From Paraburkholderia fungorum (lineage in GTDB: Bacteria; Pseudomonadota; Gammaproteobacteria; Burkholderiales; Burkholderiaceae), in NCBI RefSeq assembly GCF_900099835.1, contig NZ_FNKP01000002.1:2108001-2172000 (forward strand): a stretch of 64,000 nt of DNA. Reading direction: 5' to 3'. Below, in pieces: positions 1 through 64,000 of this stretch; the stretch's first letter is position 1, and every line of letters begins with the position of its first letter. The position numbers were made by a program, and so were the translations under genes. The notes beneath the pieces are model-generated. The model ran no database searches. It was not told the DNA's origin and saw nothing but the letters and a program-made list of their open reading frames with translations.

Positions 1-677
1 CACGGATGCTCGCGATGCCGGGCGCTCCACGCCGCTGCGAGTTTCGCCGAGCACGTCGGATCGACCAGATTGTCTGCGCGGGAAGAGAGAATCAGCAGCG
101 GGCACGACGGTTGCGACGAAGCCGCCGCAAAGCGCGCGGCGGCCCACAGTTGCCGCCATGCATTGCCACGGCTCACGGGCGCGCTGCGGCGGATTTCGCA
201 CCACGTGTCGAGATCGGCGTTTAGCGCACCGGTTTCATTGCACGTCAGACGATGAATCTCACGCTCCGCGCGCGGCGCGTCGCGCCAGTGGGCCGCGACA
301 TCGACGAGGCCCGGCCACGCCGACGGGCGCAGCCGTTCCTGCATACGGCTGAAAGGCCGCATGCTGGTGTTGATCAACACCAGCCGTTCGATCTCGCCGG
401 GGAAGCGTTGCGCCCAGTCGGTCGCGACCATGCCGCCGAGCGACATCGCCAGCACGCAATATGGGCCGGGTACGTCCATTTGCAGCGCAGCATCGCGGAC
501 AAAATCGACCATCCCCGCTACGTTGGACGGCGCGCGCAAGTGTGCGAATTCGCCATTGCCGGGAAGGTCGAGCAGCAGCAACCGGTCATTGCCGACCGCT
601 TCACGCAACACCTCAGGCAGGCGTCCCCAATGACGCGTTTCGCGCGTCAGTCCGCGCAGCAGAATCCACGTGCTCAT
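1..677 (-). CDS. alpha/beta hydrolase, partial (C-terminus outside window)
   Basis: Read on the minus strand from an ATG at 677, about 225 codons are present and the frame is still open at the window edge, so the C-terminus is missing. The N-terminus has the alpha/beta-hydrolase layout: a first strand with WILLRGLTRE, an LLDLPGNGE loop, and a nucleophile elbow AMSLGGM whose Ser is the likely nucleophile (Ala replaces the usual first Gly of GxSxG). The LLILSSRADNLVDP segment near the edge is the usual position of the acid residue. The start overlaps the stop of the upstream peptidase as ATGA, so the two genes are translationally coupled. The substrate cannot be told from sequence; a small ester or lactone hydrolase is typical of the fold. 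Confidence 0.8.
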   Translation of the reverse strand, partial: MSTWILLRGLTRETRHWGRLPEVLREAVGNDRLLLLDLPGNGEFAHLRAPSNVAGMVDFVRDAALQMDVPGPYCVLAMSLGGMVATDWAQRFPGEIERLVLINTSMRPFSRMQERLRPSAWPGLVDVAAHWRDAPRAEREIHRLTCNETGALNADLDTWCEIRRSAPVSRGNAWRQLWAAARFAAASSQPSCPLLILSSRADNLVDPTCSAKLAAAWSARHREHP

Positions 678-1708
678 GCGACCACCGGGCTGTACCAGTG
701 GTCGATTGCGCTTTGCAGCAGTTGCTCGCGGCGATGGCCCAGCGGCAACCAGCGCTGCGACGAAAACGCCGCGCGCGCCAGAAAGTCGAGCAGATTCGCG
801 TGACGCCGCAACACGCGCTCGGTGCGGTGCGCCTTGACCGGATTGAACATGCCCTGCCGCGAGAACAATTGGCGCGGATTCTTCTTGATCCACAGCCACG
901 AGCCGAGTTCGAGCGTCATCGGCAGGAAGATGTTGTCGGCGGGCGCGCGGTCGTACGCGAAATCCCATAGGTCGCCATGCAGCAGGTATTGATGGCTCTG
1001 CGGCTCGAACGCGTAGCCGTGATGCGGATGCGCACGCTCGAACATGGTTTTCAGCACGTACATTTCCGGCAGATGCGGCATCAGCTTGCGGGTACGCGCG
1101 TACGGAAACCAGATGCTGTCGCGCCAGCCGTAGCCCGAGTGGCAATCGAGCGCGATGCTCAACGGGCGCGTGTTCAATTGCGTTTCGACCACCTGCAGCA
1201 ACGCAGCAGCCTCCGCTTCCATCGGACCGCCTTCGCGGCCGCGATACCACGGCAGCCACGCGCCCACACGCTGGCCGCCCGCAAGCAGCGGCACGCGTTC
1301 GTCGGCGTTCTGCGGCGCGTTGCGCATCAGATCGACGCCGTTCGGATTGGCGCGCGTGGACGCCCACATGCCGCCCGGATTGACGATCGGCACGAAGATC
1401 AGCCGGATCGATTGCAGTTGCCGCACCAGCAGTTCGTCCCATTCGAGGCGGGCGAGCAGCGCGCGCATGTAATCGAGCACGAGTTGCGAGCCAATCCGCT
1501 CCAGTCCGTGGATGCCGCCGAAAAAGCCGATAGCCGGCGCGAGCGGATCGGTCGAGCCGATGCTCGCGGTGTAGACGGCGAAGTTCCGGCCGCGCACCGA
1601 CGTCTCGCAGGCGGTGTGGATTTCAAAGCTGGCGCTGCCCTGGTCGAGGATCGCTTTGAGATCTTCGTACTCTGCAAAACTGTCGGGGAGAAAGCTCAAA
1701 GGCTTCAT
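674..1708 (-). CDS. M14-family zinc carboxypeptidase-like protein
   Basis: A 344-residue protein with the M14 metallopeptidase signature. Counting from the ATG at 1708, the zinc ligands are H67 and E70 in GGIHGLE and H190 in LDCHSG. The NPGG stretch at 110-113 and R119/N121/R129 sit where substrate-carboxylate residues lie in the family, and E267 in TLELGSW is the likely catalytic acid/base. No signal peptide is evident, so it is probably cytoplasmic. An upstream in-frame GTG at 1759 would add 17 residues with no family resemblance; I prefer the ATG. It is followed by the coupled alpha/beta hydrolase, suggesting a two-gene hydrolytic operon. Peptidase versus succinylglutamate-desuccinylase-like amidohydrolase cannot be decided. 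Confidence 0.8.
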   Translation of the reverse strand: MKPLSFLPDSFAEYEDLKAILDQGSASFEIHTACETSVRGRNFAVYTASIGSTDPLAPAIGFFGGIHGLERIGSQLVLDYMRALLARLEWDELLVRQLQSIRLIFVPIVNPGGMWASTRANPNGVDLMRNAPQNADERVPLLAGGQRVGAWLPWYRGREGGPMEAEAAALLQVVETQLNTRPLSIALDCHSGYGWRDSIWFPYARTRKLMPHLPEMYVLKTMFERAHPHHGYAFEPQSHQYLLHGDLWDFAYDRAPADNIFLPMTLELGSWLWIKKNPRQLFSRQGMFNPVKAHRTERVLRRHANLLDFLARAAFSSQRWLPLGHRREQLLQSAIDHWYSPVVA

Positions 1709-2100
1709 GACAAAATCGCAAGGAATGGCACGATTATTAGGGGCTGCATGCTGGATCACGCAATATAGCCTGGCTGCGGGCGATCATGCCTGATGGCTTG
1801 CGGCCGCGTAAATCGCGTCACGAGGACGTCATTTTTTGTTCGAAAACCTGACTTCTTTCTGCCTCGCTGACGACTCTAAAAAGACACAAAAGATGCCGCC
1901 AGCCGCAGGGCCGAAGTTCGCGGCGAGGACTTCAAAAATCCCGTCAGACCTAGTGTCCTGAGATTTTCTACACACCACAAATTGCCGTTTTTCGCCACAT
2001 AAAGCCCCTTCAATCTAGTCGCCCACTCCCTCGCGCCCGCCATCCGCTGGAATAATCACGGCCTTGCCGCTTATGGCCGCCCACTTTCCTCCGGTCGTCG
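1709..2100. other. intergenic region between divergent genes
   Basis: About 390 bases between the divergent peptidase and EamA genes. It holds the promoters of both. I saw no convincing ORF, RNA gene or long inverted repeat; AT-richer stretches lie around 1840-1990. Confidence 0.5.
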
Positions 2101-2937
2101 ATGGAATCCCTTGTCGTTCTGTTAGTCCTGCTTTCCGCCCTCCTTCACGCCACCTGGAACGCATTCCTGCATCTGTCCGAAGACCGGGTCTGGCTGCTCG
2201 GCATGATGGCGATTCCGTATATCGCCGTCAGCGCCGTCGGCGTGATCGTGCTGCCGATGCCCGCGCCCGCTGCGTGGCCTTACATCATCGCGTCGGTGGT
2301 GCTGGAGTTCGGCTATCTGCTGGCGTTGATCCGCGCATACAAAAGCGGCGACTTCGGGCAGATCTATCCGATCGCGCGTGGTCTTTCGCCGATGCTGGTG
2401 TTCGCCGGCGCGTTGGTGTTCGCGCACGAAGCGCTCAAGCCGCTCGCGGCGGTCGGTGTGGCGCTGGTGTCGCTCGGCATCGTGTCGCTGGCGTTTCGCC
2501 GGGGCATGCGCTTTTCCGGCGAAAGCGTGCCGTTCGCGCTGCTGACGGGCCTGTTCATCTCAGCGTATTCGGTGGTGGACGGAATCGGCGCGCGCGTCGC
2601 AGGCAACGGGCTCAGCTACATCATGTGGGTCTATCTGATCTGGAATATCCCGCAGTTTCTGCTCGCGTGGCACTGGCGCGGCGGAGCCAGGGGGCTTTTC
2701 ATCGGACGCGCGGTGGTGCTCAAGGGGATCGCGGCGGGCGTGCTGGCACTCAGCGCGTATTGCCTGATTATCGAGGCGTACCGCTATCTGCCGATTGCGA
2801 CGGTGTCCGCGCTGCGCGAGATGAGTTCGATCTTCGCGGTGCTGATTGGCTGGCTGTTCATGCGCGAAAAATTGACGCCACGGCGGATCGTCGCGTGCGC
2901 GCTGGTGACGCTGGGCGCGGTGCTGATCCGCATCTGA
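2101..2937 (+). CDS. EamA/DMT-family membrane transporter
   Basis: A 278-residue, very hydrophobic protein with about nine to ten predicted membrane segments and the two-fold repeat expected of the drug/metabolite transporter superfamily. The opening segment VLLSALLHATWNAFLHLS is typical of EamA proteins, and the second half ends in a VSALREMSSIFAVLIGWL segment followed by a final helix, as in the second EamA repeat. Family members export amino acids, amines or other small metabolites across the inner membrane; the substrate is not predictable here. It converges on the histidine kinase gene, whose stop lies only about 20 bases away. Confidence 0.85.
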   Translation: MESLVVLLVLLSALLHATWNAFLHLSEDRVWLLGMMAIPYIAVSAVGVIVLPMPAPAAWPYIIASVVLEFGYLLALIRAYKSGDFGQIYPIARGLSPMLVFAGALVFAHEALKPLAAVGVALVSLGIVSLAFRRGMRFSGESVPFALLTGLFISAYSVVDGIGARVAGNGLSYIMWVYLIWNIPQFLLAWHWRGGARGLFIGRAVVLKGIAAGVLALSAYCLIIEAYRYLPIATVSALREMSSIFAVLIGWLFMREKLTPRRIVACALVTLGAVLIRI

Positions 2938-2956
2938 ATCGACGCCCCGCGAACGC

Positions 2957-4450
2957 TCAAAGCTTTGAATCTGCGGTGGCCGGTTTCTCCGTGGTCGGCA
3001 ATTCGAAGCGGAACGCCGTACCCGTGCCGTCGCGATCGAGCAGGCGTATCTGGCTGCGATGCAGTTGCAGCATCCGCTGCACGATCAGCAGACCGAGCCC
3101 GCCGCCGCGATGCCCACCGCTCAAACTGAACGGCCGCTCGAACAACCCTTCGCGCAGTTCCACCGGAATGCCCGGCCCGGTATCGCTGACGGTGACGGAA
3201 ACCTTGCCGTCCTCGCTCGCCAGATCGACGTCGATGGCGCCGTCGCGCGGTGTATGGCGAATCGCGTTGTCGAGCAGGTTGGTCAGCACGCGTTCGATCA
3301 TCCCCAGATCGGCGCATACGCTCGGCAAACGCGGCGGAATACCCGCGCGCAACTGGATATGCCGAGCCTCGGCCGGCAACTCGAACTTCTGGAACACGTC
3401 CTGCACGAGATCGACCAGCGAGAACTGCTCGAACACCGGCTGCACGTTGCCGTGTTCGAGCCGCGCCAGTTCGAATAGCGACTGCGCGAGCCGCCCCACC
3501 TTGACGCTTTGCGCGAGCGCGATCGCCAGATAACGCGAGCGCTCGGTCTCGCCGAGCGTGCCGGCCTTCAGCGACAACGTTTCCAGATAACCGTGCAGCG
3601 ACGTCAGCGGCGTGCGCAGGTCGTGCGAAATATTGGCGATCAGTTCGCGCCGCTGCTGATCCTGACGCGTCAGCGCGCGCCATTGTTCGCCGATCCGCTT
3701 CGCCATCTGCGCGAACGTGGCCTCCAGCACCGCGATTTCGTCGCGCCGCCCGGCGGGCGCGGAGCGCGGCACGCTCGGCTGCGTGTCGGGCTCGCCTTCC
3801 GCATCGAAGCGCCGCATCGCGTCGGTGAGACGGCGCAGCGGACGCGTGATCAGACCGAACGCGGTCAGACCGGCGAGCAACCCCAGCAACGCAACCAGCG
3901 CCATCGACCACAACGTGGTGCGCAACACCGAGCTGGCGGCTACGCGCGCGGCGAGCGCATCGTGCTCTTCGCCGAGCAGCACCACGTAGATATAACCGGA
4001 CGGCGGCTGGCCGTTGGTCTGCAACGGCGCGGCGCTGAACACCTTCCTGCCGTCGAGGCTGCGCGGGTCGTCGCCGAGAATCGGCAGCGCGTCGCCCGCG
4101 ATGAAACGCCGGATCGGCGCGAGGTCCACCTGTTCGCGCTTGACGTGACCGGCGGGAGCGTCGTCGCCCTGAATGCGGCCTTGATTGTCGAGCAGATACA
4201 CCTCGACGCTCGGATTGACCATCATCAACTGGCCGAACAGCTGACGCACCGCGTCGGGCCGCAAACCGTTCGCGTCCATCAGCGTGGTGCGGTGCGCGAT
4301 GTGGTCGGCGAGGTTCTTCGACAGGTTCTGCACGACTTCCATTTCGTGCAGATCGCTGGAGCGGATTTGCAGCCACGCCGACGCGCCGCAGCATGCGAGC
4401 AGCAACGCGGAAAAGACGAGCGAGAGCCGCTGGGTCAGCGTGAGGTTCAC
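2957..4450 (-). CDS. sensor histidine kinase of an OmpR-type two-component system
   Basis: 497 residues from a GTG at 4450, which overlaps the stop of the response regulator as GTGA, so kinase synthesis is coupled to it. Membrane helices lie near residues 8-26 and 178-200 and flank a periplasmic sensor region of about 150 residues. These are followed by a HAMP region, a dimerisation/phosphoacceptor helix with ANISHDLRTPLTSL (H276 the likely phosphorylated residue), the N-box LTNLLDNAIRHTP and ATP-lid motifs DTGPGI and GGGLGL. It should phosphorylate the adjacent OmpR-type regulator. Its ligand is unknown; the operon is divergent from the methionine-sulfoxide repair genes at 5.4-8.7 kb, so oxidative or envelope stress is a reasonable but unproven signal. 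Confidence 0.88.
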   Translation of the reverse strand: MNLTLTQRLSLVFSALLLACCGASAWLQIRSSDLHEMEVVQNLSKNLADHIAHRTTLMDANGLRPDAVRQLFGQLMMVNPSVEVYLLDNQGRIQGDDAPAGHVKREQVDLAPIRRFIAGDALPILGDDPRSLDGRKVFSAAPLQTNGQPPSGYIYVVLLGEEHDALAARVAASSVLRTTLWSMALVALLGLLAGLTAFGLITRPLRRLTDAMRRFDAEGEPDTQPSVPRSAPAGRRDEIAVLEATFAQMAKRIGEQWRALTRQDQQRRELIANISHDLRTPLTSLHGYLETLSLKAGTLGETERSRYLAIALAQSVKVGRLAQSLFELARLEHGNVQPVFEQFSLVDLVQDVFQKFELPAEARHIQLRAGIPPRLPSVCADLGMIERVLTNLLDNAIRHTPRDGAIDVDLASEDGKVSVTVSDTGPGIPVELREGLFERPFSLSGGHRGGGLGLLIVQRMLQLHRSQIRLLDRDGTGTAFRFELPTTEKPATADSKL

Positions 4451-5193
4451 GGCGCGTCCTTGTGAGCAGAGGCCGGTGCGGGCGTTTCGCCGGGCACGGC
4501 CAGCTTGTAGCCGCGTCCCCAGACCGTGAGGATGCGCTCGGGCTGCGCCGGATCGGCCTCGATCTTCGCGCGCAGCCGGTTGATGTGCGTGTTGACCGTG
4601 TGCTCGTAGCCTTCGTGCTGATAACCCCACACCGCGTTGAGCAGGTCCATCCGCGAAAAGACCTTGCCGGGATGCTGCGCGAAGTAGTACAGCAGGTCGA
4701 ATTCGCGCGGTGTCAGTTCAATCGGCGAGCCGTCCACCGCGGCTTCGCGCGTCAGCGGATCGATCTTCAGACCGGCGATGTGCAGACTGCCAGCGTCGAT
4801 CCGCGAATCTTTCGCCATGGCCTCGACGCGCCGCAGCAAGGCCTTGACCCGCGCCACCAGTTCGAGCACCGAAAACGGCTTCGCGAGGTAATCGTCGGCG
4901 CCGAGTTCGAGGCCGAGAATCCGGTGGACTTCGCTCGACCGCGCGCTGGTGATGATGATCGGCGTGTAGCGCGTCATCGCCCGGGCGCGGCGGCAGATTT
5001 CCAGACCGTCGACGCCCGGCAGCATCAGGTCGAGGATCAGCGCGTCCCAGCCACCCTGCTCCAGCAGTCGCAAGCCTTCGTTGCCGTCGGCGCTGTGCAC
5101 GACTTCATAGCGCTCGTCGCGCAGATGCAGGCTCAGCACGTTGGCGATGTCGACGTCGTCTTCGACGATCAGGATGCGCTTCGGATGGTCCAT
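4447..5193 (-). CDS. OmpR-family response regulator
   Basis: 248 residues with an N-terminal receiver domain (acidic pocket E11/D12/D13, phosphoacceptor D55 in LILDLMLPG, conserved K105 in YLAKPF) and a C-terminal winged-helix DNA-binding domain (about 145-233) ending in the typical ILTVWGRGYKL hairpin. It is the first gene of an operon with the histidine kinase, which starts inside its stop codon. The gene is divergent from exported msrB across about 210 bases, making that intergenic region the obvious place for autoregulation or control of the msrB-dipZ-msrA operon; no binding repeat was clear enough to call. Confidence 0.92.
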   Translation of the reverse strand: MDHPKRILIVEDDVDIANVLSLHLRDERYEVVHSADGNEGLRLLEQGGWDALILDLMLPGVDGLEICRRARAMTRYTPIIITSARSSEVHRILGLELGADDYLAKPFSVLELVARVKALLRRVEAMAKDSRIDAGSLHIAGLKIDPLTREAAVDGSPIELTPREFDLLYYFAQHPGKVFSRMDLLNAVWGYQHEGYEHTVNTHINRLRAKIEADPAQPERILTVWGRGYKLAVPGETPAPASAHKDAP

Positions 5194-5404
5194 GGAGGGC
5201 GTGGGTTGGTGTGTTCTCGGGTGGCTCTACGAAGGCGGCGCACGGGCCAAAACCGGCTCAGCCGCCCCGCACCGAAGCCTCATTGTGCAAAATTTTCACT
5301 GCGCCAGTTATCACATTTAATTTAACTTTTCGTGAGGACTTCGGGATCGGGCGCATCCTACGATGACGCCACTTTCCGCAACATCGACAGTCGAGGGGCA
5401 CATC

Positions 5405-5920
5405 ATGCAACGCAGAAGGCGCTTCCTTTTATCCGCATTTTCCGGCGCGGCGGCGCTTGCCGCGCTGACGGCCACGGGCCGCTGGCGCGCACTCGCCGCC
5501 ACGCCCGCCGATGCTGCCAAACCCGGCGAGCATTTCCCGTTCACCCGCACCGACGAGCAATGGCGCAAGTCGCTGACGGCGGACCAGTATGCCGTACTGC
5601 GGCAGGAAGGCACGGAGCGTCCGTACACCAGCCCGCTGAACAACGAGCACCGCGTGGGCACGTTCGCCTGCGCGGGATGCCAGCTCGATGTTTTCCCGTC
5701 GCGCACGAAGTTCGACAGTCATACCGGCTGGCCGAGTTTCTGGGCGCCGCTCGATCACGCAGTGGCGACCCGCTCGGACAGTTCGTTCGCGATGTCGCGC
5801 ACGGAAGTGCATTGCGTGCGCTGCGGCGGCCACCTCGGCCATGTGTTCGATGACGGCCCGCAACCGACCGGCCTGCGCTACTGCATGAACGGCGTCGCGA
5901 TGACCTTCACGCCTGCCTGA
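5405..5920 (+). CDS. msrB: exported peptide-methionine (R)-S-oxide reductase
   Basis: 171 residues from the ATG at 5405, preceded by a GAGGGG Shine-Dalgarno sequence six bases upstream; an earlier in-frame ATG at 5363 lacks such a site. The N-terminus RRRRFLLS followed by a hydrophobic Ala-rich stretch looks like a Tat signal, so the enzyme probably works in the periplasm. The MsrB fold is clear: zinc cysteines C89/C92 and C137/C140, HTGWPSFW, and the catalytic C160 in RYCMNG. It reduces the R epimer of methionine sulfoxide in damaged proteins and needs an electron donor, plausibly the DipZ-type protein encoded 87 bases downstream. Standalone cytosolic MsrB is shorter by the signal region, about 140 residues. 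Confidence 0.93.
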   Translation: MQRRRRFLLSAFSGAAALAALTATGRWRALAATPADAAKPGEHFPFTRTDEQWRKSLTADQYAVLRQEGTERPYTSPLNNEHRVGTFACAGCQLDVFPSRTKFDSHTGWPSFWAPLDHAVATRSDSSFAMSRTEVHCVRCGGHLGHVFDDGPQPTGLRYCMNGVAMTFTPA

Positions 5921-6007
5921 GACGCGCTTAAACCTGCCTGACACGCTTACGACGCTCAACCCCGAATCCATTCAAACGCGAATTCAAACAAAACGCCCGG
6001 AACCGAC

Positions 6008-7870
6008 ATGCTACTCATCGTCCTCGCCTATCTTGGCGGTGCCCTCACGATCCTCAGTCCGTGCATTCTGCCCGTGCTGCCCTTCGTGTTCGCGCGCGCC
6101 GATCAGCCATTCGTGCGCAGCGGCTTGCCGCTGCTCGCAGGCATGGCGCTCACGTTCGCGCTGGTCGCGACGCTGGCCGCGGTCGGCGGCGGCTGGGTCA
6201 CGCAGGCCAATCAGTATGGCCGCTGGCTCGCCATCGTCTTGCTGGCCGTGTTCGGATTGACGCTGCTGCTGCCGCGCTTCGCCGATCACCTGATGCGCCC
6301 GTTCGTCAGCGCCGGTAACCGGCTGTCGAATTTCGCGCAGGGTGACGGGCAGCAGGTGCGCGCGGGCTCGTCGTTTCTGCTCGGCATCGCGACGGGCCTG
6401 CTGTGGGCGCCGTGCGCCGGTCCGATTCTCGGGCTCGTTCTGACGGGGGCCGCGCTGCGCGGCGCGAGCGTCGGCACGACCTTGCTGCTGGCGGCTTATG
6501 CGGCGGGTGCGGCGACGTCGCTGGCGGTGGCGTTGCTGATCGGCGGAAAGGTGTTCACGGCAATGAAGCGCTCGCTCGGCGCGGGTGAGTGGATCCGGCG
6601 CGGGATTGGCGCGGCGATGCTGCTCGGCGTCGTTGCAATTTCGCTCGGGCTCGATACCGGCGTGCTGGCGCGGGTGTCGACGGTGGCGACCGGTGGGCTC
6701 GAACAGAAGCTGGTCGACCGGTTTGCGCCGTCATCCTCCCCAAGCCAGCCCGCGGTTGCAAGCAGTTCGATCGACACCTCCGGCAACGGCGCGATGATGG
6801 CCGTCAACCCGGCCGCTGCCGGCCAGAACGCGATGGTGGCCTCCGGCTCGATGATGCGCGCCGCCGCCAACACGGCAAATCAGGCACCGGTGCTGCCCGT
6901 CGAAGGTCAATTGCCGTCGCTGAACGGCGCGGTCCAGTGGCTGAACTCGCCGCCGCTGACCACCCAGGATTTGCGCGGCAAGGTCGTGCTGGTCGATTTC
7001 TGGACGTACTCGTGCATCAACTGTCTGCGGTCGCTGCCGTACGTCAAGGCGTGGGCGCAGAAGTACAAGGATCAGGGGCTCGTGGTGATCGGCGTGCATG
7101 CACCCGAGTTCGCGTTCGAGCGCAATATCGACAACGTGAAGAAGGCCACCCACGACCTCGGCGTCGACTATCCGGTCGCGATCGACAACAACTACGCAAT
7201 CTGGCGCGCGCTGAACAACCAGTACTGGCCGGCCCACTATTTCGTCGATGCAAAAGGACAGATCCGTTACCACCATTTCGGCGAAGGCGATTACGCGGAA
7301 TCGGAAAAGGTGATCCAGCAACTGCTTGCCGAAGCCGGTCACGCGGATGCCTCGAAGGTCGCGCTCGGCATTTCCGCGACGAGTGCGCAAGGCGTGCAGG
7401 CCGCCGCCGACGGCGCGGACATGCAATCGCCGGAGACCTATATCGGCTACCAGCGCGCGGAAAACTTCGCGTCGCCGGGCGGTGAAACGCCGGACAAGGT
7501 GCACACGTACGCCGCGCCTGCACAGCCGGCGGTCAACGACTGGGGGCTGGCCGGTTCGTGGAAGGTCGGCGCGGAACACGCGAATCTCACGGCGGCGTCG
7601 GGCCGCATCGTCTACCGCTTTCATGCGCGCGATCTGCACCTCGTGCTCGGTCCGGGCGACAACGGCAAGCCGGTGCGGTTTCGCGTCAGCGTGGACGGCA
7701 ACGCGCCCGGCGCGGCTCACGGCACCGACGTCGCCGCCGACGGCAGCGGCGTGGTCACAGAGCAGCGTCTGTATCAACTCGTACGGCAAACGGGCGACGT
7801 CGCGGATCACACGTTCTCGATCGAATTTCTCGACCCCGGCGTGCAGGCCTACGCATTCACGTTCGGCTGA
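6008..7870 (+). CDS. DipZ-type thiol:disulfide interchange protein (CcdA + thioredoxin-like + C-terminal domain)
   Basis: 620 residues with three parts. Residues 1-220 form a CcdA-like membrane domain of about six helices with C19 in LSPCILPVLPF and C136 in WAPCAGP, the pair that carries electrons across the inner membrane. A low-complexity linker (about 230-300) leads to a periplasmic redoxin domain with C336-I-N-C339 in a WTYSCINCLRS motif and a cis-Pro region near YWPAHYFV. A C-terminal domain (about 470-620) resembles the carbohydrate-binding-like domain of mycobacterial DipZ. It probably draws electrons from cytosolic thioredoxin and passes them to periplasmic partners. Sitting between exported msrB and msrA, those two reductases are the likely clients; this pairing is inference. 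Confidence 0.9.
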   Translation: MLLIVLAYLGGALTILSPCILPVLPFVFARADQPFVRSGLPLLAGMALTFALVATLAAVGGGWVTQANQYGRWLAIVLLAVFGLTLLLPRFADHLMRPFVSAGNRLSNFAQGDGQQVRAGSSFLLGIATGLLWAPCAGPILGLVLTGAALRGASVGTTLLLAAYAAGAATSLAVALLIGGKVFTAMKRSLGAGEWIRRGIGAAMLLGVVAISLGLDTGVLARVSTVATGGLEQKLVDRFAPSSSPSQPAVASSSIDTSGNGAMMAVNPAAAGQNAMVASGSMMRAAANTANQAPVLPVEGQLPSLNGAVQWLNSPPLTTQDLRGKVVLVDFWTYSCINCLRSLPYVKAWAQKYKDQGLVVIGVHAPEFAFERNIDNVKKATHDLGVDYPVAIDNNYAIWRALNNQYWPAHYFVDAKGQIRYHHFGEGDYAESEKVIQQLLAEAGHADASKVALGISATSAQGVQAAADGADMQSPETYIGYQRAENFASPGGETPDKVHTYAAPAQPAVNDWGLAGSWKVGAEHANLTAASGRIVYRFHARDLHLVLGPGDNGKPVRFRVSVDGNAPGAAHGTDVAADGSGVVTEQRLYQLVRQTGDVADHTFSIEFLDPGVQAYAFTFG

Positions 7871-7936
7871 TGCAGCGCGTGAAGCATTCAATGTGCAACG
7901 TGAAGTGAATCAATGAACATCTGAGGAACCGACATC

Positions 7937-8674
7937 ATGCAATCGACACCTTCCAGCAAGGCTTCATTAAAGAAGCGTACGGTGATCACCCGGATCGCGG
8001 GATGCATCGCGATTGCGGCCAGTGTTTTCGCGGCGCAGCGTTTCGCCAATTCAGCCGAAGCGGCCACGAAAATCCCGCCGCCCGTTCAGGACGAACAGGT
8101 CGGCGCAACGCACAGCGAAACCGCCGTGTTCGCGGGCGGCTGCTTCTGGGGCGTGCAAGGCGTATTCGAACATGTACGCGGCGTGAAACAGGTGGCGTCC
8201 GGCTACACGGGCGGCGCGGCCGGTACTGCGCAATACGAAACGGTCAGCGGAGGCGACACCGGCCACGCGGAGTCCGTGCAGATCACCTATGACCCGACGC
8301 AGATTACCTACGGACGCCTGCTGCAGATTTTCTTCTCGGTCGCGCATGATCCGACCGAGTTGAATTACCAGGGACCGGACCACGGCACGCAATATCGTTC
8401 GGCGATTTTCCCAGCCAATGCGCAGCAGCGGAATGTCGCGACTTCGTATATCGCGCAACTCGATAAGGCGCATGTGTTTTCAGGGCCGATCGTGACGCGG
8501 GTCGAGAACTTCAAGGGCTTTTATCCGGCTGAGAACTATCACCAGAACTTCCTCGTTCTACATCCCGACTATCCGTATATCGCGATCAACGATATGCCGA
8601 AAGTGAGCGAGTTGAAGCGGATGTTTCCCGATCTGTATCGCAACGATCCGGTGTTGCTGAAAGTCGGTGCGTAA
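7937..8674 (+). CDS. msrA: exported peptide-methionine (S)-S-oxide reductase
   Basis: 245 residues. The N-terminal KKRTVITRIAGCIAIAASVFAA segment is a basic-then-hydrophobic signal peptide or anchor, after which the MsrA domain begins: GGCFWGVQGVFE with catalytic C69, the GYTGG and GHAESV motifs, and a DHGTQYRSAIF substrate-pocket region. It reduces the S epimer of methionine sulfoxide, complementing the upstream exported MsrB. It is the last gene of the msrB-dipZ-msrA unit, 66 bases after dipZ, and is followed by a strong hairpin terminator. Exported MsrA and MsrB encoded separately around a DipZ-like donor recall the fused periplasmic Msr proteins of Neisseria. Confidence 0.93.
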   Translation: MQSTPSSKASLKKRTVITRIAGCIAIAASVFAAQRFANSAEAATKIPPPVQDEQVGATHSETAVFAGGCFWGVQGVFEHVRGVKQVASGYTGGAAGTAQYETVSGGDTGHAESVQITYDPTQITYGRLLQIFFSVAHDPTELNYQGPDHGTQYRSAIFPANAQQRNVATSYIAQLDKAHVFSGPIVTRVENFKGFYPAENYHQNFLVLHPDYPYIAINDMPKVSELKRMFPDLYRNDPVLLKVGA

Positions 8675-8695
8675 CGGTCACGCGAGAGAGACACG

Positions 8696-8739
8696 ACGTT
8701 CGATTCCGTACCGCTGGCGCGGGATCGAACGTGCTTTTT
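8696..8739 (+). terminator. Rho-independent terminator of the msrB-dipZ-msrA operon
   Basis: Inverted repeat with arms 8696-8708 and 8720-8732 (13 pairs including one G-T), an 11-base loop, then GC and a run of five T at 8735-8739. It lies 22 bases after the msrA stop, in front of the convergent MFS gene. Confidence 0.8.
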
Positions 8740-8752
8740 GAAGTCGGCGCGG

Positions 8753-10036
8753 TCACGCCATTTGCGCATGACGCGACCGTACCCAATGATTCATTCCTGC
8801 GCACACCAGCAGGAGAAACGCGGTCACGAAAAACACCGGCTGCAAACCGATATGCGCGCCGATCTGTCCGCCGATCAGCGGACCGATCACCTGCCCCGAA
8901 AATTGCGCGGATTGCAGATACCCCAACGTCGTCCCCGAGTGACTTTCATCGACCGATTGACGCACGAGTTTCGCAATCGACGGCAGCAATCCGGCAATCG
9001 TCATTCCCATCACGCCGCGCAGTACCGCCAGTTGCCACCAGTGCGTGACGAACGCCTGCGGCAGCATCACCAGCGCCGTGGCGGCAAGGCATCCGATAAT
9101 CACATTCCACCCGCCGACGCGATCGGCCAGCGCGCCCAGCCGCGGCGCGGTCAGCATGCTGCCGAACGCGGACGCCGCCATCACGATCCCCGCCGTCCGC
9201 GCGAGATGCGCGTGCGGCACGCCCAACTGTCCGATGTACACGGTGATGATCGGCTCGATGGACATGTTCGCAAGCAGCACCATCATCGCGGTGACGAGCA
9301 AGGCCGGGATCACCGCGCGGTTCGCTTTCGGCGCTGACGAACCGCTTGCCGCGAGCCGCTGTTTCGCATCCGCGAGACGATCGAAGTCTTCGCGCACCAG
9401 CAGCATGGTCGCCGCCGCAGCCACGGCGATCATCGCGCCGCCGACGAAGAACGTGCCGCGAATGCCGACCCATCCCGGCAGAAAGCCGCCGACCAGCGGT
9501 CCGATCAGATTGCCCGACAACGCGCCGATGGACAGCACGCCGAGCGCCCATCCGGCGCGTTCGCGCGGCGCCTGGGTGCCGATCATCACGATCGACGCCG
9601 ACGCATAGCCGCCGATCAAACCCGCCAGCAGCCGCAGCGTCACGAGGTCGGTTACGTTGCGCGCGACGCCGATCAGCGACATCACCACCGCCATGCCGAT
9701 CGCCGCGCGCACCAGCATCGGCTTGCGGCCGTAGCGGTTGGCGAGGCGGCCCCACAACGGCGCGGTAATCGCGGTGCCGAAAAAGGTCGCGCCGAACGCG
9801 ACACCCGACCACTGAACCACCGCAGCCGGCGAAGCGACGCCGAGTTGCTCGACATAGAGCGCCAGGAACGGCAGCAGCATGCTCAGGCTCACGAGCGTCG
9901 TGAACGATCCGAACACGCAGACCGCGAGATTGCGCTTCCAGTAAGCCTCGTTGCGTCGCGCGTAGCTGCTGTGGGAAGGCGGCGCCGACGCCGCCGTGCT
10001 CAGTCCGTTCACCGGAGGATTCATCTGATCGCTCAT
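8753..10036 (-). CDS. MFS transporter (multidrug-type)
   Basis: About 427 residues from the ATG at 10036; in-frame upstream starts at 10063 and 10090 are possible and none has a convincing ribosome-binding site. The protein has 12 hydrophobic segments, the MFS motif A-like loop GRLANRYGRKPMLVRAAIG between helices 2 and 3, and a GPLVGGFLPGWVG motif-C-like stretch in helix 5, typical of drug:H+ antiporters of the MdtG/TetA type. It lies about 80 bases downstream of the GntR-type regulator on the same strand, so the two probably share a transcript and the regulator may control the pump. Substrate unknown. Confidence 0.83.
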   Translation of the reverse strand: MSDQMNPPVNGLSTAASAPPSHSSYARRNEAYWKRNLAVCVFGSFTTLVSLSMLLPFLALYVEQLGVASPAAVVQWSGVAFGATFFGTAITAPLWGRLANRYGRKPMLVRAAIGMAVVMSLIGVARNVTDLVTLRLLAGLIGGYASASIVMIGTQAPRERAGWALGVLSIGALSGNLIGPLVGGFLPGWVGIRGTFFVGGAMIAVAAAATMLLVREDFDRLADAKQRLAASGSSAPKANRAVIPALLVTAMMVLLANMSIEPIITVYIGQLGVPHAHLARTAGIVMAASAFGSMLTAPRLGALADRVGGWNVIIGCLAATALVMLPQAFVTHWWQLAVLRGVMGMTIAGLLPSIAKLVRQSVDESHSGTTLGYLQSAQFSGQVIGPLIGGQIGAHIGLQPVFFVTAFLLLVCAGMNHWVRSRHAQMA

Positions 10037-10117
10037 GATTGCCGTATGTCCCGCTTGTTTCATCACGCGAGAGTACGCACGATCAATCATTCTGAAAAAT
10101 GAATTTAAAGGATCGAT

Positions 10118-10831
10118 TCAATCTCTTTTGACGAATGAACCAGCACCGTTCGGGCTTTCCGCCCATGCCTGCTCGATCGCGTGCAACGCGCTCAGCACGA
10201 TCGACCGGTTCAACGCCGCTGCCAGCGTGCCGTCCCGCTCGGCATACGCTTCGCACAGCCGCTGATGATCCGAGCAGGAGCGCTGCAAACGGCCTGGCAG
10301 CGTCGTGCTGAGGTGGCGCAGACGGTTGGTCCGCATCCGCATCGAATCGAGCACTTCTTTGAAAATGCCGTTGCGGCACACGCGCAATTCTTCGTCGCGG
10401 AACGCGACATTGGCCCAGAAATAGCCGTCGACGTCGCCCGTCGCGGCCACGTCGGCAAGACATTGGTGCGCGCGCCATAGCGAGGCGATGTCGTCGTCGG
10501 TCGCGTGTTCGACGATGGCAAGCGACACCTGCGCGTAAAGGATCGCGCGCAATTGATAAATTTCGCGCACGTCTTTCAGATTGACCGCCGACACGCGCGG
10601 CCGACGACGCGGCGACCAGTCCACCAGCCCTTCGCGGCTCAGCACGAACAGCGCCTCGCGCGCGGGCGTGCGGCTCACGCCGAAGCGCTTGGCGAGATCG
10701 ACGGAGTTCAGATCGTCGCCGGCCGCGAGCCTTCCTTCGATAATCCCGCGCGCCACCCAGTCGACGATCTCCGCCACGGGCGACGCCTCGCCGTCGTCCG
10801 CCAGGGTGCTTTTGTCGACATCTTCGTCCAT
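10118..10831 (-). CDS. GntR-family transcriptional regulator (FCD-type)
   Basis: 237 residues with an N-terminal winged helix-turn-helix (about 18-85, including DLAKRFGVSRTPAREALFVL) and a C-terminal all-helical ligand-binding domain of FadR/FCD type (about 90-220). A Shine-Dalgarno AAGGA precedes the ATG. Such regulators usually repress the adjacent catabolic or transport genes and release DNA when bound to an acid metabolite. It is divergent from the MFS-PrpD-esterase run starting at 11076; two palindromes sharing GTGT/ACAC half-sites in the intergenic region (10936-10943 and 10998-11009) are candidate operators. Confidence 0.88.
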   Translation of the reverse strand: MDEDVDKSTLADDGEASPVAEIVDWVARGIIEGRLAAGDDLNSVDLAKRFGVSRTPAREALFVLSREGLVDWSPRRRPRVSAVNLKDVREIYQLRAILYAQVSLAIVEHATDDDIASLWRAHQCLADVAATGDVDGYFWANVAFRDEELRVCRNGIFKEVLDSMRMRTNRLRHLSTTLPGRLQRSCSDHQRLCEAYAERDGTLAAALNRSIVLSALHAIEQAWAESPNGAGSFVKRD

Positions 10832-10935
10832 CGCGGGTCCTTGTCTGGGGCGCGCCGGAGACCGGCGCAGCAGCGGATTCTAGCAAACGGCGGCCAATGT
10901 TCTAGCGCGCGCCACGCTGCACCGTCTTCGACAAA

Positions 10936-11009
10936 GTGTACACAGATGATTTGCCAGACTCTTGAATTTTGAGCAAATACCGCTTTATCATGTCAAAAGT
11001 GTCGACACT
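10936..11009. promoter_or_regulatory. candidate GntR operator pair
   Basis: Two perfect palindromes between the divergent GntR and MFS genes: GTGTACAC at 10936-10943 and AGTGTCGACACT at 10998-11009. They share GTGT...ACAC half-sites and lie about 60 bases apart. Binding by the neighbouring GntR protein is inferred from position only. Confidence 0.4.
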
Positions 11010-11075
11010 AAAACTTGAACCACGAACCAGCAAAACGACACGATCAAGCCCATTCCATACAGACCAGGAGACGTC

Positions 11076-12488
11076 ATGTACATGGAAAAGGAAATCGCCG
11101 GGACGGCTCACGCCGCGCCCAGCGTGTCGGCGCGGCTCGACCGCCTGCCGCCCACGCGCTACTTTCGCGGCCTCGTGGTGCGGATCGCCATCGGCGGCTG
11201 GTTCGAGTTCTACGAAATGTTCATGGCGGCCTATATCTCGCTCGGGCTGATCGGCAGCGGCCTGTACCGGGCAACCACGGCGGGGCTGTTCGACGTCAAC
11301 GGATTCGCCAGCTTTCTCGGCTCGTTCTTCGCGGGCATGTTCGTCGGCACGGTCGCGCTGGGCGGCTTCACGGACCGCTTCGGACGGCGTGCGGTGTTCA
11401 CCGGCGCGATGCTGATCTACTCGGTGGCGACCTTCGTCGCGGCTTTCCAGACTTCGCCTGAAGCGATGGACCTGTGGCGCTTCTTCGCCGGGCTCGGCAT
11501 CGGCGTGCAACTCATTACTGTCGACACTTACATCTCCGAACTAACGCCCTATCGCGCTCGCGGACGCTACTCCGCGTTCAGCATCCTGATCATCCTGACT
11601 TCAGTGCCGATCGTCGCGGTGCTGTCGTATCTGCTGGTGCCGCACGCGATTCTCGGACTCGACGGCTGGCGCTGGGTGATGATCATCGGCTCGGCGGGCG
11701 CGATCCTGATCTGGTTCATGCGGCGCGGTCTGCCGGAGTCGCCGCGCTGGCTCGAAAGCAAGGGCCGCGAGGCGGAAGCGCATGCAATCGTCGACGCGAT
11801 CGAGGCGCGCGTGATCGCGGAAACCGGCCAGGCGCTCGCCGCGCCGAGCCTCGACGCGCCCGGCTCGTGCCGCGGCGAAAAAGGCTCGTGGTCGGAAATC
11901 TGGCACGGCCGCTATCTGCGCCGCACCATCATGCTGTCGATGTTCAACTTCTTCCAGACCTTCGGCGTGTACGGGTTCGGCGCGTGGGTGCCGGTGCTGC
12001 TGTACTCGAAGGGCATCACGATTACGCACTCGCTGCTTTACACCATGGTGATCGCGTTCACGACGCCGCTCGGCGCACTCGGCGCGATGTGCTGCGCGGA
12101 GCGGCTTCAGCGTAAGTGGCAACTGGTCGGTTGCGCGATTGCGGTGGCGGTGGCGGGCGTGCTGTTCGGGATGGCGCGCGAACCGGTGCTGATCGTGCTG
12201 TTCGGCGGCATCGTCACGATCGCGAACAACTGGATGATCGGCATCTTCCACACGTATCAGGCCGAGCTGTATCCGACGCGCATCCGCGCGCGTGCGGTCG
12301 GCTTCGTATTTAGCTGGAGCCGCGTGAGTTCGATCTTCGTCGGCTTCTGGGTGGCGGCCCTGCTCAAACATTCGGGCGTGCCGGCCGTGTTCGTGCTGAT
12401 TTCGTCAGCCATGCTTGTGATCGTCGTGATGGTCGGCCTGTTCGGGCCACGGACCAACGGCGTTCGTCTTGAGGAGTTGTCCCGATGA
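11076..12488 (+). CDS. MFS metabolite:H+ symporter (sugar-porter-like)
   Basis: 470 residues and 12 hydrophobic segments. Motifs typical of the sugar/metabolite porter branch are present: GWFEFYEMFMAAY in helix 1, DRFGRRAVFTGAML in the 2-3 loop, ELTPYRARGRYSAF after helix 4 and RRGLPESPRWLESKGR before the central loop. These proteins import organic acids or aromatic acids with protons. It is the first gene of a run with three MmgE/PrpD genes and an esterase; its stop overlaps the next start as ATGA. The substrate is likely whatever that pathway degrades. Divergent GntR control is plausible. Confidence 0.87.
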   Translation: MYMEKEIAGTAHAAPSVSARLDRLPPTRYFRGLVVRIAIGGWFEFYEMFMAAYISLGLIGSGLYRATTAGLFDVNGFASFLGSFFAGMFVGTVALGGFTDRFGRRAVFTGAMLIYSVATFVAAFQTSPEAMDLWRFFAGLGIGVQLITVDTYISELTPYRARGRYSAFSILIILTSVPIVAVLSYLLVPHAILGLDGWRWVMIIGSAGAILIWFMRRGLPESPRWLESKGREAEAHAIVDAIEARVIAETGQALAAPSLDAPGSCRGEKGSWSEIWHGRYLRRTIMLSMFNFFQTFGVYGFGAWVPVLLYSKGITITHSLLYTMVIAFTTPLGALGAMCCAERLQRKWQLVGCAIAVAVAGVLFGMAREPVLIVLFGGIVTIANNWMIGIFHTYQAELYPTRIRARAVGFVFSWSRVSSIFVGFWVAALLKHSGVPAVFVLISSAMLVIVVMVGLFGPRTNGVRLEELSR

Positions 12489-13840
12489 GTTCCATTGCCG
12501 CCACGTTCGCGCAGGGTCTTTTCCGTCTGGCGCAGCGTCCATTGCCGGTCGATGTCGCGCAGGAAGCCCGGCGCTCGCTGATCAACGTGATCGGGACGTC
12601 GATCGGCGCGTCTACGCACCCCGGCGTCGAAGCGATTCTCGCCACCGCGCGCGAACTTGGCGTCGACGAAATCGCGCCCGTGCCGGGACGCGGCGAGCGC
12701 GTCGACAGCCACTTTTCCGCACTGGCGACCGGCTTCGCCGCCCATCTCGACGATTTCGACGATACCCATCTCGCCACGGTGATTCATCCGGCTGCTTCGG
12801 TGTTCGCGGTGCTGACCGCGCTGACGCCAGCAACCCAGCCGGACGGCGCGCGTGCGCTAACGGCGTTCGCGCTCGGCTGCGAGGCGCAGTTGCGGGCCGG
12901 CGTGTCGATCTCGCCGGAACACTACGATCGCGGCTGGCACATCACCGGCACATGCGGAGTGATCGGCTGCGCGGTGACGGCGGCGCTGCTGCTCGGACTC
13001 GATCAGCACGGCTTGACCGAAGCAGTCGCGATCGCCGCGTCGATGTTCGTCGGACAGCGCGAAGCATTCGGCACGATGACCAAGCCCTATCATCCCGGCA
13101 AGGCGGCCGCCAACGGCATCGCCGCCGCGCGTCTCGCGCAGCGCGGCGTGCACGCGGCCACGGACATTTTAGAAGCGCCCGGCGGCTATTCGCACTCGCT
13201 GTCCACGAAGGTCAACTTCGCGCTGATGAACGACGATTTCGGCGAGCGCTGGGAGTTGCTGTTCAACACGTACAAGCCGTATCCGTGCGGAATCGTCGCG
13301 CATCCGGCCATCGACGGCGGGCTTGCTCTGTCCACGCAAATCGACGACGTGGCGTCGATCGACGCCATCACGCTGCGCTGTCATCCGCTGGTGCCGGAGT
13401 TGATGGGCAACCCGCAGCCGAAGGACGGTCTGCAGGCACGCTTCAGCGCGATTCACGGCGTCGCCGCCGCGCTGTGCGACCGGCAGGTCGGCCTCGCGCA
13501 ATACGACGACGAACGCGTGCTGCGTGACGACGTCCGCGAGGTGCGCGCAAAAACGACGCTGTCGCCGGATGCGTCCGTGCAGCGCGACGAAGTGTTCATC
13601 GAAGCGCGGCTGAAGGACGGCTCGACGCTGAGCCACCACGTCGAACACGCGCGCGGCAGTTTAGCGAGGCCGCTCACGGTCGATGAACTGATGGACAAGG
13701 TGCGTCTGCTGATCGACCCGCGTCTGGGCAGCGGCACGACCGCGCGTCTCGCGGCCATCGTCGAAGGACTCGACACCGCGCCGGATCTCGATGCGCTATT
13801 CGCTTTGTGCACGCCGAACGAGGAACTGAATCATGCATAA
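12485..13840 (+). CDS. MmgE/PrpD family protein (paralogue 1, full length)
   Basis: 451 residues, the usual length of the MmgE/PrpD family, which includes 2-methylcitrate dehydratase, cis-aconitate decarboxylase and iminodisuccinate epimerase. Recognisable elements are the N-terminal helical domain with HLDDFDDTH (the family's conserved acidic/His active-site segment), GWHITGTCGVIGCAVTAALLLG, and TKPYHPGKAAANGIAAARLA, then the smaller C-terminal domain starting near residue 265. It is translationally coupled to the MFS gene upstream and overlaps the next gene by eight bases. A dehydratase, decarboxylase or epimerase acting on a polycarboxylate is likely; the substrate is not predictable. Confidence 0.87.
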   Translation: MSSIAATFAQGLFRLAQRPLPVDVAQEARRSLINVIGTSIGASTHPGVEAILATARELGVDEIAPVPGRGERVDSHFSALATGFAAHLDDFDDTHLATVIHPAASVFAVLTALTPATQPDGARALTAFALGCEAQLRAGVSISPEHYDRGWHITGTCGVIGCAVTAALLLGLDQHGLTEAVAIAASMFVGQREAFGTMTKPYHPGKAAANGIAAARLAQRGVHAATDILEAPGGYSHSLSTKVNFALMNDDFGERWELLFNTYKPYPCGIVAHPAIDGGLALSTQIDDVASIDAITLRCHPLVPELMGNPQPKDGLQARFSAIHGVAAALCDRQVGLAQYDDERVLRDDVREVRAKTTLSPDASVQRDEVFIEARLKDGSTLSHHVEHARGSLARPLTVDELMDKVRLLIDPRLGSGTTARLAAIVEGLDTAPDLDALFALCTPNEELNHA

Positions 13841-14570
13841 CCCCGCCGCTCATTCCGCCGTGTCGGATGCGTTGACCGGATTCGCCGCGATTGCGTTGAT
13901 GGATCTGCGCGTGCAGACCGTCGCCCGCCAGGCCGTTGCACAGGCGCGCGAGCGGATCGCCTCAGCCGGCGAGGCCGCGAAGCAGGTCGCCGCTCTACTG
14001 CAAGCGCCTGGCGGCGAGTCGCGCAACGACACGCGGATGCACGCGTGGGTACTCGGCGCGACGCTGGCGGCGCGGCCGGAATCGGCGTCGCCTTCGGCGC
14101 CCGTGCTGGCCGCCGTGATCGCGACGGGCGACCGGCTCGACGCATCCGCCGACGACATCGCGGCCGCCGCCGCTGTCGGGATCGAAGCCGCCGCGCGCAT
14201 TCTCGCCGCCGTCGATAGCGACGAGTTCCGTGCGCGCTGGAATGCCGCGTCGACGGTCGGCGTGCTCGGCGCAGTGCTGGCGATGGCGCGTCTGCACAAG
14301 CTCGACCGCACACGCACGCGCCACGCTCTCGGCATCGCCGCCACCCAGACCGCCGGACTCGCGCGCAACGCGGGCAGCACGATGGCCGCGATCGAAACCG
14401 GCAAGGCCGCCGCCGATGCCATCGAAGCCGCGTTGCTTGCGAAACATGGCTTCACGAGCGCGGCGGCATCGATCGACGGCCGCCGCGGATTCGCTGCGTT
14501 GATGGCTTACCGGTTCGACGCGGCGTCGATCACCGAGGGACTGGGTTCGCATTGGGTGTCGTTAAACTGA
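13833..14570 (+). CDS. MmgE/PrpD-like protein, half length (paralogue 2)
   Basis: 245 residues that align by eye only with the middle of the preceding full-length MmgE/PrpD protein: the FRARWNAASTVGVLGAVLAM segment matches its GWHITGTCGVIGCAV region, and the STMAAIETGKAAADAIEAALL segment matches its PYHPGKAAANGIAAARLA region. The acidic HLDDFDDTH segment and the C-terminal domain are absent. The frame is intact and it starts inside the stop of the previous gene, so it looks like a maintained partner subunit rather than fresh decay, though a degenerating duplicate is possible. Whether it binds the full-length protein is unknown. Confidence 0.72.
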   Translation: MHNPAAHSAVSDALTGFAAIALMDLRVQTVARQAVAQARERIASAGEAAKQVAALLQAPGGESRNDTRMHAWVLGATLAARPESASPSAPVLAAVIATGDRLDASADDIAAAAAVGIEAAARILAAVDSDEFRARWNAASTVGVLGAVLAMARLHKLDRTRTRHALGIAATQTAGLARNAGSTMAAIETGKAAADAIEAALLAKHGFTSAAASIDGRRGFAALMAYRFDAASITEGLGSHWVSLN

Positions 14571-14612
14571 CGCAGCAACGCGCCGCTGATAAAACACCAG
14601 GAGACACCCGGC

Positions 14613-16283
14613 ATGACGGCATACAAACAGGCATCGGATGCCCGCTCGAATCGTCCCGCACGGCGGTTGGCGCGCACATTCCTGCGGCAAGGCATCGCCG
14701 CGGTCTGTGCCTGGTCGATGCTGACAGCGTGGCCCGCTCACGCCGACAACGCCGATGACGCCGCCGTCATCACCACCCGCGCGGGCGCGTTGCGCGGCGT
14801 CGAACATGGCGTCGTCGATGTCTATCAGGGCATTCCGTATGCCGCGCCGCCGGTGGGCGATCTGCGCTGGCGCGCGCCGCAGCCCGCGGCATCGTGGACC
14901 GGCATCCGCGACGCCACGCAACCCGGCAATGCCTGCGTGCAGTCGGCCACGTTCTGGCGGCCCGGCAACGGCGCGAGCTGGCACGAAGACTGTCTGAATC
15001 TGAACGTGTGGAAACCCCGTCACGTCGATGCGCATCTGCCCGTGATCGTCTGGTTTCACGGCGGCGGCTGGATCAACGGCGCGGGGGCGGACATGCAGCC
15101 GGTGCAGATCGCCTCGCAGGGCAATATCGTCGTGACGGTCGACTACCGGCTCGGCGCGCTCGGCTATCTGGCGCTGCCCGCGCTCGACGCGGAATCGTCC
15201 GACCGGCAATCAAGCGGCAACTATGGCGACCTCGACAAGATCAGCGCGCTGAAATGGGTCAGACAGAACATCGCGGCGTTTGGCGGCGATCCCGACAATG
15301 TATCGATTGGCGGACAGTCGGCCGGCGCGGGATCGGTGTGCTGGCTACTAGCGTCGCCGGCGGCCAAAGGCCTGTTCAACCGCGCGATCATCGAAAGTAT
15401 CGGCGACTGCGCGATCGTCAGTCACGACACGGCGACCACGAGAGGCAAGACGTTTGCCGAAGCGCTCGGCTGCACGGACCCGTCGACCGAAATCGCGTGT
15501 CTGCGCCGCAAGCGCCCGGCCGACATCATCGACGCGCAGGTCAAGACCAACCTTACCTGGCGTCCGGTCACCGGCGGCTCCGCGCAACCGGTGCCGGCGC
15601 TCGACGCGTTCCGTTCGGGCAATTTCAATCGCGTACCGGTGCTGGTCGGCAACGTGCGGCACGAGACGCGCGTGTTCGTCTACGAAGGCAACGACATGGT
15701 GCGCCAACCGTTGACGCCGGATGGCTACCGCTCGTCCGTGCAGACGCAGATGGGCGACAAGGCCTCGCGCGTGCTCGCCGAATATCCGCTGAATGCGTAT
15801 CCGTCGGCGGGCGTCGCGCTCGCGGCGGTGCAGACCGATTCGCGCTTCGCGTGCGGCTCGGTGCCGGTCGCGGATGCGCTGTCGGCCTGGGTGCCCACCT
15901 ACACCTACGAGTTCCGCGACGACACCGCGCCGCATACGCCGTACATGGTGGTGCCGCCGTCGTTCGAGATCGGCGCGGCGCACTCGTCCGAATTGCAATA
16001 CATCTGGCGCGGCGACGCCGCCACGCCGGTGTCGAGTGGACAGTCGAGCGGTTATCTCCCGCTCTCGCCCGAACAGAGCCGACTCTCGCAGATGATGCAG
16101 ACGTACTGGGCAAACTTTGCGCGCACCGGCAATCCGAACACCGCGACGCAACCCGACTGGCCGCGCTACGACACCGCGAAAACGCAGCGGCTCGGTTTGC
16201 TGCCCGGCGGCGCGACCGACATCATCACCGGCGACGCCTACGCGAAAGAACATCACTGCGGATTCTGGGCCGCGATGCAATGA
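14613..16283 (+). CDS. type-B carboxylesterase, exported
   Basis: 556 residues with an N-terminal signal region (arginine-rich start, hydrophobic stretch about 26-42, cleavage likely after AHA). Carboxylesterase type-B features: YQGIPYAAPPVGDLRW near residue 71, EDCLNLNVW at 125-133, the oxyanion-hole motif HGGGW at 149-153 and the nucleophile elbow GGQSAGAGS with S236. The Glu and His of the triad should lie in the C-terminal half but I did not fix them. It hydrolyses carboxylic esters, probably in the periplasm, and sits between two MmgE/PrpD genes, suggesting it releases an acid substrate used by the pathway. Confidence 0.88.
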   Translation: MTAYKQASDARSNRPARRLARTFLRQGIAAVCAWSMLTAWPAHADNADDAAVITTRAGALRGVEHGVVDVYQGIPYAAPPVGDLRWRAPQPAASWTGIRDATQPGNACVQSATFWRPGNGASWHEDCLNLNVWKPRHVDAHLPVIVWFHGGGWINGAGADMQPVQIASQGNIVVTVDYRLGALGYLALPALDAESSDRQSSGNYGDLDKISALKWVRQNIAAFGGDPDNVSIGGQSAGAGSVCWLLASPAAKGLFNRAIIESIGDCAIVSHDTATTRGKTFAEALGCTDPSTEIACLRRKRPADIIDAQVKTNLTWRPVTGGSAQPVPALDAFRSGNFNRVPVLVGNVRHETRVFVYEGNDMVRQPLTPDGYRSSVQTQMGDKASRVLAEYPLNAYPSAGVALAAVQTDSRFACGSVPVADALSAWVPTYTYEFRDDTAPHTPYMVVPPSFEIGAAHSSELQYIWRGDAATPVSSGQSSGYLPLSPEQSRLSQMMQTYWANFARTGNPNTATQPDWPRYDTAKTQRLGLLPGGATDIITGDAYAKEHHCGFWAAMQ

Positions 16284-16343
16284 CATGGCGAAGCGGCTCG
16301 TTTGATTCGATCACCTGGTTCACCCTCACCGTAAAGGAAATAC

Positions 16344-17831
16344 ATGGCCGAGTTTCACATGCCGGCGCGCCGCCGCATGCTCAAATCCGCTGGCGCGATG
16401 GCTGCGCTGGCGCTGTCTCCCCGCCTCTTCGCCGCCGATGAAGCGGCCAGCCCCGGCGCAAACCACAGCACCAATAACGGCGCCGACATAACCGGACGCC
16501 TTGCACGCTACATGGTGGCCTCGCGCGACACTGCGCTGCCCGACGCGGTCGTGCTCGCCTGCAAGCACCGCATTCTCGACACCTTCGGCGCGATGGTATC
16601 CGGCGCGCGGATGAGGCCCGGCACGATGGCCGTGAACTACGTGCACGGACTCGGCGGCGAGCCGCAGGCATCGGTGATCGGCGCGAGCTTTCGCACCACC
16701 GCGATCAACGCCGCGCTCGCCAATGCAATGTGCGCGCATTCCGACGAAACCGACGATTTCGAGCCGGTCACCAAGGCGCATCCGGGCAGCTCGGTGGTGC
16801 CGGCAGCGCTGGCGCTCGCCGAGCGCGAAGGCCGTAGCGGCCAGGCGCTCATTCGCGCAGTGACGCTCGGCTACGACCTTTCCTGCCGTCTGCTGATGGC
16901 GCTCGGGCCCGACCTCGTGCGCGGCACGCACCGCAGCGCCGAAGGCACGGCGTCGACTTTCGGCGCGCTGGGCGCGGCGGCATCGCTTGCACAACTGGAC
17001 GAACTGCGCACGCGCTACGCGATTTCGTACTCGGCGCAACAGGTGTCGGGCATCTGGAGTTGGGTGAAGGACAAGGACCACATCGAAAAGGCATTCGACT
17101 TCGCGGGCATGGGCGCGCGCAACGGCGTGACAGCGGTCGACATGGTGCAGGCAGGATTGACGGGCGTCTACGACGTGCTCGACGGCACCAACAACCTGTT
17201 CATCGCGCTATCGACGAGTCCTAAGCCGGAGGCGATGCTCGACGGCCTGGGGAGCCGCTTCTATGTCACCGAGACGGCGATCAAGACTTACTCGGTCGGC
17301 TACCCGATCCAGTCGCCGCTTGATGCGCTGCTGACGTTGCGCAAGCAGTACGGACTGAATCCGGACAACGTGCGCAGTATCGTCGTGAAGATTCCGACCG
17401 ACGCCGAGGGCATCGTCGGCGAGAGTGCGATGCCCGATGTCAATTGCCAGCATCTCGTGGCGCTTGCGCTGGTGAGGGGCGCGGTGTCTTTCGTCGACAG
17501 TCACGACGTTGCGTTGATGCACGACCCGCGCATTCTCGCGCAGCGCGCAAAAGTCACCGTGACGCCGGATGCCGCGTTGATGGACCCGTCCGCGCCGCGC
17601 GGCGCAATTGTCGAAGTCACGCTGACCGATGGCCGCAAGGTCAGCCATTTCACGAAGTTTCCGCCGGGCACGAAGGAGAATCCGTTGAACACGGAGGCCG
17701 TCAATGCAAAAGCGCGCGATCTGATGGCGCCGGTGCTCGGCGCGGCGAAGGCCGACCGGTTGATCGAGCGGATCAACGGGCTGGAGACCGTGGAGGACAT
17801 CCGCGAGCTTCGCCCGCTGTTCACGGTGTAG
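16344..17831 (+). CDS. MmgE/PrpD family protein with Tat-like signal (paralogue 3)
   Basis: 495 residues. The first 36 carry RRRMLKSAGAMAALALS followed by LFA-AD, a good twin-arginine signal peptide, which is unusual for the MmgE/PrpD family. The mature part has the family layout: ANAMCAHSDETDDFEPVTKAHPGSSVVPAALALAE, then QVSGIWSWVKDKDH and a C-terminal domain from about residue 300 with an SVGYPIQSPLDALL segment. It may therefore be a periplasmic isomerase, dehydratase or decarboxylase acting on the same pool as the exported esterase 60 bases upstream. A start downstream of the signal would make it cytosolic, but no ATG with a good ribosome site is evident there. Confidence 0.85.
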   Translation: MAEFHMPARRRMLKSAGAMAALALSPRLFAADEAASPGANHSTNNGADITGRLARYMVASRDTALPDAVVLACKHRILDTFGAMVSGARMRPGTMAVNYVHGLGGEPQASVIGASFRTTAINAALANAMCAHSDETDDFEPVTKAHPGSSVVPAALALAEREGRSGQALIRAVTLGYDLSCRLLMALGPDLVRGTHRSAEGTASTFGALGAAASLAQLDELRTRYAISYSAQQVSGIWSWVKDKDHIEKAFDFAGMGARNGVTAVDMVQAGLTGVYDVLDGTNNLFIALSTSPKPEAMLDGLGSRFYVTETAIKTYSVGYPIQSPLDALLTLRKQYGLNPDNVRSIVVKIPTDAEGIVGESAMPDVNCQHLVALALVRGAVSFVDSHDVALMHDPRILAQRAKVTVTPDAALMDPSAPRGAIVEVTLTDGRKVSHFTKFPPGTKENPLNTEAVNAKARDLMAPVLGAAKADRLIERINGLETVEDIRELRPLFTV

Positions 17832-17921
17832 GGATGGAGGCGGGCGACGTGAGTGGCGCGCCGGCCTGCCCGCGGGTCGCGTCGAAGCCGGTTTGCTGAC
17901 GAATCCGGTTGCGCCAACGCA

Positions 17922-17957
17922 AATGGCCTGCGTCACCCTCGGGCGATGCAGGCCATT
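17922..17957 (+). terminator. possible terminator hairpin after the MmgE/PrpD operon
   Basis: Perfect 10-base arms AATGGCCTGC (17922-17931) and GCAGGCCATT (17948-17957) with a 16-base loop, about 90 bases after the stop. There is no T-run, so it may act as an mRNA end-protecting stem-loop instead. Confidence 0.5.
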
Positions 17958-18004
17958 CACATTTGCTAACGGCTAGTTGCTGCTTCACAGTGCTTTGATG
18001 CTTT

Positions 18005-18066
18005 GCTACTTCACTGCTACTTCACTGCTACTTCACTGCTGCTTTACTACTTCACTACTGCTTCAA
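18005..18066. repeat. short tandem repeat, 11-base unit
   Basis: Three exact copies of GCTACTTCACT at 18005-18037, followed by degenerate copies to about 18066, in the noncoding stretch between the convergent PrpD and DUF4148 genes. No function is evident; this is a minisatellite-like slippage site. Confidence 0.8.
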
Positions 18067-18118
18067 CTCGACACGAGGCACGGGTTACAAAACCGACTCT
18101 GCAACCCACTCACCAGAA

Positions 18119-18445
18119 TCAACGAGCGTAGTTGACAACCGGTGCCGAATACGAAGTCGGCTGCTCGCTGGTGCGGGCGCCTGCCTGCGACGAACCGTTA
18201 GCCGTCGAGCCATAACCGCTGTTTTGAGCGGCGGCGTTCTGAGCGGCAACGCGTGCTTCGGCGGCCTGGATGTTGCCCGGGTAGTCGTAAGAGTTCGACG
18301 TCGCCGGGTTGTAGCCGGCCTTTTCCAGCTGGACCAGTTCCGCGCGCACCTGAGCACGGGTCACCGGTTGATTGCTTTGTGCAAATGCGGCCAGCGGCGC
18401 AGCGATAAGGGCGGCGATAACAGCAGCTTCGATCAGCGATTTCAT
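18119..18445 (-). CDS. DUF4148-containing small secreted protein
   Basis: 108 residues with a cleavable signal peptide (KSLIEAAVIAALIAAPLAAFA) and the DUF4148 core VTRAQVRAELVQLEKAGYNPATSNSYDYPGNIQAAEARV in fragments typical of burkholderial proteins. The rest is Ser/Ala/Asn-rich and probably disordered. The family has many paralogues in Burkholderia and relatives, is periplasmic, and has no established function. It stands alone, upstream of the sensor-kinase operon and convergent with the PrpD gene. Confidence 0.85.
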   Translation of the reverse strand: MKSLIEAAVIAALIAAPLAAFAQSNQPVTRAQVRAELVQLEKAGYNPATSNSYDYPGNIQAAEARVAAQNAAAQNSGYGSTANGSSQAGARTSEQPTSYSAPVVNYAR

Positions 18446-18645
18446 GATTCCTACCTCCAGAGATTGTTTTGTGCGCTGAAAAAACCTGTGTGTCTTCAGC
18501 GAATGGAAGGAGTGTAGGAGCGCCGCGACCTAGGGTAAATACCTAGTCCATGAATTCACTGTTGCTGGAAACGTCATAATCGACTGTTAGATGGCAGCTT
18601 TGCCATTTTTGGATCGCATAACGCGCAGCTATGCGCTTTGCCGCG

Positions 18646-20076
18646 TTAATGTTGACGGGCAAACTGCATCGGCGTTTCGCGCGAAGTACGATCGGCCGGA
18701 GTGCCGGGAACCGGCAGCCGTACGGTGAAGGTCGTGTGCAAACCGGGCACCGAACTGCAGTCGATGCTGCCGCCGAGCAGTCCGGTCGCGCGGCGGCAAA
18801 ACGCGAGCCCCATGCCCGCGCCGCTGCCGTGCTGCTTGGTCGAATAGAAGGCGTCGAAGATACGGGGCAGCACGTCCGGCGCAATCCCCGGCCCGGTATC
18901 GCGGACTTGCAGCACGCAGAAGTCGTCCTGCAGAACCGCGCTGATCACGATCTGGCCGTCGCCGCCGATCCGGATCGCGTGAAGAGCGTTTTTCAGCAGA
19001 TTGAACAGCACGAAAATCACCACCGTGTCCGAGCCCGAAAATTTCACTGTCGGCGGAATCGAAATGACCGTGACGCGCGAACGTTCGTCGCCGCGAAACG
19101 GGTAGCTTTCGAGCGCCGCCGTCACGCAATGCTGCAGCAGATGCACGCCGAACCGGCTACGGTCCAGGCGCTCCAGCGTGAACGACGTAAGCGCCATTTC
19201 GACCATCGCGGTCGTGCCCGCAACCTCGCGCCGGATCGCCGAAGCAAGCTGGTTGATGCGCTCGGACTTCGCCCAACCTTCGCGATCCTCATGAAGACCG
19301 TGCGCAACGGCCAGCCTGTAACCCTGGAACACATGCGCCCACACGCTGGCGATTTCATCGGCGTGCATGCCGATGGTGGCAAGCGGCGTCGAAATTTCGT
19401 GCGCGATGGTGGCCGCGAGCGCATACGGATGAATCAGGTGATAGCGAACAATCGTAATAGCCAGCAACCCGAGGCTCAGCGCAACGAACAACACGCCCGG
19501 CGGATAAAACGAATAGCGGTAATTGACCGCGTAGTCGACGGCGGCAAAGGAGTACAGGCACAGATTGGCAAGACAGAGGTTCAGACGCTTGCGCACTTCG
19601 CCAGCCGATTGCCGGCGCGCGGCGAAAAGAATCTGCGCGCAACGTGCGGCAAGCACTACGGTTTGCGCGACATGCACCGGATGCAACGGTCCCGCGATCG
19701 GATAAAAGCCGAAGAAATGCCGCTGATAACCCGCGATCACCTCGTTGCCCGGAAGCAGCGCGGCAAGCCCCACGCACAGGCCGTACGACACCAGCAGCAG
19801 CGGCTGCTCGCGGCGGCGCCCCGCCACTTCTATCACGAAGTGATAGAACGCCGTCGGCAGAAACAGGATAAACAGATAACCCAACCTGACGAGCCAGCTG
19901 GCGATTTGCGGGTTGTCGGTCTGGAACAGCAGCGTCCACGCGCCTTGCCACCCGAAGGTCGTCACGCACATCAGAATGAATGGGACGGTAAGGCGCGTGA
20001 CCCCTTGAGTAATCAGGATGTATAAGCCAAACACCAGAAACATCGCGGACACGATGGCAGGAGGAATGGCGTACAT
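18646..20076 (-). CDS. LqsS/CqsS-like membrane histidine kinase
   Basis: About 476 residues from the ATG at 20076 (a GTG at 20088 would add four). The N-terminal 225 residues contain six or seven closely packed membrane helices with almost no periplasmic domain, the layout of the alpha-hydroxyketone autoinducer sensors CqsS (Vibrio) and LqsS (Legionella). The kinase core follows: ATIAHEISTPLATIGMH with the phosphoacceptor His, N-box FNLLKNALHAI, DTGPGIAPDVL, FYSTKQHGSGAGMGLAFC. There is no fused receiver. It lies 11-23 bases after an LqsR-like regulator. Family assignment is from layout and recall, not a search; no autoinducer synthase gene is nearby. Confidence 0.78.
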   Translation of the reverse strand: MYAIPPAIVSAMFLVFGLYILITQGVTRLTVPFILMCVTTFGWQGAWTLLFQTDNPQIASWLVRLGYLFILFLPTAFYHFVIEVAGRRREQPLLLVSYGLCVGLAALLPGNEVIAGYQRHFFGFYPIAGPLHPVHVAQTVVLAARCAQILFAARRQSAGEVRKRLNLCLANLCLYSFAAVDYAVNYRYSFYPPGVLFVALSLGLLAITIVRYHLIHPYALAATIAHEISTPLATIGMHADEIASVWAHVFQGYRLAVAHGLHEDREGWAKSERINQLASAIRREVAGTTAMVEMALTSFTLERLDRSRFGVHLLQHCVTAALESYPFRGDERSRVTVISIPPTVKFSGSDTVVIFVLFNLLKNALHAIRIGGDGQIVISAVLQDDFCVLQVRDTGPGIAPDVLPRIFDAFYSTKQHGSGAGMGLAFCRRATGLLGGSIDCSSVPGLHTTFTVRLPVPGTPADRTSRETPMQFARQH

Positions 20077-20099
20077 ATGGCTCGACACGTCAGCCGGAC

Positions 20100-21062
20100 T
20101 TACCGGTTACGCTCATTCCGCCATTGCGCAAACGTCAGGATGGTTTGCCCGATCTCGGCCGTCTCGATCCGCGTCCAGCCATAGAACGCGTCGTCCCAGC
20201 CGGGGATGCCGTGCGGCGTCAGCGTTCTGAATTCCATGCCGGAGCGGTACGCGAGGTCCGGCCAGAACAGCGGCATCGCTTCGCGCGTCGCCAGTTGCCG
20301 CAGAAGCTCTTTGGGACCGCTCTCGTCGGCGACGATCTCGCCCTGCGAAATCCAGTCGTTCTCGGCCCACGCGACGAACACGCTCGGATTGCCGGCGCGG
20401 TCGAACATCAGGATGGCGTTCTGCTCCGGCCGCCAGTAATACTCGACGATGCCCTCGCGGGCCACCACCTCGTCGATCACCTTGCGCGTTCTCGGGTCGC
20501 AATACGTCATGCCGTTCTCGCCGAGCGCGAGCCAGCCCGATTCGGAACAGTGCCGGCTCTTGGCGTCTTTCAGGAAATGCACGAGCCGGTTGGCCGAATC
20601 AGGATCGGTCTTGCGCAGATAAAGATCGACGATCCCGGCGTTGAATGCCTTGACCGCGACGGCCTCGTCGGCGACACCGGTCAACAGCACTTTCGCGCAG
20701 CGCAGCCCGGAGATCGACGACAGGAATTCGACGCCGCTCATGCCCGGCATGTCGTAGTCCACCACGACCGCCGCGACTTCTTCGAAGCGCGACGGCCGCG
20801 CCACGATGTCCCTTTCAGCCGATGTCTCGACGAAGCGCTCGACACCTGGCTCGCTCAGGCACGCCGACGACGACGCAAACTCCAGCGCATTTTCGCGGGC
20901 ATGCTGACGGATGAAACCGAGCGCGGCTTGCGGCCGCGTGAAAAACAGATTGGTAAAAGTGTCCGGAAAGAACCGGCGCAATGCGTCGAGGTAGCTGTCG
21001 CTGTCGTCGACGAATACAACCGTTGCCGGATAGAAAACAGGTGGTCGAATAAAGTTGTTCAT
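20100..21062 (-). CDS. LqsR-like response regulator without a recognisable DNA-binding domain
   Basis: 320 residues. The receiver domain has the acidic pair in VVFVDDSDSYL, phosphoacceptor D102 in VVVDYDMPGMSG and K151 in YLRKTDPD, with an unusual insertion of about 30 residues (60-92) before the phosphoacceptor strand. The C-terminal 150 residues contain no helix-turn-helix; they are Trp/Glu-rich (VEYYWRPEQNAILMFDRAGN, AENDWISQGEIVAD) and resemble nothing I can name with certainty, although Legionella LqsR also couples a receiver to a non-HTH output domain. It is the first gene of the pair with the membrane kinase. Output may be by protein-protein or RNA contact. Confidence 0.75.
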   Translation of the reverse strand: MNNFIRPPVFYPATVVFVDDSDSYLDALRRFFPDTFTNLFFTRPQAALGFIRQHARENALEFASSSACLSEPGVERFVETSAERDIVARPSRFEEVAAVVVDYDMPGMSGVEFLSSISGLRCAKVLLTGVADEAVAVKAFNAGIVDLYLRKTDPDSANRLVHFLKDAKSRHCSESGWLALGENGMTYCDPRTRKVIDEVVAREGIVEYYWRPEQNAILMFDRAGNPSVFVAWAENDWISQGEIVADESGPKELLRQLATREAMPLFWPDLAYRSGMEFRTLTPHGIPGWDDAFYGWTRIETAEIGQTILTFAQWRNERNR

Positions 21063-21560
21063 ATGTTCACGTGGTTCTTCACGCCGCCGCCGTGGGACGC
21101 CCGAGGCAAGCCGGCAAGCCAGTCAGACGACCTGATCGCGCGGCAAGCCGTGGCGCGATGGCCTGGCTCCCGACGGTGGCCGGTACCCCTACCGTCAACC
21201 GCGTGATCAGCGCTGTGCTGTTGCCGCTTCCGGTCGTCGCCGGTTGTTCATGGGGAACAGGTCCTGGCGCCCGGCATCCGGCCCTCCACCGGATACCCAA
21301 CGCCAACTGCCGGCTGCTCCCCCGCTGAGCCGTATAGTACAGGGGACTTTGCCCGAAAAGTACAAACTTGCGCGCGGCCGTTATAAGCGTATGCAGATTA
21401 AATTCACCGGTAGTTGCGCCACCCGTGAACTGCACCATTCAGGGTCATCCCAGGTTCATTCCGACATCAAATACCGCCTCCAGATGGCGTACATCTGGCT
21501 TTCCGAAGCAGTCGTTTATCATCGATTAATTGCATTATCGGAATAATCGGTTGGTTAAAT
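21063..21560. other. intergenic region, about 500 bases
   Basis: No credible gene. It contains the promoter of the LqsR-like gene (minus) and of the membrane protein at 21561 (plus). A small inverted repeat CCAGATG-GCGTA-CATCTGG occurs at 21480-21498; the last 60 bases before 21561 are AT-rich and probably include the promoter. Confidence 0.5.
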
Positions 21561-22235
21561 ATGACGAATACCGGCAAGGTGTTGATAATCGGCCTGCTCG
21601 TGATTGATCTGGGCGTCGGCGGTTATCTGCTTTTTCCAAAGGACGATGAACGGCCGCCCGCCGCAACCGGCGCGGTGGTCAGCGAAACAGAGATTCCGCC
21701 CCGGCTCGATCTGCCGGCCAGCGCGGCGCGCATGGCCTCGGGCAGCGTGCTCGCCGCGACGCCTGAGACCGGTGCAGCGGACAAACCTGCCGCGCCGGCT
21801 TCGGTGCCTTTTGTGTCCCTGGCACCCCCAGAATCTCCTGGCGTCCCACCCCCGCCGGTCGTGGCGGCGACGCCACACTCGACGCGCGCAACGCCTCGTC
21901 TCGTGGATAAACCGCCCGTCACGTCCCGCACGCAGGCATCGGCCGAGGCTCGCCGGGATGCGCGCGCGAAATCGAAAACCGTACAGCTTGCCCAGCAGGG
22001 CGACAGCCGCAAGCAGCGCGAGTCGAAGCCGCAAACGAAATCGAAGTCCGTCTCGGCGACGATGACCGCGCGGCTCGTCAAGGAATCGGCCAAACCCGAT
22101 CCGTCGCTGCCGCTGCCGCCGTCGAGCGCGCACGGTTCACATCCGGTCGCGGCGGCGATGACCGATCAGCTGGTCAGGGAGTCCTCCAGAGTGAACGCCC
22201 CGCCGCAGTCCAACTCGCAATACGGCAAGCATTGA
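21561..22235 (+). CDS. hypothetical single-pass membrane protein with Pro/Ala-rich tail
   Basis: 224 residues. One hydrophobic helix (about 7-25, VLIIGLLVIDLGVGGYLLF) without a cleavage site anchors a long Pro/Ala/Ser/Lys-rich region that should be disordered and periplasmic. A short motif is repeated near the C-terminus: ATMTARLVKESAK and AAMTDQLVRESSR, about 40 residues apart. I do not recognise the family. The composition and single anchor recall TonB- or envelope-spanning linkers but the C-terminus has no TonB or peptidoglycan-binding domain. Confidence 0.7.
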   Translation: MTNTGKVLIIGLLVIDLGVGGYLLFPKDDERPPAATGAVVSETEIPPRLDLPASAARMASGSVLAATPETGAADKPAAPASVPFVSLAPPESPGVPPPPVVAATPHSTRATPRLVDKPPVTSRTQASAEARRDARAKSKTVQLAQQGDSRKQRESKPQTKSKSVSATMTARLVKESAKPDPSLPLPPSSAHGSHPVAAAMTDQLVRESSRVNAPPQSNSQYGKH

Positions 22236-22286
22236 AACCTGGCGTGGGCCAAGCTCGCCCGCGCTAAAACCCGTCCCGCCGATGAA

Positions 22287-22961
22287 TCACGGCCGCGACG
22301 CCACCTCGTCCAGATGCGCCAGCAGGTCGGCGGGATCGTCGTAGACCCGCAGCGCGCCTGCGCGCTCGAGCTCTTCCGTGCCGTAACCGCCCGACAGCAC
22401 CCCGACGCCCAGCGACCGGCAACGCCGCGCGGCGAGCATGTCCCAGATGCTGTCGCCGACCACGACCGTGTGCTCGATATGCACGCCAAGGCGCTCCGCG
22501 GCCGCCACGAACAGGTCCGGGTCGGGCTTCGCGTATTTGACGTCGTCGCGCGTGACGACCACGGCTTTCGCCGGATCGACGCCGAGCGCCTCCAGATTCA
22601 ACGCGGCGGTTTCCATCCGGCCGCTGGTAGCCACGGCCCACGGCGTGCCGGCTTGCGTCAGCGCGTCGAGCAGGGCGCGCGCGCCGGGCAGCGGGCACAC
22701 CTGCGCGCGCATCCGCTGATATGCGTCGGCATGCGCCTGACGCAGCCGATCGCCGCGTTCGGGGCTGATTTCGCCGTGGGTTTCGCGCATCAGCTGGTCG
22801 GTGAACAGGCCGCCGCTCATGCCGATCTTGCGATGAATCCGCCATACCGACAGCGGGATCCCTTCGCTGTCCAGCGCCTCTTTCCACGCCAGCACGTGCT
22901 GGTAGACGCTGTCGACGAGCGTTCCGTCGAGGTCGAAGAGAAATGCTGTCTGGATTCGCAT
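22287..22961 (-). CDS. HAD-superfamily phosphatase
   Basis: 224 residues with HAD motif I FLFDLDGTLVDS (nucleophile D10, acid/base D12), motif II in WAVATSGR, motif III lysine in DVKYAKPDPDLF and motif IV VVGDSIWDMLAAR. The helical cap between residues 16 and 85 is of the phosphoglycolate phosphatase/beta-phosphoglucomutase type. It is a cytosolic Mg-dependent phosphohydrolase acting on a small phosphorylated metabolite. It lies 15 bases downstream of an ArsR-type regulator on the same strand and probably shares its transcript. Confidence 0.88.
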   Translation of the reverse strand: MRIQTAFLFDLDGTLVDSVYQHVLAWKEALDSEGIPLSVWRIHRKIGMSGGLFTDQLMRETHGEISPERGDRLRQAHADAYQRMRAQVCPLPGARALLDALTQAGTPWAVATSGRMETAALNLEALGVDPAKAVVVTRDDVKYAKPDPDLFVAAAERLGVHIEHTVVVGDSIWDMLAARRCRSLGVGVLSGGYGTEELERAGALRVYDDPADLLAHLDEVASRP

Positions 22962-22976
22962 GGTGTGCTCCGTTGG

Positions 22977-23720
22977 TTAATCGTGTGCCTGGGGTGACTG
23001 TAGGGCTTCCTCCCCTGCCCGTTCAATCGACTCCGGCGTCAGTCCCAGTTGCTCCCGCAATCCGGTCCAGCCGTCCGGCGTGATCTGCACTTCCCGCGAG
23101 GCTTTCGCGCGACGCAGCCATCCCTTCGAACACAGCAGGTCGAGCAATCCTACGCCGAGCGGCCCGGCAAGATGATGACGCCGCTCGGTCCAGTCGAGGC
23201 ACTGACGCGCGATCCCGTGACGGCCGGGCCGCAGCGCGTCGACATCGAGCCCCATGCCGGCAAACCACGCCGACCCCGCCTGTGTCACGTCGAACGTCTT
23301 GTCGCTCGCGGGCATAAGGAAGCCGCGCTCGATCAGACCGAGCGTGATCGCCACCCCCGCCTGCCCCGCCAGATGGTCGTAGCAACAGCGCGCGAGGCGC
23401 AATTTCCGGGCGTCGCGAGTCGGCGCTTTACGGCGGACCGGCCGCCTCGCGCCAATCGACGCAAGACTTTCGAGTGCAACCGCAACCTGCGGGTCGGCGA
23501 GCCGGTAGTAGCGGTGGCGTCCCTGCTGTTCGACCGCGAGGAGGCCGCCGTCCAGCAACTTCGCGAGATGGCTGCTCGCGGTCTGCGCGGTGACACCGGC
23601 GGCGTGCGCCAGTTCGCCCGCCGGCAGCGCGCGGCCGTCGGCCAGCGCCATCAGCATGGCGGCGCGGGCGGCGTCTGAAATGAGAAAGGCGGTAGCGGAC
23701 AGGTTCGGCTGCGCATGCAT
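22977..23720 (-). CDS. ArsR-type winged-helix transcriptional regulator
   Basis: 247 residues from the ATG at 23720. The N-terminal 90 residues form an ArsR-like winged helix (ELAHAAGVTAQTASSHLAKLLDGGLLAVEQQGRHRYYRL). The remaining 150 residues are an unassigned C-terminal domain with Cys/His residues (ARCCYDHLAGQAG) seen in a subset of ArsR-family proteins. Upstream in-frame starts exist but add only low-complexity sequence. The gene is divergent from the DHA2-type MFS pump, which it may repress, and precedes the HAD phosphatase. Confidence 0.83.
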   Translation of the reverse strand: MHAQPNLSATAFLISDAARAAMLMALADGRALPAGELAHAAGVTAQTASSHLAKLLDGGLLAVEQQGRHRYYRLADPQVAVALESLASIGARRPVRRKAPTRDARKLRLARCCYDHLAGQAGVAITLGLIERGFLMPASDKTFDVTQAGSAWFAGMGLDVDALRPGRHGIARQCLDWTERRHHLAGPLGVGLLDLLCSKGWLRRAKASREVQITPDGWTGLREQLGLTPESIERAGEEALQSPQAHD

Positions 23721-23856
23721 GACGGTCTCCGTGATATCGGATCGAGCATAGCGCCATTGAACGCGGCACGTTTCGATACGTGTCGAAGCATCGTTGCGCG
23801 TGCGTCTCCAATACTCCGGCAGACACGAGTCAATTACACGCGGGGAATTCAGGCAG

Positions 23857-25248
23857 ATGAACAACGACCGGCAGCAACGACGGGTGTTACTTGCGACGAG
23901 CATCAGCTACGTGATCGTCATTCTCGATACGTCGATCGTCAATGTGGCGCTCGAGCGGATCGCGACCGGCCTCGCGGGCAGCGTCGCCGGTTTGCAGTGG
24001 GTGGTGAACGCGTACACGCTGAGCTTCGCGAGTTTGCTGCTGAGCGGCGGGACCCTCGCCGACCGGTTCGGCGCGCGCGCCGTCTATATGGCCGGGCTCG
24101 CATCGTTCACGGTGGCGTCCGCGTTATGCGGGGCCGCGCCCAGCCTCGCCCTGCTGATCGCGGGCCGGGTGTTGCAGGGCGTGGGCGCCGCATTGCTGGT
24201 GCCCGCATCGATGGCGCTGATCAACCAGAGCTGGCCGGATCGGCGGGAACGTGCTGCGGTGTTCGGCCTATGGGCGGGATTCGGCGGCGTGGCGATGGCG
24301 GCCGGGCCGCTGCTGGGCGGCGTGCTGATCGGTTTGAGCGGATGGCGCGGCATCTTTCTGGTCAATGTTCCGGTTTGCCTGGCGGGCTTGGTGATGGCGT
24401 GGCGAGTCCGACCGCGCGCTGTGCCCGAAGCACCCCGCCACGTCCCGCGTACATTCGACCTCGCCGGGCAATTAGCGGGCATCGCCACGCTGGCATTGCT
24501 GAACGTGTCGATCATCGAGGCGCCGGTCTACGGATGGCATTCCGCCGCGCTTGCCGGATGTGTCGCCGCAACCTTGGGCGCCGGCGCGCTATTCGTCGCG
24601 ATCGAAACCCGCCGCACGCACCCCATGCTGCCCTTCAGCCTGTTCCGGCAGCCGCTGTTTTCCGGCTCGGTGATCGCGTCGATGGTGTCGGCGTTCACGT
24701 TTTATGGGCTGCTTTTCACGCTCAGCCTCTATTTGCAGCAACAGCGCGGCTACACGCCGTTGCGCGCCGGGCTGGCGTTTTTGCCGCTCACCATCGTGGT
24801 GCCGGTCGGCAGTCTGCTGTCGAAGCGCGCGGTTCAGTGGCTCGGCCCGCGATGGCTGGTCGCTGGCGCTTTCGTGCTGGCCGCCGTCGGCTTTCTCATG
24901 CTGACGACGGTCGGCCCGGCGGCGCCGTATCTGATGCTGGCACTGCCGCTGCCCGCGATCGGCCTCGCCGCGAGTCTGATCACTCCGGCCACGACCGCAG
25001 CGTTGATGGGCTGCGTCGACGGCAATCGTGCGGGAGTCGCGGCGGGCGTGCTGAACGCGGCGCGTCAGACCGGCGCGGCGCTGGGCGTGGCGATCTCGGG
25101 CGCGTTGATCGCGACTCGTCCGTCGATACTGGACGCCATGCAGGCCGTCCTGCTGATCGCCGCCGCGATGTCGGCGATAGCGGGCGCAATCTGGTGGCAT
25201 GCGTCGACGCAATCCGGCTCAACGATCCGCGGAATAATTCGTAAGTAG
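23857..25248 (+). CDS. MFS drug:H+ antiporter, EmrB/QacA (DHA2) type
   Basis: 463 residues and about 14 hydrophobic segments. The first helix carries ILDTSIVNVAL, the hallmark motif D1 of DHA2 pumps; GTLADRFGARAVYMAG is motif A and GPLLGGVLIGLSGWRGIFLVN is motif C of export-type MFS proteins. It expels lipophilic compounds across the inner membrane. The ATG at 23857 follows a weak AGG site; the frame is open further upstream but without family residues. Divergent from an ArsR-type regulator 136 bases away, a usual arrangement for a locally repressed pump. No membrane-fusion protein adjoins it. Confidence 0.87.
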   Translation: MNNDRQQRRVLLATSISYVIVILDTSIVNVALERIATGLAGSVAGLQWVVNAYTLSFASLLLSGGTLADRFGARAVYMAGLASFTVASALCGAAPSLALLIAGRVLQGVGAALLVPASMALINQSWPDRRERAAVFGLWAGFGGVAMAAGPLLGGVLIGLSGWRGIFLVNVPVCLAGLVMAWRVRPRAVPEAPRHVPRTFDLAGQLAGIATLALLNVSIIEAPVYGWHSAALAGCVAATLGAGALFVAIETRRTHPMLPFSLFRQPLFSGSVIASMVSAFTFYGLLFTLSLYLQQQRGYTPLRAGLAFLPLTIVVPVGSLLSKRAVQWLGPRWLVAGAFVLAAVGFLMLTTVGPAAPYLMLALPLPAIGLAASLITPATTAALMGCVDGNRAGVAAGVLNAARQTGAALGVAISGALIATRPSILDAMQAVLLIAAAMSAIAGAIWWHASTQSGSTIRGIIRK

Positions 25249-25887
25249 CGCGCGCTGTCGCCGCAAAATGCGGACTAATTGCGTAAAAAATCAGCATTGG
25301 AATGACTGGAATCCCGGCATTGATTTCGACCATCGCTTTACAAAAGCAATTCCAGATTCCGTCGATATTCCGATCATTATTTAATTACATTAACCTTTCT
25401 TTAATATTTCAAAATAAATGGCGAGTTAAGCCGCCTTGACGAATCACTTCAGGTTTGATTTGCCATTCAACATCCCGCATTCGATACAAAACCCACGTCT
25501 TCATGCGAAATTGTGTCGTAAGAACGTCACAGAGCCCTCCCAGCATGCGATCGAACGCGGTAAGCTTCGGGCCCTCAATGTTTCTTCCGCGCCACGGGTT
25601 TATTTTTTCCGGCACCGATTTTATTTCCACCGCCATATGATTGCGCTGTCACTTTTCGCATCCGGCTGAGCGTATCTGCATCGCCGATTTTGAAAAACAA
25701 GGCAGTCGACCGGCGTGCGCCATTGACCAGTCATTGGAATGGCTTGCACGCAATAATCGCAAAAATATAACCCTCGCTATTGCGACATTCGCAACAACGA
25801 TTGCGAATCTATTGCATGCGCGTGCGTGGCGTTGTTGAACAAGCTACTGAATCCATCAATCACCGTTTAATCACGGAGCTAACAAGT
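25249..25887. other. AT-rich intergenic region upstream of the porin gene
   Basis: About 640 bases with visibly lower GC than the genes on either side. Short open frames exist on both strands (for example 25409-25636 minus) but none has a ribosome site or a family I recognise. The region probably holds a complex porin promoter with long leader; a GGAG Shine-Dalgarno lies at 25875-25878. Confidence 0.5.
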
Positions 25888-27048
25888 ATGAAAAAGTGTC
25901 TACTCGCGGCAGCCCTGTGCGGCGCCTTTACGATGACGGCGCATGCGCAGAGCAGCGTCACCCTGTACGGCCTCATCGATGCAGGATTCGTGTACACCAA
26001 CAACCAGCAAGGCCACGCTAACTACCAGCTCGGCAGCAGCTCGACGCAGAACACGGTGTTCGGCCTGAAGGGCTCGGAAGATCTGGGTGCCGGTCTGCAC
26101 GCGATCTTCAAACTGGAGCAAGGCTTCAATCTGAACAACGGCTCGCAGGCTTTCGCCGGTAGCGCATTCGGCTCCCAGGCATGGGTTGGCCTGCAAAGCG
26201 ACGCGTACGGTACGGTCACGCTGGGTCGCCAGTTCGACGTGATGAACGACACGGTCGGCCCGCTGACGTCCGCGTTCAACACGTGGGGCGGCAGCATCGC
26301 GGCGCACCCGTTCGAGAACGACAACCTGGCGGCGAACTCGGTCGTCATCAACAATTCGGTCAAGTACGCGAGCCCGGTCTACCACGGCGTCACGTTCGAG
26401 ACGATGTACTCGTTCAGCAACCAGGCTGGCGCGTTCGCGGACAACCGCTCGTACGGTTTCGGTCTGTCGTATGCAATGGGTCCGGTGAACCTGGCTGCCG
26501 GTTACCTGCAACTGAACAACGCGGGCAGCGGTTCGGGCGCGGTCACGTCGAGCGACACGAGCGCGAACTTCATCGCCGAACGTCAGCGTATCTGGTCGCT
26601 GGGCGGTAACTACACGTTCGGCCCGGCTACCGTCGGCCTCGTGTGGAGCCACTCGCAGATCGACAACGCGTCGGGCGTGTTCTCGTTCGGCACGGGCACC
26701 TACCTCGGTTCGGGCGACACGTCGTCGGGCACGCTGGGCGGCTCGCTGCGCCTCGACAACTATGAAGTGAACGCGAAGTACGAACTGACGCCGGCACTGA
26801 GCGTGTCGGGTGCGTACACGTTCACGCATGGTGCGTACAACGGTTCGTCGCCGGGCTGGAACACGGCAATGCTGCAAACGGATTACTCGGTCAGCAAGCG
26901 CACCGACTTCTATCTGGAAGGCGTGTATCAGAACGTGCACGGCGCGCCGGCGGATTCGGTGCTGTCGCATGCAATGCTCAACACGCTGTCGCCGTCTGCA
27001 ACGAACTCGCAGGTCGCTGTGACCGTGGGTATGCGTCACGCGTTCTAA
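25888..27048 (+). CDS. Gram-negative general porin (burkholderial Porin_4 type)
   Basis: 386 residues from the ATG at 25888, preceded by GGAG at the right distance. A signal peptide (KKCLLAAALCGAFTMTAHA) is followed by QSSVTLYGLIDAGFVYTNN, the standard first strand of burkholderial OpcP/Omp38-type trimeric porins. FGLKGSEDLGAGLHAIFKLEQGF and TVTLGRQFD follow the same pattern, and the protein ends in VGMRHAF with the terminal Phe needed for Bam-dependent assembly. It forms a 16-stranded outer-membrane channel for small solutes. Gene stands alone with a terminator downstream. Confidence 0.95.
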   Translation: MKKCLLAAALCGAFTMTAHAQSSVTLYGLIDAGFVYTNNQQGHANYQLGSSSTQNTVFGLKGSEDLGAGLHAIFKLEQGFNLNNGSQAFAGSAFGSQAWVGLQSDAYGTVTLGRQFDVMNDTVGPLTSAFNTWGGSIAAHPFENDNLAANSVVINNSVKYASPVYHGVTFETMYSFSNQAGAFADNRSYGFGLSYAMGPVNLAAGYLQLNNAGSGSGAVTSSDTSANFIAERQRIWSLGGNYTFGPATVGLVWSHSQIDNASGVFSFGTGTYLGSGDTSSGTLGGSLRLDNYEVNAKYELTPALSVSGAYTFTHGAYNGSSPGWNTAMLQTDYSVSKRTDFYLEGVYQNVHGAPADSVLSHAMLNTLSPSATNSQVAVTVGMRHAF

Positions 27049-27117
27049 GCAGGCTTGTGATGCACGTCTGATTGCGTGGCTTCAGCGCCGCGCAATCAGT
27101 GCATAAGCGGTAAAGAC

Positions 27118-27151
27118 CTATGCCCGGCTTCGTCCGGGCATAGTCCATTTT
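27118..27151 (+). terminator. terminator hairpin after the porin gene
   Basis: Perfect 10-base arms CTATGCCCGG (27118-27127) and CCGGGCATAG (27134-27143) with a six-base loop CTTCGT, followed by TCCATTTT. It may work in both directions because the LysR gene ends at 27185 on the other strand. Confidence 0.75.
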
Positions 27152-27184
27152 CAGACCATCTTTCACATAGCGCGCCCGGCACGA

Positions 27185-28066
27185 TCACGAACGTGCGGCG
27201 GCCAGCACCTGAGACGCGAGCCCATGATGCTGCCCGCGCCGCGACCGGATTGCGTGAACCTCTTCGATCACGCCCTCCGCGCGACCCAGCAACCGCAAAC
27301 CTCGCAGCAGCGACAGGTCTTCCGCGCCCAGTTCCGCGAGCGGAAACACGCCCAGCCCGCGCGCGGCGAACACGGCCATCAGCGCACTGTCCTCGAATTC
27401 GCCGACGATGCGCGGCCGGATGCCCTCACTCTCGAACCAGCGGTCGAGCCGCGCCCGCAGCGCGCCATGGCGGGTAGGCAGCAGCACCGGCAGACTGGCC
27501 AGGCACGCTGGAAAACCGGCGCGCGCGGCCTTGCGCACGATGTCCGCCGGGCCGTACCAGTCAACCGGCGAACCCGCAATCCGCTGGCTCGTCACGCGCA
27601 AATCCGCGTTATGCGGTGCAGGCTGACAAGCCAGCACCAGATCCAGCCGATGCAGCGCCAGCTCTGACATAAGCTGCGCATGTTCGCCTTCGTGACACAA
27701 CAGCCTCAGCGACGGCGTACCGAGCACTGGCGCAAGCAGCGCATGCGCAGCGAGTTTTGAAATTCCGTCCGACAGACCTACCGCGAGCCGCGCCGCGCCC
27801 TCGCCGCCCGCCTCGCGCATCTCGTCGAGCAAGGTTTCGCCCAGCTGAAAAATCTGCTCCGCGCGATTGAAGGCCGTCTCGCCGGCCTCGGTCATCGTGA
27901 CGCCTCGTCCCGCCGGCTTCAGCAATTGACGCCCAATCGATTTCTCCAGTTCGCGCACCTGCGCACTGACCGTCTGGACCGCCACGTCGAGCCGCTCGGC
28001 GGCGCGCGCGAAACCGCCTTCCTTGACGACGATCCAGAAATAATAGAGATGACGATAGTTGAGCAT
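27185..28066 (-). CDS. LysR-family regulator, NhaR-like
   Basis: 293 residues from the ATG at 28066 (an upstream in-frame start at 28099 adds 11 residues). The N-terminus MLNYRHLYYFWIVVKEGG with ERLDVAVQTVSAQVRELEKSIG is the helix-turn-helix of LysR proteins and is closest in pattern to NhaR, the Na+-responsive activator. The effector domain runs from about residue 90. In other bacteria NhaR controls Na+/H+ antiport and envelope genes; no antiporter adjoins here. It is divergent from the TerC-family gene, a candidate target. Confidence 0.85.
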   Translation of the reverse strand: MLNYRHLYYFWIVVKEGGFARAAERLDVAVQTVSAQVRELEKSIGRQLLKPAGRGVTMTEAGETAFNRAEQIFQLGETLLDEMREAGGEGAARLAVGLSDGISKLAAHALLAPVLGTPSLRLLCHEGEHAQLMSELALHRLDLVLACQPAPHNADLRVTSQRIAGSPVDWYGPADIVRKAARAGFPACLASLPVLLPTRHGALRARLDRWFESEGIRPRIVGEFEDSALMAVFAARGLGVFPLAELGAEDLSLLRGLRLLGRAEGVIEEVHAIRSRRGQHHGLASQVLAAARS

Positions 28067-28187
28067 GCCGCTGACAGTTCGCAAAAATCGATATGTCATT
28101 CAGCTTATCACTGATTTATTCGAAGCTTGCCCGGGACGAAGATAGCGGTTCCGTGACATTAACCGCACCGGCTTCTATAACAATCCC

Positions 28188-28940
28188 ATGGACTCCTTAC
28201 TCGCCCTGATGGCCGACCCCGCTGCGTGGGCAGCGCTCGTCACGTTGATCGTGATGGAAATCGTGCTCGGTATCGACAACCTGATCTTCATCTCGATCCT
28301 CAGCAACAAGCTGCCCGAGGCGCAACGCGCGCGCACGCAGCGCATTGGCCTGATGCTCGCGCTAGTGATGCGGCTTGCGCTGCTCGGCACGGTCGCGTGG
28401 ATCGCGCAGCTAACCGCGCCTGCTTTCTCGCTGTTCGATCACGCGTTTTCGTGGCGCGATCTGATTCTGCTCGGCGGCGGTCTGTTTCTGGTGTGGAAGG
28501 CAACGAGCGAAATTCGCCACCACGTCACTCATTCGGACGAGGCTGCCGATAAAGCAGCCTCCACGGTTCAGTTGACGGTCGCGGCGGCCATCGGCCAGAT
28601 CATCGTGCTCGATATCGTGTTTTCGGTCGACAGCATCATCACGGCGGTCGGCATGACCGAGCACATGCCGATCATGTTCGTCGCCGTCATCGTCGCGGTG
28701 CTGGTGATGCTGTTCGCGGCGCTGCCGTTGTCGCGCTTTATCGATCGCAATCCGACCATCGTGATGCTGGCGCTCAGCTTCCTGCTGGTGATCGGCATGA
28801 CGCTGATCGCCGATGGTTTCGGCACTCACGTGCCAAAGGCCTACATCTACGCGGCCATGGCGTTCTCCGCTTTCGTCGAGTGCATGAACATGCTGGTGCG
28901 TCGCGCGAAATCGAAACGCGCGGCGAGTGGCGGCGAATGA
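28188..28940 (+). CDS. TerC-family integral membrane protein
   Basis: 250 residues with seven membrane helices and the TerC signature: [19 protein letters not shown] in the first repeat and [17 protein letters not shown] in the second, each with an intramembrane acidic residue, plus a final FAYxY-like [19 protein letters not shown] helix. Family members (Alx, MeeY/MeeF, TerC) are increasingly linked to manganese export and metal loading of secreted enzymes; tellurite resistance is a historical name. Monocistronic, divergent from the NhaR-like regulator across 120 bases. Confidence 0.9.
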
Positions 28941-29015
28941 ATGGCGCATGAGCGATTAGTGAATGACGCGCTCAGGCCGAGCGTTTGAAGTCTGGAATTT
29001 TCAAGGAGCGTGACG

Positions 29016-29315
29016 ATGAAGTGCCCCGTTTGTACAACGACCGATCTGCTGATGACCGAGCGCCGCTCGATCGAAATCGATTATTGCCCGGCCTGCCGGG
29101 GCGTGTGGCTCGATCGCGGCGAACTGGACAAGCTGATCGCGCAGGACGCGGGAAATGGGGATACGCCCGCCGCGTCACGCGCGGGCCGCGACGAGCACCA
29201 GAATCGTGGACACTCATACGAAGGCGACCGCCATCGCGGGTATGACGATCGCCGCGCGGATTATCGCGGGCACAAAAAGAAGCGCTCGATTTTCGACGTG
29301 TTCGACTTCGACTGA
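29016..29315 (+). CDS. TFIIB-type zinc-ribbon protein
   Basis: 99 residues from the ATG at 29016, seven bases after a perfect AAGGAG. The N-terminal 40 residues form a zinc ribbon of the zf-TFIIB type: CPVC, then CPACRGVWLDRGELDKL, giving four zinc-binding cysteines. The remainder is charged and His/Arg/Asp-rich, ending in KKKRSIFDVFDFD, which matches many small proteobacterial proteins of this family. Cytosolic; role unknown. Confidence 0.85.
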   Translation: MKCPVCTTTDLLMTERRSIEIDYCPACRGVWLDRGELDKLIAQDAGNGDTPAASRAGRDEHQNRGHSYEGDRHRGYDDRRADYRGHKKKRSIFDVFDFD

Positions 29316-29354
29316 TTCTGGCGAAGTGTCTGCGGCGGCTTCGCGCAATCGCCG

Positions 29355-29975
29355 CTAGCGGGCTTTGCTTCGGCCGCTTCGGCCGGTAGTTCCAGAACGA
29401 GGCGTTTCTTTGGCTGCAGGCGCGCCGCCGTTCATCTGCTCCATCCACGACAAAGTGTCGACGTACGACATGAACTGCTTCAGATACCCCGGCGACAACT
29501 CGCTCATCAACGAAAGCGCGCGATGCACGAGGCTGCTTGAATTGAGCGGCCCCGCGTTGCCGGACACCGGCGCGAGCGACTGGCGTATCTGTTTCTCGCT
29601 GCGTACCCGGGACCAGACACCTCGGAAGTAATCGAGTTCAGGCAGTTCGGGATAGGCGGTGGATCGGTGCGTGTTGCTCGCGAGTTGCCTGACCAGGCCC
29701 GCGAGCGATTCCGATTCGGCGGCGGCGCGGTCCGCCACCTTCGCATCGGGCGTTGCGCGCGCCACGTCAGCCGAATACGCGTGAATCAGCTTCGCCACGC
29801 GCTCGTCGAGAACCCGCCGTGCATCGCCTTCGTGGGCAGCCGCGCGCCGCTCCAACCCCACGATCAATTGAAAACGCACCGGGTTCAGACGATCCGCACC
29901 GCACTCGCGCCACGCGTCGAGTGTCGCTCGGGCGTGCCGCGCGACGTCGGCGAAATCGACGTTATTGCTATTCAC
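29355..29975 (-). CDS. DUF2894 family protein (last gene of the stator-like operon)
   Basis: 206 residues, soluble, mostly helical, with an ELPELDYFRGVWSRVRSEKQI segment and a basic Ser/Gly/Lys tail. No membrane helix or signal peptide, so it is cytosolic. I assign DUF2894 from recall of the burkholderial gene order DUF3348-DUF802-OmpA-DUF2894. Its start overlaps the end of the MotB-like gene by eight bases, so the two are made together, suggesting that it works with the envelope complex, perhaps binding the long cytoplasmic tail of the MotA-like subunit. No catalytic motif was seen. Confidence 0.75.
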   Translation of the reverse strand: MNSNNVDFADVARHARATLDAWRECGADRLNPVRFQLIVGLERRAAAHEGDARRVLDERVAKLIHAYSADVARATPDAKVADRAAAESESLAGLVRQLASNTHRSTAYPELPELDYFRGVWSRVRSEKQIRQSLAPVSGNAGPLNSSSLVHRALSLMSELSPGYLKQFMSYVDTLSWMEQMNGGAPAAKETPRSGTTGRSGRSKAR

Positions 29976-30615
29976 CGGACTTCACCGTTGCAGTCGATGG
30001 CCGAGGCACCGGCGCAATTTCCACACGACGGTTTTTCGCCCGCCCCGGTTCGTCAGTATTCGAACTCACCGGCTGCCCGGAGCCGAACGCCGCCGCGAAC
30101 AGCGACGACGCTGGCACGCCCGCGTCGATCAATTGACGCGTGACCGTCAACGCGCGCTGTGCCGAGAGCTCCCAGTTGTCCGCGAAGCGGCGATTGCCTT
30201 CGCGCAAACGCTGGTCGTCGGTAAAGCCGCTGACCATCAGAATCTGATCGCTGGCCCGCAAATACGCGGACAGCGGTCCAGCCAGGCTCTTCAGCAGATC
30301 GCGCCCTTCCGGCTGTAACTGCGCGGAATTCAGCGCGAACAGCACATTGCCGCTAATGCCGATGCGTCCATTGACCAGGGTCACGCGCCCCGCCGCCAGC
30401 GGTCCGGCCAGCGCCTGCTCCAGCGTCTTGCGGCGCTGCGTTTCCGCCTGACGCTGCTTGACCTCCTGATCGAGCTTGTTCGATAGCTCCAGTTGCACGC
30501 CGATCACGCCGACCAGAATCAGCACAAACGCGCCCAGCAGCACCGACATCAGGTCGCCGAAAACCGGCCAGATCGGCGCGCCCGGCTCCACGCCGCCGTC
30601 GATTTCCTCGCTCAT
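29968..30615 (-). CDS. MotB/OmpA-like stator subunit
   Basis: 215 residues. A short cytoplasmic N-terminus leads to one membrane helix (about 20-43). At its start lies PVFGDLMSVLLGAFVLIL; D21 occupies the place of the proton-binding Asp of MotB (D32 in E. coli) and ZorB. A coiled-coil linker (45-75) is followed by an OmpA-type peptidoglycan-binding domain (about 85-205) with NVLFALNSAQLQPEG, VSGFTDDQ and a GSGQPVSSN...RAKNRRVEI ending. It overlaps the MotA-like gene as ATGA. The pair should form a cell-wall-anchored ion-driven motor. Not flagellar: there is no flagellar gene in the window. Confidence 0.85.
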   Translation of the reverse strand: MSEEIDGGVEPGAPIWPVFGDLMSVLLGAFVLILVGVIGVQLELSNKLDQEVKQRQAETQRRKTLEQALAGPLAAGRVTLVNGRIGISGNVLFALNSAQLQPEGRDLLKSLAGPLSAYLRASDQILMVSGFTDDQRLREGNRRFADNWELSAQRALTVTRQLIDAGVPASSLFAAAFGSGQPVSSNTDEPGRAKNRRVEIAPVPRPSTATVKSGE

Positions 30616-33491
30616 ACCGCATCAACTCCGGCGGACGAGCGTTGGCGGGCGAGGTGCTGCAAATCTTCGACGATCTGCTTCTGCGACATCACGCTCAGGT
30701 CGACGACTTCACGCGCCTGTGCGACGTAATACGCGAGTTGTTCGTCGCTGCGCGCAAGCGATTTGTCCAGCGCGGTTTCGATGAGTTGCAAATGGGCGAC
30801 GAGTTTGTCGTTCGATTCGCCGAACATCTGCACGGAGGCACCGAACGCTTCGCCGAGGCTCGCGACTTCGACCGCGCTGCCCGTCACCTGCGCGGCGACC
30901 GCGCCGAGCTTGCCGGTTTCGAGTTCGACATGATCGGTGAAGCGCGTGCCCACGCGTTCCAAAAGATCCGCCGATGTCGCGACCAGCGCATCCACGGCCG
31001 TGCGTTGCTCGCCGGATGCGTGATTCACTGCATCGAGCAAGGTCTCAAGCGTTTCGAGAAGACGGCTGCGCTCCTGCAACATCGCGGTATCGCGGACCAT
31101 GCTGTCCGACAGTTTCTGACGCAGTTCGGCGACGACCTCGGCGGCGGCCTTCGGCGCTTCCGACGCCGCTTGCACCAATTGGCCGATTTCAGCGATGGTG
31201 TCGCTGGCGTGCGCCTGCGTTTGCGCTGAGATATCGCGTGCGGTTTGCGCCAGCGTCTCGCAGATTTCCTGCTGACGTTGCGCGGTTTGCGTGCCCGCTT
31301 GCGCCCACTCTTCGCTCAGCGTTGATGCCATCGAGCCGAGCTTGTCGGTCCATGCGGCCAGGCGCTCTTCATCGCGCGAGGCAATTTCAGCGTGCAGATT
31401 CGCTGCGGCCTTCGGTGCCTCAGCCGCTGCATCAACCAGGCGGTTGATTTCGGCAATCGTGTCGCTCGCATGCGCCTGCGTTTGCGCCGATATATCGCGC
31501 GCGGTTTGCGCCAGCGTTTCGCAGATTTCCTGCTGACGTTGCGCGGTTTGCGTACCTGCTTGCACCCACTCTTCGCTCAGCGTGGTGGCCATCGAACCGA
31601 GCTTGTCGGTCCATGCGGCCAGGCGCTCTTCATCGCGCGAGGCAATTTCAGCGTGCAGATTCGCTGCGGCCTTCGGTGCTTCAGCCGCCGCGTCAACAAG
31701 ACGGTTGATTTCGGCAATCGTGTCGCTCGCTTGCGCCTGCGTTTGTGCCGACATATCGCGCGCGGTCTGCGCCAGCGTTTCGCAGATTTCCTGCTGACGT
31801 TGCGCGGTTTGCGTGCCCGCTTGCGCCCACTCTTCGCTCAGCGTGGTGGCCATCGCGCCGAGCTTGTCGGTCCATGCAGCAAGGCGCTCTTCATCGCGCG
31901 ACGCAATTTCAGCGTGCAGATTCGCTGCAGCCTTCGGTGCTTCAGCCGCCGCATCAACAAGACGGTTGATTTCGGCAATCGTGTCGCTCGCGTGCGCCTG
32001 CGTTTGCGCCGACATATCACGCGCGGTTTGCGCCAGCGTTTCGCAGATTTCCTGCTGACGTTGCGCGGTTTGCGTACTCGCTTGCGCCCACTCTTCGCTC
32101 AGCGTTGTGGCCATCGAACCGAGCTTGTCGGTCCATGCGGCCAGGCGCTGTTCATCGCGCGACGCCAGTTCGGTCTGCAAGTCCACATGCGACTGACCGA
32201 CCCCACGCAGCAACGACGCCGAGTGTTGCTCGAAAGTCGCCGCTGCCGCTGCCAACGCCTGCTGGTTATCCAGAGCCAGCTTTTCGCCCGCGCGTTCCTG
32301 ACGCGATAGCGCGTCGTTCCACGCCTGCGACACATTGCCCGCCGTCGCATCGAGCCGCGCGGACACGCCGTCCAGCAACGCCGCCGAACGCAATTCGAAC
32401 GCTTCGGTGACACGCTCCATCGAGCCGCGCCAATGCCCGGCCAATTCCTCGCTCGAACGCTGATGCCCGGCCAATGCGTCGCTCCAGATCCCGGCGACTT
32501 TGGCCGCGGTCGCGTCGAAGCCGCTCGACAATCCGTCGAGTTGTCGCTGGACGGCTTGCGAGACCGCGCCGTGCAACGCCTCGGTCTCGCGCGCGAGACC
32601 CGCCATCGTGGCTTCCATGACCGGCTGCAACGCGGCGCTGGCAGCCCTCGCGCTATCGGCGACGCTGTCCTTCAGCGAGCGCTCGACCGAACCTGCCAGG
32701 CGCGTATAAACCGCCTCCGTCTTGCCGTGGAAGGCTTCCTGGCTCGCCAGTTGCCGCTCGTTCAGCGCGAGACTTTGCTGTTCGATGACGGTCATCATCG
32801 TTTGCAGACGATCGACCAGCGTCGGCATGACCTCGGCCTGGCGCTGCATCAGCTTGAAACTTTCCTCGCGCTGATGCGCCTGCGAATAGATGCGCAAGTT
32901 CGTCGCGATCTTCAGGTCGAGCGCCTGCGCGGCGTCGAGCCGCGCACGGCGGCACAGCGCCGACAGCAAACCCAGCATCGCCGATGTCGCAACGCCCGCA
33001 ATCGAGGTGCCGAATGCAAAACCCAAGCCCTTGACCGGCGCGGCCAGCGACGCGCGAATCGCCTGCAGATCGGTCGCGCTTTCGAGCGCGAGGCCGGTGC
33101 CGCGCAGCGTCGCGACCATCCCGAGCAGCGTGCCGAGCATCCCCAGCAACACCAGCAAGCCGACGAGGTACGGCGTCAGCGCCGGTCCGGGCAGCGCCAC
33201 GCGCTCGCCTTCGACCCGCAGTCGCACCGCGTTGCGCAGGCTCGGGTGCAAAGGTTCGAGCCACGCGGAAAGACTCGCGGGCGGCGCGGAGAGTCCGTCG
33301 ACGGCGCGCGTCAGCGTGGTCGTGGCCTGACCATAGCGGCGCAATTCGAGCGCACCCGCCAGATAGCAGACGACGATCAGCAGCGTGACGGACAGCGCCA
33401 GCGCGTTCGACCCGACATAGCTGGCGGCAATCCAGCACGCAGCGGCCAGGCCGGCCAGAAAAACAACGAAATCAATACGATATCTGGACAT
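30612..33491 (-). CDS. DUF802 protein: MotA/ExbB-like membrane domain with giant repeated helical tail
   Basis: 959 residues from the ATG at 33491. Four membrane helices lie at about 7-24, 29-49, 108-128 and 155-180. The last two, GLLVLLGMLGTLLGMVATLRG and GLGFAFGTSIAGVATSAMLGLLSA, match the MotA/TolQ/ExbB/ZorA core pattern. From residue 185 to the end the protein is a long Ala/Gln/Glu-rich helical tail without other domains, including four tandem 87-residue repeats (about 441-789; these repeats are what Pfam names DUF802). It is followed by the overlapping MotB-like gene. By analogy with ZorA the tail would project into the cytoplasm and transmit stator rotation. Function unknown. Confidence 0.85.
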   Translation of the reverse strand: MSRYRIDFVVFLAGLAAACWIAASYVGSNALALSVTLLIVVCYLAGALELRRYGQATTTLTRAVDGLSAPPASLSAWLEPLHPSLRNAVRLRVEGERVALPGPALTPYLVGLLVLLGMLGTLLGMVATLRGTGLALESATDLQAIRASLAAPVKGLGFAFGTSIAGVATSAMLGLLSALCRRARLDAAQALDLKIATNLRIYSQAHQREESFKLMQRQAEVMPTLVDRLQTMMTVIEQQSLALNERQLASQEAFHGKTEAVYTRLAGSVERSLKDSVADSARAASAALQPVMEATMAGLARETEALHGAVSQAVQRQLDGLSSGFDATAAKVAGIWSDALAGHQRSSEELAGHWRGSMERVTEAFELRSAALLDGVSARLDATAGNVSQAWNDALSRQERAGEKLALDNQQALAAAAATFEQHSASLLRGVGQSHVDLQTELASRDEQRLAAWTDKLGSMATTLSEEWAQASTQTAQRQQEICETLAQTARDMSAQTQAHASDTIAEINRLVDAAAEAPKAAANLHAEIASRDEERLAAWTDKLGAMATTLSEEWAQAGTQTAQRQQEICETLAQTARDMSAQTQAQASDTIAEINRLVDAAAEAPKAAANLHAEIASRDEERLAAWTDKLGSMATTLSEEWVQAGTQTAQRQQEICETLAQTARDISAQTQAHASDTIAEINRLVDAAAEAPKAAANLHAEIASRDEERLAAWTDKLGSMASTLSEEWAQAGTQTAQRQQEICETLAQTARDISAQTQAHASDTIAEIGQLVQAASEAPKAAAEVVAELRQKLSDSMVRDTAMLQERSRLLETLETLLDAVNHASGEQRTAVDALVATSADLLERVGTRFTDHVELETGKLGAVAAQVTGSAVEVASLGEAFGASVQMFGESNDKLVAHLQLIETALDKSLARSDEQLAYYVAQAREVVDLSVMSQKQIVEDLQHLARQRSSAGVDAV
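31142..32185 (-). repeat. four tandem 261-base repeats inside the DUF802 gene
   Basis: The same landmark (GCAATTTCAG or its variant) recurs at 31381, 31642, 31903 and 32164, exactly 261 bases apart, and the intervening sequence is nearly identical. Each unit encodes 87 residues beginning ASRDE and containing AAWTDKLG, QRQQEICETLAQ and AEAPKAAA. The low divergence implies recent duplication or ongoing homogenisation, and copy number is probably variable among strains. Confidence 0.92.
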
Positions 33492-33501
33492 AGTGTTCCA
33501 G

Positions 33502-34299
33502 TTAGCGGGTGCGAAGAGCTGCGAGCAACCCTTCGACCGGTTGTAAACGAACTTCCAGTTCGGCCAGCAGGACGCTCTGCATATCCTTGCGGAAAACGTC
33601 CAGCCACGCGTCGGGTGCGGTTGGCGCAGGCGGCGCACTCCGGGCGGCGGGCGCAGCGTCTTTGGCGGCATCGGCCTGACCAGCGTGTTCGGGATCGTCG
33701 ACGATCGCGGCCGCCTTCTGACTCGCGTCGCGCAAACGCTCGAAATGGCCCGCGAGCAGACCGGGCACCGTCGCCAGCAGATTCCGCTCGCGCTCGCCCA
33801 GCGCGCGCTCCATCACGGCGTCCACCACCGCCAGCCGGGCCATGGCGGGCGTTCTGGTGGCGAGCATCCCACGCAGACGGCCGCGTAGATTGCCAACGGC
33901 CGTTTCCATCGACTGCTGCTGCGCAAGATAGCGCTGACGGAACACCGCGTAGTCGGCCGGCGCATCGGTGGAAACGACGTGAGCCGACGCCGGCCCCGCC
34001 GCGCGCCGCTTCGACGCGACCAGCACGCTGTCGTTGGCGATGGCCTTGCCCAGCAACGACCGCACGCGAAGACATTCGTCCTCTTCGACGCGGCCGAACG
34101 CCCGCGCGTTGGCCGGGACCGCAGGCGGCTTACCGCTCAGCGCCGACGACAAAGCAATCGCGTCGGTCCAGCCGAGCCACTGGCTCAGCCGGTCCGACAG
34201 CGACTGCCGGGATTCGGGAACATCGACATCCGCCAGACGGGCCAATAAGCGAATGAGGGCCGGGCCACTGAGCGCTGTGCGCTGGGAAGCTTGCAACAT
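33502..34299 (-). CDS. DUF3348 family protein (first gene of the stator-like operon)
   Basis: 265 residues, soluble and helical, with no signal peptide. The N-terminus GPALIRLLARLADVDVPES is followed by an ECLRVRSLLGKAIAND segment, a central region rich in charged helices and an Ala/Pro-rich linker, and a C-terminal amphipathic stretch DMQSVLLAELEVRLQPVEGLLAAL. I assign DUF3348 from recall of burkholderial annotation. It ends ten bases before the DUF802 gene and is the operon's first gene. A cytosolic adaptor or effector of the membrane complex is plausible; nothing in the sequence shows an enzymatic site. Confidence 0.75.
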   Translation of the reverse strand: MLQASQRTALSGPALIRLLARLADVDVPESRQSLSDRLSQWLGWTDAIALSSALSGKPPAVPANARAFGRVEEDECLRVRSLLGKAIANDSVLVASKRRAAGPASAHVVSTDAPADYAVFRQRYLAQQQSMETAVGNLRGRLRGMLATRTPAMARLAVVDAVMERALGERERNLLATVPGLLAGHFERLRDASQKAAAIVDDPEHAGQADAAKDAAPAARSAPPAPTAPDAWLDVFRKDMQSVLLAELEVRLQPVEGLLAALRTR

Positions 34300-34556
34300 A
34301 GCACCGGAGGCAAAAAAGTCAGCAGTTTACACGCTGGCGAGGTGGGTGCCGCTGTGGTTTGATCTGGCGGGTATTTTGACGGTGCTTCTGGACCCGATCG
34401 AACCGCAATCCGAGGCTGGTTCGACGGCTCGCGACAGCACGTGCAAACCCGAATCCCGCGCGTTTTTGCAGCAGGTACGATGCACCTGCAGCAAGCACTT
34501 AACAGCACCATTCCAGGCGAGGCAACGTGACACCCGACGTGACCCAGACAGGCAGC

Positions 34557-35789
34557 ATGAAATTCGATACCGTCGTGCTCGGCGCGGGCATAGTCGGCGT
34601 CTGCGTGGCGCTGCATCTGCAGAAACGCGGCCGCCAGGTTGCGCTGATCGACCGCAAATTGCCCGGCAACGAAACGTCGTTCGGCAATGCAGGGCTGATC
34701 CAGCGCGAAGGCGTCTATCCGTATGCGTTTCCGCGCGGACTCGGCACGCTGCTGCGCTACGCGCGCAACCAGTCACCAGACGTTCGCTACCACGCCGACG
34801 CGATCCTCAAGACCATGCCGTTTCTGTGGCAGTACTGGCGCAATTCGCATCCAGCAAAACACGCGGCAATCGCGCGCTCTTATTCCACGCTGATCGAACA
34901 TTGCGTGAGCGAGCACCGCGCGCTCGCCGCCGATGCCGGTGCGAGCGCGTTGCTGCGTCCGATCGGCTGGATCAAGGTGTTTCGCACCGACGCGGTTCGG
35001 GATGCCGAGACGCGGCTCGTCGAACGATGGCACGACGAATACGGCGTCGAGTTCGACGCCCTCGATCCCGCGCGCCTGCAACAGATGGAACCCGCTCTCG
35101 ACACGAGTTTGCGAGGCGGCTTGTGCTATACGGCATCCGATTCGGTCAGCGATCCGAATGCGCTCGTCACCGCGTACGCGAAATATTTCGAGGCGCTGGG
35201 CGGCCGCTTCTTTATCGGCGGCGCCGACACATTGCGCGAGGGCTGGCAGGTCGATACGGAAGCGGGAACGATCTCGGCGGAATCGGCAGTCGTCGCGTTG
35301 GGGCCGTGGTCGGACCGGCTGAGTGCGCAACTCGGCTACCGCCTCCCTCTCGCCGTGAAGCGCGGCTACCACATGCACTACGCGCCGCGCGACGGTGCGC
35401 GCCTGAATCACCCGGTGCTGGATGTCGAAAACGGTTATCTGCTGGCGCCGATGGCGCGCGGCATCCGGCTTACCACTGGCGCGGAAATCGCTCATCGCGA
35501 CGCGGTCAGGACGCCCGTGCAACTCGCGGCGGTCGAGCCGGTCGCGCGCACGCTGTTTCCGCTAGGCGAACGTCTCGACGACGAACCGTGGATGGGCCGC
35601 CGCCCCTGCACGCCGGACATGATGCCGGTTATCGGGCCGGCGAAAAATCATCGGGGCTTGTGGTTCGCCTTTGGTCATGCGCATCACGGATTGACGCTGG
35701 GGCCGATCACGGGCCGCCTGCTCGCGGAAATGATGACGGGTGAAGAGACGGTGGTGGACCCGTGGCCGTTTCGGGTGGAGCGGTTCTAG
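34557..35789 (+). CDS. DadA-like FAD-dependent amino-acid dehydrogenase
   Basis: 410 residues from the ATG at 34557; a GTG at 34527 after a GAGG site is an alternative that adds ten residues. The N-terminus KFDTVVLGAGIVGVCVALHLQKRG is the FAD-binding Rossmann motif, followed by NETSFGNAGLIQ as in D-amino-acid dehydrogenase DadA. The C-terminal half has WMGRRPCTPDMMPVIGP and GLWFAFGHAHHGLTLGPITGR, the conserved FAD-contacting end of the DAO family. It probably oxidises a D-amino acid or a related secondary amine and passes electrons to the respiratory chain. Single gene, divergent from the DUF3348 operon. Confidence 0.87.
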   Translation: MKFDTVVLGAGIVGVCVALHLQKRGRQVALIDRKLPGNETSFGNAGLIQREGVYPYAFPRGLGTLLRYARNQSPDVRYHADAILKTMPFLWQYWRNSHPAKHAAIARSYSTLIEHCVSEHRALAADAGASALLRPIGWIKVFRTDAVRDAETRLVERWHDEYGVEFDALDPARLQQMEPALDTSLRGGLCYTASDSVSDPNALVTAYAKYFEALGGRFFIGGADTLREGWQVDTEAGTISAESAVVALGPWSDRLSAQLGYRLPLAVKRGYHMHYAPRDGARLNHPVLDVENGYLLAPMARGIRLTTGAEIAHRDAVRTPVQLAAVEPVARTLFPLGERLDDEPWMGRRPCTPDMMPVIGPAKNHRGLWFAFGHAHHGLTLGPITGRLLAEMMTGEETVVDPWPFRVERF

Positions 35790-36227
35790 CGCGCGTTTTG
35801 CGCGGCGGCGGACGGCTCACGCGGGACATCGTCGAACTGTTACATCCCGAAAGGAAAGGTCAATTTTACGGACCCGGATCGGCCCGAAGCAGTGGTCGAT
35901 CCTTACACTTTCCTCGTTTTGCGTACCCCGATTTGTTGCATTACATCAACACAGCGGGTGCATTCTCGATGTTATGTAGTCGCCACAAAATGATCAAAAC
36001 AGCGCGCAAATAACATAATAATTACCCTAAAACACACCATCACAATCACAAAATCGGCTTTCCCAACCCATCGCCACCACCCCATCTCGAGTTTATTCAT
36101 TGAGAACGCTTCTCAATTACAACGTGATTGAATAGAATGCGCCTCGCAATCACTTTGTAATAAACATGGAATGGCCGGGTAAGGATTTCTCATGTCCGCT
36201 CGACCTTCTTTTTGAAACTCGACGGGG
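35790..36227. other. intergenic region upstream of the TonB receptor
   Basis: About 440 bases, becoming AT-rich after 35950. No credible gene. It contains the Fur-box-like palindrome at 36099-36117 and the promoter of the iron-uptake operon. Confidence 0.6.
36099..36117. promoter_or_regulatory. Fur box
   Basis: ATTGAGAACGCTTCTCAAT is a perfect 19-base palindrome with 8-base arms and a 3-base centre. It matches the ATTGAGAAT-style Fur box of beta-proteobacteria and lies 110 bases before the TonB-dependent receptor start, so iron repression by Fur is expected. Confidence 0.8.
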
Positions 36228-38483
36228 ATGAAAATGAAGTTGCGGTCCGACGATCCGAAGCTCGGCAAAATCAGCACGACCCTTTGCAGCATGCTCGCTG
36301 CCGGGCCGGCTCTCGCTCAAAGTACCGCGGCCACCGCGCCGCCCGACAGCGAAGGCCAGCTCGTGCCGATCGCCGTGCAAGGCCAGTCGGACGACGCCTT
36401 CAAGACCGACCACTCGTCGTCGATCAAATTCACCGCGCCGCTGCTGGATACGCCGAAATCGGTGACGGTCATCCCGCAGGAACTGATCCAGAGCACCGGC
36501 GCCTCGACGCTGACCGAAGCGCTGCGCACCGTGCCGGGCATCACGTTCGGCGCGGGCGAAGGCGGCAATCCGCTCGGCGACCGGCCGTTCATTCGCGGCT
36601 ACGACGCGCAGGGCAGCACCTTCGTCGACGGCATGCGCGACGTCGGCGCGACGACTCGCGAAGTGTTCAACATCCAGAGCGTTGAAGTGACCAAGGGTGC
36701 CGATGGCGCGTTCGGCGGCCGGGGCGGCGCGGGCGGCAGCATCAACCTGATCACCAAGGCTCCGCATCTGGGCAATTCCGCCGACGGCAGCGTGGGCCTC
36801 GGCACCGACCGCTACCGCCGCTTCACCGCCGACGGCAACTGGCAAGTGGCCGATCACGCGGCGTTCCGCCTGAACGTGATGAGCCACAACAACGACGTGG
36901 CCGGCCGCGACGCCGTCAACAACGAGCGCTGGGGCATTGCGCCGTCGTTCACATACGGCCTCGGCACGCCCACCCGCGTAACGACGAGCTACTACCATCT
37001 GCAAACGGACGACCTGCCCGACAGCGGCATTCCGTACTTCTACACGACGACCAACAAGCCGGCCAACGTCAGCACCATCTACCCGGCCGACGTGAACCGT
37101 CACAACTTCTACGGCCTGATCGACCGCGATTTCCGCAAGACCACGTCCGACGTCGGCACGGTGCGGATCGAGCACGACATCAACAGCAATCTGTCGATCC
37201 GCAACACCACGCGCTACACGAAGTCGACCCAGGACTACATCTGGACCCAGCCCGACGACAGTCAGGGCAACGTCGTGAACGGCATGGTGTGGCGCCGCGC
37301 AAATACGCGTGCCAGCGACGTCTACAGCCTCGCCAACCAGACCGAACTGTACGGCGACTTCAACACCGGCTTCCTGAAGCACAGCTTCACGACCGGCATC
37401 GAAGTGTCGCGCGAAACCAGTGTGAACGACTCGTACACGGTCGCGGCGGCAAGCGGCGCGATCTGCAAGACCAACGGCATCGGCGTCGCGTCGGGCTATA
37501 ACTGCACGAGTCTGTACTCGCCGAATCCGAACGACCCGTGGGCCGGTTCGGTCAAGCAGACGAACGATCCCAGCGAGCAACGCACCGTCACCAAGTCGCT
37601 CTATGCGTTCGACACGATCGAGCTGACGAAGCGCTGGCAAGCCAACGTCGGCCTGCGCGTCGACGATTACTCGACCGATTTCCGCAACACCGTGGCCAAC
37701 GGCGCGGGCCGCGTTTCGCGCGACGACACGCTGTTCAACTACCAGCTCGGCCTCGTGTTCAAGCCGGCATCGAACGGCAGCATCTATACGTCGATCTCGA
37801 CCTCGTCGACGCCGGCCGGCGCGTTGCTCGGCCAGGGTAGCGAAACGCAGTCGCTGACGCCGGGCCGTGGCGGCATCGGCGCGAACGCCGCCGATCTCGC
37901 ACCGGAGAAGAACCGCAGCATCGAAGTGGGCACCAAGTGGAACGTGCTGGACAACAAGCTCTCGCTGACGGGCGCGCTGTTCCAGATCGACACGACCAAC
38001 GCGCGCGTCACGTTGCCGGACAACAGCTACGCGATGGTCGGCAGCAAGCGCGTGCAAGGTTTCGAATTCGGCGTGGCGGGTCAGTTGACGAACAAGTGGC
38101 AGGTGTTCGGCGGCTACACGTACCTGAAGAGCCAGTTGCGCGACAACGGCAAAACGACGACCGACAACGGCCACCAGTTCCCGAATACGCCGAAGAACAG
38201 CATCAGCCTGTGGACCACGTATGAAGTTCTGCCGAAGTTCACGATTGGCGGCGGCGCGTTCTACATGTCGCAGGTTTATGGCGACACGGCGAATCTGCGC
38301 GCGGTGCCGGCTTACTGGCGCTTCGACGGCGTAGCGACGTATCGCGTGAACAAGCATGTCGATCTGCAACTGAACGTGCAGAACATGTTCAACCGCACGT
38401 ACTACGACCAGGCTTACGCGTCGCACTACGCGTCGATCGCACCGGGACGCTCCGCGTTCCTGACGCTGAACGCCCACTACTAA
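36228..38483 (+). CDS. TonB-dependent siderophore receptor (Fiu/PiuA-like)
   Basis: 751 residues with an N-terminal export signal (about 1-31), then a TonB-box/plug region in which DTPKSVTVIPQELIQ and TLTEALRTVPGITFGAGEGG are typical of catecholate receptors, GDRPFIRGYDAQGSTFVDGMRD completes the plug, and a 22-stranded barrel ends with PGRSAFLTLNAHY (aromatic C-terminus). It imports ferric catecholate siderophores at the outer membrane with TonB energy. It heads an operon with a Sel1 protein (10 bases on) and a PKHD hydroxylase, matching the Pseudomonas piuA-piuC neighbourhood, and has a Fur box upstream. Confidence 0.93.
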   Translation: MKMKLRSDDPKLGKISTTLCSMLAAGPALAQSTAATAPPDSEGQLVPIAVQGQSDDAFKTDHSSSIKFTAPLLDTPKSVTVIPQELIQSTGASTLTEALRTVPGITFGAGEGGNPLGDRPFIRGYDAQGSTFVDGMRDVGATTREVFNIQSVEVTKGADGAFGGRGGAGGSINLITKAPHLGNSADGSVGLGTDRYRRFTADGNWQVADHAAFRLNVMSHNNDVAGRDAVNNERWGIAPSFTYGLGTPTRVTTSYYHLQTDDLPDSGIPYFYTTTNKPANVSTIYPADVNRHNFYGLIDRDFRKTTSDVGTVRIEHDINSNLSIRNTTRYTKSTQDYIWTQPDDSQGNVVNGMVWRRANTRASDVYSLANQTELYGDFNTGFLKHSFTTGIEVSRETSVNDSYTVAAASGAICKTNGIGVASGYNCTSLYSPNPNDPWAGSVKQTNDPSEQRTVTKSLYAFDTIELTKRWQANVGLRVDDYSTDFRNTVANGAGRVSRDDTLFNYQLGLVFKPASNGSIYTSISTSSTPAGALLGQGSETQSLTPGRGGIGANAADLAPEKNRSIEVGTKWNVLDNKLSLTGALFQIDTTNARVTLPDNSYAMVGSKRVQGFEFGVAGQLTNKWQVFGGYTYLKSQLRDNGKTTTDNGHQFPNTPKNSISLWTTYEVLPKFTIGGGAFYMSQVYGDTANLRAVPAYWRFDGVATYRVNKHVDLQLNVQNMFNRTYYDQAYASHYASIAPGRSAFLTLNAHY

Positions 38484-38493
38484 GCACGGCGTA

Positions 38494-39279
38494 ATGGAAC
38501 CCGCAACGCAAGTGACCTTGAAAGCGCTGGCGAACGTGTCGCACGACGAGTTCGCCGCGATTCTCGCCGGGCCGCCCGCCCAGGCTGCCGCCTGGGTGGC
38601 GGCGGCCGCTCACAACGGTATTGTCGAAGCGCAGGCCGTGTATGGGCAGTATCTGCTCGACGGCCACGGCGTCGAACGCAATACCGACGAAGCGTTCACG
38701 TGGTTCAGACACGCGGCGCGGCGCGATCATCCGATGGCGATGAACATGCTGGGCCGCTGTTATGAGCATGGTTGGGGCACGGCTCGATGTGCGCCGGTTG
38801 CCGTGTACTGGTACCGGCTCGCGGCGCAGGCGGGGCTGGACTGGGGGATGTACAACTATGCGTCGGCGCTGGCGCTCGGTAACGGAATTACCTGTGACCG
38901 CGCGCAGGCGTTGCAGTGGTTCCAGCGCGCGACCGGTCTCGGTCACACGAAGTCGTTGAACTTCATCGGCAGCTTTTACGAAGATGGCTGGGAGGTCGAC
39001 GCAGACATCGACATCGCGCTCGACTTCTACCATCGCGCTGCGCAAGGCGGCGACTTCCGCGGACAATTCAACTACGCGCGACTGATGGCCGAACGCGGCG
39101 ATATCGACACTGCGCTGCACTGGTTGCGGCGCGTGCCGCTCACTGCGACACCAGCATTCATCGCGAAGATGCAGGGATGGCTCGCGGCATCGCCAGTCAG
39201 CGCGTTGCGCGCGCTGGGTAATGAAATGAACCTGAGCGCCCGCAGACCGGCCCGCTTTCTCTGGGAGTCGCGCACATGA
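38494..39279 (+). CDS. Sel1-repeat protein of the siderophore receptor operon
   Basis: 261 residues with four Sel1-like repeats of about 36 residues ([80 protein letters not shown] and their continuations). No signal peptide. Sel1 repeats form a helical solenoid for protein-protein contacts. Its position between the receptor and the PKHD hydroxylase is conserved in Pseudomonas piu loci, but its role there is unclear. The next start overlaps its stop. Confidence 0.9.
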
Positions 39280-39959
39280 TGCTGCATCTGCAAGGCGTAT
39301 TGACCAAACAGCAGGTCGCGCAATGCCGCGAAGTGCTCGATGCGGCGCCGTGGGCCGATGGCAATGCGACGTCCGGCGCGCAATCGGCACAAGCCAAACG
39401 CAACCAGCAACTGCCTGAAGGCTCGCCCGCCGCACGCGCGGTGGGCGACGCGATTCAGGACGCTCTCGGCCAGAACTCGCGCTTTTTTTCCGCTGCGTTG
39501 CCGCTGAAAGTATTCCCGCCGCTATTCAACCGCTATGCCGGCGGCGACGGTTTCGGCACCCACGTCGACAACGCGATCCGCCTGTTGAAGGGCACCGATT
39601 TCCGCATTCGCAGCGATTTGTCAGCGACACTGTTTCTCGCCGAACCGGACACTTACGACGGCGGCGAACTGTGCATCGAAGACACATATGGCGTGCATCG
39701 CGCGAAACTGCCCGCGGGCGACATGGTGCTCTACCCGGCTTCGAGCCTGCATCATGTGAGTCCGGTGACGCGCGGCGTGCGGCTCGCTTCGTTCTTCTGG
39801 ATTCAAAGCATGGTGCGCGACGACGGCGAGCGCACCACGCTGTTTCAACTCGATAACGACGTGCAGCGCCTCGCTGCCGAGAAGGGTTCGAACGATCCCA
39901 CCGTGGTCAGCCTGACCGGCATCTATCACAATCTGCTACGTCGCTGGGCCGACGCCTGA
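39276..39959 (+). CDS. piuC: Fe(II)/2-oxoglutarate PKHD-type hydroxylase (PiuC/YbiX)
   Basis: 227 residues, the normal length of the PKHD-type hydroxylase family. The iron-binding facial triad is H96 and D98 in GTHVDNAIR and H159 in SLHHVSP; R169 in [11 protein letters not shown] should bind 2-oxoglutarate. It is an oxygenase expressed in iron starvation with the siderophore receptor in Pseudomonas and E. coli; its substrate has not been settled, and modification of siderophore or receptor-associated molecules has been suggested. Start overlaps the Sel1 gene stop as ATGATG. Confidence 0.92.
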
Positions 39960-40001
39960 GAACGCGCGTGCAACGATGCGCGAATGGAAGTGCCAATAAG
40001 A

Positions 40002-40038
40002 AACGCCGCGGGGCGTTGGGCGGCTTTTCGTCTATTCG
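40002..40038 (+). terminator. possible terminator of the iron-uptake operon
   Basis: Hairpin with AACGCC (40002-40007) and GGCGTT (40012-40017) around a GCGG loop, followed by GGGCGGCTTTT. Located 42 bases after the piuC stop. The stem is short, so confidence is moderate. Confidence 0.5.
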
Positions 40039-40355
40039 GCTCGTCTTTCAACTTGCCACGAATTGAAGCGCTGCCATCCATAGGCGCTAACCGGAATGAC
40101 AACGGCGGCACAAATTAAACAGACCAGGCCTAGTAGCAGCAACAGACCGGGGTCGTCCATCTGCAAAACGCCAGGGTCGTATTCGGGCTTAAATCTTCTG
40201 ACAGTCCAGAGTAAGCCGTTATTGACTGCCTCATAAAACCCGATAGGTATCAGATACCAGACACGCGAAAGAACGAAGTGACACGCCGAAAAAACCAAGG
40301 CGCTCCACAATGCCGCTGACCCGATGCACCATGCAACAAACGCCAGGCGCTTCAT
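40032..40355 (-). CDS. small two-helix membrane protein, possible orphan immunity protein
   Basis: 107 residues with hydrophobic helices at about 7-30 and 70-92 flanking a soluble loop that contains LLWTVRRFKPEYDPGVLQMDDPG; an intermediate segment (32-48) is moderately hydrophobic. I do not recognise the family. Its ATG overlaps the final TGA of the Hcp-type remnant as ATGA, so it was translated with that gene. In type VI effector loci the gene coupled directly after an effector is usually its immunity protein, and membrane immunity proteins guard against periplasmic or membrane toxins. GC is lower than the neighbours, consistent with acquired DNA. Confidence 0.6.
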   Translation of the reverse strand: MKRLAFVAWCIGSAALWSALVFSACHFVLSRVWYLIPIGFYEAVNNGLLWTVRRFKPEYDPGVLQMDDPGLLLLLGLVCLICAAVVIPVSAYGWQRFNSWQVERRAE

Positions 40356-40645
40356 CGAACATCTACCCAGCCGTACGCCTTCAAGGTGCTTCCGGGTAAA
40401 GACATGTCGGGATTATGTCGGCGAATGTGACGCTCCAGACGATCAAATTCACTGGGATGTTTAATGGTTAATGGACGATGGTGACGCGCACCCATCAGCT
40501 TTCCCGTGTGCCCGTCCGTGAGCGAATGAATTCCATGCGTGAGACTTAGAACTTCGATGCTTCACTCGCGACCCGATACTTCACTGGACCCCCGAAGGTC
40601 CGCACCGCCTTCATCTTTCAACCACAAACGCAAAGGAACTGCCAT
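40352..40645 (-). pseudogene. hcp: remnant of a type VI secretion Hcp-family gene (possible Hcp-effector fusion)
   Basis: From an ATG at 40645 with GGAG five bases upstream, the frame reads MAVPLRLWLKDEGGADLRGS...VSGRE, meets TGA at 40562-40564, then continues in the same frame as SIEVLSLTHGIHSLTDGHTG, KLMGARHHRPLTI to a stop at 40352. This matches the first 60 residues of enteric-type Hcp proteins (…DREGSIEV…NTGKLTGTR…), where the TGA codon takes the place of the conserved Gly (GGA to TGA). After RPLTI the resemblance stops and about 35 residues of other sequence (EFDRLERHIRRHNPDM…) follow, possibly the tail of a C-terminal effector domain left by a deletion. Full Hcp is about 160 residues. 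Confidence 0.75.
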
Positions 40646-41164
40646 TGATTCTCCGCTCGGAAAGGGTCCGGTTAAACCGGTGAATTGCCCTTTTAGCACG
40701 TCGCAGAAATTGAAACGGTGAAGAATCGTCAAAGGTTTTGAGTTACCTTTCCCGCCATGTTTGCAACGGAATCAGGATGCATGAAATGAACGCCACTTCC
40801 TGGATTTGTCTGATGCGCCAGTCGCAACATAAAGCGCGGCGTCTCGGAGCGGACGTTGAACGCATGGCTGATCATCACGTTTATCGCCTCACTTGCCGAA
40901 ACACTCATGAAATCACACGTATATCGCATTCCGCACTGGTCGGCGCGGCCCCGCCAGAATATGTTTCGGGTGAAGTGACAATTCGGCATGCTTGCCCTCG
41001 TGGGACAAACGACAAAACTTTTCGTCAAATTCAGCTTTATTTGCTCACTGTGCTTCGCCATGAAAAACACCCCAAATCGTTGGACGGGTGTCCAACGATT
41101 TGGGGTGTAACGCGGAGCAACTGCTCCGCGGCGTCTTTCATCGAGGCTCGATAGAGCGCGCAGC
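40646..41164. other. low-GC stretch between the Hcp remnant and the mctP terminator
   Basis: No gene I can support. A minus-strand frame from an ATG at 41061 to 40729 would encode about 110 residues (ending VHFMHPDSVANMAGKVTQNL), but it has no ribosome site, starts right at the terminator hairpin and resembles no family I know. It may be a decayed part of the same accessory element as the Hcp remnant. Confidence 0.4.
41060..41108 (-). terminator. strong Rho-independent terminator of the mctP gene
   Basis: A perfect 19-base inverted repeat (41067-41085 and 41090-41108) with a four-base loop, followed on the minus strand by TTTTT. It lies about 57 bases after the mctP stop. Confidence 0.9.
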
Positions 41165-42646
41165 TCAGGCTGCTACCACCGCCCTACGCGGCGACACCAC
41201 CGACACCGCGAAACTGACGACGATATTCGCCACCAGTGCAATCAGGCCGATATACAGCGGATAAACCGCGTCGCCAAGGTGCAGCGCGTACACCGGCTTG
41301 AGCCCTTGCGAAATCGCGAGGCCCGTGCCGATCACGATCCCCACCAGCCAGCCGGCGAACAGCCCCGGCGTATTCAGGCGGCGCGTGTACAGCGTGAACA
41401 CGATGGCCGGGAAAATCTGCAGAATCCACACGCCGCCGAGCAGTTGCAGGTCGATCGCGTACTGCGTCGGCAGGAACACGATGAACAGCAGCGCGCCGAA
41501 CTTGACGACCAGCGACACGATCTTCGCGGTGGACGCCTCGCCTTCAGGCGAAATATTCGGCGACACCAGCGGACGCCACAAATTACGCGTGAACAGATTG
41601 GCCGCGCCGATCGACATGATCGCGGCGGGCACCAGCGCGCTAATCGCAATCGCAGCCGCCGCGAAGCCGACGAACCACGACGGGAACAGCGTGCCGAACA
41701 GCGCCGGCACCACGTCGGACGCCGATTTCACGTTCACGCCCGCAGCGATCGCCATATAGCCGAGCAATGCGATCAGACCGAGCAGCAACGTGTAAGCCGG
41801 CAGGAAGATCGCGTTCTTGCGCACCGTCTTCGCCGACGCGGACGACAACACCGCCGTCATCGTATGCGGATACATGAACGCCGCGAGCGCCGAACCCAAC
41901 GCGAGCGAAGCATACGCGGTGAACTGCGTCGGCTTCAGCAGAATGCCGGTCGCGCCGCCTTTCGCCTTGAAGTGCGCATCGGCCATGTCGAACACGTGCG
42001 CGTAGCCGCCGAGTTTCACCGGAATCAGCCACACCGCCGCGATCACGACGATGTAGATCATGATGTCCTTGACGAACGCGATCATCGCCGGAGCACGCAG
42101 GCCGCTCGCGTAGGTGTACAGCGCGAGAATCACGAACGCAACAATCAGCGGCATTTCGCCGGTCACGCCGAGTCCCTTGATCACCACCTGCATACCGACC
42201 AGTTGCAGCGCGATATACGGCATCGTCGCGACAATGCCTGTCAATGCGACCGCTGCCGGGAACCACTTGCCGCCGTATTCGCCCTGCACATAATCGGCTG
42301 CCGTGATGTGGTTTTTCGCATGCGCGACCTTCCACAGTTTCGGCATCACCGCGAACACGAACGGGTAAACGATGATCGTATAAGGCAAAGCGAAGAAGCC
42401 GTACGCGCCCACCGAGTAGACCAGCGCGGGCACTGCGATCACCGTATAAGCGGTGTAGAAATCGCCGCCCACCAGGAACCACGAAATGACCGTGCCGAAC
42501 TGACGGCCGCCCAGACCCCACTCGTGCAATTGCGTCATGTCGCCCCGCTTCCAGCGCGCAGCGAAGAAGCCGATCACGGTGACCAGCACGAAGAACGCGA
42601 TAAAGACGGTCATCGCGACCGGATTCACAGGATTGATATCGCTCAT
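41165..42646 (-). CDS. mctP: sodium:solute symporter, MctP-like monocarboxylate transporter
   Basis: 493 residues from the ATG at 42646, which overlaps the DUF3311 gene stop as ATGA. About 13 membrane helices and SSS-family motifs: EWGLGGRQFGTVISWFLVGGDFYTAYT near the start, ITAADYVQGEYGGKWF, and SALVPAAIMSIGAANLFTRNLW in the family core. The pairing with a DUF3311 small membrane protein and a neighbouring HisKA_3/LuxR-type two-component system matches the rhizobial MctP locus, which imports lactate, pyruvate, acetate, propionate and alanine. The assignment to monocarboxylates is inferred from that context. Confidence 0.87.
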   Translation of the reverse strand: MSDINPVNPVAMTVFIAFFVLVTVIGFFAARWKRGDMTQLHEWGLGGRQFGTVISWFLVGGDFYTAYTVIAVPALVYSVGAYGFFALPYTIIVYPFVFAVMPKLWKVAHAKNHITAADYVQGEYGGKWFPAAVALTGIVATMPYIALQLVGMQVVIKGLGVTGEMPLIVAFVILALYTYASGLRAPAMIAFVKDIMIYIVVIAAVWLIPVKLGGYAHVFDMADAHFKAKGGATGILLKPTQFTAYASLALGSALAAFMYPHTMTAVLSSASAKTVRKNAIFLPAYTLLLGLIALLGYMAIAAGVNVKSASDVVPALFGTLFPSWFVGFAAAAIAISALVPAAIMSIGAANLFTRNLWRPLVSPNISPEGEASTAKIVSLVVKFGALLFIVFLPTQYAIDLQLLGGVWILQIFPAIVFTLYTRRLNTPGLFAGWLVGIVIGTGLAISQGLKPVYALHLGDAVYPLYIGLIALVANIVVSFAVSVVSPRRAVVAA

Positions 42647-42840
42647 TTGACACCTCGGTACACGGCGTAAATCAGTAGCGAGGTCAACGGCACCCACAAG
42701 AACTGATACCAGTAAAAGAACGGAAAGCCCGCGAACGACGGATACGCGTGGTTATAAAACGGCAACCACAACAACGCGATATAGGGGAACAGCAGAATGA
42801 GCCAGAGCCATGAACGGCTGGCGGATGGGGAGGTCTCCAC
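42643..42840 (-). CDS. DUF3311 small membrane subunit of the MctP-like transporter
   Basis: 65 residues with two membrane helices (about 10-27 and 43-62) joined by NHAYPSFAGFPFFYWYQFLW, the typical DUF3311 pattern. Such proteins are encoded directly before sodium:solute symporters of the MctP/PanF type and are taken to be accessory subunits. Its stop overlaps the transporter start, so the two are coupled. Confidence 0.87.
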   Translation of the reverse strand: METSPSASRSWLWLILLFPYIALLWLPFYNHAYPSFAGFPFFYWYQFLWVPLTSLLIYAVYRGVK

Positions 42841-43078
42841 GAACTTCTCCTAAGTCTATTATTGACGCCGCGCAGCGTGGCTTGTGGCCCGATACGCGGA
42901 AAACCGGTGATCTGATATCAGGTGTAAAACCCGATTCAGGCGTCTCCTGTCATGGCATGAGAATGCCGGACCGGCCCGCTGCGCCATGGCGCATAGGCGA
43001 CGGCGTCCGCGCTCCAGACGCGCGGTACGCCGCGGCGTTGTAGTATTCGCCTTCGTGAGCGACCTTACAAGCGCGCAA

Positions 43079-43115
43079 CTACGTAAGCCGGCTACGTAAT
43101 ACTACGTAGCCGGCT
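43079..43115. promoter_or_regulatory. inverted repeat with three CTACGTA motifs, candidate operator
   Basis: Between the divergent transporter and kinase genes, CTACGTA occurs at 43079-43085, 43092-43098 and 43102-43108. The last two belong to a perfect inverted repeat AGCCGGCTACGTA (43086-43098) and TACGTAGCCGGCT (43103-43115) with a four-base spacer. It ends 16 bases before the kinase start. It may be the site of the neighbouring LuxR/NarL-type regulator or an mRNA leader hairpin. Confidence 0.55.
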
Positions 43116-43131
43116 CGCTGTCTTTCCGACG

Positions 43132-44544
43132 ATGAAACTCAAAGCCAAGATTGTGCTGCTGGCGATCGTGCCCTTTCTGGCGGCCATCGCCAGCATCGAA
43201 ATGGGCGTGCGCGAGCAGGCCACCGCGCTCGCCGAGCGGCAGCACGCGACGACCCAGGCGGCCTATCTGGCCAGCAAGGAAATCGAACTCAAGCATTACG
43301 TCGAACTCGCGACCACGGCGATCGAGCCGCTTTACGAAGCGGGCCGGGACAATGCGCGCGACGACGCATTGTTGCGCACCCGCGCGCTCGACGTGCTCGA
43401 GAAAATGGATTTCGGCAAGGACGGCTACTTTTTCGTCTACGACATGCATGGCCGTTCGCTGATGCATCCGCGCGAGCCGGACCTCGTCGGGCGCGATTTG
43501 TGGACGCTGCGCGACAGCCAGGGCGTGCCGACCATCCAGCGGCTGATCGCGGCGGCGTCGAATGGCGGCGGCTATGTGCGCTATCTGTGGCACCGGCCGT
43601 CGACCGGCAAGGTTGCATCGAAACTCGGCTACGTAGTGCCGCTGCCCCGCTGGGGCTGGATGATCGGCACCGGCATCTATCTCGACGACGTCGACACGAC
43701 GCTCGCGCATATCGACGAAGGCGCGGCGGCCAACATCGACCGTACGATGAAATGGATCGACACGATCGCGGTGGCTGGACTGGCGGTGATCGCGCTGTGC
43801 GCGCTCGTGCTGAACGTCACCGAATACCGTAGCGCCGACGCCAAACTGAAGCGCCTCGCGCAGCAGGTAGTCGAGTCGCAGGAAAACGAACGGGCGCGGC
43901 TTTCGCGCGAACTGCACGACGGCATCAGCCAGATGATGGTGTCGGTGAAACTGCTGCTCGAATCCGCGCTGGCGCGCTTCGAGCGCAGCGAGTCGCGCGT
44001 GCCCGCCGCCGAAGCCGCGCTGTCCACGAGTCTCACGCGTCTTGGCGATACCTTGCGCGAAGTGCGCCGCATTTCGCACGCGCTGCGTCCATCGATGCTC
44101 GACGATCTCGGCGTCGCGGCCGCGCTCGAACAACTCACGCGCGAACTCAGCGACGAGTCCGGCATCGAGATCGGCTTCACGCAGATCGCGCACACGCACG
44201 CGGCCACGCTGCCCGACGCGGTCAACACCGTGCTGTTCCGCATCGCCCAGGAAGCGCTGACCAACATCGTGCGGCACGCGCAGGCAACGAGCGCGGCACT
44301 GGCGCTCGAAATCTCGCACGACGCCGTCACGCTGACCATCGCCGACAACGGACGCGGTTTCGACGTGACCCACGCTTTCGTCGGCCGACGCTCGGGCGTC
44401 GGTCTTCGCAACATGCGCGAGCGACTCGAACCGCTCGGCGGCAAGCTGTCGCTGAACTCGCAAGCCGGACACACGCTCGTGACCGCACGCGTGCCGCTTG
44501 GAACGCCGGAACCCGCCGCCCTCGCCGACCCAATCCGATCATGA
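43132..44544 (+). CDS. Cache-domain histidine kinase (MctS-like)
   Basis: 470 residues. A first helix (7-24) and a second (about 211-230) enclose a periplasmic single-Cache domain with FGKDGYFFVYDMHGRSLMHP and YVVPLPRWGWMIGTGIYLDD, typical of sensors for small carboxylates. The kinase core is of the HisKA_3 class: ENERARLSRELHDGISQMMV with H262, then RIAQEALTNIVRHAQATSA and ADNGRGFD, GVGLRNMRERLE. It should phosphorylate the LuxR-type regulator whose gene overlaps its end by four bases. Placed divergent from mctP, it is the likely sensor of the transported acids, as in Rhizobium MctS. Confidence 0.88.
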   Translation: MKLKAKIVLLAIVPFLAAIASIEMGVREQATALAERQHATTQAAYLASKEIELKHYVELATTAIEPLYEAGRDNARDDALLRTRALDVLEKMDFGKDGYFFVYDMHGRSLMHPREPDLVGRDLWTLRDSQGVPTIQRLIAAASNGGGYVRYLWHRPSTGKVASKLGYVVPLPRWGWMIGTGIYLDDVDTTLAHIDEGAAANIDRTMKWIDTIAVAGLAVIALCALVLNVTEYRSADAKLKRLAQQVVESQENERARLSRELHDGISQMMVSVKLLLESALARFERSESRVPAAEAALSTSLTRLGDTLREVRRISHALRPSMLDDLGVAAALEQLTRELSDESGIEIGFTQIAHTHAATLPDAVNTVLFRIAQEALTNIVRHAQATSAALALEISHDAVTLTIADNGRGFDVTHAFVGRRSGVGLRNMRERLEPLGGKLSLNSQAGHTLVTARVPLGTPEPAALADPIRS

Positions 44545-45188
44545 ACGATACTTCCCACGCCACTGCACGCCTGCTTCTCGTCGACGACCATCCGCTCGTG
44601 CGCGACGGCTTGCGCGCCCGTCTCGAAGCGGTACGCAACTTCGAAATCGTCGGCGAAGCGGGCAATGCGCAGGAAGCGCTCGCGCTTGCCGACAGTCAGA
44701 CACCCGATCTCGTCCTCATGGACGTCGGCATGACGGGGATGAACGGCATCGCGCTCGCCGGTCTCTTTCATGAGCGATTTCCCGGCATCCGCGTGCTGAT
44801 GCTGTCGATGCACGACAACCTCGAATACGTGACGCAGGCGGTTCGCGCCGGAGCGGGCGGATATGTGCTGAAGGATTCGCCCGCGACCGAAATCATTCAG
44901 GCCATCGACGCCGTGCTCTCCGGTAAAACTTTCTTCAGCGCCGGCCTGGGCGCGCGTCTGATCCAGGCGTCGGCGACGCAATCGCCAATTGAACGGCTGA
45001 CGCCGCGCGAGCGCGATATTCTCGATGCGCTCGCGGAGGGCCTGTCGAGCAAGCAGATTGCGCAGCGCAACGACCTGTCGGTGCGTACCGTGGAGACGCA
45101 TCGGCTGAATCTGAAGCGCAAGCTCGATATAGAGGGACAGGCGGAGCTGATTAAATTCGCGGTAGAAAACCAGCGAACGAAGCGGTGA
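44541..45188 (+). CDS. NarL/LuxR-family response regulator (MctR-like)
   Basis: 215 residues: receiver domain with acidic D15/D16, phosphoacceptor D61 in LVLMDVGMTGMNG and K in GGYVLKDSPA, then a LuxR-type helix-turn-helix (about 150-210) with LTPRERDILDALAEGLSSKQIAQ and SVRTVETHRLNLKRKL. Coupled to the Cache-domain kinase by ATGA overlap. Expected to activate the divergent DUF3311-mctP operon; the CTACGTA inverted repeat at 43079-43115 is a candidate site. Confidence 0.9.
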   Translation: MNDTSHATARLLLVDDHPLVRDGLRARLEAVRNFEIVGEAGNAQEALALADSQTPDLVLMDVGMTGMNGIALAGLFHERFPGIRVLMLSMHDNLEYVTQAVRAGAGGYVLKDSPATEIIQAIDAVLSGKTFFSAGLGARLIQASATQSPIERLTPRERDILDALAEGLSSKQIAQRNDLSVRTVETHRLNLKRKLDIEGQAELIKFAVENQRTKR

Positions 45189-45357
45189 GCTAATGAGTTG
45201 TGCGTTGCCGCGCCATTTACCTGAAACGTATTAATGCACGCGGCAAATACATTCCTTACGCATATATGCCGCAGTCCGACTATCGTCCTGCCGTCTTATT
45301 TTCGTCGTAAAATGCGCGTGCCGCCGCGATGTACCGGCGAATAGCCCTTCATCTGCG

Positions 45358-46569
45358 ATGCACGTCGACCTCATTACCCTTTATCTCCTTGCAATCGGAA
45401 CGCTTCTAGCCAGTTCCGCCATGACGCTCTGGGAGCGCCGCACCCACCCTGCGCGCCGCAAGGAATTAAGCATCCTGTCGGCGGCCTATGCCACGCTGGC
45501 AATTGGCTGCGCGGCCGCCGCGTTTCGTCATACGCTGCCTGGCGTGACAGGCGCTGCGTTGAGCAATCTCGTCATTGTTACCGGCTATCTGCTGATCCTC
45601 CACGGCGCCGCCGCGCTGAGCGGCCGGCAATATCGTGCCGGGTCGATCGCGTTGGTCGCGCTTCTCGCGCTGACCTGGGCCGTGGCGGGCACGCGCGGCG
45701 AAGCGCTAATGTGGGGCTACGTCAGCGCGATTCCGATCGCGATAGCCTGCGGCATGACGGCCCTGGAGTTGTCGCGAAACAACGCGTTGAAGCGATTCCA
45801 GTCGCGCCGCATCGCTGCGTGGGTGTCCGGCGGACACGCGCTTTTTTATGCGTTCAGAGCTTTCATCCTGCCCTGGCTCGCCACGCAGTTCGGGCCGAAA
45901 ATATTTTCTATCGCCAGCCAGATCACGATGTACGAGGGCGTGCTGTATTCGGTCGTCCTGCCGATGACCCTGCTGAAACTCGTCCGCGAAGAGGCCCATG
46001 AGCAACTATTGCTGGAATCGCAAACCGATTATCTGACTGGCCTCGGCAATCGCCGGCGCTTTTTCGAAGAAGGCACGCGCGTGATCAGCGACGGCGGCGC
46101 GGCGCAGTCCGTCTCGCTGCTTGCGTTCGACCTCGACCACTTCAAGACGATCAACGACCGGTACGGCCATGAAACCGGCGACGAGGTCCTGAAGTCGTTC
46201 GGGCAGATTGCACGAAGCGTGCTGGGCGCCGACGCGATACTCGCGCGCATCGGCGGAGAAGAGTTTGCCGCGCTGCTGCCGGGGCAAGACAGCCGCCGCG
46301 CTAAAGAACTGGGCAGCGCAATCGTCAAGCGGTTTGCTGCGACGGTTTCTCACCGGATCGACGGCGCCGGAATACAGGCGACGGTCAGCATCGGCCTCGC
46401 GCAATCCGGGAGCGAAGCATTGACGCTCGGCGAACTGCTCGCCGCCGCCGACCAGGCGTTATATCGCGCGAAATCGCTCGGTGGCAACCGGCTGGAATTG
46501 GCGCAAACCGCAGCGAAGTCGCAATCGGCGGAAAGTGACACGGCACGTCGTCGCGGAACGACGGTTTAA
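45358..46569 (+). CDS. membrane diguanylate cyclase (GGDEF)
   Basis: 403 residues. Six to seven membrane helices occupy 1-205, without an obvious periplasmic sensor domain. The GGDEF domain follows with the usual entry DYLTGLGNRRRFFEE, FDLDHFKTINDRYGHETGD and active site GGEEF at 299-303, so it should make cyclic-di-GMP from two GTP. The RxxD inhibitory site that normally lies five residues before GGEEF is replaced by GADA, so product inhibition is probably missing. Single gene. Confidence 0.9.
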   Translation: MHVDLITLYLLAIGTLLASSAMTLWERRTHPARRKELSILSAAYATLAIGCAAAAFRHTLPGVTGAALSNLVIVTGYLLILHGAAALSGRQYRAGSIALVALLALTWAVAGTRGEALMWGYVSAIPIAIACGMTALELSRNNALKRFQSRRIAAWVSGGHALFYAFRAFILPWLATQFGPKIFSIASQITMYEGVLYSVVLPMTLLKLVREEAHEQLLLESQTDYLTGLGNRRRFFEEGTRVISDGGAAQSVSLLAFDLDHFKTINDRYGHETGDEVLKSFGQIARSVLGADAILARIGGEEFAALLPGQDSRRAKELGSAIVKRFAATVSHRIDGAGIQATVSIGLAQSGSEALTLGELLAAADQALYRAKSLGGNRLELAQTAAKSQSAESDTARRRGTTV

Positions 46570-46730
46570 AGACGGCGTGTTCCGTTTTCAGGCTCGACAA
46601 TAAAAATAAAAACCTGTTGTCGCAAAGTACTCTGCGTCACTCGCCTCATTCACTCCGCTGCACGAAAGTGCCAGAATAGAACTTCGCCTCTCTCCTTTTC
46701 GGCTACCCCACTACCGAAAGCAGACCGAAG

Positions 46731-47273
46731 ATGAAACGCCAGATCATTGCGCGATTGGGCTGTCTGCTAATCGGCATCGCCGCTATTCATGCTCATGCGC
46801 AACAGCCTCGCAGCAATCGCGGCCACGATCCGTTCTTTCAGATCTCCAAAGCAATCGGCGACTGCCCCACTCCGCTGGGTCCACTCGAAACCGAAAAGGA
46901 ATGGCTCGACGACAGCCATTACCGGATCGAGCGCGGCAATAGCTGCTGGATAGAAGGTCGCTGCCGTTTATCGAACGCGTATCTGTACGACGCGGAAATC
47001 GCCGAGGCCGTGCCACGGCGTCTCGCCAGCATCAATCTCGCCACGCACTGGCGCGAGCAAACGACGCTATGGCTCACGCTGCAACGTCGCTTCATTTACG
47101 TGGAAGGCTGCGTGGCACCCGGCTTTGACAAGCACACGTTCATCTCCGAACTCGCCAAAACGGCCGACGTCGAGCGCGTTATAGACAACACGGTGAGCGA
47201 TCCGCACGCCGCACAACTCCCCTACAAAATGCTTTCGAACCCGGACAAGCCGGTACTCGATCCAGGCAACTAG
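46731..47273 (+). CDS. periplasmic BON-like protein
   Basis: 180 residues with a signal peptide (KRQIIARLGCLLIGIAAIHAHA). Residues 85-160 fit a BON-like fold (VPRRLASINLATHWREQTTLWLTLQRRFIYVEGCV, then a helix and VERVIDNT), a small alpha/beta module that often binds phospholipid or envelope partners. Two Cys pairs (C44/C72, C78/C127-like) could form disulfides. The BON call is from pattern only. Gene stands alone before the sulfatase operon. Confidence 0.65.
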   Translation: MKRQIIARLGCLLIGIAAIHAHAQQPRSNRGHDPFFQISKAIGDCPTPLGPLETEKEWLDDSHYRIERGNSCWIEGRCRLSNAYLYDAEIAEAVPRRLASINLATHWREQTTLWLTLQRRFIYVEGCVAPGFDKHTFISELAKTADVERVIDNTVSDPHAAQLPYKMLSNPDKPVLDPGN

Positions 47274-47395
47274 AACCGCGCTGCACGCCACAACATCTAT
47301 ATCGACAATCCGGCATAGCAACGCAGAAATCAAACTTTGGACGTACTGTTACCGTTGCTAACATCGGCGACCCGACATCTTCGGTCAGTACAACA

Positions 47396-49342
47396 ATGAC
47401 AACATATCGATCGCAACACTCAACACTTCGTCTCGGCATTGTCGGCGCAGCCGTCGCCAGCCTCGTCGCCCTCGCTTCGTGCGGCGACGGCAGCATCTCT
47501 CCCAGCGCTTCGGCACCGGTCGTCGCACAGAAGCGGCCGAACATCCTGTACATCATGGCCGACGATCTCGGCTATTCCGACATCCACGCATTCGGCGGCG
47601 AAATCAATACGCCGAATCTCGATGCACTGGTGCAATCGGGTCGCATTCTGACCAATCACCACACCGGCACCGTCTGCGCGATTACGCGTTCGATGCTGAT
47701 TTCCGGCACCGATCACCACCTGGTTGGCGAAGGCACGATGGGTGTGCCGACCGATGAACGCAAAGGACTGCCCGGCTACGAGGGATACCTGAACGACCGC
47801 GCGCTGTCGGTTGCGCAATTGCTGAAGGACGGCGGTTATCACACGTACATGGCCGGCAAATGGCACATCGGCTCGGGCATTGTCGGCAGCGCGACGGGCA
47901 GCGGACAGACACCGGACCAGTGGGGTTTCGAGCACAGCTACGCGCTGCTCGGCGGCGCTGCGACCAATCACTTCGCGCACGAACCCGCCGGTTCGCAGAA
48001 CTACACCGAAGACGGCAAGTACGTTCAGCCAGGCCAGCCGGGACAACCGGGCGGCACAGGCGGCAGCCCTGCCGTGTTCTATTCGACCGACTTCTATACG
48101 CAGCGCCTGATCTCCTATATCGACTCGAATAAAGCCGACGGCAGGCCGTTCTTCGCCTACGCGGCCTACACGTCGCCGCATTGGCCGCTGCAGGTGCCGG
48201 AGCCTTATCTGCACAATTACGCGGGTAAATACGACGCCGGTTACGACGCGATTCGCGACGCCCGCATTGCGCGGCAAAAAGCGCTCGGCATTATTCCGAA
48301 CGACTTCGTGCCGTACGGCGGCGCATCGGAAACGCTCGTCGCGACTGCGGCCACCGCGAACAACGGCACGGCGTCGGCGAAATACGTGAGCGCGGTGCAC
48401 AGCGCCGCGCAAGGCTATACCGACTACGGCCCCGGCTATGTGAACAAGAAGTGGGACAGCCTCTCGCCCGCTGAGAAGAAAGCGCAGGCGCGCTACATGG
48501 AAATCTACGCGGGCATGGTCGAGAACCTCGACCACAACATCGGCCTGCTGATCCAGCATCTGAAAGACATTGGCGAATACGACAACACGTTCATCATGTT
48601 CCAGTCGGATAACGGCGCGGAAGGCTGGCCGATCGACTCCGGCGCGGACCCGACCGCAACCGATACCGCCAACGCCGCCGACCCGGTCTATTCGACGCTC
48701 GGCACGGACAACGGTCTGCAGAATGCAAAGCGTCTGCAATACGGCTTGCGCTGGGCCGAAGTGAGCGCAACACCGTTCCGTCTGACGAAGGGGTATTCGG
48801 GTGAAGGCGGTGTGTCCACGCCGTTGATCGTCCACCTGCCGGGGCAGACCACGCAGAAGGCGACCTTGCGCGATTTCACGCACGTGACCGACAACACCGC
48901 CACGTTCCTCGCGGTCGCGCAGATTTCGCCGCCTACGCAAGCCGCGCCTGCACTGATCAATACGCTGACCGGCGTCGATCAGAACAAGGGCAAGGTGGTC
49001 TACAACAATCGCTACGTGTATCCGATCACGGGTCAGTCGCTGCTGCCGCTACTGAACGATCAGACCACGAACGCGGTGCATACCGCTTCGTTCGGCGATG
49101 AAGCCTACGGCCGTGGTTATCTGCGTAGCGCCGACGGCAAGTGGAAAGCCTTGTGGACAGAGCCGCCGCTCGGTCCCGTGGACGGTCACTGGCAACTGTT
49201 CGACATGACCGCCGATCGTGGCGAAACGCAGGACGTGGCGACGCAGAATCCGTCGGTGGTCGACAGCCTCGTGCAGCAGTGGAACAGCTACATGACGAGC
49301 GTCGGCGGCGTCGAACCGCTGCGTCCGCGTGGTTACTACTGA
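47396..49342 (+). CDS. exported sulfatase (lipoprotein) with atypical formylglycine motif
   Basis: 648 residues, family S1 sulfatase of the arylsulfatase AtsA type. The signal ends in lipobox LASC with C29, so it is probably a lipoprotein. Metal-site residues appear in NILYIMADDLGYSDIHAFGG (D56/D57) and later in FMFQSDNGAEGW-like IMFQSDNGAEGW. The position modified to formylglycine is C94 in GTVCAITRSMLISGTDHH; the canonical motif C-x-P/A-x-R here reads C-A-I-T-R, with Ile in place of Pro or Ala. It hydrolyses sulfate esters in the envelope. The next gene, seven bases on, encodes its likely activating enzyme. Confidence 0.88.
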   Translation: MTTYRSQHSTLRLGIVGAAVASLVALASCGDGSISPSASAPVVAQKRPNILYIMADDLGYSDIHAFGGEINTPNLDALVQSGRILTNHHTGTVCAITRSMLISGTDHHLVGEGTMGVPTDERKGLPGYEGYLNDRALSVAQLLKDGGYHTYMAGKWHIGSGIVGSATGSGQTPDQWGFEHSYALLGGAATNHFAHEPAGSQNYTEDGKYVQPGQPGQPGGTGGSPAVFYSTDFYTQRLISYIDSNKADGRPFFAYAAYTSPHWPLQVPEPYLHNYAGKYDAGYDAIRDARIARQKALGIIPNDFVPYGGASETLVATAATANNGTASAKYVSAVHSAAQGYTDYGPGYVNKKWDSLSPAEKKAQARYMEIYAGMVENLDHNIGLLIQHLKDIGEYDNTFIMFQSDNGAEGWPIDSGADPTATDTANAADPVYSTLGTDNGLQNAKRLQYGLRWAEVSATPFRLTKGYSGEGGVSTPLIVHLPGQTTQKATLRDFTHVTDNTATFLAVAQISPPTQAAPALINTLTGVDQNKGKVVYNNRYVYPITGQSLLPLLNDQTTNAVHTASFGDEAYGRGYLRSADGKWKALWTEPPLGPVDGHWQLFDMTADRGETQDVATQNPSVVDSLVQQWNSYMTSVGGVEPLRPRGYY

Positions 49343-49349
49343 GTAAGCG

Positions 49350-50432
49350 ATGACCGTACGATTCAAGCTTAAAGGCCGCACCGCGCTTTACGGCGCTTAC
49401 GCGGCAATCGCCACGGTCGCGTTCGCCGCCGCCTTTACCGCCGCGACAGCCGCCTCGGCGGTTTTCAGCGGCGGCAAGGCGAGCGGGTTCGACGATCTGA
49501 ACCACGGCCGCGCGTTGACCGTCCTCGGCTCCGAACAGCAATGCGGGCGCTACGGCGGCCTGCCCGCGCGCTGGCGCGACGATCCGAAGGCCGGCATGGT
49601 GCATCTGCATGGCGGCGACTTCGTATTCGGCAGCAAACTCGGTTACGAAGACGAGCGCCCGGCCGGTGACGGCAAGACGCGCGTCAGCGGCTTCTGGATC
49701 GATCAGACCGACGTGACGAACGCGCAATTTTCGGCCTTCGTGAAAGCGACCGGCTATGTCAGCGATTCAGAACGCCAGGGCGGCGCCGTGGTGTTCCACA
49801 CGCCGACACGCGAGGAAATGAATGCGCGCGATCTGGCGTGGTGGAGTTGGGTGAAGGGCGCCGGGTGGAATCATCCGACCGGCCCCGGCAGCAATCTCGA
49901 CGGCATCATGAACCAGCCGGTGACGATGGTCACGCAGGCCGACGCACTCGCTTACGCGCACTGGCTCGGCCGCGATCTGCCGACGGAAGCGGAATGGGAA
50001 TACGCGGGCAAGGCCGGTCACGAAGGCGCGGATCTCGACACCGCACCACGCGACGAGCACGGCAAACCGAGCGCGAATTACTGGCAAGGCGTGTTTCCGG
50101 TGCTGAACACGAAAGAGGACGGACACGTGGGCCTGTCGCCGGTCGGCTGCTATGCGGCCAACGACTTCAAGCTCTACGACATGATCGGCGATGCGTGGGA
50201 GTGGACTAGGGATGTCTATAGCGGCCCGCATCAATCGCACACGAATGGCGACACTGCCGCCGTCGCGCCGCTCAGCCGCAAACACGATACGCTGATGGTG
50301 ATCAAGGGCGGCTCGTTCCTCTGCTCGCAGGACTATTGCGTGCGCTATCGCGCGGCGTCGCGTGAACAGCAGGAAGCGGATCTGCCGGCGTCGCATATCG
50401 GCTTTCGCACCGTGTTGAGGGATGCATCATGA
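49350..50432 (+). CDS. membrane-anchored formylglycine-generating enzyme
   Basis: 360 residues. An N-terminal helix (about 14-40) anchors or exports the protein, after which the SUMF1/FGE fold begins: GMVHLHGGDFVFGS, FWIDQTDVTNAQFSAFVKATGY, PVTMVTQADALAYAHWLGRDLPTEAEWEYA, then KGGSFLCSQDYCVRYRAASR with C325 and C330 in the spacing of the copper-binding active-site pair of true FGEs, and HIGFRTVL at the end. It converts the sulfatase Cys to formylglycine. Most bacterial FGEs act in the cytosol; a periplasmic one would modify its substrate after export. The next start overlaps its stop. Confidence 0.9.
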   Translation: MTVRFKLKGRTALYGAYAAIATVAFAAAFTAATAASAVFSGGKASGFDDLNHGRALTVLGSEQQCGRYGGLPARWRDDPKAGMVHLHGGDFVFGSKLGYEDERPAGDGKTRVSGFWIDQTDVTNAQFSAFVKATGYVSDSERQGGAVVFHTPTREEMNARDLAWWSWVKGAGWNHPTGPGSNLDGIMNQPVTMVTQADALAYAHWLGRDLPTEAEWEYAGKAGHEGADLDTAPRDEHGKPSANYWQGVFPVLNTKEDGHVGLSPVGCYAANDFKLYDMIGDAWEWTRDVYSGPHQSHTNGDTAAVAPLSRKHDTLMVIKGGSFLCSQDYCVRYRAASREQQEADLPASHIGFRTVLRDAS

Positions 50433-51229
50433 AGCCACGTTTAATCGCCGCCGCAGCGGCGTTGATGACTTTTGCGGCGCTTCACCCGCCAGCGCAAGCT
50501 GCCAATGAAGCGCAGGTCATCAAGGTCGGCGTCACGCCCGGCGCGCATGCGCAGATCATGGACGAGGTACGCCGTGTCGCGGCAACTCGCGGACTCGCGC
50601 TCGATGTCGTCGTGTTCGATCAACCCGGCGCCATCGACGCCGCCCTCGCTGCGAAGCAGATCGACGCAGCGAGTTTCGAAGACGAACCGAGCCTTGAAAC
50701 GCAGCGCAAACAGCACGACTATGCGTTGAGCGGCGTCGCGACGACCGTGACGTTTCCGGTCGCGCTGTACTCGCGCAAACTGGCGAACATCAACCAGTTG
50801 CAACGCGGCGCGACCATCGCGATTCCCGACGACCGTGAAGGCGTCGCACGTGCCTTGATCCTGCTGCAGAATTACACGCTCATCACGTTCAGGGACAGTG
50901 CAGGCCTCCACGCGACAACTCACGACATTACGAGTAACCGGCTGAATCTGAAGATACGTCAGGTGCCGCGCGCGCGTTTGTTCGACTCGCTGAATAGCGT
51001 GGCCTTCGCGGTAATCGATAGCGACGACGCCGCGCGTGCGGGCCTCTATCCGGCGCGCGACAGCATCGGTCTCGAAGACGCACGCTCGCCGTATGCGAAC
51101 GTGCTCGCCGTGCGCGACAGCGACCGTACTCAGCCGTGGGTTTCGCAACTGGTATCGGCGTATCACTCGGACGATGTCGCGCACTTCATCCTCACCCGCT
51201 ATCAGGATTCGGTGCGCCGGCCATGGTGA
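50429..51229 (+). CDS. NlpA/MetQ-family periplasmic binding protein
   Basis: 266 residues with a cleavable signal peptide (KPRLIAAAAALMTFAALHPPAQA) and no lipobox. The mature part starts VIKVGVTPGAHAQIMDEVRRVAA and continues DVVVFDQPGAIDAALAAKQIDAASFEDEP, TFPVALYSRKLANINQLQRGATIAIPDD, the pattern of MetQ/NlpA methionine-binding proteins. No ABC permease or ATPase gene adjoins it. Being coupled to the FGE gene (ATGA overlap), it may feed sulfur released or exposed by the sulfatase into a transporter encoded elsewhere, or bind a sulfonated ligand. Confidence 0.85.
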   Translation: MKPRLIAAAAALMTFAALHPPAQAANEAQVIKVGVTPGAHAQIMDEVRRVAATRGLALDVVVFDQPGAIDAALAAKQIDAASFEDEPSLETQRKQHDYALSGVATTVTFPVALYSRKLANINQLQRGATIAIPDDREGVARALILLQNYTLITFRDSAGLHATTHDITSNRLNLKIRQVPRARLFDSLNSVAFAVIDSDDAARAGLYPARDSIGLEDARSPYANVLAVRDSDRTQPWVSQLVSAYHSDDVAHFILTRYQDSVRRPW

Positions 51230-52176
51230 ACGCGTTTTCGTTCGCGTGCTCGGCATGCGGCAAATGCTGCAATACGCCGCCGTCGATGACATTGGCGGAA
51301 CTGTTCCGGCATCGCGATCTGTTCATCGGCTGTCTCGCGATTGGACGTGTGCCGCGCAAACGTGAAGGCGAACGACTGCGCGTGGGCAGTCACGAAAGTA
51401 TGCTCGACGCGACCGACATCGCGGCGTTCGACTCGATCGCAGACACAGTGCTGCATCACGCAGGCGACACCTTCAGCATCACGACGCAGGGCTACGACTA
51501 CCCTTCTGTCGCACGTTGCCCAGCACTGGAAGACGACGGCCGCTGCGCGATTCATTTCAGCGGCAAGCCGGTGACGTGCGAGGTGGTTCCGCTCGATCCG
51601 CTCGTGCCGGACCGGTTGCAGCATCTTGTATTGGCGGCACGTAATCAGGGCAGCGCGTATTTCGGCGCGAATTGCATTCAGGAAGGCGAGCATGCCGACG
51701 CTGCATTGCTGGTTGCCGACGGCGATATCGTCGATACCGGCGCTAAGGACGCACTAACGCGTCGCCGCAGCGCACTCGCACAAGAGCGCGACGTGTGGGG
51801 TCGGGCCGTCTTCGAATCACTGCGTAAAGATCTGTTCAATTCGCCCGCTGCATTGGCGCGCATTCCAGCGGGCGGATTTCTGACTATCTCCATCGTGCCC
51901 GCGCTGCTCGCGGTGGCGAGTACTTCCGAGCGTTGCCGCCAATTGAGTATCGACTATATCGACAGTCAGATCGCGTTGATCGGCCGCTGTGTCGAGCAGG
52001 CACTATCGCGACGCCGGCTGGACGACCGGCCCGTCACGCAGGAACTGCGCGGCTTCGTGAGCGCCTATCAGCGGGCGAAAGCCTTACTCGCGGTTCCTTT
52101 GCCGGCGGACTATCAGCGCAGCGATGCGCCGCTGGCTGCCAAGGTCGAAACGTATCTGAGCGGCGCGGCGATTTAA
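51223..52176 (+). CDS. YkgJ-family CxxCxxCC metal-binding protein
   Basis: 317 residues from the ATG at 51223, inside the end of the previous gene (7-base overlap). The N-terminus FACSACGKCCNTPP supplies C9, C12, C15 and C16 of the CxxCxxCC cluster, and RCPALEDDGRCAIHFSGKPVTCEVVP provides the further cysteines of the YkgJ family, thought to bind an Fe-S cluster or zinc. The C-terminal 150 residues are helical and unassigned. As last gene of the sulfatase operon it may be a cytosolic maturation or redox partner. Its stop overlaps the stop of the convergent HlyD gene. Confidence 0.8.
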   Translation: MVNAFSFACSACGKCCNTPPSMTLAELFRHRDLFIGCLAIGRVPRKREGERLRVGSHESMLDATDIAAFDSIADTVLHHAGDTFSITTQGYDYPSVARCPALEDDGRCAIHFSGKPVTCEVVPLDPLVPDRLQHLVLAARNQGSAYFGANCIQEGEHADAALLVADGDIVDTGAKDALTRRRSALAQERDVWGRAVFESLRKDLFNSPAALARIPAGGFLTISIVPALLAVASTSERCRQLSIDYIDSQIALIGRCVEQALSRRRLDDRPVTQELRGFVSAYQRAKALLAVPLPADYQRSDAPLAAKVETYLSGAAI

Positions 52177-53429
52177 TCCACCGCGCTCAATCGTTCGCTA
52201 TTTTCCCGGACGATCTTTTCGATCAGTACGTCGGCATCGCGGGACACGTTGTCGTGAACACGTGTCGCCTGCGTGGCCGCGGGCGTATCGTTACCGATCA
52301 GATGACCGCCGCGCTCGTGCGTGTCCACGGAGACCTGCATCGACAAGCCCAGTCGCAACGGATGAGCGGCAAGCTCGGCAGGATCGAGCGAGATCACAAT
52401 GGGTACGCGCTGCACGACCTTGATCCAGTTGCCCGCTGCGTTCTGTGAAGGCAACATCGAAAAAGCGCTACCTGTACCCGCTGAAAAGCCTTCGACGCGT
52501 CCGCGATAAACGACCTGCGAGCCATACACATCCGACACGATCCGTACCGGCTGACCGACGCGCATGCTGCGAATCTGCCCTTCCTTGAAATTCGCCTCGA
52601 CCCACAGGCGTTCAAGCGGAATGATCGACATGAGAGCAAGCCCCGGTCCAACCTGCTGGCCGATCTGTACCGAACGCTGGCCTACCGTGCCGTCGATCGG
52701 CGACACCACGGTCGTGCGTTGCAGGTTACGGTAAGCCAGCCGCAATTGCGCCGCCGCCTGCAACACCGGCGGTGCCGAGGCGATCGGAAACTTGCCGCCC
52801 AACGCGCGTGCCGCGTCGAGTTGAACCTGCGCGGACGCGAGATTTGCCTGCGCGACAGCCACCGCTTCCTTCGCGCGCGCGAGTTCTTCCGGCGATACGA
52901 CTTCCACCGACGCATGATCTCGCGCCGCCAGCGCACGCTGAGCCAATGCAAGCTCTGCACGTCGCGCGTCGATTGATTGCACGTAGAGTTTGCGAGAAAT
53001 CGTCGCGTTCGCAACCTGACGCACGGCCAGCGTGAGTTGCGCGCGAGCCTGCGCGAACGCGGCGGCCGCTTCTGCGTCGTCGAGCTTGACGAGCGGTTGG
53101 CCGGCTCGCACCTGGCGGGTGTTATCCACCAGAATATCGGTGACCGTACCCGGTATTTGCGCGGCGATCTGCACGATGTTGCCCGCCACGTACGCGTCGT
53201 CGGTCTCCTCGAAGAAGCGCGCACTCAATCCCCAGTACGTGAACCACGCCGCGCCTGCGAACAGCACCACGCCAAGGAAAATGGCGAAGCGGCGGCGCCG
53301 CACGATTCGCTTCGAATCGTGCGCACTGTTGCGATCATTGGGATCGTTCGGATTGCCCGTATTGCTCGCCAGCCCGGAATGTTCCTGCGTCCAGCCGGCG
53401 GCATGCTGTGCCTGTTTGTCGTTATGCAT
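52173..53429 (-). CDS. HlyD/EmrA-type membrane fusion protein of the rhamnolipid exporter
   Basis: 418 residues. One inner-membrane helix (about 47-65) precedes a biotinyl-lipoyl domain half (YVAGNIVQIAAQIPGTVTDILVDNTRQVRAGQPLVKLDDAEAAAA), a helical hairpin (about 125-230), and the second lipoyl half and beta-barrel (TVVSPIDGTVGQRSVQIGQQVGPGLALMSIIPLERLWVEANFKEGQIRSMRVGQPV). It bridges the MFS pump and the outer-membrane protein. It is the last gene of the rhl operon and starts directly after the NodT gene stop. Confidence 0.9.
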   Translation of the reverse strand: MHNDKQAQHAAGWTQEHSGLASNTGNPNDPNDRNSAHDSKRIVRRRRFAIFLGVVLFAGAAWFTYWGLSARFFEETDDAYVAGNIVQIAAQIPGTVTDILVDNTRQVRAGQPLVKLDDAEAAAAFAQARAQLTLAVRQVANATISRKLYVQSIDARRAELALAQRALAARDHASVEVVSPEELARAKEAVAVAQANLASAQVQLDAARALGGKFPIASAPPVLQAAAQLRLAYRNLQRTTVVSPIDGTVGQRSVQIGQQVGPGLALMSIIPLERLWVEANFKEGQIRSMRVGQPVRIVSDVYGSQVVYRGRVEGFSAGTGSAFSMLPSQNAAGNWIKVVQRVPIVISLDPAELAAHPLRLGLSMQVSVDTHERGGHLIGNDTPAATQATRVHDNVSRDADVLIEKIVRENSERLSAVD

Positions 53430-54977
53430 TCAGTCGAAGTGCGTATCCATGATGCGTGCGTGGGAGAAAGCGGCCGATTGCGAATGAACAATCGGCGCGC
53501 CGCTGACCTTGCTTTCATCGAATCCACCGCCGAGTGCGCCGACCAGCGCCACCTGCAACAACATGCGCCGGCCTTGCAGATCGGCTTGTTGCGCGCGCTC
53601 ATCGAGTAACGAAAGATCGGCGAGCGTCACGTCCTTCTGCATGCCGATTCCGCGACGATGCCGCTCCTCGGCAATCGCGACGATGCGCGACGCCGATTGC
53701 ACCGCGCGGCTCTGTTCGTTCGCGAGGCGGTCGACGGTACGCAGTGACGTCAGTTGACGCGCGACCTCGCCGAGCGCTTCATCGACGGTCTTGTTGTAAA
53801 GGCTCACAGCCGCGTCGACATTCGCGTAATCGCCGCCCAGTTGCGCGCGCAAGCGGGTTCTGTCGAACACCGGCAGCGAAATTGCCGGGCCGACCGAGCC
53901 GGTCAATGCCGCGCGCGAGAACAACGCGGCAGGTGTCAACGCGGTCAAACCGGCAAACGCGACGAGATTTACGTCTGGATAAAACTGCGCGCGCGTGGCG
54001 TCGGTATTCGCGAGCGCGGCTTCCGCGCGCAAACGCGCGGCGACGATATCGGGGCGCCGCCCAAGCAGATCGACCGGCAATTGCGCGGGCATGGGCGCAT
54101 CGGCAGCCGCCGACAATTGCGGACGATGCAACGCCAAGCCGCGCTCCGGTCCGCGTCCGGTCATTACGCCAATCTGCAACTCGGTCAGCTTGATGCGCTC
54201 GTCGTTGAGCGCCTGTTGCGACGCGAGACGGCTGCGTTTGAGATCGGCATCGGCTGAGTCATACGCATTGTCGATACCGCGCGCGCCCCGCTCACGCAGC
54301 ACGGCATCGACACGATCCGCCGCCTGCTGTTTCTCCAGCAGAATGTCCTGCATCGTGAAGGCGCGGTCGAGTTCGCAGTACAACGTGACCAGCGCAACCG
54401 TCAGTGTGAGACGCGCCTGTTCCGCGTCGATACGCGCGGCGTCGCGCGTGGACAACAGACTGCGGGTCAATGCCGCATTCTTGCCCCACAGGTCGAGTTG
54501 ATAACTCAAACCTGCAATCAACGCAGCAGGCGACACCACCGGATCGTTGAACAACTGCACCGGAATCTGCTGACCGCCGACAGAGACATTCGCTACGTCG
54601 TCGGGTTGAGGAAGACGTGCCTTGCTCACCGATGCGACCGCCGTGCCGGTCAGTCCGGTCAGCGAAGAAAATTGCTCCAGTTGCGACTGTGCAGCACCGA
54701 CACGCGCCTTTGCGATCTGCAAGTCGGGGTTCTGCTGCAACGCTTCGGCCACCAGTTTGTCGAGTTGCGGATCGCGGTAGCGCTTCACCCAATCGGGTGC
54801 GGGCCATGCGCCGTTCGCATCCGGCCCGATGATTTGCGCGAGCGTATCCACAGCAGGCCTGATCGGATCGACACTCGCGTGCAGACCTGCATCGCTGATG
54901 CAACCGCTCAATGCAGCGGCCACCAGCAGTAAGGGCACCATGCGCCACGCGCCGAATAGTTTCATACGCGATTTCAT
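53430..54977 (-). CDS. NodT-family outer-membrane efflux lipoprotein
   Basis: 515 residues from the ATG at 54977, overlapping the rhlC stop as ATGA. The signal ends in LLLVAAALSGC, a lipobox, so it is a lipoprotein of the TolC/NodT family. Two tandem outer-membrane-efflux repeats are visible (VAEALQQNPDLQIAKARVGAAQSQLEQ and ARLRAEAALANTDATRAQFYPDVNLVAFAG). It forms the outer-membrane duct for the MFS/HlyD pump of the same operon, most likely exporting rhamnolipids. Confidence 0.9.
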   Translation of the reverse strand: MKSRMKLFGAWRMVPLLLVAAALSGCISDAGLHASVDPIRPAVDTLAQIIGPDANGAWPAPDWVKRYRDPQLDKLVAEALQQNPDLQIAKARVGAAQSQLEQFSSLTGLTGTAVASVSKARLPQPDDVANVSVGGQQIPVQLFNDPVVSPAALIAGLSYQLDLWGKNAALTRSLLSTRDAARIDAEQARLTLTVALVTLYCELDRAFTMQDILLEKQQAADRVDAVLRERGARGIDNAYDSADADLKRSRLASQQALNDERIKLTELQIGVMTGRGPERGLALHRPQLSAAADAPMPAQLPVDLLGRRPDIVAARLRAEAALANTDATRAQFYPDVNLVAFAGLTALTPAALFSRAALTGSVGPAISLPVFDRTRLRAQLGGDYANVDAAVSLYNKTVDEALGEVARQLTSLRTVDRLANEQSRAVQSASRIVAIAEERHRRGIGMQKDVTLADLSLLDERAQQADLQGRRMLLQVALVGALGGGFDESKVSGAPIVHSQSAAFSHARIMDTHFD

Positions 54978-55960
54978 GAATGACGCGGACGATGCATCGC
55001 AGCGTCGCTTTCGGTTGATCCTGCAAGCGCACCCGCTTTTGCAGCCCTTGCGGCAAGACGCGGACGGGTGATCTCGATCGGCCCCATGCGCCCGAACAAT
55101 CCGTCGACCAAACCCCACGCAATCGCGTTGAGCTTGGTCAGCTTGTCGTTTTCCGCGAGGACAATCTGCACGATCTGCCATAGCGTCAGCACATTGGGCA
55201 CGATGGCGACCGGCAGACGCAGGCCGTATTGCAGCCCCAGTTGCATCGCGTTGCGCGCGCTGTAATAGCGACGAAAGCCGGGATGGTTCATCGTCGTCAA
55301 TTCGAGCGAGCCGAGTTTATGGCGACGACGCGAGCCGATCCGATGCAGCAACACCAACGACGGCACCACATACACCGGCACATTGCGCAACAACGCGCGC
55401 AGACAGTATTCGGTATCGACGTGATCGATAAACAGCGCCTCGTCGAAACGGCCGAGCCGCGTGTAAGCCTCACGAGAAATCACACAGCCTGACGAAATCA
55501 GAAATGCGCAGCGCTGCAACGGCACGTCTGCACGCAGAGAAAGTCTTTCGACAGCGAGACCGCTGGTTGCCAGTTCAGGCAGGAAGCGTTGATCGCTTTC
55601 ATCGAAAATGCGCGGGCCCATTAAAAATGCGCGACTGCCTAACGACTCGCAGCGGGCGCGCATCGCAGGAAAGTAGTCGACGGGTGCAGTCGAGTCCTGA
55701 TCGAACAGCGCGACGGCATCGACATCCAGTTGAAATAGCGCGCTCAGGCCGCGATTGAACGCGCCGGCAATGCCGTTGCGATTGCCATTCTGCAATAGCG
55801 CAATACCGGCTTCGTGCAAGCGCAGCGCCGCGTGCCGGTCGGGTTGCGGCGAGTTGTCGACCACCAGCAACCGGTCGCACATGCTGCGCATGGCGACTGC
55901 GCGCGACAATTGCTCCTCGTCCGGGTGAAACAGAATGATCAATGCGCCGAGGGTCGTCAT
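54974..55960 (-). CDS. rhlC: rhamnosyltransferase 2 (RhlC-like, GT2 family)
   Basis: 328 residues from the ATG at 55960, 11 bases after the MFS gene. GT2 features: LGALIILFHPDEEQLSRAV at the start, LLVVDNSPQP, NRNGIAGAFNRGLSALFQLDVDAVALFDQDS (the DxD-like metal site DQDS) and FDEALFIDHVDTEYCLRAL. The pattern matches rhamnosyltransferases of the RfbF/RhlC type. In the rhl context it adds a second rhamnose from dTDP-L-rhamnose to the mono-rhamnolipid. Cytoplasmic, membrane-associated. Confidence 0.9.
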   Translation of the reverse strand: MTTLGALIILFHPDEEQLSRAVAMRSMCDRLLVVDNSPQPDRHAALRLHEAGIALLQNGNRNGIAGAFNRGLSALFQLDVDAVALFDQDSTAPVDYFPAMRARCESLGSRAFLMGPRIFDESDQRFLPELATSGLAVERLSLRADVPLQRCAFLISSGCVISREAYTRLGRFDEALFIDHVDTEYCLRALLRNVPVYVVPSLVLLHRIGSRRRHKLGSLELTTMNHPGFRRYYSARNAMQLGLQYGLRLPVAIVPNVLTLWQIVQIVLAENDKLTKLNAIAWGLVDGLFGRMGPIEITRPRLAARAAKAGALAGSTESDAAMHRPRHS

Positions 55961-55971
55961 CGAAATTCTCC

Positions 55972-57579
55972 TTAGTGGCCGAGCGTCATGGCCGCGCCGC
56001 GTTTCGGACGCGTGAGCCACATCATCGCGGCGAGCGCAAGACAGGTCATGCTCGCCATATAGAACATGTCGCCGGTCGCCATCATGTACGCCTGCTGCTG
56101 CACGACGTGATGCAAAGTAACCAGTTCGCGCGTGCCGTCGATACCCATGCCGTGCAGGCTTTGAACGAAGTGCTGCGTATTGCCGGACGATTTCGTCACC
56201 GATTGCGCGATCACGTCGTAGTGAAACAGCGCGCGGTTATCCCAAAGCGTGACGCTCATCGCAGTGCCGAATGCCGCCGACAACGTGCGCAAAAAATTCG
56301 ACAAGCTGGACGCGGCAGCGAGTTTGTCGTCCGATACGCGCGACAGCGTTGCAGCGGTCAGCGGAATGAAGAAGCACGGCAAGCCAATGCCTTGAATCAA
56401 CCCAGGCGTGATGATCTGCGTGAACGTCATGGTCAGCGTGAAGTGCGCGTTCCACCACAGCACAGCTGCGAACACGAGAAAGCCGAATGTCGCGATTACG
56501 CGTGCGTCGAAACGGGGTGAATAGATGCCGACCAGAATCGAGAACACCAGCGCGAGCACGCCGAGCGGCGCCGTGGCGAGTCCGGCCTGATACGCGGTAT
56601 AGCCCATTACCGCCTGCAACCACAGCGGAAACACCACGCCGACCACCGAAAAACTCATCATGCCGAGCGAGATGATCAACACGCAGAATGAAAAGGTGCG
56701 GTCGCGAAACAGACTCAGGTCGATCACCGGATGCGCTGCGCCCGCTTCCCAGATCAGCAGCGATACGATCGACAACACAGCGACAATCGACAGTACGAGA
56801 ATCAGCGGCGAATCAAACCAGCCGCGATCGTGTCCGAGATCGAGCACGATTTGCAGCGATCCGACACCCAACACCAGCAATGCGATGCCAGGCAGATCTA
56901 TCGGTGCGGCGCGTTCAGCGCGAACGGAGGCTGTCTCGCGCGGGTCGCCACGCAACAGCGTCATGCATACTGTGAACGAAAAGATGCCTATCGGCAGATT
57001 GATCAGGAAGATCCACGGCCACGTAAAGTTGTCGATCAGCCAGCCGCCCACTACCGGGCCGAAGATCGGCGCGAGTAGCACGGTCATGGCCCACAGAGCG
57101 AGTGCTACGACGCGTTTGTCGGGTGGAAAAGTGCGTAGCAGGATGGTTTGCGACAACGGCACCATCGGCCCCGAAAAAAGCCCCTGCAAGGCGCGGCATA
57201 CCACCAGAAGATGAAAGTCACCGGCTACGCCGCAGAGTAGCGATGTCAGCGTAAAAAGGATCACGGCGGAGAGAAACAGCCTTGTTTCGCCGACCCGTTG
57301 CGAAAACCAACCTGTCAGCGGAACAGCAATCGCGGCCGCCACCGAGTACGAACTGATCACCCACGTTCCCTGACTATTGGACACGCCGAGGCTGCCGGAA
57401 ATAGCCGGTACCGCGACGTTGGTGACGGTCGAATCGAGAACTTCGATGAAGGTCGCGAGCGACAACGCAAACGTGAGCAACGCGAGACGTGCTCCGTGGA
57501 TGCCGGCCACTTTCGGTGCCCGGGGCAATCCATTGGAAAGCAAATGGTCGCTTTCCTGTAATGGCGATGTCGCGCTCAT
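55972..57579 (-). CDS. MFS exporter, EmrB/QacA type, of the rhamnolipid operon
   Basis: 535 residues from the ATG at 57579, which overlaps the rhlB stop as ATGA. Fourteen membrane helices; motif D1 EVLDSTVTNVAVPAISG in the first helix, motif C GPVVGGWLIDNFTWPWIFLIN in the fifth. An EmrB homologue with its own HlyD and NodT partners in the operon makes a tripartite pump; rhamnolipids are the likely cargo, as for the corresponding transporter genes in Burkholderia thailandensis and B. pseudomallei rhl clusters. Confidence 0.92.
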   Translation of the reverse strand: MSATSPLQESDHLLSNGLPRAPKVAGIHGARLALLTFALSLATFIEVLDSTVTNVAVPAISGSLGVSNSQGTWVISSYSVAAAIAVPLTGWFSQRVGETRLFLSAVILFTLTSLLCGVAGDFHLLVVCRALQGLFSGPMVPLSQTILLRTFPPDKRVVALALWAMTVLLAPIFGPVVGGWLIDNFTWPWIFLINLPIGIFSFTVCMTLLRGDPRETASVRAERAAPIDLPGIALLVLGVGSLQIVLDLGHDRGWFDSPLILVLSIVAVLSIVSLLIWEAGAAHPVIDLSLFRDRTFSFCVLIISLGMMSFSVVGVVFPLWLQAVMGYTAYQAGLATAPLGVLALVFSILVGIYSPRFDARVIATFGFLVFAAVLWWNAHFTLTMTFTQIITPGLIQGIGLPCFFIPLTAATLSRVSDDKLAAASSLSNFLRTLSAAFGTAMSVTLWDNRALFHYDVIAQSVTKSSGNTQHFVQSLHGMGIDGTRELVTLHHVVQQQAYMMATGDMFYMASMTCLALAAMMWLTRPKRGAAMTLGH

Positions 57580-58886
57580 GAGCCGTGCCCGCTGGCGGCC
57601 AATACGAAAGACGGCACACGTCCCGTGCCCGACCCGCGAACACCAGCGTGCATGAATCCTTCTATGTAGCGCGCGGCGACATTGCAACCGTCCGGTGAAC
57701 TTGCGAGCCGGTCCTGCATCCGGCCACATTGCGTGGCAATGGACGGCGAGCCGAGCACCTGCTCCAGCGCACGTGCCAACGCTTGCGGCTGCAGCGGACC
57801 ATCGAGCCGCACGCCACAGCCACTGGCAGCGACCCGCTGCGCGTTATCGAATTGATCGTGGGCAAAGGGCGTGACGATCTGCGGAATACCTGCTGCATAC
57901 GCAAGCGCCGCTGTGCCGATGCCGCCGTGATGCACCAACGCACGACAGCGCGGCAGGAGCGTTTGCATGGGTACATACCGGCGTTTTATCAGCGCGGGGG
58001 CGTCATGCGATTCGACACACACGTTCGGCGTCAACAGAATGCCGCGCAGTCCCGTATCCTGCAACGTCGCGCTGATGGTCGCGGAATAACGTGCGTGATC
58101 AGTCAGGGTCGAACCGGCCGTAAAAACGACGGGGCGTTCACCTGCGTCTAAAAACGCTTCCAGTTGCGGATCGTGCGTATGCCCTTCCGCATCGTTGAAC
58201 AGCGGAAAGCCACTCAGCCGATGCGGCTCGGGCCAATCCGGCTGAGAGCGCGCGAACCATTCCGGAAAGAGACATAGCACGCCGTCGGTCGAATGCAGCC
58301 ACTGACCAAATATTCGCGTGACTGGATCGAGTCTGAGTTGACCGCGCAATGCATTCAGCGCCGGCCCGCAAACCTTGTCGAGTACCTGCCATTCGATTAA
58401 CCGCAACAGCCCTGCTTTCACCCCGAGCGGCAACCAGTGCGGAATGGTTAATCGCGGATGAGTCGGCGGCGCATACGCGGACAGCAAAGTGGACGGCGAC
58501 ACCTGTACCGACACCAGCGGCACGCGATACAACTCCTGTATCAGTCGCGCCGAAAAAGCCCACAATGTGCCGACCATGATCGTGTCGTCGTCGATCAACG
58601 AAGCGAGCTTGTCGAAATGCGGCTTCAGCGTCGGCGCAATCAACGCCCACAAAGTTCTGAACGAAGTACGCGGATGCCATAGCGCCGGATTCGCCATTGC
58701 CGCTGCATATTCATCAGCCGTTCCAATCGGAACGAATGCAAAGCCTTGCCGTGTGGCTGCGTCCTCGAACGGCGCATGACTGCAGAACACGATCTCGTGC
58801 CCGCGCGAATACAGAGCCGCGCCGATGCCGAGCAGCGGATGCACGTCGCCCGCCGACCCTATCGCGGTGATGATGACCTTCGTCAT
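57576..58886 (-). CDS. rhlB: rhamnosyltransferase 1 catalytic subunit (RhlB)
   Basis: 436 residues, GT1 family with a two-Rossmann GT-B fold. N-terminal VIITAIGSAGDVHPLLGIGAAL and SRGHEIVFCSHAPFEDAA are typical of RhlB and related lipid/sterol glycosyltransferases. The C-terminal donor site is CRALVHHGGIGTAALAYAAG, IPQIVTPFAHDQFDNAQRV. It transfers L-rhamnose from dTDP-rhamnose to the hydroxyalkanoyloxy-alkanoate made by RhlA. It starts seven bases after the methyltransferase gene and overlaps the exporter gene. Confidence 0.94.
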   Translation of the reverse strand: MTKVIITAIGSAGDVHPLLGIGAALYSRGHEIVFCSHAPFEDAATRQGFAFVPIGTADEYAAAMANPALWHPRTSFRTLWALIAPTLKPHFDKLASLIDDDTIMVGTLWAFSARLIQELYRVPLVSVQVSPSTLLSAYAPPTHPRLTIPHWLPLGVKAGLLRLIEWQVLDKVCGPALNALRGQLRLDPVTRIFGQWLHSTDGVLCLFPEWFARSQPDWPEPHRLSGFPLFNDAEGHTHDPQLEAFLDAGERPVVFTAGSTLTDHARYSATISATLQDTGLRGILLTPNVCVESHDAPALIKRRYVPMQTLLPRCRALVHHGGIGTAALAYAAGIPQIVTPFAHDQFDNAQRVAASGCGVRLDGPLQPQALARALEQVLGSPSIATQCGRMQDRLASSPDGCNVAARYIEGFMHAGVRGSGTGRVPSFVLAASGHGS

Positions 58887-58893
58887 GGCGCGC

Positions 58894-59463
58894 TCAGAAC
58901 AGACCGGGGATCAGCGCAGCCACGTCGCGGCGATACTGCGCGTAGGCGCCACCGAAATGCCCGCTCAACCAGCTTTCTTCGATGCGCACCTTATACGCCA
59001 GCGATGCGAAAATCAGCAGCAGCCCCGCCACGCCGCGCCACTCCGCGCCGATTAAAACCGCCCCTGCCAGCGCCAGCAGACAGCCGGTATAGATAGGATG
59101 ACGCACCAGTCCATACGGCCCGCTACGCACCAGCTCGTGGCCTTCCTTCAGCGTTACCGACACGCTCCAGTTGGTGCCGAGATGCAGCCGCGCCCAGACG
59201 GAAAAACCGAGCCCCGCCAGCAGCACTGCGAGACCGGCGAACTGAAGCGAGCCAATCGACTCCAAATTGAACGACCATGCCGCCCCGTTCAGATCCGGCA
59301 ACACGATCAGCGCACCACCGGCAATCAGCGGAATGGATTGCAGCGTGCGCGATCGCGAAGCTTCCTTGCGCGCGGTCTCCTTGACCTGTTTCGACGTCGC
59401 GACCCAATACAACAGCCACAACGTCCACGGTACGACGATGGCCATGCTCTGAGCGATATTCAC
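58894..59463 (-). CDS. isoprenylcysteine carboxyl methyltransferase (ICMT)-family protein within the rhl operon
   Basis: 189 residues with about five membrane helices. The SAM-binding end matches the ICMT/PEMT family: GHELVRSGPYGLVRHPIYTGCLLALAG (the RHPxYxG motif), then EESWLSGHFGGAYAQYRRDVAALIPG, where the E-E, Y and R/V-P pattern is conserved. Family members methylate carboxyl groups or phospholipid amines inside the membrane. Its ATG overlaps the rhlA stop (59460-59463), so it is an integral member of the operon. Carboxyl methylation of the RhlA product or of the rhamnolipid is the obvious hypothesis; bacterial members mostly lack known substrates. Confidence 0.87.
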   Translation of the reverse strand: MNIAQSMAIVVPWTLWLLYWVATSKQVKETARKEASRSRTLQSIPLIAGGALIVLPDLNGAAWSFNLESIGSLQFAGLAVLLAGLGFSVWARLHLGTNWSVSVTLKEGHELVRSGPYGLVRHPIYTGCLLALAGAVLIGAEWRGVAGLLLIFASLAYKVRIEESWLSGHFGGAYAQYRRDVAALIPGLF

Positions 59464-60449
59464 GGTAGTTCAACCTGTTGTAACGAGTGATCGGCGGTGG
59501 CTTGCAATGCAACGTTCGCTACATTCGAGACGTTTGTCATTGCGGATTGCGGCACCGGTAACATCGAAGAACGCGCGGCGAGCGCATCGAAACAGTCGAG
59601 CGCGCGATTCGCCGGCTGTGCGGGCGGCGGCCCGAAATAGTCGAAAATCTCGTTACGCACCTGACGTAAGGCCGCTTTCCCTTCAAGATCGAGAAAATGC
59701 CCCGCCTGCGCGATAGTCGAAAACTCGGCGCGCTGGAGATGCGGCGCGAGCGAACGGGCATCGTCAGGCGTGGTGTATTCGTCCAGCTCGCCATTCAGGA
59801 ACTTCAGACCGCAGTCGATATTGCGGAACTCGCACAGATAATGCTCGGGGCGTATCGCCAGAATCTGCTGGACGTGAAACGCAACCTGCTGCTGCTCGTC
59901 CCGCGGCAGCGACGACAGATAGCGAAAGTTGTAGAGCTTCATGATGCGCGGCAGATGCCGGCCCACGGTATCGTTGAGCAGTTGCGCGGCCTTGAGGTTT
60001 TCACCCGCGGCGATATAGTCGCGCGCTGTACTCACATAAGCGGTCATCGCTTCATTGAGACGCGGCGAGAACGACGCGATCACCGCGCGCTTCACGCTGG
60101 TCCGCGCTCGTGACAGCGCGAGCAGCGACGCCACTCCGCCCCACGATACCGACACGAGAAAGCCCGGCTCGAATAAATCTATTAGATAAAGAAGGATTTC
60201 AACTTCATCGTCTTTTGTCAGAATGAAGTTACCCGCGTTATGCGATTTAGATTGGCCCGCATAAGGCAAATCAAAACATATCGGGTTATAGCGTTCGCCG
60301 AGATATTTAATGGTCTGGCCAAACGACGCCGTAGTGGCAAGCGCGCCGTTGATCAGAATCACGCTCTCGAAGGCCGGATCGAATACGTGACGTTCAACGT
60401 AGACTTTCAGGCCCGCAGGGAGCGGAACAAGGAGCTTTTCGATGGGCAT
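59460..60449 (-). CDS. rhlA: 3-(3-hydroxyalkanoyloxy)alkanoate synthase RhlA
   Basis: 329 residues from the ATG at 60449, alpha/beta-hydrolase fold. Conserved with Pseudomonas RhlA: SVILINGALATTASFGQTIKYL, FDLPYAGQSKSHN, LTKDDEVEILLYLIDLF, SVSWGGVASLLALSR with S102, NGELDEYTT with D223 and GHFLDLEGK with H251, the same residue numbers as the Pseudomonas catalytic triad. It joins two 3-hydroxyacyl groups to form the lipid part of rhamnolipids. The C-terminus is about 30 residues longer than in Pseudomonas. First gene of a seven-gene operon. Confidence 0.95.
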   Translation of the reverse strand: MPIEKLLVPLPAGLKVYVERHVFDPAFESVILINGALATTASFGQTIKYLGERYNPICFDLPYAGQSKSHNAGNFILTKDDEVEILLYLIDLFEPGFLVSVSWGGVASLLALSRARTSVKRAVIASFSPRLNEAMTAYVSTARDYIAAGENLKAAQLLNDTVGRHLPRIMKLYNFRYLSSLPRDEQQQVAFHVQQILAIRPEHYLCEFRNIDCGLKFLNGELDEYTTPDDARSLAPHLQRAEFSTIAQAGHFLDLEGKAALRQVRNEIFDYFGPPPAQPANRALDCFDALAARSSMLPVPQSAMTNVSNVANVALQATADHSLQQVELP

Positions 60450-60883
60450 GGCGTATTCGCATGCGCATGCACAAAGCACGCGCGTACTGATACCGCGCCC
60501 GCATTGGCGGGCGCTTTGCGGCCGTACAACAGGGGATCAGGCCCGTGCAATTTGCCTTTTCCTGCCGGCAAATCCGATCCACCCCGACCGCTACTACATC
60601 AGAGCCGCACCCCCGAAGAAATGCGCATCGGTTTTTTGCAATGCGTTTTAACGCAATGCGCACCAAAACCGGGCTCTTTTGATGCCTCGTAAATTTCTTA
60701 TATAAACTATTTGAAAGGATGACTTAAAAACAGTCGTTCCTTTTCACCAGCCAGTCTGCACCCAAAGCCGTGAAGACTAGATGTCAATATACGATAGAGA
60801 ACTCCTTTTTAAAACAATTTCAAAACTATTTTTTTCTCGAATCTAATTCATGCATGAGGCATGCAATGCGTTGCCCTGCTGTT
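60450..60883. promoter_or_regulatory. upstream region of the rhamnolipid operon
   Basis: About 430 bases without a credible gene. The part near 60630-60660 carries GCAATGCG twice (60638-60645 and 60653-60660) around TGCGTTTTAACGCA, a small inverted repeat, and GCAATGCG again at 60866-60873. The stretch 60690-60850 is AT-rich and includes several TTGAC/TTTTAA-like promoter elements on the minus strand. I saw no clear lux box. Confidence 0.45.
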
Positions 60884-62149
60884 TCAAAGCTGCGTATCAA
60901 GTAGACGCACACACTTCTCGATCAGCTTCTCCGTGAGCGGACGATGCGTCCATGCTTCAAACGTGACTTGCCGGGATTTTGTAATGTCGTCAGCGAACGT
61001 GGCTGTCTGCAGTTTCGCGAAGTCGCGATCATAGATATTCAGATTGGCCTCGTCATTCAACTTGAACGAGCGGCTATCGAAATTGGTGGAGCCGACCGAG
61101 ACGAGGTACTCGTCCACTATCAGTAGCTTGCAGTGAAACATGGTCGGCTGGTACTCGTATATTTCGACTCCTGCCTTAAGCAGATCCCCCCAGCAGCCAC
61201 GCGACGCCTCTCTCACCGTGTGCGTATCGATGTGTTTTCCCGGTGTGATGATCTGCACTTTCACGCCGCGTTTCGCGGCCTCGACGATTGCATTGATAGT
61301 CAGCTTGTCGGGCACGAAGTACGCGCTCGCGAGATGAATGCTGTTGGTAGCCGCTGTGATCGCCATGAGATACATCAACTGCATGTCGTCGCTGCCGCCC
61401 GACGGCGAACTGCTGAACATATGCGCGAGGCCGTCGCCCTGAGCGTCCATGTGAGGAAAGTAGTCCGGGCCGTGCAGTACATTGCCGGTGGCCTTTACCC
61501 AGTTGTCCATGAAAACGGCTTGCATGTGTCCAACCACAGGACCGGCCACTCGAAAATGCGAATCGCGCCAATGCTTTTCATCCTGCGCGTGACCCGTCCA
61601 TTCCGGCGCAATGCCGACACCGCCAGTAAAGCCGATATGTCCGTCTATCACCAGTAGCTTGCGGTGGGTGCGGTCGTTCATTCGGCCGAGCCCTGTCCAA
61701 TGCGGCTTGTGATACTGGATAACTTCCGCGCCCGCGTCCCGCAACATGTTCAGGTAGCGCTTATCCATTTTCGACGACCCGACCCAGTCGAGAAGCACGT
61801 GGACGGCGACACCTTCCCGTGCTTTATCCGCGAGGGCGCGCGCAATCTGTTCGCCTACGTCGCCCGACCAGTAAATGAACGTTTCAAACGTGATGGATTG
61901 ACGCGCGGAACGAATACCTTCGAGCATCGAAGGAAAAATCTGATCGCCGTTGAGCAGCATCTCGAAGCGATTGCCCGAGATAACCGGTGGACCGAGCAGA
62001 AGCCCCATCGAGCGGAGGAATTGTGGATCGTCGCTCGCATAGAGACGCTCGATCTTGTGTTCGATCTTCTTCTCGCCGCTCGACAGATTGGCTATCACCA
62101 GAATGACGATGAGCGTGACGAACGCGGTGATGAGAATAGTCAGCAGCAT
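60884..62149 (-). CDS. cardiolipin synthase-like phospholipase D family protein
   Basis: 421 residues. One N-terminal membrane helix (about 3-24) and two PLD/HKD motifs, THRKLLVIDGHIGFTGGVGI and FHCKLLIVDEYLVSVGSTNFDSRS, each with the His-Lys-Asp set needed for phosphatidyl transfer. The layout fits the short ClsB/ClsC-type cardiolipin synthases rather than the two-helix ClsA. It probably condenses phosphatidylglycerol in the inner membrane. It is on the same strand as rhlA but 430 bases upstream, so a separate transcript is likely. Confidence 0.88.
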   Translation of the reverse strand: MLLTILITAFVTLIVILVIANLSSGEKKIEHKIERLYASDDPQFLRSMGLLLGPPVISGNRFEMLLNGDQIFPSMLEGIRSARQSITFETFIYWSGDVGEQIARALADKAREGVAVHVLLDWVGSSKMDKRYLNMLRDAGAEVIQYHKPHWTGLGRMNDRTHRKLLVIDGHIGFTGGVGIAPEWTGHAQDEKHWRDSHFRVAGPVVGHMQAVFMDNWVKATGNVLHGPDYFPHMDAQGDGLAHMFSSSPSGGSDDMQLMYLMAITAATNSIHLASAYFVPDKLTINAIVEAAKRGVKVQIITPGKHIDTHTVREASRGCWGDLLKAGVEIYEYQPTMFHCKLLIVDEYLVSVGSTNFDSRSFKLNDEANLNIYDRDFAKLQTATFADDITKSRQVTFEAWTHRPLTEKLIEKCVRLLDTQL

Positions 62150-62305
62150 GCGTGGGCCTCGATGCTAGTCGGCAGGACGCCCATGTGCGCCTGCGGTTTG
62201 ACGAAAGAGTACCGGACCTCGGGTCCGGCTCTTAACCACGCAGGCAGCACGCATTGCGCGTGCCCATTGCGGGACCGCGCTTTGCTACTCCCCTTTCTAT
62301 TTCAC

Positions 62306-62791
62306 TTATCTGACCAGCGAGAAAGCTTCACGGATGGCAATTTCACCGGCGCCATAGACACCGACCACGGTAACGTCCGACGCCACACATTCAAACGTCG
62401 AACCGAGGAATGTAATGACGAAATGACGCGGCGTAGGTCCCGCCGATGCAACTGCTGCAATCTCCGCCGTCAGCGACGAGTTCACTACTTCGTGAACCGA
62501 GTAACCGAGCAAGCCTTGCGCGACGAGCGGATGAATGTCGAGATCGCTTTCTCCCGGCGGCCCCAGCCGATGAAACACGGTGTCTGGAAAGAGGACCGCA
62601 CAGAAAGGATCGTCGTCGGGATCGAATGGACCGAACCGCTCAAAGTCCGCTTCCGCGATCGGATAAGCCAGAATTACCCGGCGGTCGCTGGCGACAATGA
62701 AGGGTTCGGCGGCATCGGCTGCGGGATGAGGAACGGAGTCCAGCAGGACGACCTGGTCTTCCTGCTGGGTTGAATCGAACGTGCTGGTCAT
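62306..62791 (-). CDS. hypothetical protein
   Basis: 161 residues, soluble, acidic at the N-terminus, with no signal peptide or membrane helix. Mixed alpha/beta character: DRRVILAYPIAEADFERFGPFDPDDDPFCAVLFPD, then RHFVITFLGSTFECVASDVTVVG. I do not recognise a family or any catalytic motif. It is 22 bases downstream of the H-NS-like gene on the same strand and probably cotranscribed with it. Confidence 0.7.
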   Translation of the reverse strand: MTSTFDSTQQEDQVVLLDSVPHPAADAAEPFIVASDRRVILAYPIAEADFERFGPFDPDDDPFCAVLFPDTVFHRLGPPGESDLDIHPLVAQGLLGYSVHEVVNSSLTAEIAAVASAGPTPRHFVITFLGSTFECVASDVTVVGVYGAGEIAIREAFSLVR

Positions 62792-62813
62792 CTACTTCAC
62801 AACTCCGTTGCGC

Positions 62814-63689
62814 TCAGGCGCCTGCTTGTACCGCAGGGGTTTGCGGCGCGGCTGCGGGAGCAGCAGGAGCGACGGTTTTAGCGGCTGCTTTGCGGCCCGG
62901 AGCCTTCTTTGCTGCTTTGGTCGCCACTTTAGTTGCCGCTTTAGTCCCCGCTTTTTTTGCGGCCGGCTTCTTCGCCGCTACTTTGCGGGTTACCGCGGTT
63001 GCCTTTTTGGCGACAGTCTTTTTAGCGGCGGCCGCCTTTTTAGCGACGACTTTCTTTGCCGCCGCTTTCTTGCTTACTGCACCACTAGTGGCCGCCGATT
63101 TCGTCTTGCCGGCTTTTGCCGACACCTTCTTCGCCGCTTTACTCGCCGTATTGCTAGCCGCTGCCGCCGCGCTGTCGATCAGGAATTTGCTGCGATCCCT
63201 GACGCTTGCGAGCCAGGCGGGTGCGGGACCACGGCCGCTCCATGTCGCGCCCGTTTTCGGGTTCAGGTACTTGGGAGGTTGCGCGCCTTTCGGCTGGCCC
63301 TTGCTCTTTGCGGAACTGACAACCGCCTTTGCCACCGACTTCAATTCGCTTGCACCGTCGACCAGAAACTGAGTCCGGTCTTTTACATTGGCAATCCAGC
63401 CAGGCGCGCGGCCATGGCCCGTCCAGGTGGCGCCTGTTTTATGGTCGCGGTATTTCGCTGGTTTAGCCGAACCGGGAGCTTTCGCCTTGACGCCGGTGGC
63501 GTGGCCATTCAGAGCTCGCGCGGCACGCTTCGCCCTTGCTTTGGCTTCGATATCCTCAGTAGTCAAACCGTGCCTGAGCATCAGGTCACGAATCTGATCG
63601 ACTGCGACTTGTGCTTTTCTGGCAATCAGCACGTCGGCTTGCGCCTGGAGTTTTTTCAGTTTGGCTTGAATCTGCTCTAGTGTAGGCAT
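62814..63689 (-). CDS. H-NS-family nucleoid protein with two DNA-binding domains and H1-like tail
   Basis: 291 residues, against about 135 for ordinary H-NS. The N-terminal coiled coil (1-60, LEQIQAKLKKLQAQADVLIARK) is the oligomerisation part. Two copies of the H-NS DNA-binding domain follow: PAKYRDHKTGATWTGHGRAPGWI (about 77-99) and PPKYLNPKTGATWSGRGPAPAWL (about 138-160), each with the AT-hook-like TWxGxGxxP loop. The last 120 residues are Lys/Ala-rich (KKAAAKK, AAKKPAAKKA), like bacterial histone H1. Preceded by a strong GGAGGA ribosome site at 63695-63700. It should bind and bridge AT-rich DNA and silence foreign genes. Confidence 0.93.
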   Translation of the reverse strand: MPTLEQIQAKLKKLQAQADVLIARKAQVAVDQIRDLMLRHGLTTEDIEAKARAKRAARALNGHATGVKAKAPGSAKPAKYRDHKTGATWTGHGRAPGWIANVKDRTQFLVDGASELKSVAKAVVSSAKSKGQPKGAQPPKYLNPKTGATWSGRGPAPAWLASVRDRSKFLIDSAAAAASNTASKAAKKVSAKAGKTKSAATSGAVSKKAAAKKVVAKKAAAAKKTVAKKATAVTRKVAAKKPAAKKAGTKAATKVATKAAKKAPGRKAAAKTVAPAAPAAAPQTPAVQAGA

Positions 63690-64000
63690 TTGATTCCTCC
63701 CTATGTGGTAATCGTCAAACTATGCCATGAATAGAAAAAGAAAGGCAGGGTATGTGGCTTTTGATACATTGAATCCGCCTCTTACATTCCATCTGGACAG
63801 CAAGCTTTCAGGCCCACTATCCAATTTCCCGATCTATCTTCCTTTCTCCGTGCTCCGGCTCTTCTTGCGGACTCTTCTTTTCGACTTCCCGTATTGCAAC
63901 TGCTAATACTCGTCTAATACTCAGGTCGGCGTAAAAACGACGGCCTGGCGATCGGCAATGTACCGCACACTTCGTACAAAACGGTATTGTTGACCGTCCG
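63690..64000. other. upstream region of the H-NS-like gene
   Basis: About 310 bases with no gene seen on either strand. It contains the ribosome site of the H-NS-like gene and presumably its promoter. A short direct repeat CTAATACTC occurs twice near 63903-63921. Confidence 0.5.

Follow-up and report, generated by a model that had tools for sequence, protein, structure and literature searches.

Zorya type III is defined, in the portions of Payne et al. (2021; PMC8565338) available to us, as zorA and zorB together with genes for a DUF3348 and a DUF2894 protein. According to the same portions, the type III set of Stenotrophomonas nitritireducens (S. nitritireducens), when carried by E. coli, lowers plating for one or more phages and gives cultures protection at an MOI below 0.1. 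It should be noted that ZorF denotes DUF3348 and ZorG denotes DUF2894 in that paper, whereas PADLOC uses these two labels in reverse. Where the definition speaks of "zorBC genes", zorAB was apparently intended, because the discussion of the paper, as available, lists ZorA, ZorB, ZorF, and ZorG. For types I and II, the accessible parts of Mariano 2025 (PMC11890865) describe a 5:2 ZorAB assembly with bundled tails, the function of which requires the ZorB aspartate, ion flow, peptidoglycan binding, and the ZorA tail; the tail of the S. kujiense type II ZorA covers residues 100–378 only. A paper on MotAB evolution (PMC12505986, seen in part) names Zorya as a more distant relative.

The stretch of DNA analysed here, referred to below as the window, comprises 64,000 nucleotides of a Paraburkholderia fungorum contig (NZ_FNKP01000002.1). 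Its minus strand carries, from 34299 to 29355, genes for a DUF3348 protein, a ZorA-like DUF802 protein, a ZorB-like protein, and a DUF2894 protein with operon-like spacing. The features are as follows, in window coordinates.

33502..34299, minus strand: DUF3348 gene (PADLOC ZorG3), 265 aa; PF11828 8.6e-94, PDLC00656 8.8e-110
30612..33491, minus strand: ZorA3 gene, MotA/ExbB/ZorA-type motor subunit with a long cytoplasmic tail, 959 aa; PADLOC ZorA3 1655 bits
32373..32531 (contig 2140373-2140531), minus strand: first DUF802 repeat in ZorA3; PF05650
32208..32366 (contig 2140208-2140366), minus strand: second DUF802 repeat in ZorA3; PF05650
31137..32180, minus strand: array of four 87-residue units making up the length-variable tail part (ZorA residues 438-785); TRF, unit HMM
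30615..31136, minus strand: ZorA3 tail tip, conserved C-terminal 174 residues; block conservation, 99 sequences
29968..30615, minus strand: ZorB3 gene, 215 aa; PADLOC ZorB3 1.5e-116, NCBIfam PRK09040 over cut-off
29355..29975, minus strand: DUF2894 gene (PADLOC ZorF3), 206 aa; PF11445 3.5e-52, PDLC00652 2.3e-76

The ZorA start was placed at the ATG at 33491, which was picked by N-terminal homology; the start in the ORF list, 33671, is too early. The DUF3348 and ZorA genes are separated by 10 nt, the ZorA and ZorB genes overlap by 4 nt, and the ZorB and DUF2894 genes by 8 nt, which bears out the tight four-gene operon of a preliminary description made from the letters of the window. With the window counted, gene order and strand are identical in 99 of 101 loci, the exceptions being a broken copy (L094) and a locus at a contig end (L131), both of which are left out of the ZorA counts below. 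The gaps themselves are identical in 74 (DUF3348-ZorA), 84 (ZorA-ZorB), and 50 (ZorB-DUF2894) of 99 operons.

PADLOC type III models are the best families for all four proteins (ZorG3 8.8e-110, ZorA3 0, ZorB3 1.5e-116, ZorF3 2.3e-76), and the whole-protein Pfam scores are 314 bits for DUF3348, 102 bits for DUF802 (two stretches), 64 bits for OmpA, and 178 bits for DUF2894. Because all four proteins fit these models, and because zorA and zorB are flanked by DUF3348 and DUF2894 genes as in the published definition, the set belongs, judged by sequence, to Zorya type III, an already known anti-phage kind. The same four families form one cluster here and in the published type III systems, from which the window does not differ in gene content. 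The first reading is thereby corrected: the locus itself belongs to a system already described.

Comparison with the other relatives supports a place on the ZorA branch. The window shares with type I (ZorABCD; 8VVN) the ZorA motor core, the ZorB aspartate and OmpA domain, and the long cytoplasmic tail, whereas no ZorC or ZorD gene lies nearby and ZorA3 scores 29.4 bits against the NCBIfam type I cut-off of 190. The ZorAB core is likewise shared with type II (ZorABE), but the ZorE nickase gene is absent nearby and ZorA3 scores 23.4 bits against the antiphage_ZorA_2 cut-off of 100. None of zorC, zorD, and zorE was found among the 10 neighbours scanned, so that neither a type I nor a type II gene set is present. 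MotAB, ExbBD, and TolQR follow the same plan of a four-helix motor subunit with a one-helix Asp subunit; nevertheless, ZorA3 escapes the Pfam MotA_ExbB model, which matches 9 other places in its genome, and ZorB3 is under the cut-off of every MotB model among 25 of 41 matches listed. Flagellar MotAB is not indicated, neither MotA_ExbB nor any MotB family model among the matches listed being over its cut-off.

A profile built from 26 ZorA3 motor regions and run against PDB sequences gave one credible match, to type I ZorA (8VVN_C, E 2.7e-6, residues 109-182), the two other rows having E of 0.59 and 0.96. An hhalign comparison of the ZorA3 motor with 8 type I ZorA sequences gave a probability of 96.7% (E 3.6e-10). 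The MotAB/ZorAB-type architecture proposed earlier, for which a comparison of the helices with ZorA, MotA, and ExbB had been suggested, therefore stands as far as the ZorA branch is concerned, with the invariant Asp21 of ZorB in agreement, but does not extend to a Pfam MotA_ExbB match. The four membrane helices of the DUF802 protein appear as hydrophobic segments at about residues 7-25, 29-48, 105-129, and 152-178 (read by eye). Since these end near residue 178 of 959, the tail measures about 775-780 residues, in agreement with the nearly 780 originally given.

ZorB3 has one membrane helix and matches MotB and OmpA domains; its similarity to the ZorB of 8VVN is confined to a short stretch (E 0.0011). 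As the preliminary description had it, the helix contains the putative ion-carrying Asp21, in the context W-x4-D-L-M, and is followed by an OmpA-type, predicted peptidoglycan-binding domain (PF00691, 64 bits). D21, N195, R196, and R197 are invariant in all 38 aligned ZorB sequences (4 of the 42 picked representatives could not be aligned), and mean column identity is 64%.

The tail of ZorA3 contains a tandem array, which TRF places at 31144-32162 with a period of 261 bp, 3.9 copies, and 91% matches, and which a unit HMM resolves into residues 438-524, 525-611, 612-698, and 699-785. Identity between the units is 85-94% in DNA. These four near-identical 87-residue repeats had been overlooked in the preliminary description, and stepwise variation of the tail is not mentioned in the available portions of PMC8565338. 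Proteins of this 87-residue ladder share a fixed N-terminal part of about 437 residues and a fixed C-terminal part of about 174 residues, between which 1 to 5 copies of the unit are found. Among 80 loci of the genus (80 of the 133 genomes carrying a match, taken mostly where the match lies well inside a contig), 56 have ZorA lengths within 3 residues of 698+87k (12, 20, 17, 6, and 1 for k of 0 to 4) and 24 are off this ladder. The tail tip is well conserved, the mean majority-residue share over the last 174 residues being 0.74-0.92 per 20-residue block (99 sequences).

Overall, ZorA3 ranges from 675 to 1193 residues over 99 loci and from 693 to 1229 residues in 73 named loci (of 80, the other 7 having no readable full ZorA), with tandem repeats in 78 of the 99 and 52 of the 73 tails. 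The named loci partly overlap the first set, and the two are therefore not independent. Loci off the ladder have units of 29, 51, 76, 80, 113, and more residues. Duplication is not confined to the middle of the tail: the 113- and 94-residue repeats, and some of the 29-, 51-, and 73-residue ones, start further upstream, from about residue 260.

Tail length changes between relatives, yet not between close strains. It differs in 8 of 17 pairs whose ZorA/ZorB are at least 97% identical, and in 7 of these the difference is a multiple of 87, give or take 2 residues. A tree of 56 loci requires no fewer than 26 changes in the number of units. All 9 close strain pairs agree in ZorA length, which rules out fast variation at strain level; five of these pairs each represent one named species (3 of P. 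caribensis, 1 of P. largidicola, and 1 of C. metallidurans, the last two records of this list showing 100% identity across the stretch), and the other four consist of Caballeronia strains with 96-99.9% DNA identity. A dependence of ZorA length on that of the DUF2894 protein was rejected (rho -0.11, p 0.29); the weak correlation with DUF3348 length (rho 0.27, p 0.006) is uncorrected for kinship and carries no conclusion.

The principal result concerns the phase of these units. Thirteen unit lengths were obtained, 11, 29, 51, 55, 69, 73, 76, 80, 87, 94, 98, 113, and 131 residues, and all of them deviate by at most 0.14 turn from whole turns of a helix with about 3.63 residues per turn. The mean cosine is 0.90 at 3.635 residues per turn, and with the pitch left free none of 2000 random sets was as good. 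With the pitch fixed at 3.62, the hydrophobic periodicity measured in the unit region of 15 single-unit proteins, none of 5000 random sets matched. Units found later in named Cupriavidus loci, 62 and 149 residues long, correspond to 17.06 and 41.00 turns. The result persists without units 11 and 55 (0 of 2000 random sets) and for seven units that do not evidently add up from others (0 of 5000). Measured separately, hydrophobic periodicity comes to 3.63 for the variable part of the tail; the fixed N-terminal part gives 3.68, the last 174 residues give 3.59, and the overall figure is 3.66.

The unit lengths are autocorrelation lags, of which sums were merged by hand. Thus, lags 22, 33, 44, 88, 99, and 176 were assigned to 11; 58 and 116 to 29; 102 and 153 to 51; 138 to 69; 146 to 73; 152 to 76; 160 to 80; and 174 to 87, while 163 was read as 76+87 and 233, seen in two Achromobacter loci, as 131+102. 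In one locus (L136) lag 153 is present without 51. Lags with identity below 0.6 were excluded, for example 190 in L129, which equals 52.3 turns and is off phase; lag 55, the spacing of the DUF802 repeats, was kept despite an identity of 0.50-0.55.

Because the unit lengths share one phase, we read them as evidence for a ZorA tail that is a continuous helical rod, the length of which varies mainly in units preserving the helix phase. A rod is also seen in types I and II (PMC11890865, in the parts available), in agreement with the phase result, which in turn offers independent, sequence-only evidence that the ZorA tail is one continuous rod. The phase bears on the continuity of the rod, and neither on rotation nor on selection for length. 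A stepwise, phase-preserving change of the tail was not found described in the literature searched, which excluded the structural Zorya paper of Hu et al.; the matches listed for tandem repeats or coiled coils in ZorA/ZorB included nothing relevant.

The best explanation, in our opinion a probable one, is that of a chromosomal Zorya type III with a proton-driven motor and a continuous tail rod reaching to a conserved tip; assembly, rotation, and docking we infer for type III. By analogy, five ZorA3 and two ZorB3 would form a proton-driven inner-membrane motor, in which Asp21 of ZorB3 would carry the proton. When a phage breaches the envelope, the OmpA domain of ZorB3 would, again by analogy, grip peptidoglycan and the ZorA3 ring would turn. 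The five tails may form one nearly straight helical rod, roughly 115 nm long for the 959-residue form if it is one unbroken helix, which would transmit motion to the conserved tip. The DUF3348 and DUF2894 proteins would most likely dock at this tip and perform or trigger the blocking step.

The alternative that survives best, which we consider possible although somewhat doubtful, is that the quantised tail lengths result from recombination between similar DNA repeats alone, length being unselected and phase being kept because the repeats arise in register. The 85-94% DNA identity of the window units suits this explanation, as does the weak phylogenetic signal in unit number (26 changes, against a mean of 29.5 and a minimum of 22 with shuffled labels). 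Recombination alone is harder to reconcile with a phase common to 13 unit lengths, several of which are not multiples of each other, and with the equal lengths in all nine close strain pairs. A further reading, tentative and rather improbable, sees in type III a near-core machine of Burkholderiaceae with a modular rod tail, which species would lengthen or shorten by whole turns (an 87-residue unit adding about 13 nm), since torque or a conformational wave has to travel without a break between the motor and the fixed tip. If so, tail length would be mechanically tuned, for reach or compliance, and the system might hold a standing cellular role besides phage defence. In any case, the loci provide a natural and testable series of motor tails, with one to five 87-residue units and other sizes, in which helix phase is kept; with this series one could ask whether the distance from the membrane at which Zorya senses or acts is a set one.

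The distribution of the system bears on its main function. DUF3348 is present in 133 of 144 genomes of the genus, in single copy barring genes read in pieces and two weak extra matches, and in 207 of 299 genomes of the family. ZorB3 is likewise absent from all 11 genus genomes lacking DUF3348, and 7 of these measure 4.1-5.9 Mb, as compared with 8.6 Mb here. In a sample of the order, 25 of 399 genomes carry DUF3348, 6 of them from the same family as the window. A search of 50,697 phage records for ZorB3 (E limit 1e-20) gave no match; among 72,556 plasmid records (E limit 1e-60) 27 carry it, the smallest being 366 kb and the largest 3.5 Mb. The type I ZorA model matched none of the 144 genus genomes; the same model matched 40 of 398 genomes of the phylum, 12 over its cut-off.

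Identities of the Zor proteins and of RpoB are correlated (Mantel r 0.70 over 29 genomes, 0 of 2000 permutations; r 0.75 among 15 family genomes and 0.70 among 10 genus genomes; a thirtieth genome, G022, gave no match for RpoB), and the sequences point to mostly vertical descent. One genome (G281), nested among family f1 in the Zor tree, likely reflects cross-family transfer, and family f49 sits in two separate places of that tree. No neighbourhood dominates: the commonest neighbour family occurs in 29 of 100 loci upstream and in 25 of 100 downstream (genus and outside loci pooled). The preliminary description had proposed a search of the neighbours for defence islands. At 1e-10, PADLOC families match only 3 of the 148 flanking proteins that a simple ORF caller gave for 34 loci, and none of the 10 window neighbours matches a defence model, so that a defence-island context is rejected. 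Regulators, transporters, and metabolic enzymes predominate among the flanking Pfam families, judged by the first 25 of 163 families listed.

Presence in nearly all genomes of the genus, a context outside islands, and mostly vertical descent are unusual for a defence system, and raise the question of whether type III serves defence, housekeeping, or both. Type III Zorya of Ralstonia solanacearum serves in a 2026 survey (PMC13064858, seen in part) to illustrate defence systems with high conservation, so that core-like retention of this type is partly known already. One may suppose that in Burkholderiaceae the operon encodes a core machine of the envelope or nucleoid with a main task other than phage defence, and that E. 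coli was protected only incidentally, through overexpression of a proton motor or a changed envelope. The frequencies in genus and family, the joint absence of ZorB3 and DUF3348 from the same, mostly smaller genomes, the flanking families, the absence from phage records, the large size of the plasmid records that carry ZorB3, and the 64% column identity of ZorB3 all favour such a machine. Against it stand the patchy occurrence in the order sample, at least one likely cross-family transfer, the lack of a single dominant neighbourhood, the published protection of E. coli by a type III set (PMC8565338), and the uneven spread of the three subtypes, which Mariano 2025 (PMC11890865), in its available parts, calls typical of anti-phage systems. 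On balance, we deem a main role other than defence unlikely.

The DUF3348 and DUF2894 proteins give few clues to the blocking step. Their AlphaFold2 models consist of helices only (pLDDT 86.6 for DUF3348; pLDDT 76.3 and a moderate pTM of 0.44 for DUF2894). Foldseek, with a second look in the case of DUF3348, gave no clear match to a known fold for either model, that of DUF2894 being only moderate; a Mx/dynamin-stalk-like helical fold was the candidate compared with DUF3348. PDB sequences included no credible relatives of either protein, and Pfam no significant match to an enzyme family. The alignments comprised 38 of 40 representatives for DUF3348 (L094 and L136 dropped) and 43 of 44 for DUF2894 (L124 dropped). 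Since the operon encodes no nuclease or helicase, type III presumably blocks phages by means unlike those of ZorCD or ZorE, or leaks ions.

The latter option would make the motor itself the effector: phage damage would open an ion leak through ZorAB and growth would stop (abortive infection), with DUF3348 and DUF2894 acting only as gates. Payne et al. (2021; PMC8565338, available portions) propose these two proteins as regulators of ZorAB. The missing catalytic families and fold matches agree with an ion leak, as does the protection of cultures at an MOI below 0.1, but a leak alone leaves unexplained why a tail of 73-156 nm (at 1.5 A per residue) should keep its phase, and we consider it quite unlikely. 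Finally, the view of the preliminary description, that this is a ZorAB-like machine of a new kind, neither flagellar nor known Zorya, was right about the absence of zorC, zorD, and zorE among the scanned neighbours, but by looking for those three genes it missed type III, and the match of all four genes to the PADLOC models and to the published type III set rules out a non-Zorya machine and leaves this view next to no credibility.

Outside type III, 15 type I-like tails were read (12 over the cut-off and 3 below). One of them (L281) was dropped, its perfect "repeats" at adjacent lags resembling a run of unknown bases; none of the remaining 14 (11 over the cut-off, 3 below) has tandem repeats, in contrast to the window. 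Six longer, unclassified ZorA-like frames under the type I cut-off (L284-L287, L294, and L297) were also read; at 3.63 residues per turn, certain of their lags (115, 118) do not come close to a whole number of turns. Five of the six have repeats with an identity of at least 0.6, and repeat-bearing tails are therefore not unique to type III.

The Zorya type III operon L126, carried by genome G281 of bacterial family f4, nests within family f1 by its Zor proteins; Zor identity reaches up to 79%, at an RpoB identity of 82%. On this sequence comparison, the L126 operon likely represents a transfer. Its ZorA contains a 131-residue unit in the tail, which resembles the unit of named Achromobacter loci.

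Decay of the operon is observed in one genome of the genus to which the window belongs (G129, 5.2 Mb), most relatives of which contain intact copies:

L094:10750-14000, decayed Zorya III copy

Here the DUF3348 frame extends beyond its usual end, ZorA is devoid of its membrane part, and ZorB is split and read as two pieces.

The operon of the window is flanked by the following genes, none of which matches a PADLOC defence model:

28188-28940, TerC
29010-29315, TFIIB-type zinc-ribbon protein
34527-35789, FAD oxidoreductase
36228-38483, TonB-dependent receptor

It should be noted that the F and G names are swapped between sources. Within the operon (29355-34299), PADLOC labels the DUF3348 protein ZorG3 and the DUF2894 protein ZorF3, whereas two publications designate DUF3348 as ZorF and DUF2894 as ZorG (Payne 2021, PMC8565338; Mariano 2025, PMC11890865).

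A discrepancy in gene start concerns record AP028202.1:

L303:2548-5004, DUF802 gene, 812 residues

The annotated start (2698) lies approximately 130 bases inside this gene, the true start of which is overlaid by an annotated opposite-strand ORF.

Very long ZorA-like open frames, of about 1,250–1,630 residues each, are present in other members of the phylum:

L284
L285
L286
L287
L294
L297

These frames score under the type I cut-off, and five of the six contain repeats.
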